Translations under genes and position numbers: made by a program
Notes under the pieces: model-generated
Told to the model about the DNA's origin: nothing
The model's input: only the letters and a program-made list of their open reading frames with translations
The model's database searches: none
Part shown: one piece after another, positions 1-64,000 of the stretch
How the letters are laid out: each line of letters begins with the position of its first letter
Position numbering within the stretch: the first letter of the stretch is position 1
From: Thiohalorhabdus denitrificans
GTDB lineage: Bacteria; Pseudomonadota; Gammaproteobacteria; Thiohalorhabdales; Thiohalorhabdaceae
Assembly: GCF_001399755.1 (NCBI RefSeq)
Contig: NZ_LJCP01000006.1
Coordinates: forward strand, 1-64,000
Length of the DNA: 64,000 nt
Direction of reading: 5' to 3'

Positions 1-491
1 CCCGGCCCGCCCGCGGCGGCCGCCGGGGCGTCGGCCAGGGAAACCGTGAGCTCCTTGGTCTGCGGCGGGTAGCAGACCCCGGCGTCGGCGCAGCCCTGGT
101 AGCGGGCCTCCACCACCACCTCGTCGGTGTCCTCGACGCCGCTGAGCTCGGCGGTGAGGGTGGCCTCGCCGTAGAAGACCTCCATCTCCTTATCGAAGGT
201 CTCGTCGTACTTCTCCTTGCCCGCGGGCACCTCGGTGGCGACCACCTCGCCCCCCTCGGGCTCCACGACCGAAAGATCGAGCTTGTCGCGGTAGAGGTAG
301 GTGTCGTCCCCCACGTCCCAGGTGACCCGCACCGTGTCGGGTCCCACCGCCTCGGCGCTGGGCTGGAACGCCTCCTCGGGCTGCGGGATGTTCTGGGCCT
401 GGGCGGAAACCGCCAGGGAGGTCAGCAGCAAGGCAACCACAAGGCTCAGCGCAGCGCGCGCCTGCCTCGCAACCGACGCTTGGAACTTCAT
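1..491 (-). CDS. dsbD: Thiol:disulfide interchange protein DsbD, N-terminal part (cut by window edge)
   Basis: Only the first about 163 codons lie in the window. They encode a cleavable signal peptide ending near AQAQ, then the start of the periplasmic DsbD-alpha domain. The stretch YQGCADAGVCYPPQTK has the two redox cysteines and CYPP sequence typical of that domain. DsbD carries electrons from thioredoxin across the inner membrane to periplasmic DsbC, DsbG and cytochrome c maturation factors. The membrane and thioredoxin-like domains must lie beyond base 1. The ATG at 491 has an AAGGAG ribosome-binding site just upstream. It follows cutA on the same strand, as in many gammaproteobacteria. 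Confidence 0.9.
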   Translation of the reverse strand, partial: MKFQASVARQARAALSLVVALLLTSLAVSAQAQNIPQPEEAFQPSAEAVGPDTVRVTWDVGDDTYLYRDKLDLSVVEPEGGEVVATEVPAGKEKYDETFDKEMEVFYGEATLTAELSGVEDTDEVVVEARYQGCADAGVCYPPQTKELTVSLADAPAAAAGGP

Positions 492-513
492 GCCGGGCTC
501 GCTCCTTTTCCCA

Positions 514-531
514 CTAGAATGTCCGTTCTAG
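514..531. promoter_or_regulatory. Inverted repeat upstream of dsbD
   Basis: CTAGAA, six bases, then TTCTAG forms a perfect dyad ending 22 bases upstream of the dsbD start and overlapping its leader. It may be an operator or part of the promoter region. No regulator could be assigned from the sequence. Confidence 0.35.
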
Positions 532-650
532 CGGCGTAATGTACCAGACCTCGGACCACAAATCCCCCCAGCGGGTTCATTTGCCCCGCCTTGGCCGTCC
601 CCGCGGACCCGTGATGGGCGTCCCGCCCCCGGGCCCCACGGAATCCCGGC

Positions 651-959
651 TCAATCCAGATGGTCGATCCAGCGCAGGTAAGCGGCGAGGCCGTTGTCGA
701 TGGACACGGCGATGATCTCGGGGACGTCGTAGGGGTGGGCCTCCAGGATGGCGGCCTCCAGGGGCTCGTAGAGCTTCTCCTTGGTCTTGATCATGAGGAG
801 GATCTCGCTGTCCTCCTCCACTCGGCCCTCCCACTCGTACACGCTGGTACCCGCCTGATGCCGGTGCACGCAGGCGGCAAGGCGCTCCGTCACTACCTTG
901 TGGCTGATGGTGCGGGCCACCTCCTCGTTGGGGCAGGTGGTGTAGACGATGATGTTCAA
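651..959 (-). CDS. cutA: Divalent-cation tolerance protein CutA
   Basis: This 102-residue protein matches the small trimeric CutA1 family (112 residues in E. coli). Conserved features are the N-terminal TTCPNEEVA strand-helix, the AACVH segment around residue 30, the long acidic beta hairpin with YEWEG, and the PYDVPEI/WI C-terminal pattern. CutA is linked to copper tolerance, but its biochemical role is unsettled. It is probably cytoplasmic, since no signal peptide is visible. The gene lies 159 bases upstream of dsbD on the same strand and is divergent from fxsA. That neighbourhood with groESL is common in gammaproteobacteria. Confidence 0.93.
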   Translation of the reverse strand: MNIIVYTTCPNEEVARTISHKVVTERLAACVHRHQAGTSVYEWEGRVEEDSEILLMIKTKEKLYEPLEAAILEAHPYDVPEIIAVSIDNGLAAYLRWIDHLD

Positions 960-1117
960 GGTCGGCCTCCTTGCTCGGGCTGCGGCGGCGGGCGTTTCAT
1001 CCCGTCGGGAACTCCGCCCGCCACCCGTACTCTAACGTGGTAGCCGAATCAGTCCACGGCTCGGTGCGAGAGCGACGGGCTTGTTGATTGTGAAGGCTTT
1101 TCCTCCTTTGTGGGTTG

Positions 1118-1149
1118 GGCGACGGTCTCCGGACCGTCGCCATTTTTTT
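1118..1149 (+). terminator. Intrinsic terminator with no plus-strand gene upstream
   Basis: A perfect 10-bp stem (1118-1127 pairing with 1132-1141, loop TCCG) is followed by A and seven T residues, so it works for rightward transcription. The nearest gene to the left, cutA, is divergent. The terminator therefore ends a short rightward transcript starting in 960-1117, or acts as an attenuator in the fxsA leader. I see no tRNA or coding sequence in 960-1117. Confidence 0.75.
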
Positions 1150-1275
1150 GCCCCCCGGCCCGAATTCGCCTTCGCGGAATCTTTCCTCCGACCCCCTTGA
1201 ACCGTTCGCCGCCCGTCCCCACATACGCAGGACTGGGAGGCGCCTCTCCCCCCATCCGCGTCCGGAAGGTTTTCC

Positions 1276-1740
1276 ATGCGGCTATTTCCTAGCCTGTTCG
1301 CGCTGTTCCTGATTGTCCCCCTCGTGGAGATCTATCTCCTCATCGAGGTGGGCCAGGTCATCGGAGCCCCGCTGACCATCCTGGCCGTGGTGGGCACCGC
1401 CCTCCTCGGTGCCGTCCTGACGCGGTACCAGGGGATGGTAACCGTAACCCGCTTCTATGGGCAGCTTGCCCGCGGCGAGCTGCCGGGCTTCACCCTTTTC
1501 GAGGGCGCCTGCCTGCTGGTGGCCGGCGCCCTGCTGCTGACCCCCGGCTTCTTCACCGACGCCGTGGGCTTCGCCCTGCTCACCCCGCCTTTGCGAGCCT
1601 GGGCCTACAACCGCCTGCGCCACCGCCTGGAGGTGCGGACCTGGTCCCCGCCGCCCCGCGACCGCGGCGGTCCGGGGAGTCACGGGGGATCGGGCTCGAC
1701 CATCGAAGGCCAGTTCCGGGAGCGGGACCGCGACCAATAG
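1276..1740 (+). CDS. fxsA: FxsA family membrane protein
   Basis: The 154-residue protein starts with two hydrophobic segments (about residues 3-25 and 28-46) that include the family's typical PLVEIYLLIEVGQVIGA segment. A further hydrophobic stretch at about 75-100 contains LLTPGFFTDAVGF. The tail after residue 120 is polar, Gly- and Arg-rich and probably cytoplasmic. FxsA is an inner-membrane protein named for suppressing exclusion of phage T7 by the F plasmid; its normal function is unknown. GGAAGG precedes the ATG. It lies just upstream of groESL but is separated from it by the chaperonin promoter. Confidence 0.92.
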   Translation: MRLFPSLFALFLIVPLVEIYLLIEVGQVIGAPLTILAVVGTALLGAVLTRYQGMVTVTRFYGQLARGELPGFTLFEGACLLVAGALLLTPGFFTDAVGFALLTPPLRAWAYNRLRHRLEVRTWSPPPRDRGGPGSHGGSGSTIEGQFRERDRDQ

Positions 1741-1786
1741 CCTTTCGGGTCCTTCGAAAGGCACGGCAAATCCGGACGCTATGGGA

Positions 1787-1840
1787 TTGACAAGGCGGAC
1801 CGGACCGTTAACATTAGCACTCTCCTCCGCCGAGTGCTAA
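1787..1840 (+). promoter_or_regulatory. groESL promoter overlapping a CIRCE operator
   Basis: A sigma70-like promoter, TTGACA (1787-1792), 16 bases, TAACAT (1809-1814), runs straight into a perfect CIRCE element: TTAGCACTC (1814-1822), nine bases, GAGTGCTAA (1832-1840). CIRCE is the operator of the heat-shock repressor HrcA. A repressor bound here would cover the transcription start, so groESL is inferred to be under HrcA control. The hrcA gene is not in the window. Confidence 0.93.
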
Positions 1841-1920
1841 TAACGCCCCGGACGGAAACCGAACACCCAAAACCATCAGCTTTTTTTCGACGTACGCCTA
1901 CCTCAGGAGGGAACGGCACC

Positions 1921-2208
1921 ATGAAGATCCGGCCTCTACACGACCGTGTCGTGGTGAAGCGTGTGGAAGAGGAAGAGAAGACCGAAGGCGGTCTCTACAT
2001 CCCCGACACCGCCAAGGAGAAGCCGATCCAGGGCGACGTGGTCGCCGTGGGCGACGGCAAGATCCTGGACAACGGGGAGAAGCGCCCCATGGCCGTCAAG
2101 GAAGGCGACCGGGTGATCTTCGCCAAGTACGCCGGCACCGAGGTGTCCGTGGGCAGCGAGGACGTCCTGGTGATGCGCGAGGACGACATCATGGGCGTGG
2201 TCGAGTAA
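1921..2208 (+). CDS. groES: Co-chaperonin GroES
   Basis: The 95-residue product begins [14 protein letters not shown]. It has the mobile-loop region with [13 protein letters not shown], the [14 protein letters not shown] strand and the [13 protein letters not shown] ending expected of GroES. It forms the heptameric lid of the GroEL folding chamber in the cytoplasm. I chose the ATG at 1921 because AGGAGG lies ten bases before it. The longer reading starts inside the CIRCE region and is not credible. It is followed after 62 bases by groEL. Confidence 0.98.
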
Positions 2209-2264
2209 CCGACCGCCCCACCCCGAACATTACACCCACTAGGTTCCAAAACCGGAGGGTTTAG

Positions 2265-3926
<1,662 letters not shown>

Positions 3927-3951
3927 GCCCCGCCCGACCCACTGCGGTCGC

Positions 3952-3986
3952 AAAGCCCCGCCGGCTCCCCCGGCGGGGCTTTTTTG
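3952..3986 (+). terminator. Intrinsic terminator of the groESL operon
   Basis: An 11-bp G+C-rich stem (3954-3964 with 3970-3980) with a five-base loop is followed by a run of T residues. Confidence 0.93.
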
Positions 3987-4072
3987 CGTCCCTACTCCGG
4001 AAGCCCCTTCCCTCCCCGGCCTTGAAATCGTTGCCCCTCCCCGGCACCCTCGGTCGGGCAAAGGGGGGAAGA

Positions 4073-4525
4073 ATGGACAAGCATCCACGGAAAACCGCTG
4101 GCTGGCGGGCGGTTCCGCGTACGGGGCTGGTGCTGGTGGTCCTGGCGATGGGGGAGGCCGCGCCGGCCGGGGACATCGGGCTGCGCTACCAGGGCACCCT
4201 GGGCACCGAGCAGCACACCGGGCGGCTGTCCTTCTTCGTGGGCGAGGACCGCCTTCCGGACGACCTGGCGCCGCCCCAGCCCCAGGCCGGCCATCCCTTC
4301 CCCGTGCGCTCCGAGCCCCTGGTGGCCCTGCCCGTCTACCGGCAGGGCGCCTACCTGGCCACCCTCCCCCGCGAGCCCCGCGATCCTTCCGGGAACCCCG
4401 TGGGAGCCACGCCCATCCGGTGCGGCGGAAGCTCGGACCCCTGCGGCCCGGCCCGCGCCACCCTACCCATTCCGGCGCTGTCGGGCCGCCTCCCCTTCTC
4501 CCGGCCCTTCGCCGAATACCGGTAG
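4073..4525 (+). CDS. Hypothetical exported protein
   Basis: This 150-residue product is not recognised. A basic N-terminus is followed by a hydrophobic segment (about residues 17-31, LVLVVLAMGEAAPAG), suggesting a signal peptide. The mature part contains a short beta-like segment (GLRYQGTLGTEQHTGRLSFF) and is then rich in Pro, Arg and Gly, with two cysteines near the C-terminus. The ATG at 4073 has a purine-rich AAGGGGGGAAGA before it. It sits between the groESL terminator and the flavoprotein gene. The low-complexity second half lowers confidence that the full reading frame is real. Confidence 0.5.
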   Translation: MDKHPRKTAGWRAVPRTGLVLVVLAMGEAAPAGDIGLRYQGTLGTEQHTGRLSFFVGEDRLPDDLAPPQPQAGHPFPVRSEPLVALPVYRQGAYLATLPREPRDPSGNPVGATPIRCGGSSDPCGPARATLPIPALSGRLPFSRPFAEYR

Positions 4526-4633
4526 ACTCCCGCGCCCCGGACCGGAACGAACCCGGAATCCCGGCGGGGTTGATCCCGCCGGGCGCCCTCCACAAAATAG
4601 CCCTCTTTTCCGTTCCGCCCGGAGTGCACACGA

Positions 4634-6043
4634 ATGAGCGAATCCCTGGATCTGATGGTGATCGGCAGCGGCCCCGGCGGCTACCGCGCCGCCGTCTACG
4701 CCGCCCTGCGCGGCCTGTCGGTGGGCATCGTGGAGAAGGCCGACTGGGGCGGCACCTGCCTGAACCGCGGCTGCATCCCCAAGAAGGACTGGCACCACAC
4801 CGCCAAGACCATCGCCCGTTCTGCCAAGTTCGCCGAACGCGGCATTGCCGGGGGACCGCTGAAGGGCGACCTGGCCGCCGCCTGGGAGCACCAGGAGCGG
4901 GTAGTGGCGCAGGTCCAGGAGAGCTACGTGGGCTTCATGGACCGGCTCAAGGTCCAGCAGTACAAGGGCCACGCCCGCCTGGACGCCGAGGGCAACGTGG
5001 TCATCGAGGGGCCCGACGCCGGAACCGTGGCGGCCCGCAACGTGATCCTCGGCACCGGCTCCCGGCCCGCCCCCATCCCCGGCGTGGAGCCGGTTTCCGG
5101 CAAGGTGCTCACCACCGACATGCTCTTCGACGAGCCGGCCCCGCCGCCCGGCGAGGTGATCGTGGCGGGCTCGGGGGTCATCGGCACCGAGATGGCCTTC
5201 ATCCTCGCCCAGCTGGGCTGCTCGGTGACCTGGGTGGCCTCCGGTGCGCCCCTGCGCAAGACCCGGTTCACGCCGCAGGCCCGGGGCGCCCTGGAGGGCA
5301 AGCTCCAGGAGCACGGCATCGAATGGCGCACCGGCGGGCGCCTGGCCGGTACCCGCGTGGAGGGGGAGCGGGTGGTCGCCGAGCTCGACGACGGCGAGCG
5401 CCTGGAGGCGGACTGGCTGCTGCTGGGCACCGGCCGCGAGCCAGTCACCGACGGCCTGGGTCTGGAGGAGGCCGGGGTGGAGACCGACGACCGCGGCTTC
5501 GTCCGGGTGGACGAGTACCGCCGCACCACCCGGGAAGGGGTCTACGCCATCGGTGACTGCGCCAACCGCCACCAGACCGCCAACCACGCCATGGCCGACG
5601 GCGTGGTGGCCGTGAAGAACATCCTGGAGGCGGAGAGCACCGAGGCGAACGACGCCATGGTGCCGGAGGTGGTCTACTCCGCCCTGGAGCTGGCCCGGGT
5701 CGGGCTGGACGACGACGAGGCCGAGGACGCCGAGTACGAGCCGGCGGTGGGCTTCACCAGCTTCGAGACCAACCCCAAGGCCGTGGGCCAGGACACCGAC
5801 GAGGGCTTCACCCGCCTGTTGGTGGACATGGACGAGGGCACCCTGCTCGGCGGCGAGATCGTCGGCGACTCCGCCGGTGAGCTAATCCACATCCTCACCA
5901 GCCACCCCGACCCCGACACGGCCCTCTCCCAGATCGCTGCGGGCCGCTTCAACCACCCCGCCATGGCCGAGGAGGTGCTCAACAGCACCGAGACCCTGGC
6001 CGCCAACTGGGGCCTCGGGCCGGAGATCTTCGGCACGGACTGA
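4634..6043 (+). CDS. Dihydrolipoamide dehydrogenase-type FAD disulfide oxidoreductase
   Basis: The 469-residue product has an N-terminal FAD-binding GSGPGGYRAA motif and the redox-active disulfide GGTCLNRGCIPKK (Cys42/Cys47). It has a second NAD(H)-binding Rossmann motif (GSGVIGTEMA) and a C-terminal dimerisation domain with the catalytic His441-x4-Glu446 pair. This is the full class I pyridine nucleotide-disulfide oxidoreductase layout, most like lipoamide dehydrogenase (E3). No dehydrogenase E1/E2 or glycine-cleavage gene is adjacent, so its lipoyl partner is unknown. In sulfur oxidisers such stand-alone copies can serve lipoate-binding protein pathways, which is only a possibility here. 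Confidence 0.85.
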   Translation: MSESLDLMVIGSGPGGYRAAVYAALRGLSVGIVEKADWGGTCLNRGCIPKKDWHHTAKTIARSAKFAERGIAGGPLKGDLAAAWEHQERVVAQVQESYVGFMDRLKVQQYKGHARLDAEGNVVIEGPDAGTVAARNVILGTGSRPAPIPGVEPVSGKVLTTDMLFDEPAPPPGEVIVAGSGVIGTEMAFILAQLGCSVTWVASGAPLRKTRFTPQARGALEGKLQEHGIEWRTGGRLAGTRVEGERVVAELDDGERLEADWLLLGTGREPVTDGLGLEEAGVETDDRGFVRVDEYRRTTREGVYAIGDCANRHQTANHAMADGVVAVKNILEAESTEANDAMVPEVVYSALELARVGLDDDEAEDAEYEPAVGFTSFETNPKAVGQDTDEGFTRLLVDMDEGTLLGGEIVGDSAGELIHILTSHPDPDTALSQIAAGRFNHPAMAEEVLNSTETLAANWGLGPEIFGTD

Positions 6044-6049
6044 ACCCCC

Positions 6050-7132
6050 TCACGCCTCGACGGCGGCGAGGAAGCGCCGCACCGTTTCCTCCCCCGGAGG
6101 CACCGGCGGGAGCCCCGGATACCCCTCCGCTCGCACCGCGTCCCGGGCCAGGTCGAGGCGGCTCTGGGACACCGCATGGGCGTGGCCGCGCTCCCGGTGG
6201 TAGCGGGCCAGGTACTCCTGCTCGCTCTGGCCGGGGGTGGGGATCAGCAGGGCACGCTTGCCGAGCCGCGCCACCTCGGAGAGGGTGGACAGGCCCGAGC
6301 GACAGACCACCAGCCGGGCGCGGTTCATCATCGCCCCCTGCACCTCCCGGTCCAGGTGGCCGTATACGGTCACCCGTCCCCCCTCCAAGGTCCGCTCCGT
6401 GGCCTCCTGCCTCCCGAGGGTGACCACCACCCGGCCCGGCAGCCCCTCCACCTGCCCCAGCACCCGCTGCGCCAGCATGGTGCGCTGCGGCTCCTCCCCG
6501 GAGAGGGTGACGAAGCAGTCCAGCTCCGGTGCGCCTTCGCGCGGAGCCAGGTCGGTTATGGGCCCGATGTAAGTTAGGCGCCCTCCCCAATCGCAGGATA
6601 GATGGTGGCTCAGGTCGCCGGTGAGCCCGCCGTCCTCCGCCCGATCCGGCACCAGGATCCGCCGGAAGGGGGCCAGGAGGCGGCGCTGGTGGGCCTCCAC
6701 CGCCCGCTCCAGGAGGCGGGGGCGGCCGGGGACGATCTGGCGCAGGGACTGGGTAAGGAAGTAGCTGGGCACCTCGGGGTCCACCACCCCGAAGCGGGTG
6801 TCGGAGACGATGCGGTCGATCCCCTGCTGGCGGCACAGCTCCCGAGTGAAGCGGCGCTCCCGCCGGTAAGCGCGGAGCACCCGGGGCAGGGAGAGGGTCA
6901 GCCGGGCGTAGAAGCCGGCGGCGGTGCGGCTGAAGGGCTTGGGGATCCCCGGCAGGTCGTGGAAAGCGCACCGCCCCGCCAGCTCACACTCCAGGAGCCG
7001 CAGGGCGGGGCCCGTGGACAGGACGGTTACGGCGTGGCCGGCCTCCAGGAGGCCGCGGATGAGCGGCAGGGCCCGGGTGGCATGGCCCAGGCCCCAGTCG
7101 TGCACCGCGAACAGGATCCGTTGTCCGGCCAT
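6050..7132 (-). CDS. MurG-like glycosyltransferase (MJ1255/VC2487-type)
   Basis: The 360-residue product begins with a Rossmann strand and the nucleotide-sugar transferase motif HDWGLGHATRALPL. Its C-terminal half has the donor-binding pattern CRSGLSTLSEVARLGKRALLIPTPGQSEQEYLA, resembling the MurG/UDP-glucosyltransferase GT-B fold. The sugar and acceptor cannot be told. The ATG at 7132 is chosen because the family motif begins right there; the upstream extension is low-complexity and crosses a terminator. It is convergent with the flavoprotein gene (six bases apart) and lies downstream of sulP but beyond that gene's terminator, so it probably has its own promoter. Confidence 0.8.
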   Translation of the reverse strand: MAGQRILFAVHDWGLGHATRALPLIRGLLEAGHAVTVLSTGPALRLLECELAGRCAFHDLPGIPKPFSRTAAGFYARLTLSLPRVLRAYRRERRFTRELCRQQGIDRIVSDTRFGVVDPEVPSYFLTQSLRQIVPGRPRLLERAVEAHQRRLLAPFRRILVPDRAEDGGLTGDLSHHLSCDWGGRLTYIGPITDLAPREGAPELDCFVTLSGEEPQRTMLAQRVLGQVEGLPGRVVVTLGRQEATERTLEGGRVTVYGHLDREVQGAMMNRARLVVCRSGLSTLSEVARLGKRALLIPTPGQSEQEYLARYHRERGHAHAVSQSRLDLARDAVRAEGYPGLPPVPPGEETVRRFLAAVEA

Positions 7133-7235
7133 GGCCGCTCCCGCGGTCCGCCGCTCCTCTCTCCATCCCGACAGGCCCTTCCAAGCCTGGCAAGTGCCGC
7201 GATGGCCGGTTCTTCCAAAACCTGTCCAGGCCCCA

Positions 7236-7269
7236 CGCAAAAAGGCCCGCCGTCGGGCGGGCCTTTCAG
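7236..7269 (-). terminator. Intrinsic terminator downstream of sulP
   Basis: Read leftwards, an 11-bp stem AAAGGCCCGCC / GGCGGGCCTTT with a four-base loop runs into a T tract, 22 bases past the sulP stop codon. Confidence 0.88.
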
Positions 7270-7287
7270 GGGGGTTCACGGGACGGT

Positions 7288-8790
7288 CTAGTGGCCGGCG
7301 CCCAGCTCCACGTCCTTGTCGTGCAGGGCCAGCCGGTCGTGGAGTTCGCCGCTGGAACCGCCCGGGCTTTTGACATCCACCTCCATGCCGCGGCGGCGGA
7401 ACTTGCCCACCACCTTGTCGATGGCGTCCACGGCGGAGCTGTCCCACAGGGCCACGTCCCGGAGGTCGAGGACCACATGGTGGATGGGCTCGCGGTAGTC
7501 GAAGCTGTCGATGAACTTATCCACCGCCACGAAGAAGAGCTGCCCGGAGACGGTGTAGGTGCGCGTCCGCCCGTCCGGGGAGAGCGCGCTGGTCACCCCG
7601 ATGGCCTTGGCCATCTTGCGGGCGAAGAAGATGGCGCTGAGCACCACGCCCGCCAGCACGCCCATGGACAGGTCGTGGGTGATCACCACCGTGGCCACGG
7701 TGACCACCAGCACGGTGGCGTCGGTGCGCGGCAGCCGGTGCAGGGTCTTCAGCGACCCCCAGTCGAAGGTGGCGATGGAGACCATGATCATCACCGCCAC
7801 CAGGGCGGCCATGGGGATGATGGAGACCAGATCGCCGAGCACCAGGATAAAGAACAGCAGATAGATCCCCGCCGCCAGGGTGGAAAGCCGGCCCAGCCCG
7901 CCGGACTGGATGTTGATCATGGACTGGCCAATCATGGCGCAGCTGGCCATGCCGCCGAAGAAGCCGGTGACGATGTTGGCTATGCCCTGCCCCTGGGACT
8001 CGGTGTTCTTGCCGCTGGGGGTGTCGGTGAGGTCGTCGACGATGGAAGCGGTGAGCAGCGACTCCAGCAGACCCACCACCGCCAGGGCCAGGGAGGTGGG
8101 GGCGACGATCTGCAGAGTCTCCCAGGTCCACGGCACGTCGGGCAGCAGGAACACCGGCAGGCCGTCGGGCAGCTCGCCCATGTCGCCCACCTGGAGGGTC
8201 TCCAGCCCCTGCCACCAGACCACCGCCGTAAGGGCCACGATGACCACCAGCGGCGCCGGCAACAGGCGCGGGTAACCGGGCAGGTGCGGCAGGGTGTAGA
8301 GGAGCGCAAGCCCCACCCCCACCATGATCCACATGGTGGTATTGCCGTCGGTGAGGTAGTGGACCTGGGAGAGGAAGATGAGGATGGCCAGGGCGTTGAC
8401 GAAGCCCACCATCACCGTGCGCGGGATGAACATCATGTAGCGCGCCAGCTTCGCCCAAGCGAACAGGATCTGGATCACCCCGGTGAGGAGGGTCGCCACC
8501 AGCAGGTACTGCAGCCCATGGTCCGCCACCAGGTCCACCACCAGCAGGGCCATGGCGCCGGTGGCCGCCGAGATCATGCCCGGCCGGCCGCCGGCGAAAG
8601 CGATGACCACCGCCATGGTGAAGGAGGCATAGAGGCCCACCTGGGGATCTAGGCCGGCCACCAGGGAGAAGGCGATGGCCTCCGGGATCAGGGCCAGGGC
8701 CACCACGGCCCCGGCGATGAGGTCGCCGCGGACGTTAAAGAGCCATATGCCGCGCTGGCGCTCCCAGGCGGCCTGCAGGGTTTTCTTCAC
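7288..8790 (-). CDS. SulP-family anion transporter with STAS domain
   Basis: The 500-residue membrane protein opens with the SulP signature region (DLIAGAVVALALIPEAIAFS), followed by about 10-12 hydrophobic segments to residue about 400. A cytoplasmic STAS domain (about 415-495) includes VVLDLRDVALWDSSAVDAID. SulP proteins carry sulfate, bicarbonate or other anions, often with Na+ or H+; the substrate cannot be read from the sequence. The divergent neighbour encodes a universal stress protein, an association seen for several SulP bicarbonate transporters. It ends at a clear terminator. Confidence 0.93.
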   Translation of the reverse strand: MKKTLQAAWERQRGIWLFNVRGDLIAGAVVALALIPEAIAFSLVAGLDPQVGLYASFTMAVVIAFAGGRPGMISAATGAMALLVVDLVADHGLQYLLVATLLTGVIQILFAWAKLARYMMFIPRTVMVGFVNALAILIFLSQVHYLTDGNTTMWIMVGVGLALLYTLPHLPGYPRLLPAPLVVIVALTAVVWWQGLETLQVGDMGELPDGLPVFLLPDVPWTWETLQIVAPTSLALAVVGLLESLLTASIVDDLTDTPSGKNTESQGQGIANIVTGFFGGMASCAMIGQSMINIQSGGLGRLSTLAAGIYLLFFILVLGDLVSIIPMAALVAVMIMVSIATFDWGSLKTLHRLPRTDATVLVVTVATVVITHDLSMGVLAGVVLSAIFFARKMAKAIGVTSALSPDGRTRTYTVSGQLFFVAVDKFIDSFDYREPIHHVVLDLRDVALWDSSAVDAIDKVVGKFRRRGMEVDVKSPGGSSGELHDRLALHDKDVELGAGH

Positions 8791-8948
8791 GTTGTCGTTC
8801 CTGGTGCTGCGGGAGTGAGGCGTGCGTCCAGCAGGAAAAGGAGGCAGGTGGCAACGAGAGCGCGGCCGGCAACCGCCCGCCCTTGCAACCGGCGCGATGG
8901 GGGTACAGACTGAGCACGCCGTGAAAGGCGTGAAAGCCTATCACTCTA

Positions 8949-8962
8949 TTAGAATTTTCTAA
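8949..8962. promoter_or_regulatory. Dyad in the sulP-uspA divergent promoter region
   Basis: TTAGAA-TT-TTCTAA lies in the only A+T-rich patch of the 220-base space between the divergent sulP and uspA genes. Its place suits an operator acting on one or both. No regulator can be named. Confidence 0.35.
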
Positions 8963-9010
8963 AGACTCCGATCCGCAAGGCCCGGGAGTCTCCGACTACG
9001 GGAAGCACGC

Positions 9011-9496
9011 ATGGCCCAGCGCGTCCTCATCGCCGTCGATTTCTCCCCCGCCTCGGCCCAGGCCCTGGCGGTGGCCCGACAGCACTTTCCCCAGGCCACC
9101 CGCCGCCTGCTCCAGGTCCTGCGCCCCTCCGACGTGGCCGCCAACAGCGCCGCCGGCGCGGCGCACACCGGCACCTCGCCCCTGTCCTCCAAGGACATGC
9201 GGGAGAGCGCGGAGAAGGAGGCAATGGAGCAGCTGGAGGCCTGGGCCCAGGAGGGCGAGGAGTGCGGCATCGACGTGGGCAACGCCGCCGAGGAGATCAT
9301 GCGCCAGGCGGAGGAGTGGGGCGCCGACATGATCGTCCTGGGCACCCGGGGCCGCAGCCAGCTCGCCAACATGCTGCACGGCTCGGCCACGGAATGGCTC
9401 ATCCGCCACGCCCGGCAGCCGGTGGTGGTGGTCCACGAGGTCTCCATGGACGATTCCATCCGCGCCCACCTGCCCCCCTCCGAGATCGCCGACTAG
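9011..9496 (+). CDS. Universal stress protein (UspA family)
   Basis: The 161-residue protein begins with the family's ILIAVDFSPAS-type strand. Near residue 115 it has the ATP-binding signature G-2x-G-9x-G(S/T), seen as GTRGRSQLANMLHGSA, followed by VVVV. It therefore belongs to the ATP-binding branch of the cytoplasmic Usp proteins. It is divergent from the SulP transporter, and a link between Usp and SulP function is inferred from this pairing only. A run of negatively charged residues marks the middle third. Confidence 0.92.
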   Translation: MAQRVLIAVDFSPASAQALAVARQHFPQATRRLLQVLRPSDVAANSAAGAAHTGTSPLSSKDMRESAEKEAMEQLEAWAQEGEECGIDVGNAAEEIMRQAEEWGADMIVLGTRGRSQLANMLHGSATEWLIRHARQPVVVVHEVSMDDSIRAHLPPSEIAD

Positions 9497-9636
9497 GGGC
9501 TCCCGCCCCCGGACCCTCCGTGGCCGCCGCCGGGAACCCCGCCCCGGCGCAAGGCTCTAAAGGTTTACCCTGATAAGGGGTTCCGGGGCCCTGCCCCGCT
9601 CCCCCCCCCGGCCACGGACAACCACCAGCGGAGACC

Positions 9637-10824
9637 ATGAGCACGCCCGCCCGCCTCGGCTTCCCCCTGCTTGTCCTGGCCCTGCTGGCCGTCGGCGCTG
9701 CCTGGTGGCTGGACCGACTTCCCTTCCAACAGGACTCCGACACTCCGCCGGACGAAAAGCCCGCGAACCGCATCGCCGTGGAGGCGGCTCCGGTCACCAC
9801 CGGCGCCATCACCGATGTGCGCGCCTTCACGGGCACCCTGGAGCCCGAGCAGGCCTTCACCCTGGCCCCCAAGACGGACGGGCAGCTGGAGCGCATCCAC
9901 GTGGACATCGGCGACCGCGTCGAGCGTGGTCAGGTGGTGGCGGAGCTGGACGACGACGAGGCGCGCCAGGACGTGGCCGAGGCGGAGGCGCTGGTCGCCG
10001 TGGGCCGGGCCGAGCTGAGCCAGGCCAAGGCGGATGCCCGCCTCGCCCGGCGCGAGCTGGAGCGCACCGAGCGCCTGGCGGAGCGCGACATGGCCTCGGC
10101 CTCCGCCCTCGACACCGCCGAGGCGGAGGCCGAGGCCAAGGAGGCGGCGGTGGCGGTGGCCGAGGCCCGGCTGAAGCAGCGGGAGGCCGCCCTAAGCCGC
10201 ACCCGGGTGCAGCTCGGCCACACCCGGATCCGCGCCCACTGGCCCGACGGCGACGCCACCCGGCTGGTGGGCGAGCGCATGGCCAACCCCGGCGACTCCA
10301 TCGGCGCCCATGAGCCCCTGCTCTCCGTGGTGCGCACCGCCCCCCTCACCGCCGTGATCCAGGTGCCCGAGCGCGACTACCCGCACCTGGCCAAGGGCCA
10401 ACCGGCTACCATCACCACCCGTGCGCTCCCCGGCCACCGCTTCGAGGCCACCATCGCCCGCATCGCCCCCCGGTTCGCCGAGGACAGTCGCCGGGCCCGG
10501 GTGGAGGTGCGCGCCCCCAACGAGGAGCGTGCGCTCAAGCCCGGCATGTTCGCCAACGTGGAGGTGGCCGTGGGCACCGCCGAGGACACCACCCTGGTCC
10601 CCACCGAGGCCCTGGTGCGCCGGGACGGGCAGCCCGGGGTCTACCGCATCCGCCGCAGCTCCCCGGCCAAGGTGGAATTCGTTCCGGTGACCACCGGCAT
10701 CCGCAACGGCGAACGGGTCCAGGTGGTTGCGCCTGAGGACCTCGACGGCCGGGTGGTCACCCTGGGCCAGCAGCTGCTGGAGGACGGCGCCCCGGTCACC
10801 GTCGCGGAGCTGCCCGAGCTTTGA
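9637..10824 (+). CDS. RND efflux periplasmic adaptor subunit
   Basis: The 395-residue membrane-fusion protein has an N-terminal hydrophobic anchor or signal (about residues 7-26). A lipoyl-like half motif (RIHVDIGDRVERGQVVAELDD) is followed by a long Ala/Glu-rich coiled-coil hairpin (about 105-190), a second lipoyl/beta-barrel part, and a membrane-proximal domain with PTEALVRRDGQPGVY. It would link an inner-membrane RND pump to an outer-membrane channel. No TolC-like gene is adjacent. The stop codon overlaps the pump gene's TTG start, so the two are translationally coupled. Confidence 0.93.
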   Translation: MSTPARLGFPLLVLALLAVGAAWWLDRLPFQQDSDTPPDEKPANRIAVEAAPVTTGAITDVRAFTGTLEPEQAFTLAPKTDGQLERIHVDIGDRVERGQVVAELDDDEARQDVAEAEALVAVGRAELSQAKADARLARRELERTERLAERDMASASALDTAEAEAEAKEAAVAVAEARLKQREAALSRTRVQLGHTRIRAHWPDGDATRLVGERMANPGDSIGAHEPLLSVVRTAPLTAVIQVPERDYPHLAKGQPATITTRALPGHRFEATIARIAPRFAEDSRRARVEVRAPNEERALKPGMFANVEVAVGTAEDTTLVPTEALVRRDGQPGVYRIRRSSPAKVEFVPVTTGIRNGERVQVVAPEDLDGRVVTLGQQLLEDGAPVTVAELPEL

Positions 10825-13800
10825 GCCTGCCCGCCTTCAGCGTCCGCCGTCCGGTGTTCACCGTCATGGTGACCCTGATCGCCGTGCTGCTCGGCGCCGT
10901 GTCGCTCTCGCGGCTGTCGGTGGACCTCATGCCGGACGTCGAGTACCCCTTCCTCACCGTGGCGGTGAACTACCCCAACGCCAGCCCCGAGGCCATGGAG
11001 GAGCTGGTGGCCCGGCCCATCGAGCGGGCGGTGGCCACGGTGCCAGGCCTGGAGGAGATCACCTCCGGATCGGCGGAAGGGGTCACCAACGTCCAGCTGC
11101 GTTTCGACTGGGGCACCGACCTCGCCGTGGCCGCCAACGACGTGCGCGACGCCCTGGACAAGGAGTTCGAGGACCCGCCGGAGGGGGCGGACCGTCCCCA
11201 GATCCGCAAGTTCGACACCGCCAACATGCCGATCATGCTCATCGGCCTGTCCACCGGCATGGACCCGGTGGCCCTGCGCCGGCTCATCGACGACCGGCTT
11301 ACCCCCGCCATCCAGCAGATCCCCGGGGTGGCCCACGTGGATCCCTGGGGGGAGCCGCAGCGCGAGGTGCAGGTGCGCCTGCTGCCCGAGCGCCTCCAGG
11401 CCCTCGACCTGTCGCCGGGCGAGGTGGCCACGGCCATCGAGGAGGCCAACCTCAACCGCCCCGGCGGCAGCATAAAGCGGGGCCACACCGACTACACGGT
11501 GCGGGTCCCGGGGCGGTTCCGGAGCCTCGACCAGATGCGGGAGACGGTGATCGCCCGGCGCGGCGACGCCCTCATCGAGCTCGGCCAGATCGCCGAGATC
11601 CGCAACACCCAGCAGGAGCCCACCCGCCTGGTGCGCATCGACGGCGAGCCGGGGGTGCGCCTGGCGGTCCGCAAGCAGTCCGGGGCCAACACCGTGGAGG
11701 TGGCCGAGCGCCTGCACCGCGAGATCGAGCGCCTGCGCGGACGCCACCCGCAGATCCGGCTCACCCCGTTGTTCGACCAGTCCGAGTACATCCAGCGCTC
11801 CATCACCAACGCCACCCGCTCCATGCTCCTCGGCGCCCTGCTGGCGGTGGCGGTGCTGCTGGTGTTCCTGCGCAGCCTGCGGGCCACGGCGGTGGTGGCC
11901 ACCGCCATCCCGGTGGCGGTGATCACCACCTTCGGTTTGGTCTACTTCGCCGGCTTCACCCTGAACCTCATGACCATCGGCGGCCTGGCCCTAGGGGTGG
12001 GGCTGATGGTGGACAGCGCCATCGTGGTGCTGGAGAACATGGTACGGCGCCGGGAGAGCGAGGGCCTGGCCCCAGCGGAGGCGGCGGTACGGGGCACCGG
12101 CGAGGTGGCCGCGCCGGTGGTGGCGGGTACGCTCACCACCCTGGCCATCTTCCTGCCCATGCTGTTCGCCGAGGAGCTGACCGGCCAGCTGTTCCGACAG
12201 CTCGCCTGGGTGGTGGCCTTCGCCCTGCTGGCCGCCCTGCTCGCGGCGCTGACCCTGGTGCCCATGCTCGGGGGCCGGATGCTGGGGGCGGGGGCGCACC
12301 CGGCCCCCGTCCCCCTGCGCCGGCTGGGGGACGGCATCGGCCGGACCCTGAAGCGGCTGGAGAGCCGCTACCAGGCCCTCCTGGACCGGACCCTGCGCCG
12401 CCCCTGGACGGTGGTGGGCCTGGCCCTGGCCGCCCTCGGCGCCGCCGCGGCCGCCCTGCCCCAGATCGGCACCGAATTCATGCCGCGGACCGACGAGTCC
12501 GAGGTGCAGATCAACCTGGAGATGCCGCCGGGCACCCGACTGGAGACCGTGGACCGCGCCACCCGCACCGCCGAGCGGGTAGCCGCGGCGGAGGTGCCTG
12601 AGGCGGAGGTGACCGTCACCAGCGTGGGCACCAGCGGCTACCGGCCCAGCGAGTCGGCCACCGGCTACGTGCGCGTGGGCCTGCCGCCGCGGGGCGAGCG
12701 GGAGCGCTCCAGCGCCGAGGTGGCCGAGGCCCTGCGCGAGGCCCTGGGGGCGGTGCCCGGCGCCGAGGTTCGGGTGCACACCCGCCGGCCCTTCTTCATG
12801 CGCATCCTCTCCGGCCAGGAGGAGGCCCTGGCGGTGGAGGTGCGCGGCTTCGAGCTGGACACCCTGCAGGCCTTGGCCCGGGAGGTGGAACGGCGCATCG
12901 CCGACATCGACGGCCTGACGCGGACCCGACTTTCGCGCAAGGGCGGCGCCCCGCAGGAGCTGATCCAGGTGGACCGCCAGCGGGCCGCCGACCGGGGCGT
13001 GGCCATCGCCGACATCACCGGGATCGTGGAGACGGCGGTGGGGGGCCGGGTGGCGTCGCGCTACCTGGACGCCGGGGACGAGGTGGACATCCGCGTCCAG
13101 TTCCGGGACAACCAGGTCCTGCCCCGCGAGGACTTGCTCGATCTGCGGGTTCCCGCCGACGGCGACCGCCTGGTGCGGCTGGGCAGCGTGGCAAGCCTGG
13201 AGGTTGGCGAGGGGCCCACGGTCATCGACCGCAAGGACCAGACCCGGATCGTCAGCGTCGAAGCCAACCTGGCCGGCCGAGACATGGGCTCGGTGGTGGC
13301 CGACGTGCGCGCCGCCCAGGCGGACCTGCCCGTCCCCGACAACTACGAGGTGCTCATCGGCGGCGACTGGGAGGAGCAGCAGGAGGCCTTCTCCAGCCTG
13401 TTCCTCGGCATCGCCCTGGCCCTGGTCCTGGTCTACATGGTCATGGCCAGCCTCTACGAGTCCCTGCGCGATCCCCTCATCGTCATGGGCTCGGTGCCCC
13501 TGGCCGGCATCGGCGTGGTGGCCATGCTCCTGGCCACCGGCACCACCCTCAACAGCCAGTCCCTGCTCGGGTGCGTGATCCTGGTGGGCATCGTGGTGAA
13601 CAACGCCATCCTGCTGGTGGACCAGGCCAACCGCCTGCGGGCCGAGGGACGGGGGCTCCACGCCGCCCTCCGGGAGGCGGGCCGGCGCCGACTGCGGCCC
13701 ATCCTCATGACCGCCACCACCACCATGCTGGCCCTGGTGCCGCTGGCCCTCGGCCTCGGCGAGGGCGGCGAGACCCAGGCGCCCATGGCCCGCGCAGTGA

Positions 13801-13892
13801 TCGGCGGGCTATTCGTCTCCACCGCCATCACGCTGGTGCTCATCCCGGCGGTGTACGCCCTCGTCCACCGCCGCCGCGTCGCCACCGCCTGA
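10821..13892 (+). CDS. RND efflux pump, inner-membrane permease
   Basis: At 1023 residues this is a full-length AcrB/MdtB-like transporter. It has the N-terminal FSVRRPVFTVM helix, two large periplasmic porter regions, and TM4 with GLALGVGLMVDSAIVVLENM. Asp398 aligns with one of AcrB's proton-relay aspartates and the second is Ser. The second transmembrane block contains GIVVNNAILLVDQANRLR. Proton-driven export of hydrophobic compounds is expected, but the substrate is unknown. The start is TTG, overlapping the adaptor stop by four bases (TTGA); no ATG or GTG is available before the conserved N-terminus. Confidence 0.95.
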   Translation: MSLPAFSVRRPVFTVMVTLIAVLLGAVSLSRLSVDLMPDVEYPFLTVAVNYPNASPEAMEELVARPIERAVATVPGLEEITSGSAEGVTNVQLRFDWGTDLAVAANDVRDALDKEFEDPPEGADRPQIRKFDTANMPIMLIGLSTGMDPVALRRLIDDRLTPAIQQIPGVAHVDPWGEPQREVQVRLLPERLQALDLSPGEVATAIEEANLNRPGGSIKRGHTDYTVRVPGRFRSLDQMRETVIARRGDALIELGQIAEIRNTQQEPTRLVRIDGEPGVRLAVRKQSGANTVEVAERLHREIERLRGRHPQIRLTPLFDQSEYIQRSITNATRSMLLGALLAVAVLLVFLRSLRATAVVATAIPVAVITTFGLVYFAGFTLNLMTIGGLALGVGLMVDSAIVVLENMVRRRESEGLAPAEAAVRGTGEVAAPVVAGTLTTLAIFLPMLFAEELTGQLFRQLAWVVAFALLAALLAALTLVPMLGGRMLGAGAHPAPVPLRRLGDGIGRTLKRLESRYQALLDRTLRRPWTVVGLALAALGAAAAALPQIGTEFMPRTDESEVQINLEMPPGTRLETVDRATRTAERVAAAEVPEAEVTVTSVGTSGYRPSESATGYVRVGLPPRGERERSSAEVAEALREALGAVPGAEVRVHTRRPFFMRILSGQEEALAVEVRGFELDTLQALAREVERRIADIDGLTRTRLSRKGGAPQELIQVDRQRAADRGVAIADITGIVETAVGGRVASRYLDAGDEVDIRVQFRDNQVLPREDLLDLRVPADGDRLVRLGSVASLEVGEGPTVIDRKDQTRIVSVEANLAGRDMGSVVADVRAAQADLPVPDNYEVLIGGDWEEQQEAFSSLFLGIALALVLVYMVMASLYESLRDPLIVMGSVPLAGIGVVAMLLATGTTLNSQSLLGCVILVGIVVNNAILLVDQANRLRAEGRGLHAALREAGRRRLRPILMTATTTMLALVPLALGLGEGGETQAPMARAVIGGLFVSTAITLVLIPAVYALVHRRRVATA

Positions 13893-13951
13893 GCCCCGGG
13901 ACCTCCTCGGGCTCGGCCCCCTGCCCCCGAGCCTCCGGGCCTTCCCCCCGC

Positions 13952-13978
13952 TTGCAATTCATTTCCTCAGCATATAAA
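13952..13978 (+). promoter_or_regulatory. Possible promoter of the nfeD-SPFH pair
   Basis: TTGCAA and TATAAA are spaced by 15 bases in an A+T-rich patch about 70 bases before the NfeD gene. The short spacer makes this tentative. Confidence 0.35.
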
Positions 13979-14049
13979 AGGGCTTAGCCGGTTCCGGGCG
14001 CGACCCGGGCCGTGCCCTTCGCGACATACACCAACCGGGGAGGAAGCGC

Positions 14050-14499
14050 GTGGAGCTCCTGGGACTGCCCGCCTGGCTGTGGTGGCTCGCCGCCGCCGTG
14101 GCCCTCGTCCTCATCGACCTGAGCCTGCTGGGAACCCAGTTCATCCTGGTGGCCACCGGCCTGGCGGCGGTGCTGGCCGCGGTGGCGGCAGCCCTCGGCA
14201 CGGGGGTCACGGCCCAGGTTTGGACCTTCCTGCTCGCCACCCTGGTGCTCGTGCCCCTCATGGTCCGCCTGTTCCGCAAGGAGATGGCCAGCCGGGGCGC
14301 CGGCCCGCGGGAGCCGGGCTGGGAGCAGGGGGCGCGGGTCACCGTGGTGGCCCAGGGCGACCGCCTGGTGGCCAAGCTCAAGAGCGACCACTACCCGGTG
14401 GTCCTGGACGACGGCAGCGAGCCTCGGGAGGGGGAGACCCTGATCGTGGAGCGCATGGACGGCATCACCCTCGTCACCCACCGCCCGGAAGAAGACTAG
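14050..14499 (+). CDS. NfeD-like membrane protein
   Basis: The 149-residue product has two or three N-terminal transmembrane segments (about residues 8-75). A soluble C-terminal OB-fold-like part includes VTVVAQGDRLVAKLKSDHYPVVLDDGSEPREGETLIVERMDG. This is the short NfeD form without the ClpP-like protease. NfeD proteins are encoded next to SPFH proteins and are thought to help organise membrane microdomains, exactly as here. The start is GTG, preceded by GGGGAGGAAG. Confidence 0.9.
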   Translation: MELLGLPAWLWWLAAAVALVLIDLSLLGTQFILVATGLAAVLAAVAAALGTGVTAQVWTFLLATLVLVPLMVRLFRKEMASRGAGPREPGWEQGARVTVVAQGDRLVAKLKSDHYPVVLDDGSEPREGETLIVERMDGITLVTHRPEED

Positions 14500-14534
14500 A
14501 ACCGCGGCCCCCGGGCCGCAAAAGGGGAATCCGC

Positions 14535-15485
14535 ATGATCGACATCAGCATCGGCCTGATCGCCGCCCTCGTCATCGGCGTCGGCCTCATCGCCTTCATC
14601 GCCAAGGGCCTTTTCATCGTCCAGCAGAGCGAGGCGGTGGTGGTGGAACGCCTGGGCAGCTTCAGCCGCACCCTCGGCCCGGGCATCAACTTCCTGATCC
14701 CGGTGCTGGAGCGGGCCCGGCCCATCAAGATCCGCCGCTACGAGAGCACCGGCATCGGCTCCAAGGCCCTCGCCGAGCGGGTGGTGGAGGAGACCAAGAT
14801 CGACACCCGCGAGACGGTGCTCAACTTCCCCGCCCAGCCGGTGGTGACCAACGACAACGTCTCCATCCAGATCGACGGCGCCCTCTACTTCCAGATCCAG
14901 TCGCCCAAGGACGCCGTCTACGAGGTGGAGAACCTGATCCAGGCCGTGGAGGTGCTGGCCAAGACCACCCTGCGCGCCGTGGTGGGCGCCCGCGAGCTGG
15001 ACACGCTGTTCTCCTCCCGCGACGAGATCAACAACGAGCTGCAGAAGGTGATGGACGACGCCGGCAACAAGTGGGGCGTGAAGGTGAACCGCGTGGAGAT
15101 CCAGGACATCACCCTCCCCGAGGAGGTGGAGAACGCTATGCGCCAGGTGATGACCGCCGAGCGCAAGCGCCGGGCCACCGTCACCGAGGCCAACGGCTAC
15201 AAAGAGGCGCAGATCAAGGAGGCCGAGGGCGACAAGGAAGCGGCCATCCAGCGCGCCGAGGGCGAGAAGGGGGCCATCGAGAAGGTGCTCTCCGCCGGCC
15301 AGCAGATGCAGAAGGACATCGACCCGCAGATGGTGATCAGCTACCTCATCGCCCAGCGCTACATGGAGAAGCTCCCGGAGATCGCCAAGGACGGCGAGCG
15401 GGTGCTGGTGCCCTATGAGGCTACCGGGTTACTGGGGAGTCTGGAGTCTATTCAGGGGTTGTTTCCCGGGAACGGGAAATTTTGA
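14535..15485 (+). CDS. SPFH/stomatin-type membrane protein (QmcA-like)
   Basis: The 316-residue product has one N-terminal transmembrane helix (about residues 5-28) and an SPFH/Band 7 domain (VQQSEAVVVERLGSFSRTLGPGINF to about residue 200). A coiled coil rich in Ala/Glu/Lys follows (about 205-260), with a C-terminal tail. It resembles QmcA and prokaryotic stomatins, which oligomerise in the inner membrane. It is paired with the NfeD gene 35 bases upstream. The last about 60 bases are less G+C-rich and lead directly into the A+T-rich insert. Confidence 0.93.
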   Translation: MIDISIGLIAALVIGVGLIAFIAKGLFIVQQSEAVVVERLGSFSRTLGPGINFLIPVLERARPIKIRRYESTGIGSKALAERVVEETKIDTRETVLNFPAQPVVTNDNVSIQIDGALYFQIQSPKDAVYEVENLIQAVEVLAKTTLRAVVGARELDTLFSSRDEINNELQKVMDDAGNKWGVKVNRVEIQDITLPEEVENAMRQVMTAERKRRATVTEANGYKEAQIKEAEGDKEAAIQRAEGEKGAIEKVLSAGQQMQKDIDPQMVISYLIAQRYMEKLPEIAKDGERVLVPYEATGLLGSLESIQGLFPGNGKF

Positions 15486-16413
15486 CGGAATGAAACCTTT
15501 CAAATAAAGAGACATTTTTGGCGTCCGCTTTCTAGATATTCTATCTTTAATAGCTTCTCAAACATAAAGCCAAAAGCCATGCACCTAGATTTTTCTTACA
15601 AATTCATACGAACAGCAAGAACAAGAGAGAGTGAATCTTATGTTATATGGAAATTTGACCCAAGCTACCAAGATAGCGTGCGGGCAGGACATATTGATTT
15701 ACACATAGAAGGTAAAATATACCACGGTAATATAATATTAGAGATAGAATTGGAAGAGGAAGAAGTTGGTATCCTTATCCACCAAATAGACAATACTTGC
15801 GTTGGTTGGGACAGGGATGACTTCATAGTTCAAGTATTTTCGGGAAAAGAAATTGGATACTACTCAGATTTCATAACGGAAGAGGAGCGGGGTGAGGAGT
15901 ATCCCTTACGCAAAGATATTAAACATATCAAAGAAAACATGGACACCTTTTTTGGGAAATTTCAATACACCCGCTCAAAAATTTCAGAGCATGCAGTTGA
16001 ATCATATTTCTCAGAACTAGGGTTTGAGGCAAAACGCGCCGACAAAGACTTAGATGCACTGAAAGTAGACGTAATAGCAGAATCAAAAGATGAAATAATC
16101 TATACCCAAGTAAAATTGGGGCAAATTTCAGAAAAGTCCATGAGGGAGGTAGCACAATCGATTTACAGCCTGCCTCATCCGGATAGTAAGAGGAAATCAG
16201 CCGCTTTTGTTGCTAAGCATTTCCCTTATAAATCAGAATTAATACGCGGCAAACTGGAGGAAAAATTTGGGATAAGGATTTTTTGCATAAGCCTCAATCA
16301 AATAATTATGGCAACCCCAGAATACAAGCAATCTTTATTTTAAACTTATTGACTTTAAAGGCCCATAGAAGCCATAAAATTTAAATAAAATCGAACACTT
16401 AAAAGTAAACACC
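15486..16413. other. A+T-rich foreign-looking insert
   Basis: From just after the SPFH stop codon to the oxyR start, composition switches abruptly from strongly G+C-rich to A+T-rich, including the third positions of the gene within. The insert holds a single complete gene. I found no transposase, integrase or flanking direct repeat, so the route of entry is not visible. The edges coincide almost exactly with the neighbouring coding ends. Confidence 0.85.
15579..16343 (+). CDS. Putative PD-(D/E)XK (Mrr-like) nuclease-fold protein, horizontally acquired
   Basis: The 254-residue product has an unrecognised beta-rich N-terminal half (about residues 1-125). Its C-terminal half looks like a Mrr/restriction-endonuclease-like core: a helix with Glu141 (EHAVESYFSELGFEAKRA), a strand with Asp164 (LKVDVIAE), then IIYTQVKLG with the Q177-x-K179 variant of the (D/E)xK pair. 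This E...D...QxK order fits nucleases of the Mrr branch. Codon use is A+T-rich, unlike every neighbour. No methylase or other defence gene is adjacent and no ribosome-binding site is obvious. Function as an orphan restriction or defence enzyme is inferred. Confidence 0.65.
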   Translation: MHLDFSYKFIRTARTRESESYVIWKFDPSYQDSVRAGHIDLHIEGKIYHGNIILEIELEEEEVGILIHQIDNTCVGWDRDDFIVQVFSGKEIGYYSDFITEEERGEEYPLRKDIKHIKENMDTFFGKFQYTRSKISEHAVESYFSELGFEAKRADKDLDALKVDVIAESKDEIIYTQVKLGQISEKSMREVAQSIYSLPHPDSKRKSAAFVAKHFPYKSELIRGKLEEKFGIRIFCISLNQIIMATPEYKQSLF

Positions 16414-17343
16414 ATGACCCTCTCCGAGCTCAAATACATCATCGCCCTGGCCCGCCACCGCCACTTCGGCCGGGCAGCGGAGGCCGCCTTCGTGGCCCAG
16501 CCCACGCTCTCCGTGGCGGTGAAGAAGCTGGAGGAGGAGCTGGGGGTGGCGCTGTTCGAGCGCGGTACCACGGCAGTGACGCCCACCCCGGTGGGCGAGC
16601 GGGTGGTGGAGCAGGCGCAGCGGGTGCTGGAGGGGGTGGAGGAGATCGGCGCGCTGGCCTCCGCGGCCCGGGATCCGCTGGGCGAGCCGCTGCGCCTGGG
16701 CGCCATCTTCACCGTGGGGCCCTATCTGCTGCCGCACCTGGTGCCCCGCCTCCACGAGGCGGCGCCCGGCATGCCGCTAGTGGTGGAAGAGGGCTACACC
16801 GCCGACCTCACCGAGCGTCTCAAGCGCGGCGAGCTGGACGTCATCCTCATCTCCCTGCCCTTCGAGGTGCCTGGACTGGTCACCCGGCCCCTCTATGACG
16901 AGCCCTTCACGGTGGTGCTGCCCGCCTCCCACCCCTGGAGCGGGCGTGAAAGCGTGGGCCGCGAGGAGCTGGGGACGGAGACGGTGCTGCTGCTCAACGA
17001 CGGCCACTGCTTCCGCGACCAGGTGCTCGCCCACTGCCCGGAATGCCGCCCCGAGAGCGGCCAGCCGGCGGGCATGGCCCGCACCGTGGAGAGCAGCTCC
17101 CTGGAGACCATCCGCTACATGGTGGCCTCCGGCCTGGGGGTGTCGGTGATGCCGTGCACCGCCGTGGGCGGCGAGCTGTTCAACCAGCGCCTGCTGGCGC
17201 AGCGCCGCTTTGCCGCCGAAGCTCCCAGCCGCCGCATCGCCCTGGCCTGGCGGGAGAGCTTTCCCCGGCCCGAGGCCGTGGAGGCGGTAGCGGCGGCGGT
17301 GCGCCAATGCCCGCTCACCTGCGCATCCTTCCCCGATAGCTGA
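16414..17343 (+). CDS. oxyR: Peroxide-sensing LysR-type regulator OxyR
   Basis: The 309-residue product has a LysR helix-turn-helix ([33 protein letters not shown]) and a C-terminal sensor domain. The redox segment [16 protein letters not shown] places cysteines at 199 and 208, the same numbers as the peroxide-sensing pair of E. coli OxyR. It should sense H2O2 by forming that disulfide and activate antioxidant genes. The peroxiredoxin-glutaredoxin gene directly downstream is the obvious target. Its own promoter region is the A+T-rich tail of the foreign insert (TTGACT at 16349). Confidence 0.95.
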
Positions 17344-17372
17344 ATCCTATCTCCTTCATCGCGCTAATTCAT
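17336..17372 (+). promoter_or_regulatory. Probable OxyR binding site
   Basis: ATAG-N7-CTAT-N7-ATCG-N7-TCAT follows the OxyR pattern of four tetranucleotides at 11-base steps. The first two are exact and the last two partial. The site overlaps the oxyR stop codon and lies about 115-150 bases before the peroxiredoxin-glutaredoxin start. Confidence 0.55.
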
Positions 17373-17485
17373 TTAACCTATTTCTTGCCGCCGCCTATTC
17401 TTTCCCTCGTAGCCGGGCGATGGCCGGAACGGCTTCACGGACCCTGCGATCGAAACTTAATCAGCCCATGAACGAGGGATGGATC

Positions 17486-18229
17486 ATGACCGACAAGCGC
17501 GAAGGACAGCGAGTACCCGAGGTCACCTTCAGGACCCGGCAGAACAATGAATGGGCGGAGGTCTCCTCCAAGGACGTCTTCGCCGGCAAGACGGCGGTGG
17601 TGTTCGCCCTGCCGGGGGCGTTCACGCCCACCTGCTCGGCCTCCCACGTGCCGCGCTTTAACGAGCTGGCCCCGGTGTTCCGGGAGAACAGCGTGGACGA
17701 CATCGTCTGCATCTCGGTGAACGACGCCTTCGTCATGAACGCTTGGCAGGCAGACCAGGGCGCCTGGGACATCACCTTCCTGCCCGACGGCAACGGCGAG
17801 TTCACCGAGGGCATGGGCATGCTGGTGGACAAGGGCGATCTCGGCTTCGGCAAGCGCTCCTGGCGCTACGCCATGGTGGTCCGTGACGGGGTGGTCGAGA
17901 AGATGTTCGTGGAACCGGACGTGCCCGGGGACCCCTACGAGGTCTCCGACGCTGACACGGTGCTCGGCTACCTGAACCCGGAGGCGAAGCAGCCCGAGAA
18001 GGTGAGCCTGTTCACCAAGCCCGGCTGCCCCTACTGCGCCCGGGCCAAGAAGGCCCTGGAGGACCACGGGGTGGCCTACGAGGAGCTCGAGGTGGACCAG
18101 GGGGTTTCCATGGCCACGGTGCGCGCCGTCAGCGGCGTGGATACGGTGCCGCAGGCCTTCGTCAACGGCGAGCGCATCGGCGGCTCGGAAGCCATTGCCG
18201 CCTGGGCGGAGAAGCGCCGGGCCGCCTGA
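17486..18229 (+). CDS. Hybrid peroxiredoxin-glutaredoxin (Prx5-Grx)
   Basis: The 247-residue fusion has a peroxiredoxin-5 domain (about residues 1-165) with peroxidatic PGAFTPTC (Cys50). A C-terminal glutaredoxin domain carries CPYC (181-184) and [19 protein letters not shown]. Such hybrids reduce peroxides with glutathione, the glutaredoxin part recycling the peroxiredoxin thiol. It is immediately downstream of oxyR with a putative OxyR site between them. The ATG at 17486 is preferred for its GAGGGA site and because the Prx domain begins there; an in-frame ATG at 17468 is possible. Confidence 0.95.
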
Positions 18230-18412
18230 GCATCAGCCTTTCCGGATCGGCCACGCACTCTGGTCCGAAATGGAAGGCTTGTGCCGGGGAGGGAAAAGCC
18301 CGATGCCGTTCCTCGGGTACGGGGGTTCAGGCTAGAGTGAAAGTGCCTGGGTATTTCGCCCGGTTTTCCACGGTTCCGCCCGGGATCCCGGCCCCATTCC
18401 GGGAGGCCTGCA

Positions 18413-20602
18413 GTGCAGCGGCAACCCTTCGAAACCCTGCTCAACGACCTACCCTACGCCTTGGTGGGGCTGGACGCCGCGGGCACGCTCAACCTGCTCA
18501 ACCGGCAGGCGGAGGCCACCATGGGCTACGGGAGCCGGGAGGTGGCCGGCCGGCCCCTGAACCTCCTGTTCCCGGCCGCCACGGAGCCACCCGTTGCCGA
18601 GGATGTGCGGGTGCACTGCAAGGACGGCACCGAATTCCTCGCCGAGACGGAGGCCTACGAATTCCCCGCCGCCCCGGCCGGCCTTTTCCTCCTGAAGCTG
18701 AACAAGATCCGGCCGGTGGAGCCCGCCCAGCCCCTGGCGAGCATTGCCGGGCTGCCCCAGCCGGACCGCAATCTCTTCTATGCCAACGCCCTGCTGCAGG
18801 CCCACCTGGCTACCTCCCCGGACGCCATCGTGGTGGCGGACCGGGATTCCCGGATGCTCGCCTGGAACCAGCAGTTCGTGGCCCTCTGGAGCATCCCTCC
18901 GGAGGTCATGGCGCGCGGCGACGGGCGCGCCGCCGTGGCCGCGGTGCTGGACCAGCTCTGTGACCCCGAGGGATTCGTGGCGGAGGTAAACCGCCTCTAC
19001 GAGCACCTGGACGAATCCGAGCACGGTACCGAGGTCCAGCTCCGGGACGGCCGCATCCTGGAGCGCTATTCCCGCGGCGTGCAGGATGACCGCGGGATCT
19101 ACTGGGGCCGGGCCTGGTACTACCGCGACGTGACCGCCCGCCGGGAGGCCGAGGAGGCGCTCCGCGAGAGCGAGGCCCGCTTCCGCGCCGTCTTCGAGCG
19201 CGCCGCCCTGGGCATCGCCGTGGTGGGTCACGACCACCGGCCGCGCATGGCCAATCCGGCGCTGGAGCGGATGCTGGGCCGGGACCAGGCCACCCTGCGC
19301 CGGATGCCCTTCGAGGAATTCACGTATCCCGAGGACGTGGCCAAGGACCGCGCCCTGGCCGAGGAAGTCCTGGCCGGAAAGCGGGACAGTTACCGCATCA
19401 ACAAGCGCTTCCTCACCCCGGAGGGCGGGGTGGTGTGGGGACGGGTTTCCGTATCGCTCATGCCCGCCACCGAAACCGAGGGGCCGCCCCCCTTGCTGGC
19501 CCTGGTGGAGGACGTGGCCGAAATCCACGCCCTGGAAACGGGCCTAGCGCTCATGGCGGAGGTCTTCCGCTCCGCCAACGCGGTAATGGTGACCACCGTG
19601 GACGGCACCATCCAGCGGGTGAACGAGGCCTTCACCCGGATCACGGGCTTCACGGCCGAGGAGGTGCTCGGCCACACCAACGCCCTCCTGCGGCCGGAGG
19701 GATACGACCCCGCCCTCTACCGGGACATCCAGGCGAGCCTGGACGGTGCCGGGACCTGGGAAGGGGAAATCCTGGGCCGGCGCAAGGACGGCAGCCTCCA
19801 GCCCCAATGGGTAACCATCACCGCCATCCACGACGAGGGCGGCCGGGTGGTGCGGTACGTGTTCGTGTTCTCCGACCTCACCATGCGCAAGATGCTGGCC
19901 GGCGAGCGCAAGCGCCGGGGCTCGGCCATCGAGGAGCTGGGCCGCCTGCTGGCCCATCAGCTCAACCAGCCCCTGGCGGCGGTCAGTGGCTACGCTGGCG
20001 GGGCGCTGTTGCAGCTGGATCAGGGCGGTGCCTCGCCGGAGCTCCTGCACGACGCCCTGGAGCGGATCCAGGAGCAGGCCAAACGGGCCTCCGATGTGGT
20101 CAAGGACCTGCGCCACTACTTCCGCGGCGAGTCGCCGGAGCCCTCTCCCACCAACCTCAATTCCCTGCTGCATTCGGTGTTCGCGCTGCTGCCCGTGTCC
20201 TCCGAGGCGCATCCCTACCACCTCGCGCTGGACCTAGGGCCGGACCTGCCCCTGGTTCTGGCGGACTCCATAAAGCTTCAGGAATGCCTGCTGAATCTGG
20301 TCATCAATGCCGTCGAGGCCGGCCCCGGCCCCGGCTTGGAGGAGGTAGAGGTTACCGTTTCCACCACCCTCCAGGACGGCAGTGTGGAGGTGGCGGTGCA
20401 CGACCGTGGTCCGGGCATCTCCCCCGGCCTGCGCGAGCAGATCTTCCAGCCCCTGTTCACCACCAAGAGCGGCGGTACCGGCATCGGCCTGCCCATCTGC
20501 CAGTCCATCCTCGAGGAGCAGAACGGCCACCTGTGGCTGGAGGCCAATGATCCGGGCCCTGGTGTCACCTTCCGTCTGCGCCTGCCGGCCCTCCCGGCGT
20601 AA
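18413..20602 (+). CDS. Multi-PAS sensor histidine kinase
   Basis: The 729-residue product has four PAS-like modules (about residues 5-100, 125-235, 250-365, 380-490). A kinase core follows with H-box LLAHQLNQPLAAVSGY (His515), N-box LVINAVEAG, G1 DRGPGISP and the GTGIGLPI G2 region. The HxLNQPL box places it in the HPK4 class (FixL/DctB/NtrB-like). There is no transmembrane segment, so it senses a cytoplasmic signal; redox or oxygen would suit PAS domains, but no heme or flavin residue could be assigned. No response regulator is adjacent. The GTG start is preceded by GGGAGG. Confidence 0.9.
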   Translation: MQRQPFETLLNDLPYALVGLDAAGTLNLLNRQAEATMGYGSREVAGRPLNLLFPAATEPPVAEDVRVHCKDGTEFLAETEAYEFPAAPAGLFLLKLNKIRPVEPAQPLASIAGLPQPDRNLFYANALLQAHLATSPDAIVVADRDSRMLAWNQQFVALWSIPPEVMARGDGRAAVAAVLDQLCDPEGFVAEVNRLYEHLDESEHGTEVQLRDGRILERYSRGVQDDRGIYWGRAWYYRDVTARREAEEALRESEARFRAVFERAALGIAVVGHDHRPRMANPALERMLGRDQATLRRMPFEEFTYPEDVAKDRALAEEVLAGKRDSYRINKRFLTPEGGVVWGRVSVSLMPATETEGPPPLLALVEDVAEIHALETGLALMAEVFRSANAVMVTTVDGTIQRVNEAFTRITGFTAEEVLGHTNALLRPEGYDPALYRDIQASLDGAGTWEGEILGRRKDGSLQPQWVTITAIHDEGGRVVRYVFVFSDLTMRKMLAGERKRRGSAIEELGRLLAHQLNQPLAAVSGYAGGALLQLDQGGASPELLHDALERIQEQAKRASDVVKDLRHYFRGESPEPSPTNLNSLLHSVFALLPVSSEAHPYHLALDLGPDLPLVLADSIKLQECLLNLVINAVEAGPGPGLEEVEVTVSTTLQDGSVEVAVHDRGPGISPGLREQIFQPLFTTKSGGTGIGLPICQSILEEQNGHLWLEANDPGPGVTFRLRLPALPA

Positions 20603-20630
20603 GCTCCCCCCGGAAACCGCAAGAAACCCT

Positions 20631-21132
<502 letters not shown>

Positions 21133-21167
21133 AGGCGCCCGGCGCTGGCCGCCGGGCGCTTTCTCTT
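21133..21167 (+). terminator. Intrinsic terminator after the merA remnant
   Basis: A nine-bp stem (21135-21143 with 21151-21159) is followed by TTTCTCTTT and begins just after the stop codon. The rest of the gap to 21431 holds no gene that I can support. Confidence 0.75.
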
Positions 21168-21431
21168 TCCGGACCCTTCGTCCCCGTGGATCCGCCCCGT
21201 TTTCCGTCCAGAGGCTTTACAGGAGGCGGGCCTCCCACGGCCGGCCCTTCCGCAGCAGCCGGGGCCTCCGCCTCATTCCGCCTGTCGCCGAATTTTGCAC
21301 ATCCCTCGGCACCCCGCCCCTCCCTGCCTCCCCCGCCCATGCAGCAACCTGATTTTCCGTTTTTCCCTTTCCTGGCACGGCTCATGCTTCGGAGGAGGCG
21401 AACCCTTTGCTCTCTTTAAAGGAGAGTTGCC

Positions 21432-22109
21432 ATGAGAACCAAGACCCTGTTGGGCGGCATGACCGCGCTGTTCCTTTCGGCCCTGCTGGTCCCAACCACG
21501 GCCTCCGCTCTCGCCATCGAGCTGAGTCCCCATAACCAGGGCATCGGCGAGTTCTCCTACGACCAATCCGATAGCACCATCACCATCCAGGAAACCTGGG
21601 AGGGGGAAGGTCCGGGGGCCCTGGAGCTCAGTGACCTGGAGGGCGACCGCGATTACACCATCATCAAGGAGATCACCAACAATTCCGGCTCCGACTGGGG
21701 ATCCCTGGCCAACGAGATCCTGGTCCCCACGGGCGATGGGTCCGAGACGGAAGACCAGGCCTCCTTCGTCCCTGAGGGCTTCAGCCACTCCCACAATACC
21801 GACGGAGTGAGCTTCGCCCAGCGCAGCGGCCTCCCCCGGGACTCGGATGCCTTCACGAGCACCGAGGCCGATGAGTTCGGGGAGCGGGACTACCTGGAGT
21901 ACATGGACGGAATCCTGGGCGACGGGGATACCGCCATGATCCGGTTCGGGCTGCGGGAGAACGGCTACTTCCCGGACGACTCGTTCCTGCTTTCCCAGAC
22001 CCCCGGGCAGACCTCGGCCCCTTCGCCGATCCCTTCGCCGGCCACTCCCGCCTTGCTCGGACTCGGGCTGCTGGGGCTGGCCTGGCTCCGGGCACGGCAA
22101 GCCGGCTGA
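21432..22109 (+). CDS. Secreted protein with PEP-CTERM-like sorting signal
   Basis: The 225-residue product has a signal peptide (about residues 1-27, ending SALA) and an acidic, beta-rich mature part. The C-terminus SPIPSPATPALLGLGLLGLAWLRARQAG is a Pro-rich motif, a hydrophobic helix and basic residues. That is the tripartite form of PEP-CTERM signals processed by exosortases. The protein is probably sorted to the cell surface or extracellular matrix. No exosortase or polysaccharide cluster is in the window. A strong AAAGGAGAG precedes the ATG. The mature domain was not recognised. Confidence 0.75.
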   Translation: MRTKTLLGGMTALFLSALLVPTTASALAIELSPHNQGIGEFSYDQSDSTITIQETWEGEGPGALELSDLEGDRDYTIIKEITNNSGSDWGSLANEILVPTGDGSETEDQASFVPEGFSHSHNTDGVSFAQRSGLPRDSDAFTSTEADEFGERDYLEYMDGILGDGDTAMIRFGLRENGYFPDDSFLLSQTPGQTSAPSPIPSPATPALLGLGLLGLAWLRARQAG

Positions 22110-22405
22110 GCCCCGAACCGGCGGGCCCGTTCCCCAGCGGGCCCGCCGGGGTCATTCGACCGAGCCTCCAGGACCGGACCGCTCCCACGCCGTAGGGAAG
22201 ACCTGAGCCCGGCCCGGAAACGGGCGGCCCGCCGCCACTCTCCCCTACCGCGGAAGCCGGACTCTTCCCTCGTCGGCTTGCACGAATCCGTATTCAAATA
22301 TAAAAAAGACCGGACCCGCCCGCCTCCGGGGATTTTTGCGGTACACCCCGCGCTTGGCGGGGCCTGGAGCCGCCGTTCAACCTTGGGCGCAGGGCCTTCC
22401 TCGGG

Positions 22406-23188
22406 GTGGGCCGCCGCCCCGACCGGGATGGATTCGTGCCGAAGAGACGTCCCCACAGCCGCGCCTTTTCGCGTTTGTGCCCCCAGTGCGGACGCCGGCG
22501 CCGTTTCACCGATTCCAGCCCACCCTGGATGTGCGCTTCCTGCGGAGCCGAGCTGCCCAGGCGGTCCACCCGGGACGGCCTCTGGGACCGGCTTGCCGCC
22601 ACCGTTTTGCCCCCCGAGGATTCTCCCGGCGCCCTGGTGCTGGGCGGGCGCACCCTGGTCTGGATGGCCCTGGCCCTGTGGGGACTGCACTTCCTTGCCA
22701 TGGATCCGGCCACCAATGCCGCGGGCCGGTCATTCCTGCACCACGTCAATCTGACCTTCCACGAGGCCGGGCACGTGCTCTTCCGCCCCTTCGGCCGTTT
22801 CCTGACCGTCCTCGGCGGCTCGCTCTTCCAGGTCCTGGTGCCGCTTGTTGTGGCGGCGGCCTTCCTGGTGCGGCGGCATCCCTTCGGCGTGTCGGTGGGC
22901 CTGTGGTGGGCGGGCCAGAGCCTGATCGACGTGGCGCCCTACATCCACGACGCCCGTCGGATGACCCTGCCCCTGCTCGGCGGGGGCACCGGGCAGGATC
23001 GGCCCGGAAGCCACGACTGGAACAATCTGTTGCGGTGGACGGGTCTGCTCGAATGGGACCACGCCATCGCCATGGCGGCCCACCTCTTGGGCTCGGCCCT
23101 GCTCCTGGGGACCCTGCTCTGGGGCGCCTTCGCCCTGTGGCGAGGGTGGCGGGCCCCGGACGGGGCTCGCGGCCCCTACCCTACCTAG
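22406..23188 (+). CDS. Zinc-ribbon membrane protein with HEAGH metalloprotease motif
   Basis: The 260-residue product has an N-terminal zinc ribbon (CPQCG...CASCG, about residues 25-50) and then four or five hydrophobic segments. The motif FHEAGHVLFRPFG near residue 118 is an HExxH-type zinc site, followed by a Gly-rich LGGSLFQVLVPLVV helix and a later Asp (LIDVAPYI), as in M50-like site-2 proteases. An intramembrane protease role is inferred from this layout. The substrate is unknown. The start is uncertain: GTG at 22406 or GTG at 22436; ribosome-binding sites are poor for both. It lies 126 bases before the MerB-like gene. Confidence 0.7.
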   Translation: MGRRPDRDGFVPKRRPHSRAFSRLCPQCGRRRRFTDSSPPWMCASCGAELPRRSTRDGLWDRLAATVLPPEDSPGALVLGGRTLVWMALALWGLHFLAMDPATNAAGRSFLHHVNLTFHEAGHVLFRPFGRFLTVLGGSLFQVLVPLVVAAAFLVRRHPFGVSVGLWWAGQSLIDVAPYIHDARRMTLPLLGGGTGQDRPGSHDWNNLLRWTGLLEWDHAIAMAAHLLGSALLLGTLLWGAFALWRGWRAPDGARGPYPT

Positions 23189-23314
23189 ACGCAGCCCTCC
23201 CCTGGGGATGGCGCCCCGAAGGGCTATACTGGTGGGGTCATGCGTCCTGCCCCGCATGCTCCGCGCCTCAGCGGGCTCCCGGAGCCGGCACCCGCTCGCC
23301 ACCGAGGAGGTCCC

Positions 23315-23974
23315 ATGGAACCCCCCACCTCGGATCTCGCCGACGCCCTGCTGCCCCTGTTCCCCGACTTCGGCCCGGAGGGCCGGTTCCTGGTGCTGCC
23401 CCTGTTCGTGCTGTTGGGGCGGGGCTACCCGGTGGGTACGGCGGAGCTAGCCCGCGAGGCCGGACGGGACGAGGCGGCCGCGCGCCGGCACCTGGCTGGC
23501 TGGCGGGGCCTGCGGCGGGACGGGAACGGATCCATCATCGGCTTCGGGGGGCTGGACCTGTTCCCTACCCGCCACCACCTGCGCGTGGGCGAGCGGGACC
23601 TGTTCGCCTGGTCCGCCTGGGATACCCTGATCCTGCCGGCCATCCTGGGGGAGGAGGCGTCGGTGGCCAGCCGCTGCCGGACCACCGACGACGACATCCT
23701 GCTGCGGGTGGCGCCGGAGGGCGTGCTCGATTGCGAGCCGGAGGACGTGCGCCTGGGGCTCCGGGTTCCTGGAAGGAAGGCACCTGGGGAGAGCCCGCCG
23801 GGCGTCGAGGCGGGCTTCCTGGCCGGCCGGGAGGCGGCCGCGGAATGGCGCGCGGCGTATCCGGACGCCCACATTTTCAGCCTCGAGGAAGGCTTCCGGC
23901 TGGGGCTGGAGGTGTGGACCCGCCTGCTGGGGGCCGACCTGTTCCCGCGGCAACGGGGGGAACTGGGGCCGTGA
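23315..23974 (+). CDS. MerB-family (alkylmercury lyase-like) protein lacking catalytic cysteines
   Basis: The 219-residue product matches organomercurial lyase MerB (212 residues) in its helical N-terminal domain and in the core FAWSAWDTLILPAILGE...SRC...AHIFSLEEGFRLGLE. Aligned without gaps to plasmid R831b MerB as I recall it, Ser100 stands at catalytic Cys96, Asp103 at Asp99, Cys121 at Cys117 and Gly163 at catalytic Cys159. The C-Hg cleaving cysteine pair is therefore absent. The protein is either a non-enzymatic or differently acting MerB relative, or a decaying gene; the intact frame favours the former. GAGGAGG precedes the ATG at 23315. Confidence 0.8.
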   Translation: MEPPTSDLADALLPLFPDFGPEGRFLVLPLFVLLGRGYPVGTAELAREAGRDEAAARRHLAGWRGLRRDGNGSIIGFGGLDLFPTRHHLRVGERDLFAWSAWDTLILPAILGEEASVASRCRTTDDDILLRVAPEGVLDCEPEDVRLGLRVPGRKAPGESPPGVEAGFLAGREAAAEWRAAYPDAHIFSLEEGFRLGLEVWTRLLGADLFPRQRGELGP

Positions 23975-23995
23975 CGGGCCGGGCTTCCGGGGGGT

Positions 23996-24250
23996 CTAGA
24001 ACCGGAAGTAGACGAACAGCCGCCCGTGGTTCTTGGCGTCCTTGTCCACGCGGTGGTAGCGGGCCTTGATGTCGGGGCGCTCCAGGAACTTCAGCACCCG
24101 CTTCTTGAGCTGACCGGAGCCCTTGCCGGGGATGATCTCCACGGTCTTGATCCGCTTCTCCTCGGCCTCGTCCATCACCCGGTGCAGCTCCGCCTCGATG
24201 GTGCGGCCGCGGTTGTAGATGGGGTGCAGGTCGAGGGTCAGCTTGGCCAT
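23996..24250 (-). CDS. Stand-alone Smr-domain protein
   Basis: The 84-residue product is a single Smr domain, with the DLHP motif near the N-terminus and IIPGKGSGQLKKRVLKFL in the middle, matching the HGxGxG/LR signature. Smr domains nick or bind branched DNA or RNA and occur alone (YdaL-type) or on MutS2. Here it is alone. The ATG at 24250 has AGGAAG upstream. It is convergent with the MerB-like gene and lies 13 bases after the MAPEG gene, so it may be cotranscribed with it. Confidence 0.82.
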   Translation of the reverse strand: MAKLTLDLHPIYNRGRTIEAELHRVMDEAEEKRIKTVEIIPGKGSGQLKKRVLKFLERPDIKARYHRVDKDAKNHGRLFVYFRF

Positions 24251-24263
24251 GGCCGCTTCCTGC

Positions 24264-24683
24264 CTAGGCGTGGACCGCCACGTAGATCCCCATGGCCAGC
24301 ATGGCGAAGATCTGAAGGAAGTAGAGGGCAAAGCGGATCGAGGCCACCACCTCGGTCTGCTCCAGGACAATGTGCCACAGGCTGTGCACGATGCGGGTGG
24401 CCAGGATGACGAGCGCCAGGGTGTCGAGGAAGGCGCTCTGCAGGCCGGTGGCCATGATGGCCACCACGATGGCGGCGTAGACGGGCAGGTTCTCCACGCA
24501 GTTCATGTGCGCCCGCATGGCCCGGCGGTACCAGCCGCCGCCCTGCTCCTCGTCGGCCCGCCACTCGCGCACCGTGGCCCGGCCCGTGAGGATGCGGCTC
24601 CAGCGATACACGCCCACGGTGGCGAACAGAATCAGCAAGGTCCAGCCGGCAAAGCCCAGCAGGACCCAGACCGGAATGCTCAT
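24264..24683 (-). CDS. MAPEG-family membrane protein
   Basis: The 139-residue protein has four hydrophobic segments and the MAPEG signature RAHMNCVENLPVYAAIVV near residue 60. The superfamily includes microsomal glutathione S-transferases. In bacteria the role is usually unknown but may involve glutathione or peroxide chemistry. It precedes the Smr gene on the same strand with a short gap. Confidence 0.88.
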   Translation of the reverse strand: MSIPVWVLLGFAGWTLLILFATVGVYRWSRILTGRATVREWRADEEQGGGWYRRAMRAHMNCVENLPVYAAIVVAIMATGLQSAFLDTLALVILATRIVHSLWHIVLEQTEVVASIRFALYFLQIFAMLAMGIYVAVHA

Positions 24684-24821
24684 GGAAGCCTCCTCCCCGG
24701 TTCATGGTTTTCGGGCAGCCCGCCGGCTCCGGGAAGGCTCCCGCCCTTCTCCCAAGCACGTAGACATGCGGACTACCCACCGTCCATTCGTTCCGGTCCC
24801 CTAATCCGGTCCCGGACCGCC

Positions 24822-25232
24822 TTATTGCTCGTAGCCCGCCTTCACGAACTCCGTCCCGTGACGCAGGACATCCCGCCAGCTCTGCTCCAGGGTGGGGTCA
24901 AAGTCCGGATCGAGCCGCCGGACCGCCTCGATCATGGACTCCACCCAGTAGTCGTACAGTTCGGGGCTGATGTCCATGCGCCCCCGGCAATGGGTCTCGC
25001 GGATGCGGTTGAGAGCGCTCCGGCCCGTGGCGCTGCCTTCGTAGAAACCGATGACGTTGTTCACCCCCTGGCGGAGGAGACGCTTCTGCTCCTCCCAATC
25101 GGTGTCGGTGAACTGGTCGCGGATTCGGGGATCACTGTCCAGCAAGATCCGATAAAAGGTGTCAAAGACGTCGCCCTGGTGGAGGCTGCGCCCCAGGCTC
25201 TTCTTCACCCGGTCGACGGGGTTGGTCGGCAT
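24822..25232 (-). CDS. Globin-like heme protein
   Basis: The 136-residue product follows the globin pattern: FYRILLDSDPRIRDQFTDTDWEEQKRLLRQG for helices B-E, then RETHCRGRMDISPELYDYWVESMIEAV, where His is the likely proximal heme ligand. It is a single-domain cytoplasmic globin without a reductase domain. A role in oxygen or nitric-oxide handling is likely for the family but not shown. The ATG at 25232 begins MPTNPVDRV; AAGAGGAG lies about a dozen bases upstream. A perfect palindrome lies 26 bases before the start. Confidence 0.75.
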   Translation of the reverse strand: MPTNPVDRVKKSLGRSLHQGDVFDTFYRILLDSDPRIRDQFTDTDWEEQKRLLRQGVNNVIGFYEGSATGRSALNRIRETHCRGRMDISPELYDYWVESMIEAVRRLDPDFDPTLEQSWRDVLRHGTEFVKAGYEQ

Positions 25233-25257
25233 CTTGTCGCTCTGCTCCTCTTGCTCC

Positions 25258-25273
25258 GAACGAATATTCGTTC
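25258..25273. promoter_or_regulatory. 16-bp perfect palindrome upstream of the globin gene
   Basis: GAACGAATATTCGTTC is fully self-complementary and lies 26-41 bases before the globin start. Such a site would suit a dimeric repressor. It matches none of the well-known nitric-oxide regulator sites that I can recall. Confidence 0.5.
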
Positions 25274-25395
25274 TGTCCTTCGAAGCCTGGGCATTATGCC
25301 TTGTTCTCACTCCGATGCTAAGCCCCCGCTCTGGACAAACGCCTGGCCGGGGACATTTCAGACAATGGCCATGAGGGCACAGAGGCCGTTCGGGC

Positions 25396-26328
25396 CTACG
25401 GGGACCCGGGGCCGCCCCGCAAGGGGCGCTCCCAATCGGGCACCCCGGCGAAGCGCTCGGCGAGGAAATCCACGAACGCGCGTACCTGGGCCGAGAGGTG
25501 GCGGGTGCGGGGGTAGACGGCGTGGGCGGCCACCTCGGGCCAGCGGTAGTCGGCGAGGATCGGCACCAGGCGCCCCTCCTCCAGGGCGCCGTGGAGGATG
25601 AACAGCGGGCTGTAGAGCACCCCCTGCCCGGCCAGGGCCGCCTCGCGCAGGAAGTCGCCGTTGTTGGCGCGCAGGCGGGGGGTCATGCGCACCCGCCCCG
25701 CGCGGCCGCTCGGATCGGTGTAGGGCCACACCTCCGGCTGCTGGCGGTTGGTGTAGACCAGGGCCGGGTGCGCGGCGAGCTGGTCGGGGGTTTCCGGGGT
25801 GCCGTTCCGGGCCAGATAGTCCGGGCTGGCGCAGACGATGCCGCGGATGGGGGCGAGGCGCCGGGCCACCAGGCTGGAATCCTCCAGGTCGGCGATGCGG
25901 ACGGCCACGTCCACCCCTTCTTTCACCAGATCCACCTGGCGGTCGTCGAGGTCCAGGTCGAAGGTCACCTCGGGGTGGCGCTCCTGGAAGGCCTCGATGG
26001 CGGGCTGCAGGGGGCCGATGCCGAAGGACAGGGGCGCGGCCACCCGGAGCTCCCCCCGCAGCGCCCCCTGCTCGCTGGACACCGCCTGCTCCGCCTCGGC
26101 GAGGTCGGCGAGGATGCGCCGCGCCCGCTCGTAGTAGGCCCGGCCGCTGTCGGTGAGGTGGAGGCGGCGGGTGGTGCGGCGCAGCAGCTCCGCGCCGAGG
26201 GCCCGCTCCAGGTCCGCCACCCGCCGGCTGACCACGGACTTGGTCACCCCCAGACGCTCGGCGGCCCCGCTGAAGCTGCCCACCTCCACCACCCGGACGA
26301 AGGCCTGCATGGCGTCGAAACGGTCCAT
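25396..26328 (-). CDS. LysR-family transcriptional regulator
   Basis: The 310-residue regulator has an N-terminal winged helix-turn-helix (GSFSGAAERLGVTKSVVSRRVADLERALGAELLRRTTRRL). A periplasmic-binding-like effector domain (about 90-300) contains the PLSFG and VRIADLEDSSLVARRLAPI segments of the CrgA/DhcR-like group. The effector is unknown. It is divergent from the cytochrome b561-yceI-pirin operon, which it probably regulates. The ATG at 26328 (MDRFDAM) is the family's usual start. Confidence 0.92.
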   Translation of the reverse strand: MDRFDAMQAFVRVVEVGSFSGAAERLGVTKSVVSRRVADLERALGAELLRRTTRRLHLTDSGRAYYERARRILADLAEAEQAVSSEQGALRGELRVAAPLSFGIGPLQPAIEAFQERHPEVTFDLDLDDRQVDLVKEGVDVAVRIADLEDSSLVARRLAPIRGIVCASPDYLARNGTPETPDQLAAHPALVYTNRQQPEVWPYTDPSGRAGRVRMTPRLRANNGDFLREAALAGQGVLYSPLFILHGALEEGRLVPILADYRWPEVAAHAVYPRTRHLSAQVRAFVDFLAERFAGVPDWERPLRGGPGSP

Positions 26329-26330
26329 TC

Positions 26331-26384
26331 GTTGCCTCTCATGCAACAGTGTTTTGCGATGTCGGATGTTTATCTTTTATACCA
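26331..26384. promoter_or_regulatory. LysR-type operator and cytochrome b561 promoter
   Basis: GTTGC-N7-GCAAC (26331-26347) contains a T-N11-A LysR box just outside the lysR start. A rightward promoter-like TTGCGA (26354-26359) and TATACC about 18 bases later follow it. The layout fits control of the divergent operon together with autoregulation. Confidence 0.5.
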
Positions 26385-26424
26385 GAACAGCCAGGATCTC
26401 TCCCAGCCAAACGGAGGAAGACGG

Positions 26425-26988
26425 ATGCAGTGGCGGAACACGTCGGAGAACTACGGCTGGCTGGCCATCGGCCTGCACTGGCTGATCGCGGTGGGGGTCC
26501 TCGGCCTGTTCGGGCTGGGGCTGTGGATGGTGGAGCTGACCTACTACGACGACTGGTACAACCGGGCGCCGGCGCTGCACAAGGGCTTCGGCATCCTGGT
26601 GCTCGCCCTCACCCTGGCGCGCCTGCTGTGGCGGTGGGCCAACCCCGCCCCCGTTCCTGAGGGGCGCCCGATGGAACGGCGCCTGGGCCCGATCGTCCAC
26701 CGCGCCATGCTGGCGCTGCTGGTGGCGGTTCTGATAGCCGGTTACCTGATCTCCACCGCCGAAGGCCGCTCCATCGACGTCTTCGGCTGGTTCCAGGTCC
26801 CAGCCACCCTGCACGGGCTGGAGCGCCAGGAGGACATCGCGGGCTGGCTGCACCGCTGGCTGTCCTACGCCCTGATCGCCCTGGTGGCCCTCCACGCGGC
26901 CGCCGCCCTCAAGCACCACTTCCTCGACCGGGACCGGACGCTGCTGCGCATGCTCCGGCCCGGCAACCCGGAACGTCCAAACCGCTAG
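26425..26988 (+). CDS. Cytochrome b561-type di-heme membrane protein
   Basis: The 187-residue protein has four transmembrane helices with histidines suited to two b hemes: GLHWLIA near residue 18, APALHKGFG near 51, PIVHRAM near 92 and LVALHAAAALKHHF near the C-terminus. This is the CybB family, which can oxidise quinol with superoxide. AACGGAGGAAG precedes the ATG. It forms a compact operon with yceI (11 bases away) and a pirin gene, and is divergent from a LysR gene. Confidence 0.92.
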   Translation: MQWRNTSENYGWLAIGLHWLIAVGVLGLFGLGLWMVELTYYDDWYNRAPALHKGFGILVLALTLARLLWRWANPAPVPEGRPMERRLGPIVHRAMLALLVAVLIAGYLISTAEGRSIDVFGWFQVPATLHGLERQEDIAGWLHRWLSYALIALVALHAAAALKHHFLDRDRTLLRMLRPGNPERPNR

Positions 26989-26999
26989 GAGCACCAACC

Positions 27000-27578
27000 A
27001 TGAAGAAGACCCTGATCACGGGGCTGTTCGCCCTCGGCTTCGCCATCCCCGGCGCCCAGGCCGCGGAGTACAAGATCGACACCGAAGGCCAGCACGCCTT
27101 CATCCAGTTCAAGATCCAGCACCTGGGCTACAGCTGGCTGCACGGCCGGTTCAACGACTTCTCCGGCCACTTCACCTACGACAAAGAGAATCCGGACGCC
27201 TCCGAGGTGGTGGTAAACATCGACCCGGCCAGCATCGACTCCAACCACGCCGAGCGCGACAAGCACCTGCGGGACGAGGAATTCCTGCACGTGGACGAGT
27301 ACCCCGAGGCCAAATTCGAGAGCACCGGCTTCGAGGACCACGGCGACGGCACCGCCACCCTCGAGGGTGAGCTTACCTTGCGGGGCGAGACCAATCCGGT
27401 GACCATCGACGTTGAGCACGTGGGCCACGGCGAAGACCCCTGGGGCGGCTACCGCCGCGGCTTCAAGGGCACCACCAAGCTGGCGCTCGAGGACTACGGC
27501 ATCGACTACGACCTCGGGCCGGACGCCGAGGAGGTCTACCTGACCCTGTCCATCGAGGGCGTTCGGCAGGACGACTAG
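27000..27578 (+). CDS. yceI: YceI-family periplasmic lipid-binding protein
   Basis: The 192-residue product has a signal peptide (about residues 1-21, ending GAQA) and the YceI beta-barrel. Typical segments are YKIDTEGQHAFIQFKIQHLGYSWLHGRF, the HLRDEEFLHVDEYPEAKFES centre and VTIDVEHVGHGEDPWGGYRRGF. These lipocalin-like proteins bind isoprenoid chains such as polyprenyl quinones. The upstream cytochrome b561 gene supports a quinone-linked role, since yceI and b561 genes often travel together. Confidence 0.95.
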   Translation: MKKTLITGLFALGFAIPGAQAAEYKIDTEGQHAFIQFKIQHLGYSWLHGRFNDFSGHFTYDKENPDASEVVVNIDPASIDSNHAERDKHLRDEEFLHVDEYPEAKFESTGFEDHGDGTATLEGELTLRGETNPVTIDVEHVGHGEDPWGGYRRGFKGTTKLALEDYGIDYDLGPDAEEVYLTLSIEGVRQDD

Positions 27579-27590
27579 GAGGATTGCGCC

Positions 27591-28448
27591 ATGGCGGAGC
27601 GTACGGTGGTTCAGGTGGTACCGGCGATGGAGGTCTCCGAGGGGGCCGGGGTGCGGATCCTGCGGACCATCGGCACGCCCGCCCGGCGCCACCTCGATCC
27701 CTTCCTCATGCTGGACCACTTCGGCAGCGACAACCCGGACGACTACGGCGCGGGCTTTCCCGATCACCCGCACCGGGGCTTCATCACCCTCACCTACATG
27801 CTCGACGGCCACATGGCCCACGGCGACAGCATGGGCAATGAGGGGCGGCTGGACCCGGGCGGGGCGCAGTGGATGAAGGCCGCCAGCGGCGTCATCCACT
27901 CGGAGATGCCGCGCCAGGAGGCCGGGCTCATGCGCGGCTTCCAGCTGTGGATCAACCTGCCGGCGGCGGAGAAGATGTCGGCGCCGGAGTACCAGGAGAT
28001 CCGCCCCGAGGCCGTGCCCGAGGTGACCGAGGAAGGGGCGCGCGTCCGGGTGCTGGCCGGGCGCTACGGCGACACCGTCGGCCCGGTGGAGGACCCCAAC
28101 ACCGACGTCAGCTACCTGGACGTGCGGCTGGAGGCGGGGGCCACCTTCACCCACCAGCCCCCTGACGGCCACACCGCCTTCGCCTTCCTGTTCGAGGGCA
28201 CGGCGCAGGTGGGGGGCCAGGACATCCCCGACACCAGCCTGATCGTGCTCGGGGAAGAAGGGGCCGTCACGGTGAAAGCGGGCCCGGAAGGCGCCAGACT
28301 GCTGCTGGTGGCCGGGCGGCCCCTCGGCGAGCCCATCGCCCAGTACGGCCCCTTCGTCATGACCAACCGCGAGGAGCTGGAGCAGGCCTTCCGCGACTAC
28401 CGGGACGGCCAGCTGGTGCGCGACCGGGCGGCCTTCCGGGAGGTCTGA
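27591..28448 (+). CDS. Pirin-family protein
   Basis: The 285-residue bicupin has pirin's metal-binding residues in DHPHRGFITLTY and GVIHSEMPRQE (two His, then His and Glu), with the family's MLDHFG and GFQLWINLP segments. Pirins bind iron; some are quercetinases and others have regulatory roles, so the function here is unknown. It is the last gene of the b561-yceI operon and is followed by a terminator. AGGAGG precedes its ATG. Confidence 0.93.
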   Translation: MAERTVVQVVPAMEVSEGAGVRILRTIGTPARRHLDPFLMLDHFGSDNPDDYGAGFPDHPHRGFITLTYMLDGHMAHGDSMGNEGRLDPGGAQWMKAASGVIHSEMPRQEAGLMRGFQLWINLPAAEKMSAPEYQEIRPEAVPEVTEEGARVRVLAGRYGDTVGPVEDPNTDVSYLDVRLEAGATFTHQPPDGHTAFAFLFEGTAQVGGQDIPDTSLIVLGEEGAVTVKAGPEGARLLLVAGRPLGEPIAQYGPFVMTNREELEQAFRDYRDGQLVRDRAAFREV

Positions 28449-28476
28449 GGCGCCCTCCCCTGCTGCGCCGTTCTCC

Positions 28477-28506
28477 AACCGCCGGGGCTACCCCGGCGGT
28501 TTTTTT
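28477..28506 (+). terminator. Intrinsic terminator of the b561-yceI-pirin operon
   Basis: AACCGCCGGGG and CCCCGGCGGTT form a stem around a short loop, and seven T residues follow. Confidence 0.93.
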
Positions 28507-28729
28507 CGCCCGACCCACCCCGGGTACTGTCCGAAGGCCCTTCGGTCTGTCCCAGGCTCCCTTGGCAAGGGGCCGCCCCCGGATTATTGTTTCCTGACAG
28601 GGTGTTGAAAGGGGGGCGAACCCCGGTCCTACCCCTCCGGGAGATCGGCGCCGGACGCGGGCACCGCCCCGTGCTTGTCCACCCCCTCCGAACCGGGTTC
28701 CTTCCCCCGCCGTACGCTCGACGGAGCCA

Positions 28730-29389
28730 ATGACCAAGACCTACGCGGTGTTGACCGGCGATCTGGTGCGCTCGCGCTCTCTGTCTGGGGAGGCGCTGCA
28801 GGCGGCCCACGAGGGTCTGCAGGCTGCCGCCTCGGACCTGTCGGCGGCCCCCTGGGAACCGGCCCCCCTTCCCCTCGGCGCATTGGACATCTTCCGGGGC
28901 GACTCCTGGCAGCTCCTGCTCGGGGAGCCCCGCGCGGCGCTTCGGTCCGCGGTCTACCTGCGGGCCTCCCTGCTGGCGCGGGGGGCAGCGGACACCCGCA
29001 TCGCCATCGGGATCGGCGGAGTGGACCGGGTCGCCGAGGAGCGCGTGTCCCAGTCCGCCGGCGAGGCCTTCCAGCTGTCCGGGGAGGCCCTGGACGCCAT
29101 GGGGCCGCGCTTCCGGATCGCCCTGAACCCGGCACCCTCCCTGGCGCTTCCTGCCCGGTGGGCGGGGCTTGTAGCCCACTTGTGCGACAGCGTCATGGCC
29201 CAGTGGGAGGGCCGGCAGATCGAGATCGCCCGCTTGGCCTGCTTTTTCCCCCAAGCCTCGCACGAGGAGATCGGCGCCCGGCTCTCCCCGCCCATCACGC
29301 AGCAAGCGGTCAGCAAGTCCCTACTCAGCTCCGGCTGGTACGGGCTGGCCGAGGCCCTCACGGTGATGGAGTCAGACTCCGGCGTGTAA
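28730..29389 (+). CDS. SatD-family-like protein with putative helix-turn-helix
   Basis: The 219-residue cytoplasmic protein opens YAVLTGDLVRSR and has FRGDSWQLLLGEP and ADTRIAIGIGGVDR segments, as in SatD-like proteins of unknown function. The C-terminal stretch EEIGARLSPPITQQAVSKSLLSSGW looks like a helix-turn-helix, so DNA binding is plausible. It is followed after 81 A+T-rich bases by a DUF3307 membrane-protein gene; the pair may form one unit. Family assignment rests on recalled motifs only. Confidence 0.6.
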   Translation: MTKTYAVLTGDLVRSRSLSGEALQAAHEGLQAAASDLSAAPWEPAPLPLGALDIFRGDSWQLLLGEPRAALRSAVYLRASLLARGAADTRIAIGIGGVDRVAEERVSQSAGEAFQLSGEALDAMGPRFRIALNPAPSLALPARWAGLVAHLCDSVMAQWEGRQIEIARLACFFPQASHEEIGARLSPPITQQAVSKSLLSSGWYGLAEALTVMESDSGV

Positions 29390-29450
29390 CAACTCCTAAA
29401 TATTGTATTTAAAAAAACAACCTTTAAAAGTTGTTAATAGAAAAACAACC
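29388..29450. repeat. A+T-rich AACAAC repeat cluster between the SatD-like and DUF3307 genes
   Basis: Three copies of AACAAC (29388, 29416 and about 29444) lie in an otherwise A+T-rich gap. The middle copy pairs with GTTGTT (29430-29435) across eight bases to make a small hairpin. The cluster could be an operator for the upstream HTH-containing protein, or a leader element for the membrane-protein gene. Confidence 0.45.
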
Positions 29451-29470
29451 ACGCACGGGGCACCCGGCCC

Positions 29471-30208
29471 ATGACCGAGACCCTTCTGGCCCTGCTCGTC
29501 GGCCATTTCGTCGGGGACTTTGTCCTCCAGACCGACCGCATGGTGCGGATCAAGCGCGCCCCCGCGATCCTGGTCCTGCACGTGGTCCTGGTTACGGCGG
29601 TGAGCGCCCTGCTGCTGGGCAGCCTAGACGGGTGGGTGCTGGGGATCCTGTTCCTCACCCATCTGGCCATGGACGCGGTGAAGGTCTACCTGCTGCCACC
29701 GAGCCTGCCGGCCTTCCTGGCGGATCAGGCCGTGCACCTGGCGGTCATCGTCGCCCTCGCGCTGGCCTTCCCGGCCACGGCGCAAGCCGGCCTCTGGGGG
29801 GAGTGGCTGACGGATGCGGAAATGCGGGGCTACGCCCAGGGAATGGCGGGGGCTCTGGGGGTACTGCTGACCCTGCCGGTGGCGGGGGTGGTCATCGGCC
29901 TGCTCATGGAGCCCCTGACCCGGGAGCTGGAGGGCGATCAGAGCCCTACTGGGGGCCTGCCCAACGGCGGTCGCTACATCGGCTGGCTGGAGCGGGGGCT
30001 GGTGCTGATGCTGTACCTGGGCGGACAAAGCTCGGCCATCGGTTTCGTGCTGGCCACCAAGTCCATCTTGCGCTTCGGCGAGATCAAGGACTCCGAGCAC
30101 CGCAAGCTGGCCGAGTTCATCCTCATCGGCACCTTCCTGAGCTTCGCCCTGGCCCTGGCGGGCGGGATCCTCACCGAGTGGGCGCTGGGCGCCGTGGCAT
30201 CCCCCTAG
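29471..30208 (+). CDS. DUF3307 membrane protein
   Basis: The 245-residue protein has about six or seven hydrophobic segments and the DUF3307 start LLVGHFVGDFVLQTDRMVRIK. The conserved FLTHLAMDAVKVY and C-terminal GFVLATKSILRFGEIKD...EFILIGTFLSF segments also match. No biochemical role is known for this family. A clear ribosome-binding site is missing, which may fit translation coupled to, or controlled by, the A+T-rich leader. Confidence 0.78.
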   Translation: MTETLLALLVGHFVGDFVLQTDRMVRIKRAPAILVLHVVLVTAVSALLLGSLDGWVLGILFLTHLAMDAVKVYLLPPSLPAFLADQAVHLAVIVALALAFPATAQAGLWGEWLTDAEMRGYAQGMAGALGVLLTLPVAGVVIGLLMEPLTRELEGDQSPTGGLPNGGRYIGWLERGLVLMLYLGGQSSAIGFVLATKSILRFGEIKDSEHRKLAEFILIGTFLSFALALAGGILTEWALGAVASP

Positions 30209-30218
30209 CCCCGCCCCG

Positions 30219-30241
30219 CCGGGGCCGGTTTCCGGCCCCGG
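30219..30241. terminator. Symmetric hairpin between convergent genes
   Basis: CCGGGGCCGG-TTT-CCGGCCCCGG is a perfect 10-bp stem between the DUF3307 and doxX ends. It has no T tract, so a two-way terminator role is tentative. Confidence 0.4.
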
Positions 30242-30253
30242 ATGGGGGTCGAC

Positions 30254-30637
30254 TCAGCGGTTGTTCACCGCGTAGCGCCCCGGGCCCAGCAGCATCAGCG
30301 CCACCGCCGTGAACAGGTACATGCCCTGCAGCTCGATGGCCCAGGCGCCGTTCTGGTTCAGGGCCAGCACCTCGTGGCTGTGGGCCAAACCGATGGCGAA
30401 GAGCATGTTCAGGGCGATCAGCCCGGCCCCCACGCGGGCGTACCAGCCCACCAGGAGCAGAATGGGGCCCAGCACCTCGCCAAGGAAGGCCCCGTAGGCC
30501 AGCGCCGGGGGAAGACCCGCCTCCCCGACCATACCCTGGATGCCGTCCACCCCGTTGGTCAGTTTGTTGATGCCGTGCAGCAGGATCAGCACGGCCAGCA
30601 CCACCCGCAGCAGCAGTTTGCCGAGATCGTTCATCAT
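30254..30637 (-). CDS. DoxX-family membrane protein
   Basis: The 127-residue protein has four transmembrane helices and the DoxX pattern: LLRVVLAVLILLHGINKL near the N-terminus, GEVLGPILLLVGWYARVGAGLIALNM in the middle and a final AVALMLLGPGRYAV. The family includes the small thiosulfate:quinone oxidoreductase subunit DoxD relatives and many of unknown role. The start is ATGATG at 30637/30634 after AGGATGG. The upstream region has inverted and direct repeats. Confidence 0.88.
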   Translation of the reverse strand: MMNDLGKLLLRVVLAVLILLHGINKLTNGVDGIQGMVGEAGLPPALAYGAFLGEVLGPILLLVGWYARVGAGLIALNMLFAIGLAHSHEVLALNQNGAWAIELQGMYLFTAVALMLLGPGRYAVNNR

Positions 30638-30657
30638 GGTGGGGTTCCATCCTGGTT

Positions 30658-30720
30658 GTTCCGGAAAAAAAGAAAACCCTTTCCGAACCAAGGTAACCCC
30701 TTGAGCGAAAATGGAAACCC
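30658..30720. promoter_or_regulatory. Inverted and direct repeats upstream of doxX
   Basis: GTTCCGGAAA (30658-30667) is matched by TTTCCGAAC (30680-30688). Further out, CAAGG-TAAC-CCCTTG and a second AACCCCTTG occur. The cluster lies in the presumed doxX promoter region and may hold an operator. Confidence 0.3.
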
Positions 30721-30741
30721 CTTGCTAAAAAGGCAGATCGG

Positions 30742-31182
30742 TCAGCGCGTGGAGCCGGTGCGACGGGCGGGCTCGGAGCCGGGCTCGCCGGGTAGGGCCA
30801 AGGGAGCGGCGGTCTTCCAGGAGAGGTTCTCGCTGGTGGGACGGGTGAGGAGGAAGGCCGCCACGCAGGCCAGCGCCAGCCCCTGCAGGGCCAGGGCCCA
30901 GGCGGGGACGCCGGCGCCCGCCGCGATGCCCACGCTGGCGAACAGGGAGAGCACGGCGATCCACTTGCCCCGGCGCGGGATGGCCCGGTGCTCCCGCCAG
31001 TCCCTTAGGTAGGGACCGAAGCGGGGATGGGTGAGGAGCCAGCGACGGGCACGCTCCGAGCTCCGGCCGAAGGCCCAGGCGGCCACCAGCAGGAACGGGG
31101 TGGTGGGCAGCAGCGGCAGCAGGATGCCCGCCACGCCCAGCCCCACATTGCACCAGCCGAAGAGCTGCCAGACCCAGCGCAT
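30742..31182 (-). CDS. YbaN-family (DUF454) inner-membrane protein
   Basis: The 146-residue protein begins with two helices carrying the DUF454 signature GVAGILLPLLPTTPFLLVAAWAFGRSSERARRWL. A short loop with HPRFGPYLRDWREHRAIPRRGK follows, then two more helices. The family's function is unknown. The ATG at 31182 is preferred because GGGGAGG sits just before it. It lies upstream of doxX on the same strand, but about 100 bases with repeats separate them. Confidence 0.88.
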   Translation of the reverse strand: MRWVWQLFGWCNVGLGVAGILLPLLPTTPFLLVAAWAFGRSSERARRWLLTHPRFGPYLRDWREHRAIPRRGKWIAVLSLFASVGIAAGAGVPAWALALQGLALACVAAFLLTRPTSENLSWKTAAPLALPGEPGSEPARRTGSTR

Positions 31183-31333
31183 GTCCCACCTCCCCGGTAA
31201 GGCTCCTGCGTTAGTATACACCCGCACCGTTGCGACGAGGATCGGCCCGCCACTCTTCGACCCATTTGCGGACCCGTAGGTGCCCTGCGGAGAATGGGTG
31301 GTTCCTCCGGACCCACGGGAGGACCGTCACACC

Positions 31334-31951
31334 ATGCTCGGGATCGTCCTCCGCGCCCTGCTGCCCGGGGCGTTCCTCCTCCTCGCCGGGTGCGCCACCG
31401 GGGTCACGCCGCCCGCATCCCCCGTGGAGGACCCCCGCCGGGTCTTCCTCCTGGACCACGGCTGGCACGCCAGCCTGGTGCTGACCACCCCGGAGGGCGA
31501 CCTGGTGCGCTACGCCTACGGCGACTGGCGGTACTACGCCGAGCGGGACACCGGTTTGGGCAGCGGCCTGGCGGCGCTGTTCCGCGCCACCCCGGCGACC
31601 CTGGGCCGCCGTGAGCTGCCCGGTCCGCCGGATCCGGGGGTAGTGTGCCGCCGGGTCCTGGTACCGGTGGAAACGCTGTTCCCCCTGGAGGTGTCCGGAG
31701 CGCGGGTGGACGCCCTTCGGAACTGGCTGGACCGCCGCCACGCGGAGGGCGCCGAGGGCCACAAGTATGTTCCCGCCTACGACCTGACCTTCGCACCCCT
31801 GTCCGAGTCCTACCGCCTGCCCACCACCTCCAACAGCCGGGTGGCCCGGTGGCTGCGCTCTCTGGGCGCGGAGGTTACCGAGACCCCCCTGCTGTCGCGT
31901 TGGACCCTGGGAGGACCCGACGCCGAGCCGCCGCACCGCTGCCCCCCTTGA
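31334..31951 (+). CDS. DUF2459 lipoprotein
   Basis: The 205-residue product has a lipoprotein signal ending LLLAGC (lipobox cysteine near residue 19). The DUF2459 features are FLLDHGWHASLVL, RYAYGDWRYYA, and YDLTFAPLSESYRLPTTSNSRVARWLRSLG. It should be anchored in the outer or inner membrane, facing the periplasm. The family has no established activity. The ATG at 31334 is chosen because the signal peptide begins there. Confidence 0.82.
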   Translation: MLGIVLRALLPGAFLLLAGCATGVTPPASPVEDPRRVFLLDHGWHASLVLTTPEGDLVRYAYGDWRYYAERDTGLGSGLAALFRATPATLGRRELPGPPDPGVVCRRVLVPVETLFPLEVSGARVDALRNWLDRRHAEGAEGHKYVPAYDLTFAPLSESYRLPTTSNSRVARWLRSLGAEVTETPLLSRWTLGGPDAEPPHRCPP

Positions 31952-32275
31952 TCCTCCGTCCGGCCGTCCCGCTTGGCGCCCCTTCCGCGCCGGACCGGGG
32001 TTGTCGGGAATAAGGCCCACCCGCTGGGAAGTTACGTGCATCCCGGTACAGCTTCTGGCAGTCTTTGGACAGACTGGTTGGCTGTCCGTTTGCTGCGGGA
32101 CAGCCACAGGGGAAAGTGACGGGCGGAACGGACCCCTATGCTGCTCCCCTCGGGGACCTCCGGGCGACCGGAGAGGGGGGAGACACCGGGAGGTCGGCCT
32201 CCCGAGTAGAGGCGGCCGACCGGACTGGCACGGGCGACGACGGGTCCGACCCAGTCGACAACAAAGGGGATTGTC
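31952..32275. other. Leader region of the MoxR operon with tandem hairpins
   Basis: No gene is supported in these 324 bases. Two adjacent hairpins are visible: CAGTCT-N6-AGACTG (32059-32076) and GGCTGTCC-N10-GGACAGCC (32080-32105). They lie about 170 bases before the first gene of the envelope operon and could be leader structures or operator dyads. Confidence 0.4.
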
Positions 32276-33058
32276 ATGAGCGAGAATCCGTATCAGGCGC
32301 CGGCGGCGGCGCTGGAGACTGCCTTCGGGAACGGCGACCGGGAGTCGGGAGAGCTTCGCGAGCCACGGGGGGTGGCCGTCGGGCGCGGCTGGGGATGGAT
32401 CCGGGAGGCCTATGGCCTGTTCAAGCGGCAGCCGGCCCTCTGGGTCCTCCTGCCACTGACCTTCATGCTCATCCAGATGGGCCTTTCCATGGTACCGCTG
32501 GTCAACATCCTGGCTGCCTTCCTGGGGGTTCTGTTGATGGCGGGAATGTACTTCGCCGCCGACCAAACCGCCAACGACGCCGATGCGGCCTTTCCCGACC
32601 TCTTCGTGGGCTTCCGCGAGAACACCCTGCGCCTGCTGGGCGTCGCCCTGGTCCACTCCCTTGGAACCATTCTCGCGGTCGGAATGAGCCTGTTTCCCGC
32701 CCTGGCTTCGGGCACGGGAGCGGGACTCGACCAGGCCGGGACGAGCCCTGGCCCGGTCGCGCTGCTTTTCCCTCTGGCCATGTTCGCGATCATGATCCCG
32801 ATCGCCATGGCCACCTGGTTCGCGACGCCCCTGGTCATCCTCGAGGACGTAAAGGTGCTGCCCGCCCTGCGCATGAGCTTCATGGCCTGCCTGCGCAACA
32901 TCCTGCCCATGTTTGTCTACGGGCTGGCCCTGGGTGCGCTCTTTTTCCTGGGGGCCCTGCCCCTGTTCCTCGGTCTGCTGGTGGTGTTCCCGGTCGCGAT
33001 CCTTTCCAGCTACACCGCCTACCGGGACATCTTCTACAGCGAGCCCGCCCCGGCGTAG
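32276..33058 (+). CDS. BPSS1780-like multi-spanning membrane protein
   Basis: The 260-residue product starts MSENPYQAPAA, the short NPYQAP head common to several bacterial membrane families, and has about five or six hydrophobic segments. The stretch ATPLVILEDVKVLPALRMSFMACLRNILPM matches the BPSS1780/DUF2189-like pattern. Function is unknown. It is the first gene of the block that continues with RDD, SpoIIM, DUF4129, DUF4350, MoxR and DUF58, separated from RDD by only 15 bases. Confidence 0.7.
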   Translation: MSENPYQAPAAALETAFGNGDRESGELREPRGVAVGRGWGWIREAYGLFKRQPALWVLLPLTFMLIQMGLSMVPLVNILAAFLGVLLMAGMYFAADQTANDADAAFPDLFVGFRENTLRLLGVALVHSLGTILAVGMSLFPALASGTGAGLDQAGTSPGPVALLFPLAMFAIMIPIAMATWFATPLVILEDVKVLPALRMSFMACLRNILPMFVYGLALGALFFLGALPLFLGLLVVFPVAILSSYTAYRDIFYSEPAPA

Positions 33059-33073
33059 GGAGCGATCGGGAAG

Positions 33074-33772
33074 GTGCTCGACACCACCGTCCGTACCGAG
33101 ACCCCGGAGGGGGTGGATCTCCACCTGCACCCGGCCGGGCCCCTGGAGCGGGCCCGCGCCTGGATGATCGACCAGCTGCTGCGCCTGGGGATCTACGCCC
33201 TGGTGTCCTTCGTGCTCGGCCTGCTCGGCCAGTTCGGCTGGGGCCTGGCCCTGGTGGTCGTCTTCCTCGTGGAGTGGTTCTACCCGGTGTACTTCGAGCT
33301 GTTCCACGGCGGGGCCACGCCGGGAAAGATGGCCCTGGGGCTCCACGCCATCCAGGACAACGGCGCGCCGCTGGAATGGCGCGGGGCCCTGCTGCGCAAC
33401 CTCCTGCGGGCGGCGGACTTCCTGCCCTTCCTCTACGGCCTGGGGCTGGTGGTAATGGTCCTCACGGGCCGCTTCCAACGGCTCGGCGACCTCGCTGCCG
33501 GGACCCTGGTGGTGTACGACACCGAGCGGCACGACCAGAGGGACTCCGGGGTGCAAGGCACCCTGCCCCCGCCGGTGCCGCTGAGCCTGGAGGAGCAACA
33601 GGCCGTCCTGGCCTTCGCCGAGCGGGGCGGGCAGCTGTCCCCGCAGCGCCGGGCCGAGCTGGCGGCGGTGCTCGCCCCCCTCCTCCCCGCCGGGGCGCCG
33701 GAGCCGGAGACGGCCCTGCACCGGCTCGCCAACTGGTATCGGGGACAGGGCATGGCGGAGGCGGAGCCGTGA
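33074..33772 (+). CDS. RDD-family membrane protein
   Basis: The 232-residue product has the RDD-domain pattern: ERARAWMIDQLLRLGIYAL (Arg, then Asp) in the first helix, FELFHGGATPGKMALGLHAIQDNGAPLEWRGALLRNLLRAADFLP in the middle and RLGDLAAGTLVV in the last helix. A soluble tail (about 165-232) is Pro/Glu-rich. RDD proteins are poorly understood, though some affect ion transport. The start is GTG. The stop overlaps the SpoIIM gene start (GTGA). Confidence 0.9.
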   Translation: MLDTTVRTETPEGVDLHLHPAGPLERARAWMIDQLLRLGIYALVSFVLGLLGQFGWGLALVVVFLVEWFYPVYFELFHGGATPGKMALGLHAIQDNGAPLEWRGALLRNLLRAADFLPFLYGLGLVVMVLTGRFQRLGDLAAGTLVVYDTERHDQRDSGVQGTLPPPVPLSLEEQQAVLAFAERGGQLSPQRRAELAAVLAPLLPAGAPEPETALHRLANWYRGQGMAEAEP

Positions 33773-34743
33773 AGCAGCTCCAGTTCGAACGGCACCACCG
33801 GGAGGACTGGGAGGCGCTCGAGGAACGGCTCGACGCCCTGGATCGCCGGGTCGCGGACGACGAGGTCGGCGACCTGCCGGAGCTGTACCGCCGCACCTCC
33901 CGCCACCTGGCCCTGGCCAAGGACCGCCACTACAGCCCGGCCCTGGTGGCCCGCCTCCACCGGCTGGTGCTGCGCGGCCACCAGCACCTCTACCGCACCC
34001 GGCGGCGCTGGGCCGGACGGGTGCTGCAGTTCTTCCTGGTGGAGCTGCCCCGCACCGTCCGCGCCGAGCGCCGGCTGTTCAGTCTTGCCGCCTTCCTGCT
34101 GTTCTTCCCCGGCCTGGTCATGGGCTTGGCCAGCTACGCCGACGGGCGGCTCATCTACACCTTGGCGGGCAGCGAGCAGGTGCGCCAGATGGAGTCCATG
34201 TACGACCCGGCCAATGACAAGGTCGGGCGCGGCGCCGAGCGCCAGTCCGCCTCCGACTTCCAGATGTTCGGCGTCTACGTCAGCAACAACACCGGCATCG
34301 GCTTCCGCACCTTCGCCGGGGGCCTGCTGTTCGGCGTGGGAACGGTGGCGACCCTGCTCTTCAACGGCCTGTTCCTGGGGGGCGTGGCCGGCCACCTGAC
34401 GGGGCTCGGCTACGCCGGTACCTTCTGGCCCTTCGTGGCCGGCCACGGGGCCTTCGAGCTCACCGCCATCGTACTCAGCGGCACCGCCGGCCTGCAGCTC
34501 GCCCGCGCCCTGTACGCGCCGGGGCGGTACGGCCGCATCGGCGCGCTGCGGGCCGTCGCCCCCGCCAGCGCCACCATCATGGCCGGCGCCGCGCTACTCT
34601 TCCTCCTGGCGGCCTTCGTGGAGGCCTTCTGGTCCTCCAGCACCCTGGTGCCGGACGAAGTGAAGTACGCGGTGGCCGGGGTGCTCTGGACCCTGGTGGC
34701 GGCGTATTTCCTCCTCGCCGGGAGGGCGCGGCGTGGATCTTGA
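33769..34743 (+). CDS. SpoIIM (stage II sporulation protein M-like) membrane protein
   Basis: The 324-residue product has a cytoplasmic helical N-terminus (about 1-95) and then five hydrophobic segments. It matches the SpoIIM/DUF95 family at YVSNNTGIGFRTFAGGLLFGVGTVATLLFNGLFLGGVAGHL and PFVAGHGAFELTAIVLSGTAGLQLARAL. In sporulating bacteria SpoIIM acts with peptidoglycan hydrolases. In non-sporulating bacteria the relatives occur in MoxR operons with unknown function. The GTG start overlaps the RDD stop by four bases. Confidence 0.92.
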   Translation: MKQLQFERHHREDWEALEERLDALDRRVADDEVGDLPELYRRTSRHLALAKDRHYSPALVARLHRLVLRGHQHLYRTRRRWAGRVLQFFLVELPRTVRAERRLFSLAAFLLFFPGLVMGLASYADGRLIYTLAGSEQVRQMESMYDPANDKVGRGAERQSASDFQMFGVYVSNNTGIGFRTFAGGLLFGVGTVATLLFNGLFLGGVAGHLTGLGYAGTFWPFVAGHGAFELTAIVLSGTAGLQLARALYAPGRYGRIGALRAVAPASATIMAGAALLFLLAAFVEAFWSSSTLVPDEVKYAVAGVLWTLVAAYFLLAGRARRGS

Positions 34744-36232
34744 GCGGGTCCAGGCGGAGCTCCGTCCGCGGCGGCCCGGGGAGGCGGTGGACCTGGGGAC
34801 CCGCTTCGCCCGGGCCTGGTGGCCCGCCATGCTGGGCTTCTGGCTGTTTACCGCCGGGCCGGCCTTTTTGGTCGTGCACGGGCTGCTCTGGAGCCACTTG
34901 GCCTGGGCCCCGCTCGCCTTCTGGTGGCTGAAGCCCCTTTACGAGCGGGCGCCGCTGTTCTTCCTCAGCCGTGCCCTGTTCGGCGAGCGCCCCGCCGCCG
35001 CTTCGACGGCCCGCGAACTGCATCGGATCGCGGCGCCGGGCCTGCTCGGCGACCTCACCTGGCGCCGCCTCAGCCCGCGGCGCTCCTTCGCCCTGCCCGT
35101 GGCCCTGCTGGAAGGGGCCCGCGGGGAGGCCCGGGGCAGCCGGCTGGCGGTGCTGGGCAGCGCCCGGGGCACGGCGGGCTGGCTGACGCTGATCTACGCC
35201 CTCTTCGAGGCCCTGCTGGCCCTCTCCCTGCTGCTCGCCGCCTGGGCGCTGGTGCCCTCCCGGCTGGCCCTGGATGTGAGCCACTTCCTCACCGCCACCA
35301 CCGCCGGCCAGGTCACCCTGAACGCGGTGGCCTTCCTGGCGGCGGCCGCCGTGGCGCCCTTCTACGTGGCCTCGGGGTTTAGCCTGTACCTCAACCGCCG
35401 GGTGGAGCTGGAGGGCTGGGACCTGGAGATCCGCTTCCGGCGCCTGCGGGACCGCCTGGAGGGCGGCACCGGAGCGGGCCGGGCCGCCTTCGTTCTCCTG
35501 GCCCTGGGTGCGGCCCTGGCGGGAGCGCCTGCCACTCCTGTGGAGGCGGCCGCCGACCCCGCCGGCCCCCAGGCCTCCGCGCCCACCGGCCCGGAGGAGG
35601 CGGAGGCCCGCATCGAGGAGGTGCTCGCCCACCCCGACTTCGGCCGTATGGAGACCGAGACCCGCTGGGAGCTGGATTTCGACCCCGACTTCGAGGCCGA
35701 TTCCGGGTTCGAGATCCCGGAATTTTTCAAATGGCTGCTGGATCTGGGCGGGATGCTGGCCAGCCTGGGGGAGGTGCTCCTGTGGGCCGCGGCGGGCGTG
35801 GCCGTTTACTTCCTTCTCTACAACCTCCTTGGCTGGCTGCGCCAGGTGGACCGGACCCGGACGGGGAGCCGACCGCGTGGACCGGCGCCGGAGGTGCTGT
35901 TCGGCCTGGCGGTGACCCCGGACTCCCTGCCCGCGGATGTGCCCGGCAAGGCGCGCGAGCTGTGCGGGGAGGGCCGGCCCGGGGAGGCCCTGGCCCTCCT
36001 CTACCGCGCCGGGCTGGCCCGGCTGCTCGCGCGGGTGGAGGTCCCCTCCGGGGCCACGGAGGGAGAGGTCCTGCGCCAGGCCGAAGGGGCCCTGGACGCC
36101 ACGGGCCGGGGCCTCTTCACCGAGCTCACCGCCACCTGGCTGCGCTTCGCCTACGGGCACCGGCCCCCTCCCCCGGCCACCGTTGAGGACCTCTGCCGCC
36201 GCTGGCCGATGCTCGAGGAGGGCAGGCGGTGA
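34733..36232 (+). CDS. DUF4129-containing membrane protein
   Basis: The 499-residue product has hydrophobic segments near residues 32-60, 145-175, 195-225, 245-265 and 340-365, with an acidic extracytoplasmic-looking loop between the last two. The C-terminal part (about 415-490: ARELCGEGRPGEALALLYRAGLARL...FTELTATWLRFAYGHRPP) is the DUF4129 domain, often present in transglutaminase- and MoxR-linked operons. Here it is unfused to a transglutaminase. The GTG start overlaps the spoIIM-like gene by 11 bases. Confidence 0.85.
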   Translation: MDLERVQAELRPRRPGEAVDLGTRFARAWWPAMLGFWLFTAGPAFLVVHGLLWSHLAWAPLAFWWLKPLYERAPLFFLSRALFGERPAAASTARELHRIAAPGLLGDLTWRRLSPRRSFALPVALLEGARGEARGSRLAVLGSARGTAGWLTLIYALFEALLALSLLLAAWALVPSRLALDVSHFLTATTAGQVTLNAVAFLAAAAVAPFYVASGFSLYLNRRVELEGWDLEIRFRRLRDRLEGGTGAGRAAFVLLALGAALAGAPATPVEAAADPAGPQASAPTGPEEAEARIEEVLAHPDFGRMETETRWELDFDPDFEADSGFEIPEFFKWLLDLGGMLASLGEVLLWAAAGVAVYFLLYNLLGWLRQVDRTRTGSRPRGPAPEVLFGLAVTPDSLPADVPGKARELCGEGRPGEALALLYRAGLARLLARVEVPSGATEGEVLRQAEGALDATGRGLFTELTATWLRFAYGHRPPPPATVEDLCRRWPMLEEGRR

Positions 36233-37383
36233 CCCGGGGCGAGCGCTTGGCGCTCGGGGGACTGACTCTGGCCGTGCTTGGCTTGGTCGTGGGGGGCTTC
36301 CTCCTGTTCTTCAAGCCCGTGGAGGAGGAGGTGCGCACCGATGTCTCCCTGGAGGCGCGCAAGAACCCCTTCCTGGCCGCGGCGCGCTTCCTGGAGGCCG
36401 GCGGGGTGCCCACTGAGCGCGCCCGGGGCCGGGGCACGCTGGAGGAGCTGCCCCCGCCGGACCGGGTCCTGTTCCTCACCGCGCCCCTGGCGGACCTGGA
36501 GGCTTCCGAACGGGAGGAGCTCGCCGCCTGGCTGCGCGCCGGAGGCCACTTGGTCACCGAGGCGTTCTTCCTGTGGGACCCGGAGGAGCAGGCCAGCGGC
36601 GACCCCTTCCTGGATGGCTTCGGCATCCGGCTGCACCGCCATGGGGACGCCGGGTCCGTGTGCCGGGAGGAGGCAGACGGAGAGATCGAGGTGACCCTGC
36701 CCGGAGTCCGCCCGGCCATGGAGGCCGAGCCGTCGCCCCGGTACTACCTGGAGGACGCCGCCGGGGCGGCGGACGGCCGGGTCACGACCCTCTGCGGCCC
36801 CCACCTGCTCACCCGCGCCGTGGGCGAAGGCCGCCTCACCGTGGTCTCCGACACGGGCTTCTGGCGCAACGACCGGATCGGCGAAGGGGACCACGCCCTG
36901 TTCCTCTGGCGCGTGATAACGCTTACCGAGCCCGCCGGGGCCCGGTTCCTGGCCCACGTGGACATGCCCGGTCTCCCGCTCCTGCTCTGGGAAAAGGCCC
37001 CGGAGGCCATCCTCTCCGGGGCCATCCTCCTCCTCTTCGCCCTGTGGGCGGCGTACAACCGCTTCGGGCCGCCGCTGCCTCCCCCCGGCAGCGGCCCCCG
37101 CCGCAGCCTGGTGGAGCACCTGGACGCCCTGGGCGCCTTCCACTACCGCCACAGCCAGCCGGACCGGCTCCTGGAGCCCCTCCGCCGGCGCCTGCACAAC
37201 CGATTGGAGGGGCGCATCGCCCTGTGGCGCCACTGGGACCGGTCCCGACGGCTGGCCTGGCTGGCCGAGCATTCGGGCCTGGAGGAGGAGCCCCTGGAGC
37301 GCGCCCTTTACCACACTCCGGGCAGCGACGGGGAGCTCCTGGAGACGATTCAGACCCTGCAAACCCTGGGACGACACCTATGA
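36229..37383 (+). CDS. DUF4350 protein
   Basis: The 384-residue product has an N-terminal transmembrane helix (about 9-26). A soluble alpha/beta domain follows (NPFLAAARFLEAGGVPTERARGRGTLEELPPPDRVLFL...LAAWLRAGGHLV), which is the DUF4350 glutamine-amidotransferase-like fold, then a second helix near residue 265 and a basic helical C-terminus. It probably faces the periplasm between the two helices. Partners are inferred to be the adjacent DUF4129, MoxR and DUF58 proteins. It overlaps the preceding gene by GTGA. Confidence 0.85.
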   Translation: MTRGERLALGGLTLAVLGLVVGGFLLFFKPVEEEVRTDVSLEARKNPFLAAARFLEAGGVPTERARGRGTLEELPPPDRVLFLTAPLADLEASEREELAAWLRAGGHLVTEAFFLWDPEEQASGDPFLDGFGIRLHRHGDAGSVCREEADGEIEVTLPGVRPAMEAEPSPRYYLEDAAGAADGRVTTLCGPHLLTRAVGEGRLTVVSDTGFWRNDRIGEGDHALFLWRVITLTEPAGARFLAHVDMPGLPLLLWEKAPEAILSGAILLLFALWAAYNRFGPPLPPPGSGPRRSLVEHLDALGAFHYRHSQPDRLLEPLRRRLHNRLEGRIALWRHWDRSRRLAWLAEHSGLEEEPLERALYHTPGSDGELLETIQTLQTLGRHL

Positions 37384-38372
37384 GCAACGAGACCCCCCTC
37401 AGCCCCCAACCGCCGGAAGCGCCCGCCGGGGCCGAGCACGCGCGGCGCCTGCTGGAGTCCGTGCGCGCCGCCTTCGTCGGCCAGGAGCGGGTGGTCACCG
37501 AGACCCTCGCCGCCCTGGTGGCGGGGGGCCACGTCCTCATCGAGGGGGTCCCCGGGCTGGGTAAGACCCTCCTGGCCCGGGCCCTGGCCCGGGCGGTGAA
37601 CGGCGGATACGCCCGTGTCCAGTTCACCCCCGACCTCATGCCCAGCGACGTCACCGGTCATACCCTCTACGACGCCACCTCGGGGCGGTTCCGCATCCGC
37701 AAGGGGCCGGTGTTCACCAACTTCCTGCTGGCCGACGAGATCAACCGGGCCCCGGCCAAGACCCAGTCCGCCCTGCTGGAGGTGATGCAGGAGCGTCAGG
37801 TGACGCTGGAGGACCAGGCCCTGCCCCTGGAACCCCCCTTCATGGTCCTGGCCACCCAGAACCCGGTGGAGCAGGAGGGCACCTACCCCCTGCCCGAGGC
37901 CCAGCTGGACCGCTTCCTGCTCAAGGTCCGCATCGACTACCCCTCCGCCGATGAGGAGTCGGACATCGTGGACCGGGTGACCCGGGGCCAGACGGGCGAG
38001 CAGCTGGACGTAGAGGCGGTGATGCCCATGGTCTCCGCCGCCGAGGTCCTGGACCTCCAGCAAGCCGCCGCCGGCCTGGAGGCGGACGGCCAGGTGGTGG
38101 ACTACGCCGTACGCATCGCCCGCGCCACCCGGGACTGGCCGGGCGTCCACAACGGCGCCGGGCCCCGCGGCGGCATCGCCCTGGTCCGCACGGCCCGGGC
38201 CTACGCCCTGCTCCAGGGCCGGGACTTCATCGTCCCCGACGACGTGAAGGCCATCGCCAAGCCCGTCCTGCGCCACCGCCTGCAGCTCGGGGCGGAGCTG
38301 GAGATCGAGGGCCTGTCCAGCGACGACGTCCTCGACCAGATCCTGGAGCAGGTGGAAGCCCCGCGGCCATGA
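37380..38372 (+). CDS. MoxR-family AAA+ ATPase
   Basis: The 330-residue ATPase has Walker A GVPGLGKTLLA, Walker B LLADEINRAPAKTQSALLEVMQE, sensor 1 ATQNPVEQEGTYPLPEAQLDRFL and a C-terminal lid. These are the marks of MoxR proteins, chaperone-like ATPases that act with von Willebrand factor A proteins. The next gene encodes such a DUF58/vWA partner. The ATG overlaps the preceding stop (ATGA), and the following gene overlaps likewise. Confidence 0.97.
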   Translation: MSNETPLSPQPPEAPAGAEHARRLLESVRAAFVGQERVVTETLAALVAGGHVLIEGVPGLGKTLLARALARAVNGGYARVQFTPDLMPSDVTGHTLYDATSGRFRIRKGPVFTNFLLADEINRAPAKTQSALLEVMQERQVTLEDQALPLEPPFMVLATQNPVEQEGTYPLPEAQLDRFLLKVRIDYPSADEESDIVDRVTRGQTGEQLDVEAVMPMVSAAEVLDLQQAAAGLEADGQVVDYAVRIARATRDWPGVHNGAGPRGGIALVRTARAYALLQGRDFIVPDDVKAIAKPVLRHRLQLGAELEIEGLSSDDVLDQILEQVEAPRP

Positions 38373-39673
38373 GACCCGCGCTGCCAAGCCTTCTCCTCCT
38401 GGCCGGCTGGTTCGCGCTCGGTCTGGGCGGGGCGCTGTGGCCGGTCCTGGCGGAGGCCTGGCGGGGCGGCGGCCTCCTCCTGGCCGGCCTCCTGGGGACC
38501 GACTGGCTGGCCGCCCGCCGCCCGCTGGACCTGGAGGTCGAGCGGCGCCCCCCGGCCAACCTCGCCCAGGGTGCCTGGGCCACCGTGGAGGTAGTCCTCC
38601 GCAACCTCGGGAAGCGGGCCTACTCCCTGGCCGTGTACGACCACCACCCGGCGACCGCCGAAACGGCGGGCAAGCCTGTGCCGCTGCGCCTGGAGCCCGG
38701 GGCCTCGGCCCGCGTCCGGTACCGCCTGCGGCCCACCCGGCGCGGGGAGGCCCAGTTCGGACCGGTGGAGATCTGCGTCCGCTCCCCCCTGCGCCTGTGG
38801 CGGCGCTACGCCCTTTTGCCGCAGGACCAGCAAAGGCGGGTCTACCCGGACTACGCCGAAACCGTCAAATACTCCCTACTGGCCCTGGACAACCAGCTCT
38901 CCCAGCTCGGCATCCGCCAGCGCCAGCAGCGGGGCATGGGCCTGGAATTCCATCAGCTCCGCGACTACCGCGAGGGCGACAGCATCCGCCGCATCGACTG
39001 GAAGGCCACCGCCCGGCACGGCAAGCCCATCGCCCGCGATTACCAGGACGAGCGGGACCAGGAGGTGGTGTTCCTCCTCGACTGCAGCCACCGCATGCGC
39101 ACGGAGGAGGATGGCCGCAGCCACTTCGACCAGAGCCTCAACGCCCTGCTGCTCCTGGCCCATGTGGCCCTGCGCCAGGGCGACGCCGTGGGCCTGCACA
39201 CCTTCGGCGGGCCGCGACGCCGGCTCGCTCCCCGCAAGGGTACGGCCACCCTCAACCGCCTGCTCAATCAGCTCTACGACCTGGAGGCCACGGGCCACGG
39301 GGCCGATTTCACGGCGGCCGTACAGGAGCTCCTGGGCCGGCAGCGCAAGCGCGCCCTGCTGGTGTTCCTGACCAACCTCCGGGACGAGGACGGCGACGAC
39401 CTGGTCCGAGCCGCCCGCATGGCGAGCCCCCAGCACCTGGTGATGGTGGCGAACCTGCGGGAGACCGTCCTGGACCGGCTGGTGGCCGAGCCCGTCGCCA
39501 CGGTGGACCAATCCCTGCGCCACGCCGCGGCGGTGGACCTTCTGGCCCGCCGCGAGGGGGTCCAGGAGCGGCTCCGCCACGGCGGCGCCCTCCCCTTGGA
39601 GGCCACGCCCGACCAGCTGCCCAGCGCGGTGGTCAACCAGTACCTGGCCATCAAGCGCAGCGGCCGGCTCTAG
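38369..39673 (+). CDS. DUF58/von Willebrand factor A-type protein
   Basis: The 434-residue product has two N-terminal hydrophobic segments (about 5-45), an immunoglobulin-like beta region, and the DUF58 motif GLEFHQLRDYREGDSIRRIDWKATARHGKPIARDY near residue 190. The following vWA-like domain shows FLLDCSHRM in place of the canonical DxSxS metal site, so the MIDAS residues are altered. It is the probable partner of the MoxR ATPase encoded four bases into its start. A terminator follows the stop. Confidence 0.92.
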   Translation: MRPALPSLLLLAGWFALGLGGALWPVLAEAWRGGGLLLAGLLGTDWLAARRPLDLEVERRPPANLAQGAWATVEVVLRNLGKRAYSLAVYDHHPATAETAGKPVPLRLEPGASARVRYRLRPTRRGEAQFGPVEICVRSPLRLWRRYALLPQDQQRRVYPDYAETVKYSLLALDNQLSQLGIRQRQQRGMGLEFHQLRDYREGDSIRRIDWKATARHGKPIARDYQDERDQEVVFLLDCSHRMRTEEDGRSHFDQSLNALLLLAHVALRQGDAVGLHTFGGPRRRLAPRKGTATLNRLLNQLYDLEATGHGADFTAAVQELLGRQRKRALLVFLTNLRDEDGDDLVRAARMASPQHLVMVANLRETVLDRLVAEPVATVDQSLRHAAAVDLLARREGVQERLRHGGALPLEATPDQLPSAVVNQYLAIKRSGRL

Positions 39674-39704
39674 GCCGTCCCTCTGGCGGGGCGGCCTTTT
39701 TTTT
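39672..39704 (+). terminator. Intrinsic terminator of the MoxR operon
   Basis: AGGCCG pairs with CGGCCT around a G+C-rich loop and is followed by eight T residues; it starts in the DUF58 stop codon. Confidence 0.85.
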
Positions 39705-39818
39705 CCGGTACAGAAGCGATCTGGCGTCTCCGACACCCACCGGATGAGGCGGTGCAGGGCACCGGGGCAGGCATCGGGAAGGGACCGAGGGCCCTATGGC
39801 CCCGGGGGCAAGGGGTAA

Positions 39819-40157
39819 TCAGGAAGTCTTCATCCGGGAGGAGGCGCCCACGTCCCCCCGCGGCTCCCGCTGGCCTATCCGGCGCCGGCCCTCAAGATCC
39901 TCGGCGTTCTCCCGCAGGCGCTCTACCACGCGGCGCAGGTGGTGGCGGTGGTCGGGATGGCCCTGCTCGGCCAGCTGGGCCAGGCGGGAATGGGCGCCCC
40001 GGAAGCGCTGGCGGGCCGTTTCCCACTGGCGGGGTCCCGCCTCCTCCGCCTCGCCGGGCAGCCCATATTCTTGCTCGATCAGGAACTTCTGCTCCTTCAG
40101 GGAGCTTTCCGCCGCATTCAGGATAGCCTTCCATTCCAGTTCGCTGAAGTTACGCAT
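39819..40157 (-). CDS. Hypothetical small helical protein
   Basis: The 112-residue product is not recognised. It is hydrophilic and strongly helical with many charged residues (SELEWKAILNAAESSLKEQKFLIEQEYGL at the start, HHLRRVVERLRENAEDLE later) and could form a coiled coil. There is no signal peptide or membrane segment. The ATG at 40157 follows GGGACAGAG. The last about 20 residues are low in complexity. It is isolated between the MoxR terminator and a long empty stretch. Confidence 0.55.
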   Translation of the reverse strand: MRNFSELEWKAILNAAESSLKEQKFLIEQEYGLPGEAEEAGPRQWETARQRFRGAHSRLAQLAEQGHPDHRHHLRRVVERLRENAEDLEGRRRIGQREPRGDVGASSRMKTS

Positions 40158-40656
40158 CTCTGTCCCGTTTGTTTCGTGAATCTATTCTGCGCTTCAGGTC
40201 CCGGGGGAGCCCCCGGCCTCCGTCGCTGCGGCGACCCGCCGTCCTTATGGGATATGGCTCCCCGATGCGCCCGGGGTTCCTGCCGCTCAAGGATCCCCCT
40301 ACTCCGCCTCCGGGTGGACCGGTACGCTTCGGGGTTCGCCAACCCGGCCTCCCACCGATCCGGAACATTTGTACCGAATCGACCCTTCCTTCCGAAAATG
40401 GGGGAAACGTGGTGCTGTATGCGGTCTTTGCCTTACGAAGGGGCGACCGCGGGCCGCCGCGGGCGGTGAATGCCGGCCGCTGGCGGAAATACCCTCAGGG
40501 TCCGGGAGGGTGGGGGTCGGGGATCGGGAGCGCCCCGGAGACGGGGAAGCCGCCGGGGCGAGCGCTGGGATAAGGGGACAGGCATCGGGGCCGGGGCGAG
40601 ATTCCGGACCCAGGGGTGACGGGCGGGGGATCCCCCGCCCGGGACGCGGGAGTCGC
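40158..40656. other. Gene-free region with hairpins
   Basis: I find no gene on either strand in this about 500-base stretch. It holds several palindromes: CCGGGGG-AG-CCCCCGG (40201-40216), GTCGC-N4-GCGAC (40222-40235) and a 20-bp perfect palindrome at 40621-40640, 17 bases past the isochorismatase-family stop. The last may act as a T-less terminator. No tRNA or known RNA is apparent. Confidence 0.5.
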
Positions 40657-41211
40657 CTAGCGGATCAGGCGGGCCAGCCGGCGGAAGCTGTCGGTGCCCG
40701 CCTGCTGCAGCCACTCGAACAGCACGGACTCCACGTTGGCCACCTGCACGCCGTTGGCCCGGAGGCGGTGCAGGGCGTTGGCCTTGTGGTCACACCGTCG
40801 CGAGCAGACCGCGTCCTCCACCACGAAGGGGGTGTAGCCCGCTTCCCTGAGCTCCAGGGCGGTCTGCAGGACGCACACGTGGGTCTCCATGCCCGCGATC
40901 ACCACCTGGGGCCGGCCCGCGGTCTCCAGCGCGGCGGTGAAGTCCGACGCGCCGCAGCAGGAAAAGCTGTCCTTCGGGAACACCCGGGCGTCTTCGGGGA
41001 AGTGCTCGCTGACTTCCGGGAGGGTTGCTCCCAGCCCCTTGGGGTACTGCTCGGTGGCCAGGACCGGGAGCCCCAGCTCCTCGGCGGCCCGCAGCAGCAC
41101 CTCCACGCCCGCCAGCACCTCCCGCCGGGCATCGGGGCTCATGGCCGGGGCGAGCTTCTCCTGGATGTCCACGATGGCAAGGACACTTTGTTCGGCGCGT
41201 GCGAGGGACAT
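40657..41211 (-). CDS. Isochorismatase-family hydrolase
   Basis: The 184-residue product has the cysteine-hydrolase triad segments: IVDIQEKL (Asp15), FPKDSFSC and the IAGMETHVCVLQTALEL segment with the catalytic Cys, plus TEQYPKGLG. It is closest in pattern to YcaC/nicotinamidase-like hydrolases of unknown substrate. The ATG at 41211 is preferred because GGGAGG precedes it. It is probably cytoplasmic. It lies downstream of exoD-like and DUF99 genes on the same strand, without obvious functional link. Confidence 0.9.
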   Translation of the reverse strand: MSLARAEQSVLAIVDIQEKLAPAMSPDARREVLAGVEVLLRAAEELGLPVLATEQYPKGLGATLPEVSEHFPEDARVFPKDSFSCCGASDFTAALETAGRPQVVIAGMETHVCVLQTALELREAGYTPFVVEDAVCSRRCDHKANALHRLRANGVQVANVESVLFEWLQQAGTDSFRRLARLIR

Positions 41212-41307
41212 GGCGGGGCCTCCCGACGTTGGCTGGATGGTTCCGGTCCGTTCGCCACCCGGCGAAGGCCCCAAGTGTACGGAATCCGCCGCCGGGAGCC
41301 CATGGAT

Positions 41308-41895
41308 CTAGAGGAGGGTGTAGACCACCGCGCCCATGGTCAGCCCGGTAACGACAAAGGCCACCAGGGCCAGCAGCCCGTCCCGGGCGATGAGGGAGAG
41401 CCCGAAGGCGAGGAGGCCCGCCCCCGCCCCGTTGGCGCTGAAGGGGACCACCTCCATAACCGGCATGCCGAAGGCGATGAGGACGCACACCGCGGCGATG
41501 GCGTAGAACCCCGTGCCCTGGGCGAACATGCGCAGCCGCGGCCGGGTCCAGCGGTCCAGGAAGCGCGCCGGGGGCCGCATCCAGTCCAGGGACTTGCGCA
41601 GGCCTTCCTGCCCCACTTCCCGGTTGAGCATCCAGGACGGCAGCCAGAAGTACTCGCGCTGGAAAAGCAGCTGCCCCGCGGTAAGCAGCACCAGGAGCCC
41701 CATGATGGTGGGCATGCCGGGGAGATCGCCGACGATGGGAGCGAGGGTGACCAGCCCCGCGAGCAGCAGCAGGGGCCCGAAGGAACGGCGTCCGGTGGCG
41801 TGCAGGATGGACTCCATGGAGACCTGATCCTTGTCCTGGGCCGCCTCACCGATCCGGTCCAGCAATTCTTCCAGGCTCTGGGGATCTTGGGACAT
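41308..41895 (-). CDS. ExoD-family membrane protein
   Basis: The 195-residue product begins with a helical cytoplasmic segment (SLEELLDRIGEAAQDKDQVSMESILHATGRRSFGPLLLL), the ExoD signature. Four hydrophobic segments follow, with LPGMPTIMGLLVLLTAGQLLF and LIAFGMPVMEVVPFSAN. In rhizobia ExoD affects exopolysaccharide production and alkaline tolerance; its role elsewhere is unknown. No strong ribosome-binding site is seen. Confidence 0.85.
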   Translation of the reverse strand: MSQDPQSLEELLDRIGEAAQDKDQVSMESILHATGRRSFGPLLLLAGLVTLAPIVGDLPGMPTIMGLLVLLTAGQLLFQREYFWLPSWMLNREVGQEGLRKSLDWMRPPARFLDRWTRPRLRMFAQGTGFYAIAAVCVLIAFGMPVMEVVPFSANGAGAGLLAFGLSLIARDGLLALVAFVVTGLTMGAVVYTLL

Positions 41896-41984
41896 GGGCG
41901 AATGACCCGGTTGGGGTGGATCTCTTTCCACCCTGCCCCTTTTCCATAGCTGGGCAAACCTGGGAAACAAAGGCGACCCGGACC

Positions 41985-42554
41985 TTAGGCCCGGCCGCGG
42001 CTGTGCCCCTCCCCCACTCCGCCGGCGATGAGGTGGGCCACGCGCAGGGGCTCGGGGAGCTTGCCGTGCCGGGCCCATTGGCGCAGGGCCGCCTCTGCCT
42101 GGGTCCGGGTCAGGCCGGCCCGCTGCACGTGGACACCCCCCATCGGCTCCATGGGCCCCAGCCGGTCCAGGACGGCCCACTTGCGGGCTCCTCCCGGGAC
42201 GCGCTCCAGCAGGGCGCGGCGGATCCGTTCCCGGTCCGGCTCGCGGCGGGCCACCACCAGCACCGGCAGGCCGAGGGCGTGGTGCAGCAGCACGGGATCC
42301 ACCACGTTGAACCCGGCCAGGGTCACGCCCTGCAGGAACACGATCCGCAGCTGGGGGAAGAAGCGCGAGGCGGCCACCAAGCGGATCAGGACGGCGGTGG
42401 CGTCGGTGCCGTCCCGCTGGACGTGACCGCTCACTACCCCGTCAAGACGGTCCTTGGCGAATACCGCTCCTACCACCCCCACCGGGCCGGGGCCGGCCCG
42501 GTCGAAGGGCACGTCGTCGAAGCCGATGGCGTGGGGGTAGGAGCTCGTGGGCAT
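41985..42554 (-). CDS. DUF99-family protein
   Basis: The 189-residue product has the DUF99 opening HAIGFDDVPFDRAGPGPVGVVGAVFAKDRLDGVVSGHVQRDGTDAT and FLQGVTLAGFNVVDP. The fold is thought to be related to endonuclease V. DUF99 is common in archaea and scattered in bacteria, and no function is established. It precedes exoD on the same strand. Downstream of polA in transcription order, it is separated from it by an inverted REP doublet. Confidence 0.85.
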   Translation of the reverse strand: MPTSSYPHAIGFDDVPFDRAGPGPVGVVGAVFAKDRLDGVVSGHVQRDGTDATAVLIRLVAASRFFPQLRIVFLQGVTLAGFNVVDPVLLHHALGLPVLVVARREPDRERIRRALLERVPGGARKWAVLDRLGPMEPMGGVHVQRAGLTRTQAEAALRQWARHGKLPEPLRVAHLIAGGVGEGHSRGRA

Positions 42555-42566
42555 GGACGGATCCGG

Positions 42567-42646
42567 GTCGGAGCCCGCTTCAGGGCGGGATTTCGGATCG
42601 GGGTTGGAAACCGGGTTGGCCGTCGCCCGCTGATGCGGGCTCCCAC
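42567..42646. repeat. Inverted REP doublet (polA-DUF99 gap)
   Basis: A forward element (42567-42590, GTCGGAGCCCGCTTCAGGGC...) and a reverse element (42623-42646, the complement of GTGGGAGCCCGCATCAGCGG...) face each other across 32 bases. Both belong to the family with the 5' tetranucleotide GTNG and an imperfect palindrome, as in REP sequences mobilised by RAYT transposases. A second doublet lies at 47680-47760. Confidence 0.8.
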
Positions 42647-42725
42647 GGGAGGTGATCCGGGCGCCGGGGCCCGCCTTTGCCCTGGGAGGTTCCCCGCTGA
42701 GGCTTAGAGGCGGCCTTCCGGGCCG

Positions 42726-45431
42726 CTAGTGGGCCTCCTCCCAGTTGGCCCCGGTGCCGATCTCCACCTCCAGGGGCACCTCCAGCTCGTCGTTGCCGCC
42801 GGTCATGAGGCCGGGCAGGGCCTGCTGCAGGGCCGCCAGCTCCTCGGGGGGCGCCTCGAACACCAGCTCGTCGTGCACCTGCATGAGCATGCGGGTGGCC
42901 ATGCCCTCCCCCTCCAGCCAGCGGTCCACCGCGATCATGGCCTGCTTGATGATGTCCGCGGCCGTGCCCTGCAGCGGGGCGTTGATGGCGGTGCGCTCGG
43001 CGGCCGCCCGCACGCCCGGATTGCGGGCGTGGATGTCGGGCAGGTAGAGGCGCCGGCCGCGCAGGGTCTCGACAAAGCCCTGCTCCCGGGCCCGCTCCCG
43101 GGTGGCGTCCATGTAGGCGCGCACCCCCGGGTAGCGCTCGAAGTAGGCGTTGATGTAGGCCTGGGCGTCCTCCTGGGGGATCTCCAGCTGGCGGGCCAGG
43201 CCCCAGGCGGACATGCCGTAGATGAGGCCGAAGTTGATGGCCTTGGCGGCGCGGCGCTGGGCGGGCTGCACCGCGTCGGCGCTCGCGGCGCCGAACACCT
43301 CGGCGGCGGTGGCGGCGTGGACGTCCTCGCCGTGGGCGAAGGCCTCGCGCAGGCGCTGGTCGCCGGAGAGATGGGCCATGAGGCGCAGCTCGATCTGCGA
43401 GTAGTCCGCCGCCACCATGGTCCAGCCCTCCTCCGGGACGAAGGCCTTGCGGATGCGGCGGCCCTGCTCGGTACGCACCGGGATGTTCTGCAGGTTGGGC
43501 TCCGCCGAGGACAGCCGCCCGGTGGCGGTATTGGCCTGGTGGTAGTTGGTGTGCACCCGGCCCGTCTCGGGGTTGATGAGCTTGGGCAGGGCGTCGGTGT
43601 AGGTGGACTTGAGCTTGGAAAGCCCCCGGTGCTCCAGGATGCGCGCCGGCAGGGGATAGTCCTCGGCGAGCTGGGTGAGCACCTCCTCGTTGGTGGAGGG
43701 CGCCCCCTTGGGGGTGCGCTTGAGCACCGGCAGCTCCAGCTCGTCGAAGAGGATGGTCTGGATCTGCTTGGGCGAGCCCAGGTTGAACTCGCGGCCGGCG
43801 ATGGCGTAGGCCTGCTCCTCGGCGCGCTGCATCTCGCCGGCCATCTCCTCGGAGAGTTGGCCGAGCAGGTCCAGATCCAGGCGCACCCCGGTGCGCTCGA
43901 TTTTGGCCAGCACCGGCATGAGCGGCAGCTCCAGCTCCTCGTAGATGGCCCACAGGCGCGGCTCCGCCTCCAGCTCGGGGGCCAGGGACTCGTACAGGGC
44001 CAGGGTCACCTCGGCGTCCTCGCCGGCGTAGTCCACCGCCTCGGCCACCGGCACCCGATCGAAGGTCACCTGCTTGGCGCCCTTGCCCGCCACCTCCGTG
44101 TAGCTGGTGGTGGCGCGGCCCAGGCGCTCGGTGGCCAGGTTGTCCATGCTGTGATTGTGGCGGGTGGGGTTGAGCACGTAGCTCATGAGCATGGTGTCGT
44201 GAAAGGGGCCGGTCACCCGATAGTCCGCGCGGTGCAGGACGGAGAGGTCATACTTGAGGTTGTGGCCCACCTTGGGCTGCGCGTTGCCCAGGAGCGGTTC
44301 CAGGGCCTCACGCACCCGCTCGGCGGGCAGCTGCCGGTCGGCGCCCTCCCCGGTGTGGCCCACCGGCACGTAATAGCCGGTGCCCGCCTCCACGGCGAAG
44401 GACAGGCCCACCAGGTCGGCGCGCTCCGCCGACAGGCTGGTGGTCTCGGTGTCGAAGGCGAAGCGCTCGGCCTCCCCCAGGCGCTCCCCCAGGACCGCGA
44501 GCTCATCCTCGTCGGTGACCGCCTCGTAAGCGGAGGCCTCGGCCTCCCCCTCCAGCGCACCCAGCTCCCGGGCCAGGCTGTGGAACTCCAGCTCGCGGAA
44601 CAACTCCTGGAGGACGGGGACGTCCTCCGCGTGGCGGCGCAGGTCGTCCAGGGTGCGGTCCAGGTCCAGCTCCCGCCGGATGGTGGTGAGGTCCTTGCTG
44701 AGCCGCAGCTGCTCGGCGTGCTCCTCCAGGCGCTCGCGCTGCTTGCCCTTGAGTTCGTGGAGGTGGTCGAGGAGGTTCTCCACGCTGCCGTAGGTCTGCA
44801 ACAGCTTGGCGGCGGTCTTCTCGCCGATTCCGGGCACACCGGGGATGTTGTCCACCTTGTCGCCCACCAGGGCCAGGAGGTCGGCGATGGCCGACGGCGG
44901 CACGCCCCACCGCTCCCGGACGGCGTCCTCGTCGATCAGGCGGTTCTTCATGGTGTCCAACAGCCGGGTATGGCCGTCCACCAGCTGGGCCATGTCCTTG
45001 TCGCCGGTGACGATCATCACCTCGCAGCCGAGGGACTCCGCCTGGACGGCCAGGGTGCCGATCACGTCGTCGGCCTCCACGCCCTCCTCCACCAGCATGG
45101 GCAGGCCGAAGGCCTCCACCAGCCGGTGGATGTAGGGGAGCTGCTCGGCCAGGTCCTCGGGCATGGGCGGGCGGTGGGCCTTGTACTCGGGATAGATCTC
45201 CGAGCGGAAGGTGGGGCCCTTGGGGTCGAAGACCACGCCCAGCTCGGCGGGGCCGTAGTCCTCCAGGAGCTTGAGCACCATCTGGGCGAAGCCGAAGGCG
45301 GCCCCGGTGGCCATACCGCTGGCGTTGGTGAGGTTGGGGAGGGCATGGTACGCCCGGAAGATGTAGGAGCTGCCGTCCACCAGGAAGACCGGGCCGGCGC
45401 CCCCGTCGGTTTTTTGCCCGTCCTTCGTCAT
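42726..45431 (-). CDS. polA: DNA polymerase I
   Basis: The 901-residue enzyme has all three domains. An N-terminal 5' nuclease (VFLVDGSSYIFRAYHALP, about 1-290) is followed by a 3'-5' exonuclease with FDTETTSL near residue 330 and a polymerase domain with DYSQIELRLMAHLSGD, the O-helix RRAAKAINFGLIYGMSAWGLA and VHDELVFEAP. It fills gaps and removes RNA primers. The ATG at 45431 is chosen because the nuclease domain begins right after it; a longer upstream frame runs across the divergent LOG gene. It is divergent from that gene. Confidence 0.98.
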   Translation of the reverse strand: MTKDGQKTDGGAGPVFLVDGSSYIFRAYHALPNLTNASGMATGAAFGFAQMVLKLLEDYGPAELGVVFDPKGPTFRSEIYPEYKAHRPPMPEDLAEQLPYIHRLVEAFGLPMLVEEGVEADDVIGTLAVQAESLGCEVMIVTGDKDMAQLVDGHTRLLDTMKNRLIDEDAVRERWGVPPSAIADLLALVGDKVDNIPGVPGIGEKTAAKLLQTYGSVENLLDHLHELKGKQRERLEEHAEQLRLSKDLTTIRRELDLDRTLDDLRRHAEDVPVLQELFRELEFHSLARELGALEGEAEASAYEAVTDEDELAVLGERLGEAERFAFDTETTSLSAERADLVGLSFAVEAGTGYYVPVGHTGEGADRQLPAERVREALEPLLGNAQPKVGHNLKYDLSVLHRADYRVTGPFHDTMLMSYVLNPTRHNHSMDNLATERLGRATTSYTEVAGKGAKQVTFDRVPVAEAVDYAGEDAEVTLALYESLAPELEAEPRLWAIYEELELPLMPVLAKIERTGVRLDLDLLGQLSEEMAGEMQRAEEQAYAIAGREFNLGSPKQIQTILFDELELPVLKRTPKGAPSTNEEVLTQLAEDYPLPARILEHRGLSKLKSTYTDALPKLINPETGRVHTNYHQANTATGRLSSAEPNLQNIPVRTEQGRRIRKAFVPEEGWTMVAADYSQIELRLMAHLSGDQRLREAFAHGEDVHAATAAEVFGAASADAVQPAQRRAAKAINFGLIYGMSAWGLARQLEIPQEDAQAYINAYFERYPGVRAYMDATRERAREQGFVETLRGRRLYLPDIHARNPGVRAAAERTAINAPLQGTAADIIKQAMIAVDRWLEGEGMATRMLMQVHDELVFEAPPEELAALQQALPGLMTGGNDELEVPLEVEIGTGANWEEAH

Positions 45432-45507
45432 AGGCGGTATGCTCTCCCTCTTTGACGGCCACCGGCCGGCCCGCAACCGGCTGTGGTGATAAGGCGAAAA
45501 GGGTACC

Positions 45508-46230
45508 ATGGACAGGAAGGGTGACCGATCCGCCCCCGAGGCCCAGGAGTTCCTCAAGCCGGGGACAACGAGCACCAACGGGGCCTGGAACGACGAGATC
45601 CTGGCCGAGTTCAGCCACGGCTTCGAGAACCTGGCGGACATCGAGCCGGCGGTGAGCATCTTCGGTTCGGCGCGGATCGAGCCGGGGCACCCCTACTACG
45701 AGACCACCAGGGAGATCGCCCGGCGCCTGGCCGCGGACGGCTTCACCATCATCAGCGGCGGCGGCCCGGGGATCATGGAGGCCGCCAACCGCGGCGGCGT
45801 GGAGGGCGGCGCGGAGAGCGTGGGGCTCAACATCGATCTGCCCCGGGAACAGCGCGCCAACCCGTACCAGACCCGGGAGCTGCTTTTCCGCCACTTCTTC
45901 GCCCGCAAGGTCATGTTCGTCAAGTACGCCACGGCCTACGTGGTCATGCCGGGCGGCTTCGGCACCCTGGACGAGCTGGTGGAAGCCCTGACCCTGCAGC
46001 AGACCGGCAAGAGCCGGCGCTTCCCCACCATCCTGGTGGGGTCGCCCTTCTGGAAGGGGCTCATCGACTGGTTCCGGGAGACCCTGCTGGGGTTCGGCAC
46101 CATCAGCGCCGAGGATCTGGATCTGTTCATGGTGTGCGACGAGCCCGAGGAGGTGGTCGGCGAGATCCTGGACTTCTACCGCCGGGAGCACGGCGGCGCG
46201 CCGCCCGGGGGGCGGGCGCGGGAATTCTGA
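45508..46230 (+). CDS. LOG-family (TIGR00730-type) nucleotide-binding protein
   Basis: The 240-residue product has the SIFGSARIEPGHPYY start, the SGGGPGIMEAANRG motif and PGGFGTLDELVEALTLQQTGK. These are the lysine-decarboxylase-like PGGxGTxxE signature of LOG proteins. Relatives hydrolyse nucleoside 5'-monophosphates (cytokinin riboside phosphohydrolase or PpnN-like), so it is probably a nucleotide phosphoribohydrolase rather than a decarboxylase. It is divergent from polA and leads toward the DUF2782 and thrB genes. Confidence 0.9.
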   Translation: MDRKGDRSAPEAQEFLKPGTTSTNGAWNDEILAEFSHGFENLADIEPAVSIFGSARIEPGHPYYETTREIARRLAADGFTIISGGGPGIMEAANRGGVEGGAESVGLNIDLPREQRANPYQTRELLFRHFFARKVMFVKYATAYVVMPGGFGTLDELVEALTLQQTGKSRRFPTILVGSPFWKGLIDWFRETLLGFGTISAEDLDLFMVCDEPEEVVGEILDFYRREHGGAPPGGRAREF

Positions 46231-46325
46231 ACCCCGCGCCGCCGCCCGGGCTCCAATTCCCTGGTATCATGCCGGCGAACCCCGCCCACCGGGGGCTTTT
46301 GCCGCCGGCACCGGAGGGCCGAGCC

Positions 46326-46655
46326 ATGCAGCCCGCACGACGCTTTCTGACGCTCCTGGCACTGGCGCTGGCGCTTCCCGCGGCCGCCCAGGATCCGGAG
46401 GGGATCGAGGACCTGCCTCCCGAGCAGCGCATCGCTCCGGGCCAGGAGGAGCCCGAGGTCCGCATCATCCAGCGCGGGGACACGACCATCACCGAGTACG
46501 AGGCCCAGGGCCAGGTCTACATGATCAAGGTGGAGCCCGCCGTGGGACCGTCCTACTACCTGTACGACCGCAACGGTGACGGGGAATGGGACGATCGCTT
46601 CTCCGAGCTCGGCCCGGACATTACCGTACCCCAATGGACCATCTTCGAATGGTGA
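46326..46655 (+). CDS. DUF2782 small periplasmic protein
   Basis: The 109-residue product has a signal peptide (about residues 1-22, ending PAAA-Q) and a mature region with PEVRIIQRGDTTITEYEAQGQVYMIKVEPAVGPSYYLYDRNGDGEW. This is the DUF2782 family found mainly in gammaproteobacteria beside polA and thrB, as here. Function is unknown. CGGAGGG precedes the ATG. thrB follows after 17 bases. Confidence 0.88.
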   Translation: MQPARRFLTLLALALALPAAAQDPEGIEDLPPEQRIAPGQEEPEVRIIQRGDTTITEYEAQGQVYMIKVEPAVGPSYYLYDRNGDGEWDDRFSELGPDITVPQWTIFEW

Positions 46656-46672
46656 GGCCCGCGTAGACGTCG

Positions 46673-47638
46673 ATGTCGGTTTATACCTCCGTCACCCCCG
46701 AACAGCTGGACGAGTTTCTCGCCCACTTCCGCCAGATCGGCGAGGCCCGCGACCTGCAGGGCATCTCCCAGGGCGTGGAGAACACCAACTACTTCCTCAC
46801 CACCGACCGGGGGGAGTACATCCTCACCCTGTTCGAGCGGGTGCCGGAGCAGGACCTGCCCTTCTTCCTCAACCTGATGGCCTTCCTCGCCAACGACGGC
46901 CTGCCCGTGCCCCGGCCGGTGCCCGACGACGAGGGCAGCTTCCTGCGCCGCCTAGCGGGCAAGACCGCGGCCATCGTCACCAAGCTACCGGGCCGGACCA
47001 TCTACTACCCGGGCGTGGAGCACTGCGCGGAGGTGGGCCGGGTGCTCGGACGCATGCACCGGGCCGGCCAGCGCTTCCCCGACAGCCGGGACAATCCGCG
47101 CGGGCCCGGCTGGTGGCAGGATACGGCGGCGGCCCTGGAGGGGGACCTGTCCCCGGACGAGTGGCGGCTGCTCCAGGACGAGCTCACCTACCAGTACCAC
47201 AACCGGCGGGTGGACCTGCCGCGCGGCGTGATCCACGCCGACTTGTTCCACGACAACGCCCTGTTCGAGGGCAACGAGCTCACCGGGGTCATCGACTTCT
47301 ACTACGCCTGCAGCGACGTGCTGGCCTTCGACCTGGCCATCGTCGCCAACGACTGGTGCATCCACCCCGACGGCACCCTCAATCCCTACCGCACCCGGGC
47401 GCTGCTGAAGAACTACAACGCCGAGCGGCCGCTGACCAGCGTGGAGGAGGCCCTGTGGCCGGTGATGCTGCGCGGGGCGGCGCTGCGCTTCTGGCTGTCC
47501 CGGCTCTGGGACTACCACCACCCCCGCGACGGCGAGCTCACCTCCACCAAGGACCCGGACACCTTCCGCGCCATCCTGGAGGCCCGCCGCGACCTGCCCC
47601 AGAACGCCTGGGTGGGCTGGCCGAAGGCGGCGGAGTAG
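46673..47638 (+). CDS. thrB: Homoserine kinase (ThrB2, choline-kinase-like)
   Basis: The 321-residue enzyme has the aminoglycoside-phosphotransferase-like fold: SQGVENTNYFLTTDRGEYILTLFER for the nucleotide loop, the catalytic GVIHADLFHDNALFEG (HxDxxxxN) and VIDFYYACSDVLAFDLAI for Mg2+ binding. It phosphorylates homoserine in threonine synthesis and is unrelated to the GHMP-type ThrB of E. coli. It is probably cotranscribed with the DUF2782 gene. A REP doublet follows the stop codon. Confidence 0.95.
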   Translation: MSVYTSVTPEQLDEFLAHFRQIGEARDLQGISQGVENTNYFLTTDRGEYILTLFERVPEQDLPFFLNLMAFLANDGLPVPRPVPDDEGSFLRRLAGKTAAIVTKLPGRTIYYPGVEHCAEVGRVLGRMHRAGQRFPDSRDNPRGPGWWQDTAAALEGDLSPDEWRLLQDELTYQYHNRRVDLPRGVIHADLFHDNALFEGNELTGVIDFYYACSDVLAFDLAIVANDWCIHPDGTLNPYRTRALLKNYNAERPLTSVEEALWPVMLRGAALRFWLSRLWDYHHPRDGELTSTKDPDTFRAILEARRDLPQNAWVGWPKAAE

Positions 47639-47679
47639 GAACCGGCCCCTTCCAACAGGGGGAACGGGCCTCCTGCACC

Positions 47680-47760
47680 GTAGGAACTCGCTTTAGCGAG
47701 CGATGGGTAAGAAGGCCGTGGGGGGGTGGGTGGGATTCGCCCGCTGAAGCGGGCTCCTAC
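47680..47760. repeat. Inverted REP doublet (thrB-uvrD gap)
   Basis: A forward element (47680-47703, GTAGGAACTCGCTTTAGCGA...) and a reverse element (47737-47760, complement of GTAGGAGCCCGCTTCAGCGG...) face each other across 33 bases, as in the other doublet. The stem differs between them by a paired change (CTCGCT/AGCGAG against CCCGCT/AGCGGG), which keeps the hairpin. It sits between convergent genes. Confidence 0.85.
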
Positions 47761-47793
47761 AGGCTAGGCGCGGTTTCCATCATCCCTCACGCC

Positions 47794-49956
47794 TCACTCC
47801 AACCGCTCCAGCCCCGCGTACTCGGTGATCAGCCACTTTTCCTCCCCCAGGTCGCGGAAGAAGACCCGCACCCGCGCCTTGGGACCGCTGCCCTCGCAGG
47901 CCATGACCACGCCGGCGCCGAAGCGGGGATGGCGCACCCCGGAGCCCGGCGGGTACGGCGGCGGCTCGCGCCCCTCCGCCGGCTGGGGGGCGGCGCCGGG
48001 CCCCGCCATTCCGCCCAGGCCCGGGCCGTCCACCGCCGGCCGCGGGGTGAGGTCGTTGAGCCGCTCCGGGCTGATCTCCTCGCTGAAGCGCGACGGCGGG
48101 TTGGTCTGGTCGCGGCCGTACAGCCGCCGGCGCCGCGCCATGGTGAGGGTCAGCTCCTCCATGGCACGGGTCATGCCCACGTAGCAGAGCCGGCGCTCCT
48201 CTTCCAGGGCCGCCTCGTCGTCGAGGGTGCGGAAGTGGGGGAACAGGCCCTCCTCCATGCCGGTGAGGAAGACCCGCGGGAACTCGAGGCCCTTGGCCGC
48301 GTGCAGGGACATGAGCTGCACGGCGTCCTCGTCGGGGTCGGCGCGGCCCTCGCCGGCTTCCAGGGCGGTGTGGGCCAGGAAGGCGGACAGGGGGTCCTCG
48401 TCGTCGGGGACCTCCTCGGCGGCGAACTGCTCCGCCGCGCTCATGAGCTCCTCCAGGTTCTCGATGCGGTTGTCCGCGTCGCCGTCGCCCTTGGCCGCCC
48501 AGGCCTCGGCCAGCCCCGTGTCCCGGAGCACCCGCTCCACCAGATCGCCCAGTTCCAGGTTGCGCGAGGCGGCGGTGAGATCGTCGATGAGGCGCATGAA
48601 GGCCTCCAGGCCGGTGCGCGCCTTGCCCCGCACCGCCCCGCTCGCCAGGGCGTTCTCCGCCCCCTGCCACAGGGAGCCGCCGCTCGCGGCCTCGCGCACC
48701 GCCGCCAGGGACTTCTCCCCCACCCCGCGGGCCGGCTGGTTCACCACCCGGTCGAAGCTGGCGTCGTCGTCCCGGTTGCGCAGCAGGCGCAGGTAGGCCA
48801 GGGCGTCCTTGATCTCGGCGCGCTCGTAGAAGCGCATGCCGCCGTAGACCCGGTAGGGCAGCCCGGCGCCGAGCAGGGCCTCCTCGATCTGCCGGGACTG
48901 GGCGTGGGAGCGATACAGCACCGCGCATTCCGCGCGGGCCCGGCCCCCCTCCACCCAGCGGCGGATCTCGCTGACCACGAACTGGGCCTCCTCCCGCTCG
49001 GTGGGGGCGGCGAGCCAGCCCACCGGCTGGCCCTCCTCCTGTTCCGTCCATAGCTCCTTGCCCAAGCGGCCGGTGTTGCGGCGGATGACGTCGTTGGCGG
49101 CGGTAAGGATGGGCTGGGTGGAGCGGTAGTTGCGCTCCAGCCGCACCACGTTGCAGTCGGGATAGTGGTCGCGGAAGTTGAGCACGTGGTCCACCCGCGC
49201 CCCGCGCCAGCCATAGATGGACTGATCGTCGTCGCCCACCGCGAAGAAGTCGTCGCCCTCCCCCACCAGCGCCTGCAGCCAAAGTAGCTGAATCCGGTTG
49301 GTGTCCTGGAACTCGTCAACCAGGACGTGGCGGAAGCGTTCGCGGTAGTGGGCGGCCACTTCGGGCTGCTTGCGGAACAGCTCCAGGGTCCGCAGCAGCA
49401 GGTCGCCGAAGTCCACCAAGCCGGCCTGGTGGAGGGTGGCCTGGTAGCGGCGGTAGAGGTCGGTGATGGTGGGATCGTCGTCGCCCCGGCTCGCCACCTC
49501 GGCGGGGGTCAGGCCGTCCTCCTTGCAGGCGTTGACGGCACCCTGCACCCGGCGGGGATCGTAGGCCTTCTCATCCACCCCGGCTTCGCGGATCACCCGG
49601 CGCACCATGCGCTTCTGGTCCTCGGCGTCGAGGATCTGGAAGTCGCTGGGCAGCTCCAGGGCGGCCGCGTGGGCGCGCAGGATGCGGTGACACAGGCCGT
49701 GGAAGGTGCCGATCCACAGGTTGGCGACGCTGATGCCGAGCAGCTCCTCCACCCGCTCGCGCATCTCCCGGGCGGCCTTGTTGGTAAAGGTCACGGCCAG
49801 GATGGATCCAGGGGGCTCACCCAGGTGCCCCACCAAGTGTGCGATGCGGTGGGTGAGTACGCGGGTCTTGCCGCTGCCCGCCCCCGCCAGGATCAGGTTG
49901 GGTCCGGCGGGCAGGGCCACCGCCTCCTGCTGCTGCTCGTTCAGGCCTTCAAGCAT
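47794..49956 (-). CDS. uvrD: UvrD/PcrA-type DNA helicase II
   Basis: The 720-residue superfamily 1 helicase has the Q-motif start LEGLNEQQQEAV, Walker A LAGAGSGKTRVL, motif Ia AVTFTNKAAREMRERV, and Walker B VDEFQDTN with VGDDDQSIYGWRGA. The motif V/VI region (LMSLHAAKGLEFPRVFLTG...EEERRLCYVGMTRA) and a C-terminal basic tail with GVRHPRFGAGVV are also present. It unwinds DNA in mismatch and excision repair. Its start overlaps the end of the ClC gene by eight bases. Confidence 0.97.
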   Translation of the reverse strand: MLEGLNEQQQEAVALPAGPNLILAGAGSGKTRVLTHRIAHLVGHLGEPPGSILAVTFTNKAAREMRERVEELLGISVANLWIGTFHGLCHRILRAHAAALELPSDFQILDAEDQKRMVRRVIREAGVDEKAYDPRRVQGAVNACKEDGLTPAEVASRGDDDPTITDLYRRYQATLHQAGLVDFGDLLLRTLELFRKQPEVAAHYRERFRHVLVDEFQDTNRIQLLWLQALVGEGDDFFAVGDDDQSIYGWRGARVDHVLNFRDHYPDCNVVRLERNYRSTQPILTAANDVIRRNTGRLGKELWTEQEEGQPVGWLAAPTEREEAQFVVSEIRRWVEGGRARAECAVLYRSHAQSRQIEEALLGAGLPYRVYGGMRFYERAEIKDALAYLRLLRNRDDDASFDRVVNQPARGVGEKSLAAVREAASGGSLWQGAENALASGAVRGKARTGLEAFMRLIDDLTAASRNLELGDLVERVLRDTGLAEAWAAKGDGDADNRIENLEELMSAAEQFAAEEVPDDEDPLSAFLAHTALEAGEGRADPDEDAVQLMSLHAAKGLEFPRVFLTGMEEGLFPHFRTLDDEAALEEERRLCYVGMTRAMEELTLTMARRRRLYGRDQTNPPSRFSEEISPERLNDLTPRPAVDGPGLGGMAGPGAAPQPAEGREPPPYPPGSGVRHPRFGAGVVMACEGSGPKARVRVFFRDLGEEKWLITEYAGLERLE

Positions 49957-51700
49957 GGGGCTCGGTCTCTTCCCTTCCTTCGGGGTTTCGCATCTGTTCC
50001 AAGCAGGACCGCACCACGTCCGTCCGGTTCACCAGGCCCACCAGGGTCTGGGCATCCCGGGGGGAGCGCACGGGGAAGCCCTCCAGCCCGTAGGAGGCCA
50101 TGAGGTCCATGGCCTTCACCGCCCCGTCGCCGGGATAGAGATTGCGCAAATCCTCGGCGGGGTGGAGGAAGGGGTCCAGGTCCACCAGACCCTCCTCGTC
50201 GGGGGCCTCCAGGCCGGCCTGCAGGAGCCCCATGAGGTCCATGATCCCCCGGAAGCGGCCCGCCTCCTCCACCGGGAAGACCACCTGGAGGCCCGAGTCG
50301 GACTGCGCGCCGCGCAGCTCCTCGGCGGTTATCCGGCGCGGCAGGGCACGGTACTCCCGGAGCATGACCCGGTTCACGGGGATGGTGCACTTCTGCCCCG
50401 CCTCGGGCAGCGTGGGCTCGGACAACTCCCGCAGATGGAGGGTCCAGGCGAAGATGGACTGCGCCTTGAACCAGTCGCGGGAGGTGACCGCCGCGGTCAC
50501 CGTGGCCAGCATCACCGGCAGGATCACCGCCGGGTTCTGCACCAGCTCGAACACCGCCACGATGGCGCTGAAGGGGGCGTTAAGGATGGCGGCCATGCCC
50601 GCCGCCATGCCGATGACGGCGTAGACGGCGGTGTCCCCGGGGTCGCCGGGGAGGTACCCCGCAAGCTCCGCCACCAGGGCCCCGACCAGGGCGCCCATGA
50701 ACAGGGAGGGACCGATGGCGCCGCCCCGGGACTGGGCGCCGAGGCTCACCGCCGTGGCCACTAACTTGCCCACCAGGATCAGGGCCAGGGCCAGCAGGGG
50801 CACGCTGCCGGTGAACACCCGGGTCAGGGTGTCGTAGCTGACCCCCATCACCTCCGGGAGCGGCACGGCCAGCACCCCCACCAGCAGTCCACCCACCGCC
50901 GGCAGGGCCCAGGCGGGCACGGGGCTCCAGCGGCCCAGGCGGTAGATGCCCTCCACCCCGCGGATGAGGAGGAAGGAGACCAGGGCCGCCCCCAGGCCGA
51001 TCACCCAGTCCAGGGGCAGGTAGACCAGGGAGTGGGTGGCGATCTGCGGCACCTCGAAGGTCATCTCCCCGCCCACCCCGGCCTGGGCCACCACAGTGGC
51101 CAGCACCGCGCTCACCACCACGGGCGCGAACAGGATCAGGGTGTACTCGCCGAGGATCACCTCCAGGGCGAACACCACGCCGGCCAGGGGGATGTTCAGG
51201 GCGCCGGCGAAGGCCCCGGCGGCCCCGGCCGCCACCAGGATGCGCAGGTACTCGGGATCCACCCCGACCCGCTGGCCCACCAGGGAGCCGATGGCGGCGC
51301 CCATGTGGATGGACGGCCCCTCCCGACCCACGGAATGCCCCGAGCCGATGGCCAGGGTACCGAAGACGAACTGGGCGATGGCGCTGCGGGCCCCCAGCTG
51401 GCTAGCGCCGTAGGCCACCCGCTCCAGGACCCGGCTGACCCCCACATCAGCGTGGCGGGGGAAGGCGAAGGCCGCCAGCAGGCCCACGGCCAGGCCCCCG
51501 GCGGCGGGCAGCAGGAGCCGCGCCCAGGCGGGCAGGCCGGCGAACCCGGCGCCCAGGGTGAACCACTCCGTGGCCTGGGCGATGGCGAGGCGGAACAGGA
51601 GGACCACCGCCCCCGCCAGTACCCCCACGACGACCCCCAGCGCCATGAGCCGCAGGCTCCAGTGCTGGGTCCAGGTCCGCAGGAGGTGGGGGAGGTCCAT
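49949..51700 (-). CDS. ClC-family chloride transporter with CBS domains
   Basis: The 583-residue protein has the ClC membrane domain (about 1-425) with motifs GSGHSVGREGPSIHMGA and GAQSRGGAIGPSLFMGA. The GREGP motif contains the external gating Glu. A cytoplasmic pair of CBS domains follows (about 445-575). In the next conserved segment (NIPLAGVVFALEVIL), the position of E. coli ClC Glu203, the internal proton glutamate, is Val. The protein may therefore be a channel or an atypical exchanger. It lies between glmS and uvrD on the same strand with short gaps. Confidence 0.92.
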   Translation of the reverse strand: MDLPHLLRTWTQHWSLRLMALGVVVGVLAGAVVLLFRLAIAQATEWFTLGAGFAGLPAWARLLLPAAGGLAVGLLAAFAFPRHADVGVSRVLERVAYGASQLGARSAIAQFVFGTLAIGSGHSVGREGPSIHMGAAIGSLVGQRVGVDPEYLRILVAAGAAGAFAGALNIPLAGVVFALEVILGEYTLILFAPVVVSAVLATVVAQAGVGGEMTFEVPQIATHSLVYLPLDWVIGLGAALVSFLLIRGVEGIYRLGRWSPVPAWALPAVGGLLVGVLAVPLPEVMGVSYDTLTRVFTGSVPLLALALILVGKLVATAVSLGAQSRGGAIGPSLFMGALVGALVAELAGYLPGDPGDTAVYAVIGMAAGMAAILNAPFSAIVAVFELVQNPAVILPVMLATVTAAVTSRDWFKAQSIFAWTLHLRELSEPTLPEAGQKCTIPVNRVMLREYRALPRRITAEELRGAQSDSGLQVVFPVEEAGRFRGIMDLMGLLQAGLEAPDEEGLVDLDPFLHPAEDLRNLYPGDGAVKAMDLMASYGLEGFPVRSPRDAQTLVGLVNRTDVVRSCLEQMRNPEGREETEPHA

Positions 51701-51746
51701 GGTCCTCGCCGGGTTTGCCCCTCGGGGCGCGCCGTTTCCGGGCAGG

Positions 51747-53579
<1,833 letters not shown>

Positions 53580-54962
53580 CTAGTCCTGCTCCTCCTTGGC
53601 CCGCTCCTCGGGGCGCTTCCAGTCGTGGCGGGTAAGCTGCTTGGCCCGGGACAGGGTCAGGGCCCCGGCCGGGGCGTCCTTGGTGATGGTGGAACCGGCG
53701 CCGATGGTGGCGCCCTCCCCCACGCTCACCGGCGCCACCAGCTGCACCGCGGAGCCGATGAAGGCCCCCGCGCCGATGGTGGTGGTGTGCTTGCGATGGC
53801 CGTCGTAGTTGCAGGTGATGGTGCCCGCCCCCAGATTGGCGCCCGCCCCCACATCGGCGTCGCCCACGTAGGAGAGGTGGTTGGCCTTGACCCCGGGGCC
53901 CAGGCGGGCCTTCTTCACCTCCACGAAGTTGCCGACCTTGCTGCCCTCCTCCAGGACCGTGCCCGGCCGCAGGCGGGCGAAGGGACCTACGGCGGCGCCG
54001 GGGCCCACCGTGGTGCCCTCGATGTGGCTGTTGGCCTCCACCCGGGCGCCCTCACCGATGGCGCAGTCCCGGAGCACGCATCCGGGGCCGATGTGGGCCC
54101 CGGCGCCCAGGGTCACCTCCCCCTCGAACTGGCAGCCCGGGTCCACCACTACGTCGGTCGCCGGATGCACCTTGCCGTAGACCGCCGTCCGGGCGGGGTC
54201 CCGCAGCGTCACCCCCGCCTCCATGAGGGCATCGGCCGTGCGCTCCTGGAAGGCCGCCTCCACCGCCGCGAGGTGCCTGCGGTTGTTCACTCCCTGCACC
54301 TCCCCCGGGTCCGGGACACGGTGGGCGAGGACCCCGCCCGCTGCGGCCGCCAGTCCCACCACGTCGGTCAGGTAGTACTCCCCCTGGGCGTTGTCCGCGG
54401 ACAGGGACGCCAGCCAGGGGCCGAGACGTTTCCCCCTAACCGCCAGCGTACCGGTAAACACCTCGCCGATGGAACGCTCCTCGGGGGTGGCGTCCTTCTC
54501 CTCGCGGATACCCGTGACCCGTCCCTGGTCGTCGCGGAGGATGCGTCCGTAGCCGGTGGGGTCCGCGGGGTGGGTGGTCAGGATGCCCAGGTCGTGGCTG
54601 GAGCTGGCGAGGGCGTCGGCCCAGGCCCGGAGGGTCTCGCCGCGCAGCAAAGGGACGTCCCCGTTCAGCACCAGCACCCAGTCGGAGTCGGCGAACTCGG
54701 GCCCGGCGCACTGTACGGCGTGGCCGGTGCCCAGCTGCTCCTCCTGCTCCACCAGCTCCACGTCCGGGGCCCCTACGCGGTCCCGCACTTCCTCCGCGCC
54801 GTGGCCGACCACCAGCCGCATGCGCTGCGGGGACAAGGAACGGGCGGCGTCCAGGACGTGCGCCACCATGGGGCGCCCGCCCACCTCGTGCAGCACCTTG
54901 GGGCGTGCCGAGCGCATACGGGTGCCCTGTCCCGCGGCGAGGATGACAACGGTCAAGTTCAA
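53580..54962 (-). CDS. glmU: Bifunctional GlcNAc-1-P uridyltransferase/GlcN-1-P acetyltransferase
   Basis: The 460-residue enzyme has the pyrophosphorylase motif VVILAAGQGTRM with PKVLHEVGGRPM. Its C-terminal left-handed beta-helix of hexapeptide repeats contains the acetyltransferase segment KANHLSYVGDADVGAGANLGAGTITCNYDG. It makes UDP-GlcNAc from the GlmS/GlmM product. No ATG or GTG suits the start; TTG at 54962 gives MNLTVVILAAG and has GGAGGG nine bases before it. A TTG at 54986 is possible but lacks such a site. It lies downstream of the atp terminator. Confidence 0.97.
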   Translation of the reverse strand: MNLTVVILAAGQGTRMRSARPKVLHEVGGRPMVAHVLDAARSLSPQRMRLVVGHGAEEVRDRVGAPDVELVEQEEQLGTGHAVQCAGPEFADSDWVLVLNGDVPLLRGETLRAWADALASSSHDLGILTTHPADPTGYGRILRDDQGRVTGIREEKDATPEERSIGEVFTGTLAVRGKRLGPWLASLSADNAQGEYYLTDVVGLAAAAGGVLAHRVPDPGEVQGVNNRRHLAAVEAAFQERTADALMEAGVTLRDPARTAVYGKVHPATDVVVDPGCQFEGEVTLGAGAHIGPGCVLRDCAIGEGARVEANSHIEGTTVGPGAAVGPFARLRPGTVLEEGSKVGNFVEVKKARLGPGVKANHLSYVGDADVGAGANLGAGTITCNYDGHRKHTTTIGAGAFIGSAVQLVAPVSVGEGATIGAGSTITKDAPAGALTLSRAKQLTRHDWKRPEERAKEEQD

Positions 54963-54980
54963 GGCTTCAAACCCTCCAAA

Positions 54981-55011
54981 CAACAAGGGGGCGGCCCGAA
55001 GGCCGCCCCCT
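54981..55011 (-). terminator. Terminator after atpC with UUCG tetraloop
   Basis: Read leftwards, GGGGGCGGCC-TTCG-GGCCGCCCCC is a perfect 10-bp stem capped by the very stable UUCG loop and followed by TTGTTGTTT. It separates the atp operon from glmU, whose TTG start is only about 20 bases further, so read-through may supply glmUS. Confidence 0.88.
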
Positions 55012-55062
55012 GCTCCGACGATACGAACCGGCGGGTCGTCAGCGCAGCCGTGGCAAGCGCCC

Positions 55063-55488
55063 TCACACCCCGGCGCGCTCGCGGTGCCGGCGATAGACCC
55101 GGAGACGGGCCGCCGCCTCGGCCAACTCGGCCTTGGCGCGGGCCAGCTCCATGTCGGAGGTCTGCTCCTCCAGGGCCTTCTCCGCCCGGCGCTGGGCCGC
55201 TTCGGCCTCCGCCGCGTCGATGTCCGGGGCCCGCTCCGCCGTATCCGCCAGCACGGTCACCACCGAGGGCTGGACCTCGAGGTAGCCGCCCGAGACGAAT
55301 AGCACCTCCTCGTCGCGGCTCTCGTGCTGGATCCGCACCTCCCCGGGTACCAACCGGGTGATGAAGGCGGAGTGGCCGGGCATGATGCCCACCTCGCCCA
55401 TCTCGGCGGGGGCGACCACCATCTCGCTGGTGCCGGAATAGATCTCCCGGTCGGCGCTAACAACATCCACGTGGATGGTCATTCCCAT
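55063..55488 (-). CDS. atpC: ATP synthase F1 subunit epsilon
   Basis: The 141-residue product has the beta-sandwich domain ([52 protein letters not shown]) and a C-terminal two-helix hairpin ([17 protein letters not shown]...RLRVYRRHR). It is part of the central stalk and inhibits ATP hydrolysis. It is the last gene of the atp operon and is followed by a terminator. Confidence 0.97.
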
Positions 55489-55567
55489 GATGCCCTCTCT
55501 CCCCTACTCAATATAGCCCGTTCGCGGCGGGGGCGGACAACCCCCGCCGACCCGTCCGGGCCGTGGC

Positions 55568-57016
<1,449 letters not shown>

Positions 57017-57880
57017 TCAGCCTTCCAGGGCCGCCGCACCGGATGTGATCTCGGCCAGCTCCGCCGTAATGGCCGCCTGGCGCGCCTTGTTGTAGGACAG
57101 CTTGAGGTCCTCGATGAGGTCCTCGGCGTTGTCCGAGGCGCTCTTCATGGCAACCATGCGCGCTGCCTGCTCCGAGGCGATGTTCTCCACCAGCCCATGG
57201 AAGATCAGGGATTCCACGTAGCGCTGCATGAGGCCGTCGATGACCTCCTGCGGCTCGGGCTCGTAGATGTAGTCCCAGTGGAGCTCATCGGGCTCGGACA
57301 GGCCGGTGATGGGCAGGATCTGCTCGGCCCGGACGTTCTGGGTCATGGTGTTCACGAATTCGTTGAACACCAGGTAGACCCGGTCCAGCTCGCCTTCCAT
57401 GAAGGCGTCCATCACCACCTTGGCGGCACCGGCGATCTCGGTCACCTCCGGCGCATCGCCCAGCTCGGACGACTCGGCCATGATGTCCACCCCCAGCCGA
57501 TTCAGCAGGGGCAGGCTCTTCTTGCCGATGGCGGCGACCCGATAGCCGATCCCCTTGCCGTCGAGATCGCCCATCAGGTTCACCGTCTCACGCAGGGCGT
57601 TGGTATTGAGGCCGCCGCACAGGCCGCGGTCGGAGGTGATCACGATGATCCCGGCCTTCTTCACCTCCCGTTCTTCCATGAACGGGTGGGTGTACTCGGG
57701 ATGGGCCTTGCCGATGTGCCCGATCACCTGCCGCATCTTCTCGGCATAGGGCCGAGTGGCGTGCATGCGGGCCTCCGCCTTGCGCATCTTGGAGGCCGCG
57801 ACCATCTCCATCGCCGAAGTAATCTTCTTCGTATTCTCGACGGAGCCGATCTGCTTCTTGATTTCCTTGGAGCTCGGCAT
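57017..57880 (-). CDS. atpG: ATP synthase F1 subunit gamma
   Basis: The 287-residue rotor shaft subunit has the N-terminal coiled-coil helix KKQIGSVENTKKITSAMEMVAASKMRKAE, central ITSDRGLCGGLNTNALR, and C-terminal helix MVAMKSASDNAEDLIEDLKLSYNKARQAAITAELAEI. Length and termini match proteobacterial AtpG. Confidence 0.98.
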   Translation of the reverse strand: MPSSKEIKKQIGSVENTKKITSAMEMVAASKMRKAEARMHATRPYAEKMRQVIGHIGKAHPEYTHPFMEEREVKKAGIIVITSDRGLCGGLNTNALRETVNLMGDLDGKGIGYRVAAIGKKSLPLLNRLGVDIMAESSELGDAPEVTEIAGAAKVVMDAFMEGELDRVYLVFNEFVNTMTQNVRAEQILPITGLSEPDELHWDYIYEPEPQEVIDGLMQRYVESLIFHGLVENIASEQAARMVAMKSASDNAEDLIEDLKLSYNKARQAAITAELAEITSGAAALEG

Positions 57881-57907
57881 CCCGCTCTCCGATCGTTGTC
57901 GCCCGCC

Positions 57908-59449
57908 TTAGTAGGCGTGCTTCTCCTTGAAGTCCTTCAGGGCGCTATGCAGGCCGGACGTGATCTCGTCGGTCAGCTTGAGCTCGTTGGCCATCTTGTC
58001 CAGCAGGTCCTTCTGCTGGCTATGCATGTACTCATGCAGGGCCTTTTCGAAATCCACCACCTTCTCCACTTCCACGTCGTCGAGGTAGCCCTCGTTCGCG
58101 GCGAAGAGGGAGGAGGCCATCTCGGGCACGGACAGCGGCTTGTACTGCCCCTGCTTCATGAGCTCGGTGACTCGCTTGCCCCGCTCGATCTGGTTCCGGG
58201 TGGCCTCGTCCAGATCGGAGGCGAACTGGGCGAAGGCGGCCAGCTCGCGGTACTGCGCCAAGTCCGTACGGATGCCGCCGGCCAGCTTCTTGATGAGCCC
58301 GGTCTGGGCGGAGCCGCCCACGCGGGACACCGAGAGGCCGGCGTTGATGGCGGGCCGGATGCCGGAGTTGAACAGGTCCGACTCCAGGTAGATCTGCCCG
58401 TCGGTGATGGAGATCACGTTGGTGGGCACGAAGGCGGACACGTCGCCAGCCTGGGTCTCGATCACCGGCAGGGCCGTCAGGGAGCCGGTCTGGCCCTTCA
58501 CCTCGCCCCCGGTGGCCTGCTCCACATAGTCGGCGTTCACCCGGGCGGCCCGCTCCAGCAAGCGGCTGTGGAGGTAGAAAATGTCACCGGGGTACGCCTC
58601 GCGGCCGGGAGGCCGGCGAAGCAGCAGGGAGACCTGGCGGTAGGCCCAGGCCTGCTTGGTCAGGTCATCGTAGACGATCAGGGCGTCCTGGCCGCGGTCG
58701 CGGAAGTACTCGCCCATGGAGCAACCGGCGTACGGGGCGATGTACTGCATGGTGGCGGATTCCGAGGCGTTCGCCGCGACCACGATGGTGTGGTCCATGG
58801 CGCCCTCTTCCTCCAGCTTGGCCACCACCTGCGCCACAGAGGAGGCCTTCTGGCCGACGGCGACGTAGATGCAGGTAACCCCGGTGCCCTTCTGGTTGAT
58901 GATGGTGTCCACCGCCACGGCGGTCTTGCCGGTCTGGCGGTCGCCGATGATCAGCTCACGCTGACCCCGGCCGACGGGCACCATGGCATCGAGGGCCTTG
59001 ATACCGGTTTGCAGGGGCTGATCCACGCCCTCACGAGCAATCACGCCGGGCGCGATCTTCTCGATGGGCTCGTGGCCGGAGGCCTCGATGGGGCCCTTGC
59101 CGTCAATGGGCTGGCCGAGGGGGTTTACCACGCGGCCCACCATGTTCTCGCCCACGGGGACTTCCATGATCCGGCCGGTGGCCTTGACCGTGTCCCCTTC
59201 GCGGATGTGGGTGTAGTCGCCGAGGACCACGCCGCCCACCGCGTCGTGCTCGAGGTTCAGCGCCATGCCGTAGGTGTTGTTGGGGAATTCGAGCATCTCC
59301 CCCTGCATGACGTCCTCGATGCCGTGGGCCTTGATGATGCCGTCCTGGACGGCCACCACCGTGCCTTCGCTCCGGGCCTCGAGGTCCTGCTCGAAGCCCT
59401 CGATCTGCTTGCGAATGAGTTCGCTAATTTCCGAGGTGTTCAGTTGCAC
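57908..59449 (-). CDS. atpA: ATP synthase F1 subunit alpha
   Basis: The 513-residue subunit has the Walker [16 protein letters not shown], the [31 protein letters not shown] segment and SRVGGSAQ, all typical of the non-catalytic nucleotide-binding subunit. It begins [20 protein letters not shown], where the N-terminus meets the delta subunit. Confidence 0.99.
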
Positions 59450-59477
59450 CGTCAGATCCCCTATCCTCGCGGCCTGT

Positions 59478-60014
59478 TCAGGCTTTCAATTGGTTACGGA
59501 GCTGTTCCAGCCCGCCCCGGACGGAGCCGTCGATCACCATGTCTCCCGCACGGATCACTAGCCCCGCCATGAGCGACTCGTCCACCCGGCTTTCCACGCT
59601 AACCTTCTTACCAAAGCGCTTTTCCAGCTGGCTGGCAATGGCCTTTTCCGCCTCCTCGTCGAGGGGAGCGGCGGCCGTCACCTCCGCGTGGACCTCGCCT
59701 TCGGCGCTGCGCCGCAAGTCCCGGTAGATCTCCAGGATGTCGGGGAGAAAAGCCACTCGATCATTGGCGAACAGGGTGTCGAGGAGCCGGGTGCCCGCCT
59801 GATCCAGGCGGTCGCCCCCCACGGAGCGGAACACCTCCTCCTGGCGCTCCTTGCTCACCTTGGGGTTGCCCAGCATGCGCTGCATGCTCGGGTCCTCCGC
59901 GATCGCGGCCAGGAGGGTGAGGGTGTCCTCCCACTCCGCGAAGGTTCCCTTGCTTTGGGCCAGCTCGAAGATCGCCTCCGCGTAGGGCCGGGCGATGGTA
60001 TTGGCGTCAGCCAT
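59478..60014 (-). CDS. atpH: ATP synthase F1 subunit delta
   Basis: The 178-residue product begins [19 protein letters not shown], the usual delta start, and has the C-terminal stator part ([61 protein letters not shown]). The ATG at 60014 is chosen by homology; it lies ten bases after atpF. Confidence 0.97.
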
Positions 60015-60024
60015 GGGGCCCTCC

Positions 60025-60495
60025 TTACAGGCGCTGCACCACGCGGTCGAGGACCTCGGAGTGGGCGCTCGCGTCGATCTCCCGCTCGAGGATCTTCTCG
60101 GCGCCTTCCACCGCCAAGTCCGCAACGCGCTGGGTCAGCTCTTGCCGCGCCCGGTTCATTTCCTGCTCGGCCTCGTCCCGGGCATTGGCAAGGATCCGTT
60201 CGGCCTCCTGACGGGCCTCGCCCGCGGCCTCCTCCCGGATCTCGTTGGCCCGGCGCTCGGCCGCGCTCACCATCTCCTGGGCCTTTTCCTTGGCCTCGGC
60301 GATGGTCTCCTTGGCGCGCTTCTCGGCGAGCTCCTGCTCCTTCTCGCCCCGTTCGGCGGCCTCGAGGCCTTCCTGGATCTTCTTCTGCCGGTTGGCCAGG
60401 GCCGCGTTGATGGGGGCGTAGACATACCGCTGGAACAGCCAGATGAAGACCACGAAGGTGATCGCCTGGCCGATCAGGGTCAGATTCAGATTCAA
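60025..60495 (-). CDS. atpF: ATP synthase Fo subunit b
   Basis: The 156-residue stator subunit has one N-terminal membrane helix ([24 protein letters not shown]) and a long charged coiled coil of Ala/Glu/Arg/Lys (about 35-140). It links subunit a to the delta/alpha cap. The length is the same as in E. coli. Confidence 0.98.
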
Positions 60496-60570
60496 GGTCT
60501 TTCCCCTATGGTTGGTCCCGAAATTCGGGGCCGGGCGGCCACTACGCCGCCCGGTAGCCTGGCCCGTCGC

Positions 60571-60825
60571 TTAGCCGAGGAACGGGTTGGCGAAGACGAA
60601 CCACAGGGCCAGCGCCAGCACGATGAACGGGAAGGACTCCATCAGGCCGGCGAAGATGAAGGTGTTGGTCAGCAGCTGGGGCCGCATCTCGGGCTGGCGG
60701 GCGATCCCCTCCAGGGCCTTGGAGGTGATCATGCCCCAGCCGAGGGCGGAGCCCAGGCCGGCGGCACCCAGAATGATTCCAACGGCGATGGCGGTAGCGG
60801 CGGTGATGATGGTGGCAGGTTCCAT
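60571..60825 (-). CDS. atpE: ATP synthase Fo subunit c
   Basis: The 84-residue proteolipid has two helices joined by the polar loop ALEGIARQPEMRP. The ion-carrying Glu is in FIFAGLMESFPFI. The helix 1 position that is Gln in Na+-coupled c rings reads Trp here (GSALGWGMITSKALE), which favours H+ coupling despite the Glu-Ser pair. The c ring is the rotor of Fo. Confidence 0.97.
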   Translation of the reverse strand: MEPATIITAATAIAVGIILGAAGLGSALGWGMITSKALEGIARQPEMRPQLLTNTFIFAGLMESFPFIVLALALWFVFANPFLG

Positions 60826-60874
60826 CGAATCCTCCTGCAGTTAGCGAGCTGTAAGAGTGGGAAACAAAAACCGG

Positions 60875-62120
<1,246 letters not shown>

Positions 62121-62261
62121 GGGACCCTTAATCCGTCGGGTGCGCGCTCGGGGTGGACGATGGCCGCAAACAATTTCGGCCTCGTCCTGCCCGGTTTGCG
62201 TCCGGGAAGGGCGGGGCCGACCCCGATCGGATTGGAATCGTTCCGCTTTCAGGTGGCGGCG

Positions 62262-62290
62262 ATACTAAGGGAGAGCACACCGTTAGTCAA
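62262..62290 (-). promoter_or_regulatory. Promoter of the atp operon
   Basis: On the leftward strand TTGACT (62290-62285) and TAGTAT (62267-62262) are 17 bases apart, a near-consensus sigma70 promoter. The -35 box includes the parB stop codon. The leader before atpI is about 140 bases. Confidence 0.8.
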
Positions 62291-63177
62291 TCGCCGGGCT
62301 CCGGGCGGATCCGGGCGACAATGTCCTCCAGCTCGTCCACGGAGGTGTATTCAATCTCCAGCTTGCCGCGGTTCTTTCGCTGGGTAATCCGCACCCGGGT
62401 GGCCAGGCGCTCGCCGAGGTCCTGCTCCAGGCGCTCGATGTCCGGATCCTTGCGCACCGCCCCGCCGGGCTTCGCCTCCTGGCCTTCCCCGGATTCCGCC
62501 TCCTGGAGGGTCTTGCGTACACGGTCCTCGGTCGCTCGTACGGACATGCCCTTCTGCACCACCTCCTGGGCCACCTCCCCCAGGCGCTCGTGCCCCTCCA
62601 GGGCGAGCAGGGCGCGGGCGTGGCCCATGCGCAGAGTGCCCTCCTCCAGGGCCCGGTGCACCGGGTCCGGAAGGCGCAACAGGCGCAGGGTGTTCGATAT
62701 GGTGGCGCGGTTCCGGCCCACCCGCTCGGCGATGGCCTCGTGGGTCATGTCGAACTCGCTGACCAGCCTGTCGAAGGCCCGCGCCTCCTCCATCGGGTTC
62801 AGCTCCTCCCGCTGGATGTTCTCGATGAGGGCGATCTCCAGGGCCTGCTCGTCGGCCAGGGTCCGGATCATGGCCGGCACGCTCTCGAACCCGGCCAGCT
62901 GGGCCGCCCGCCAGCGGCGTTCGCCGGCGATCAGCTCGTACTCCCCGCCCTCTTCCCGGCGCCGGACCACCAGGGGCTGGACGATGCCCTGGCTGCGGAT
63001 GGACTCCGCCAATTCCCGGAGGGCGTCGTCGTTCATCTGCTTGCGCGGCTGGTAGGTGCCCGGCCGGATCATGTCCACCGGCACCCACTGCACCTCGGTC
63101 TCCGCCGCCTCCGGCGCCTCCTCGTAATCATCCCCCAGGAGGGAGTCCAGGCCCCGTCCCAAACGGCGTTTGCTCAT
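62287..63177 (-). CDS. parB: Chromosome-partitioning protein ParB
   Basis: The 296-residue product has the CTP-binding ParB/Srx domain (VDMIRPGTYQPRKQMNDDALRELAESIRSQGIVQPLVV...GERRWRAAQLAG). A helix-turn-helix follows (MTHEAIAERVGRNRATISNTLRLLRLP), then a C-terminal dimer domain ending VDELEDIVARIRPEPGD. It loads on parS and spreads as a sliding clamp. The start overlaps the parA stop (ATGA), so the two are coupled. Confidence 0.98.
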   Translation of the reverse strand: MSKRRLGRGLDSLLGDDYEEAPEAAETEVQWVPVDMIRPGTYQPRKQMNDDALRELAESIRSQGIVQPLVVRRREEGGEYELIAGERRWRAAQLAGFESVPAMIRTLADEQALEIALIENIQREELNPMEEARAFDRLVSEFDMTHEAIAERVGRNRATISNTLRLLRLPDPVHRALEEGTLRMGHARALLALEGHERLGEVAQEVVQKGMSVRATEDRVRKTLQEAESGEGQEAKPGGAVRKDPDIERLEQDLGERLATRVRITQRKNRGKLEIEYTSVDELEDIVARIRPEPGD

Positions 63178-63953
63178 GCCGGCACCCCGGCGTCCATGAG
63201 CTCATTGGCAAGGTCCAGGTAGGACTCTGAGCCCCGGCACAGGGCGTCGTAGTAGATCACGGGCATGCCGAAGCTGGGCGCCTCTCCCAGGCGGACATTG
63301 CGCGGGATGGTGGTCTCGTAGACCTTGCGCCCGAAGTGCTCCCGCACCTCATCCGAGACCTGGTTGGCCAGGTTGTTGCGGCTATCGTACATGGTGAGCA
63401 GTAGCCCCTCGATGCGGAGCTCGGGGTTGGCCTTGCGCCGGATGCGCTGGATCACGTCCATCAGCTGGGAGAGGCCCTCCAGGGCGTAATACTCGCACTG
63501 GATAGGGATCAGGGCACTGTGGGCCGCCACCAGGGCGTTCACCGTCAGCAGGTTCAGGGAGGGTGGGCAATCGATGAGGATGTAATCGTACTGGTCCTGG
63601 ACGTCCGCCAAGGCCCGGCGCAGCCGCCGCTCCCGGCTGTCCTGGTCCACCAGCTCGATCTCCGCGCCGGAAAGGTTGCTGTTGCTCGGGATGAGGTCCG
63701 GTCCGCCCTGCCCTTCCTGGGCGGCGCTCAGGACAGCTTCCTGGGCCGGAACCTCCCCCATCAGGACCTGGTAGACGGTGGTTTCCTGGGCCTTCTTATC
63801 GTAACCAAGGCCCATGGTGGCGTTGCCCTGCGGGTCGATATCCACCACCAGGACCCGCTGCTCCCCTACGGCCAGGGCGGCCGCCAGGTTGACCGAGGTG
63901 GTGGTCTTTCCCACCCCCCCCTTCTGATTGGTCACGGCAATTACCTTGCCCAT
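63174..63953 (-). CDS. parA: Chromosome-partitioning ATPase ParA (Soj)
   Basis: The 259-residue ATPase begins MGKVIAVTNQKGGVGKTTTSVNLAAALA with the deviant Walker A motif KGGVGKTT. DIDPQGNATMGLG and YDYILIDCPPSLNLLTVNALVA follow. The ATG at 63953 has AAGGAG just upstream. It acts with ParB in origin segregation. A parS site lies 12 bases before the start. Confidence 0.98.
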   Translation of the reverse strand: MGKVIAVTNQKGGVGKTTTSVNLAAALAVGEQRVLVVDIDPQGNATMGLGYDKKAQETTVYQVLMGEVPAQEAVLSAAQEGQGGPDLIPSNSNLSGAEIELVDQDSRERRLRRALADVQDQYDYILIDCPPSLNLLTVNALVAAHSALIPIQCEYYALEGLSQLMDVIQRIRRKANPELRIEGLLLTMYDSRNNLANQVSDEVREHFGRKVYETTIPRNVRLGEAPSFGMPVIYYDALCRGSESYLDLANELMDAGVPA

Positions 63954-63964
63954 TCCCGCTCCTT

Positions 63965-63980
63965 GGTTCCACGTGAAACA
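63965..63980. promoter_or_regulatory. parS centromere site
   Basis: GGTTCCACGTGAAACA matches the 16-base parS consensus TGTTCCACGTGAAACA at 15 positions, including the whole core palindrome. It lies just upstream of parA, where parS sites are often found. Confidence 0.88.
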
Positions 63981-64000
63981 GGGCATCACGAACCGGGGTA

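Follow-up and report, generated by a model that had tools for sequence, protein, structure and literature searches.

An A+T-rich insert beside oxyR in Thiohalorhabdus denitrificans encodes a likely Mrr-type nuclease, probably a lone DNA-defence enzyme

The window, by which we mean the whole 64-kb stretch of Thiohalorhabdus denitrificans DNA that was analyzed, carries an A+T-rich foreign segment (15486–16413) between a stomatin/prohibitin-family gene (14535–15485, forward strand) and the gene of an OxyR-like LysR regulator (16414–17343, forward strand), which is followed by a peroxiredoxin-glutaredoxin fusion gene (17486–18229). The insert is real and is delimited both by a drop in G+C content and by the ends of sister-species conservation. 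Its G+C content is 36.7%, whereas stretches of equal length from the rest of the window have a mean of 69.8% (sd 3.1%, minimum 59.8%), which places the segment at z = -10.7; no second such A+T-rich island lies within the window. The best two-breakpoint fit to G+C content sets the edges at 15477 and 16442, in agreement with the sharp change in composition at both ends that a sequence-only reading of this DNA had described. Likewise, third codon positions contain 36% G+C in the insert gene versus 93–96% in the stomatin, oxyR and peroxiredoxin neighbours.

As also proposed in that reading, the insert holds one gene only, a single intact open reading frame on the forward strand (15579–16343) encoding 254 amino acids. 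The start at 15579 agrees with the start of the only relative found, a protein of Priestia megaterium, with which it aligns, and the in-frame stretch upstream of it has no common start codon. The protein falls into an unrecognised N-terminal half (approximately residues 1–124; 15579–15950), a candidate recognition or sensor part, and a C-terminal half that matches the Mrr_cat profile, with a putative PD-(D/E)XK nuclease core at residues 137–196 (15987–16166). A consensus scan for a sigma-70 promoter and a terminator gave no match, where the consensus may not be that of the host. No tRNA gene was found in the window, and the segment showed no convincing flanking or terminal repeats. One 13-nt terminal inverted-repeat pair (at 15498 and 16332, 92%) was attributed to chance, being A+T-rich and accompanied by longer pairs in the same region.

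The assignment of the C-terminal half required profile comparison. Searched as a single sequence, the protein has Mrr_cat (PF04471) as its only Pfam match (residues 137–195, E 0.054), with a score of 14.1 bits that is under the Pfam cut-off of 21 bits. We combined the insert protein and its Priestia relative into a two-protein profile and aligned it by HHalign to 29 Mrr_cat domains from Gammaproteobacteria, obtaining a probability of 88% (score 40.9, P 3.1e-6) over residues 137–196. None of 60 column-shuffled control profiles scored above 18.6, the reversed profile scored 13.4, and profiles of stomatin, OxyR, peroxiredoxin and PAS kinase all remained below 1.5%. Furthermore, each of the two relatives alone aligns to the Mrr_cat motif in the same register, and their C-terminal halves score 196 against each other versus 33 for shuffled sequences. 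The Mrr-type nuclease assignment of the sequence-only reading gains statistical support from these comparisons; its active site holds only in part. Asp164 and Gln177-x-Lys179 do align with the Mrr_cat motif; the acidic residue preceding them, however, is not Glu141, which is Leu in the Priestia relative, but Glu137, one helix turn away and aligned with the helix-1 glutamate of Mrr. Glu137, Asp164, Gln177 and Lys179 are all invariant in the relative. Altogether, sequence comparison gives good support to the view that approximately residues 130–254 constitute an Mrr_cat domain, divergent in sequence and belonging to the PD-(D/E)XK superfamily, and that its active site is of the Mrr variant; the insert protein is likely a nuclease.

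From these alignments we infer a PD-(D/E)XK fold for the C-terminal half. AlphaFold models computed without an alignment were too poor to serve as evidence for a fold, with a pLDDT of 34 when the whole protein was modelled and 37 when only the C-terminal half was. The order of helices and strands in these models fits the superfamily, at a confidence that makes the models unusable as such evidence, and a Foldseek search with the C-terminal model returned only noise.

The N-terminal half was claimed to be unrecognised, and it has stayed so: neither relative gave a Pfam match in this half up to E 10. It is nevertheless kept in the Priestia protein. The two N-terminal halves score 68 against each other, compared with 26.8 ± 4.8 for shuffled sequences, and none of 2000 shuffles reached 68. 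That this half is a conserved, unrecognised domain is well supported by this comparison.

The Priestia protein (BMG_RS31875, WP_180896798.1), annotated as a hypothetical protein and encoded on plasmid pBMG9, is the sole relative among 72,556 plasmids. It is 28.5% identical over residues 69–253 (E 4e-15), and its alignment with the insert protein spans the entire length. Sequence conservation between Gammaproteobacteria and Bacillota extends to both halves. Searches of genome contigs and, by protein and motif scans, of viral contigs yielded no relative; the motif matches in viral contigs proved on translation to be unrelated proteins. There was no relative among phages at E 0.01 either, nor in several hundred genomes of the class, phylum and order, which returned only a weak DUF4143 match. 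As the sole known relative is only 28% identical, these negative results are bounded by the sensitivity of the searches. PADLOC models matched neither the insert protein nor the Priestia relative, and a single-sequence search of NCBIfam and sequence searches of the PDB gave no match. The single sequence also matched a PHROG restriction endonuclease (E 0.015).

To place the insert in its genomic context, the window was compared with two congeners, one of them incomplete (82%), the better one (G001) being used for the locus itself. The insert gene was found in neither congener. On the left, conservation with the sister species, where the stomatin copy is 95% identical, stops at 15478; on the right it restarts at 16408, with 78% identity in OxyR, and the DNA immediately upstream of oxyR belongs to the A+T-rich segment. 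In the sister species, the stomatin gene and the oxyR-peroxiredoxin pair lie on different contigs. There the stomatin locus runs straight into genes that start at 21.4 kb and 18.4 kb in the window, and oxyR comes after a TonB-receptor-like gene. Because conservation stops and restarts at these positions and the flanks are split in the sister species, the insert coincides exactly with a synteny breakpoint, which it shares with an oxyR-peroxiredoxin pair placed differently in the two genomes. In the window, this oxyR-peroxiredoxin/glutaredoxin pair is located between stomatin and a PAS kinase (15486–18412), in the sister species elsewhere (L029 7460–8840; L030 8730–10680). The description of the locus as lying between housekeeping genes is accurate as to the stomatin-family and oxyR flanks, yet it hides their non-adjacency in the sister species. 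For the same reason a true empty site could not be demonstrated. At the insert edge (15470–15485), the stomatin-family protein ends in ...LFPGNGKF in the window and in ...LFPGAGIPGSNGGKTAG in the sister copy. The sequences suggest that the insertion replaced the last stomatin codons. An ordinary Mrr_cat protein is encoded elsewhere (G001:C15:48341–48670, E 4e-11) in the sister species, which does not have the insert gene; the genome of the window itself has no Mrr_cat protein above threshold.

No defence gene adjoins the insert gene in the window. On pBMG9, the CHAT protein encoded two genes upstream of the relative matches the PADLOC model BovA (E 2.9e-64), which we take to be the Borvo protein. 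A 51-codon open reading frame separates this CHAT gene from the nuclease relative. The gene (L002 3087–5369) is annotated merely as a CHAT domain-containing protein, and a damage-repair protein gene also lies near the relative. With one relative known, the neighbourhood evidence amounts to a single case. The CHAT protease is a domain of the Borvo defence system, and CHAT proteins are found in abortive defence (PMC10952713).

We favour the view, which we hold to be fairly probable, that the insert gene was acquired horizontally and encodes a solitary nuclease of the Mrr_cat type that serves in defence as a restriction-type enzyme. The N-terminal half would recognise invading DNA by some feature, which might be a modified base as it is for Mrr and MspJI, and the C-terminal half would cut the recognised DNA with Mg2+. 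There is no methyltransferase gene in the insert, hence the host would presumably be spared through lack of the recognised feature. The gene probably came recently from a low-G+C donor; its foreign composition, its absence from both congeners and its location at a breakpoint all support a recent transfer. Recent acquisition, combined with the Borvo-like plasmid neighbour, speaks for a defence nuclease that acts alone, of the restriction type or another. A defence role is plausible. That it takes the form of type IV restriction or of an anti-phage effector we infer from the biology of the family, the horizontal acquisition and the Borvo-like gene in a single plasmid neighbourhood. The recognition domains that accompany Mrr-cat in Mrr and MspJI are not homologous to each other, and both enzymes act on modified DNA; similarity to Mrr-cat alone does not imply modification dependence, with LlaGI as a counter-example (PMC3874153).

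The same data were weighed against other roles. An N-terminal half that is not a known DNA-reading domain might instead sense infection or a partner, in which case the protein would be an abortive-type effector whose nuclease, unlike type IV restriction, degrades the DNA or RNA of host and phage alike. The Borvo-like CHAT gene near the Priestia relative points the same way; yet the window has no partner gene, and the intervening small reading frame and the single instance of the association on the plasmid count against such a pairing, which makes this alternative unlikely. A free-standing intergenic gene of foreign composition that both congeners lack could also be a self-spreading or selfish nuclease gene, either homing-type or the relic of an addictive restriction enzyme, without benefit to the host. 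We give this little credence, as the gene sits at a synteny breakpoint instead of an otherwise intact site, is accompanied by no intron, intein or methyltransferase, and belongs to a family that is extremely sparse and not recurrent at one site. The PD-(D/E)XK superfamily includes many repair nucleases, and this, with the damage-repair protein gene near the plasmid relative, would agree with a DNA-repair or recombination nuclease outside defence. Such a role is equally improbable, given that the closest domain, and the sole Pfam family matched, is Mrr_cat, and that its rarity and horizontal acquisition set the insert gene apart from housekeeping repair genes.

In summary, the insert protein is probably a lone DNA-defence enzyme from a very sparsely distributed family. 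In lone Mrr-cat nucleases specificity comes from the attached domain, and a conserved attached domain without a family-model match would represent a novel module for recognition or sensing. We therefore put forward, tentatively and with less confidence than the restriction-type role, a family of anti-phage nucleases, so far undescribed and very sparse, in which one gene combines a new recognition domain with a divergent Mrr_cat nuclease and which may move between Bacillota plasmids and Gammaproteobacterial chromosomes. If the insert protein restricts nothing, the locus would be an ordinary instance of a rearrangement point that gained a foreign gene.

Among known systems, the type IV enzyme Mrr of E. 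coli shares with the insert protein the C-terminal Mrr_cat nuclease domain (PF04471) with Glu...Asp...Gln-x-Lys (profile P 3e-6) and the order of parts, an N-terminal recognition half, here a candidate one, preceding the nuclease. It differs by the Mrr_N winged helix, for which the N-terminal half showed no match in a test of sequence only, and members of the Mrr_cat family differ in that the insert protein alone scores below their Pfam cut-off. The ATPase-associated nuclease-like domain DUF4143 (PF13635) has a weakly similar motif, but the two-protein profile matched it at just 6.6% by HHalign (P 0.006), and the insert protein has no ATPase. MspJI-type enzymes likewise place a C-terminal Mrr-cat behind another recognition domain (PMC3874153), in their case an SRA-like domain that Pfam did not detect in the N-terminal half here. 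The closest counterpart is WP_180896798.1 of pBMG9, which, despite only 28% identity and a plasmid location near a Borvo-like CHAT gene, matches the insert protein over its full length, with the same two-part architecture and the same catalytic residues.
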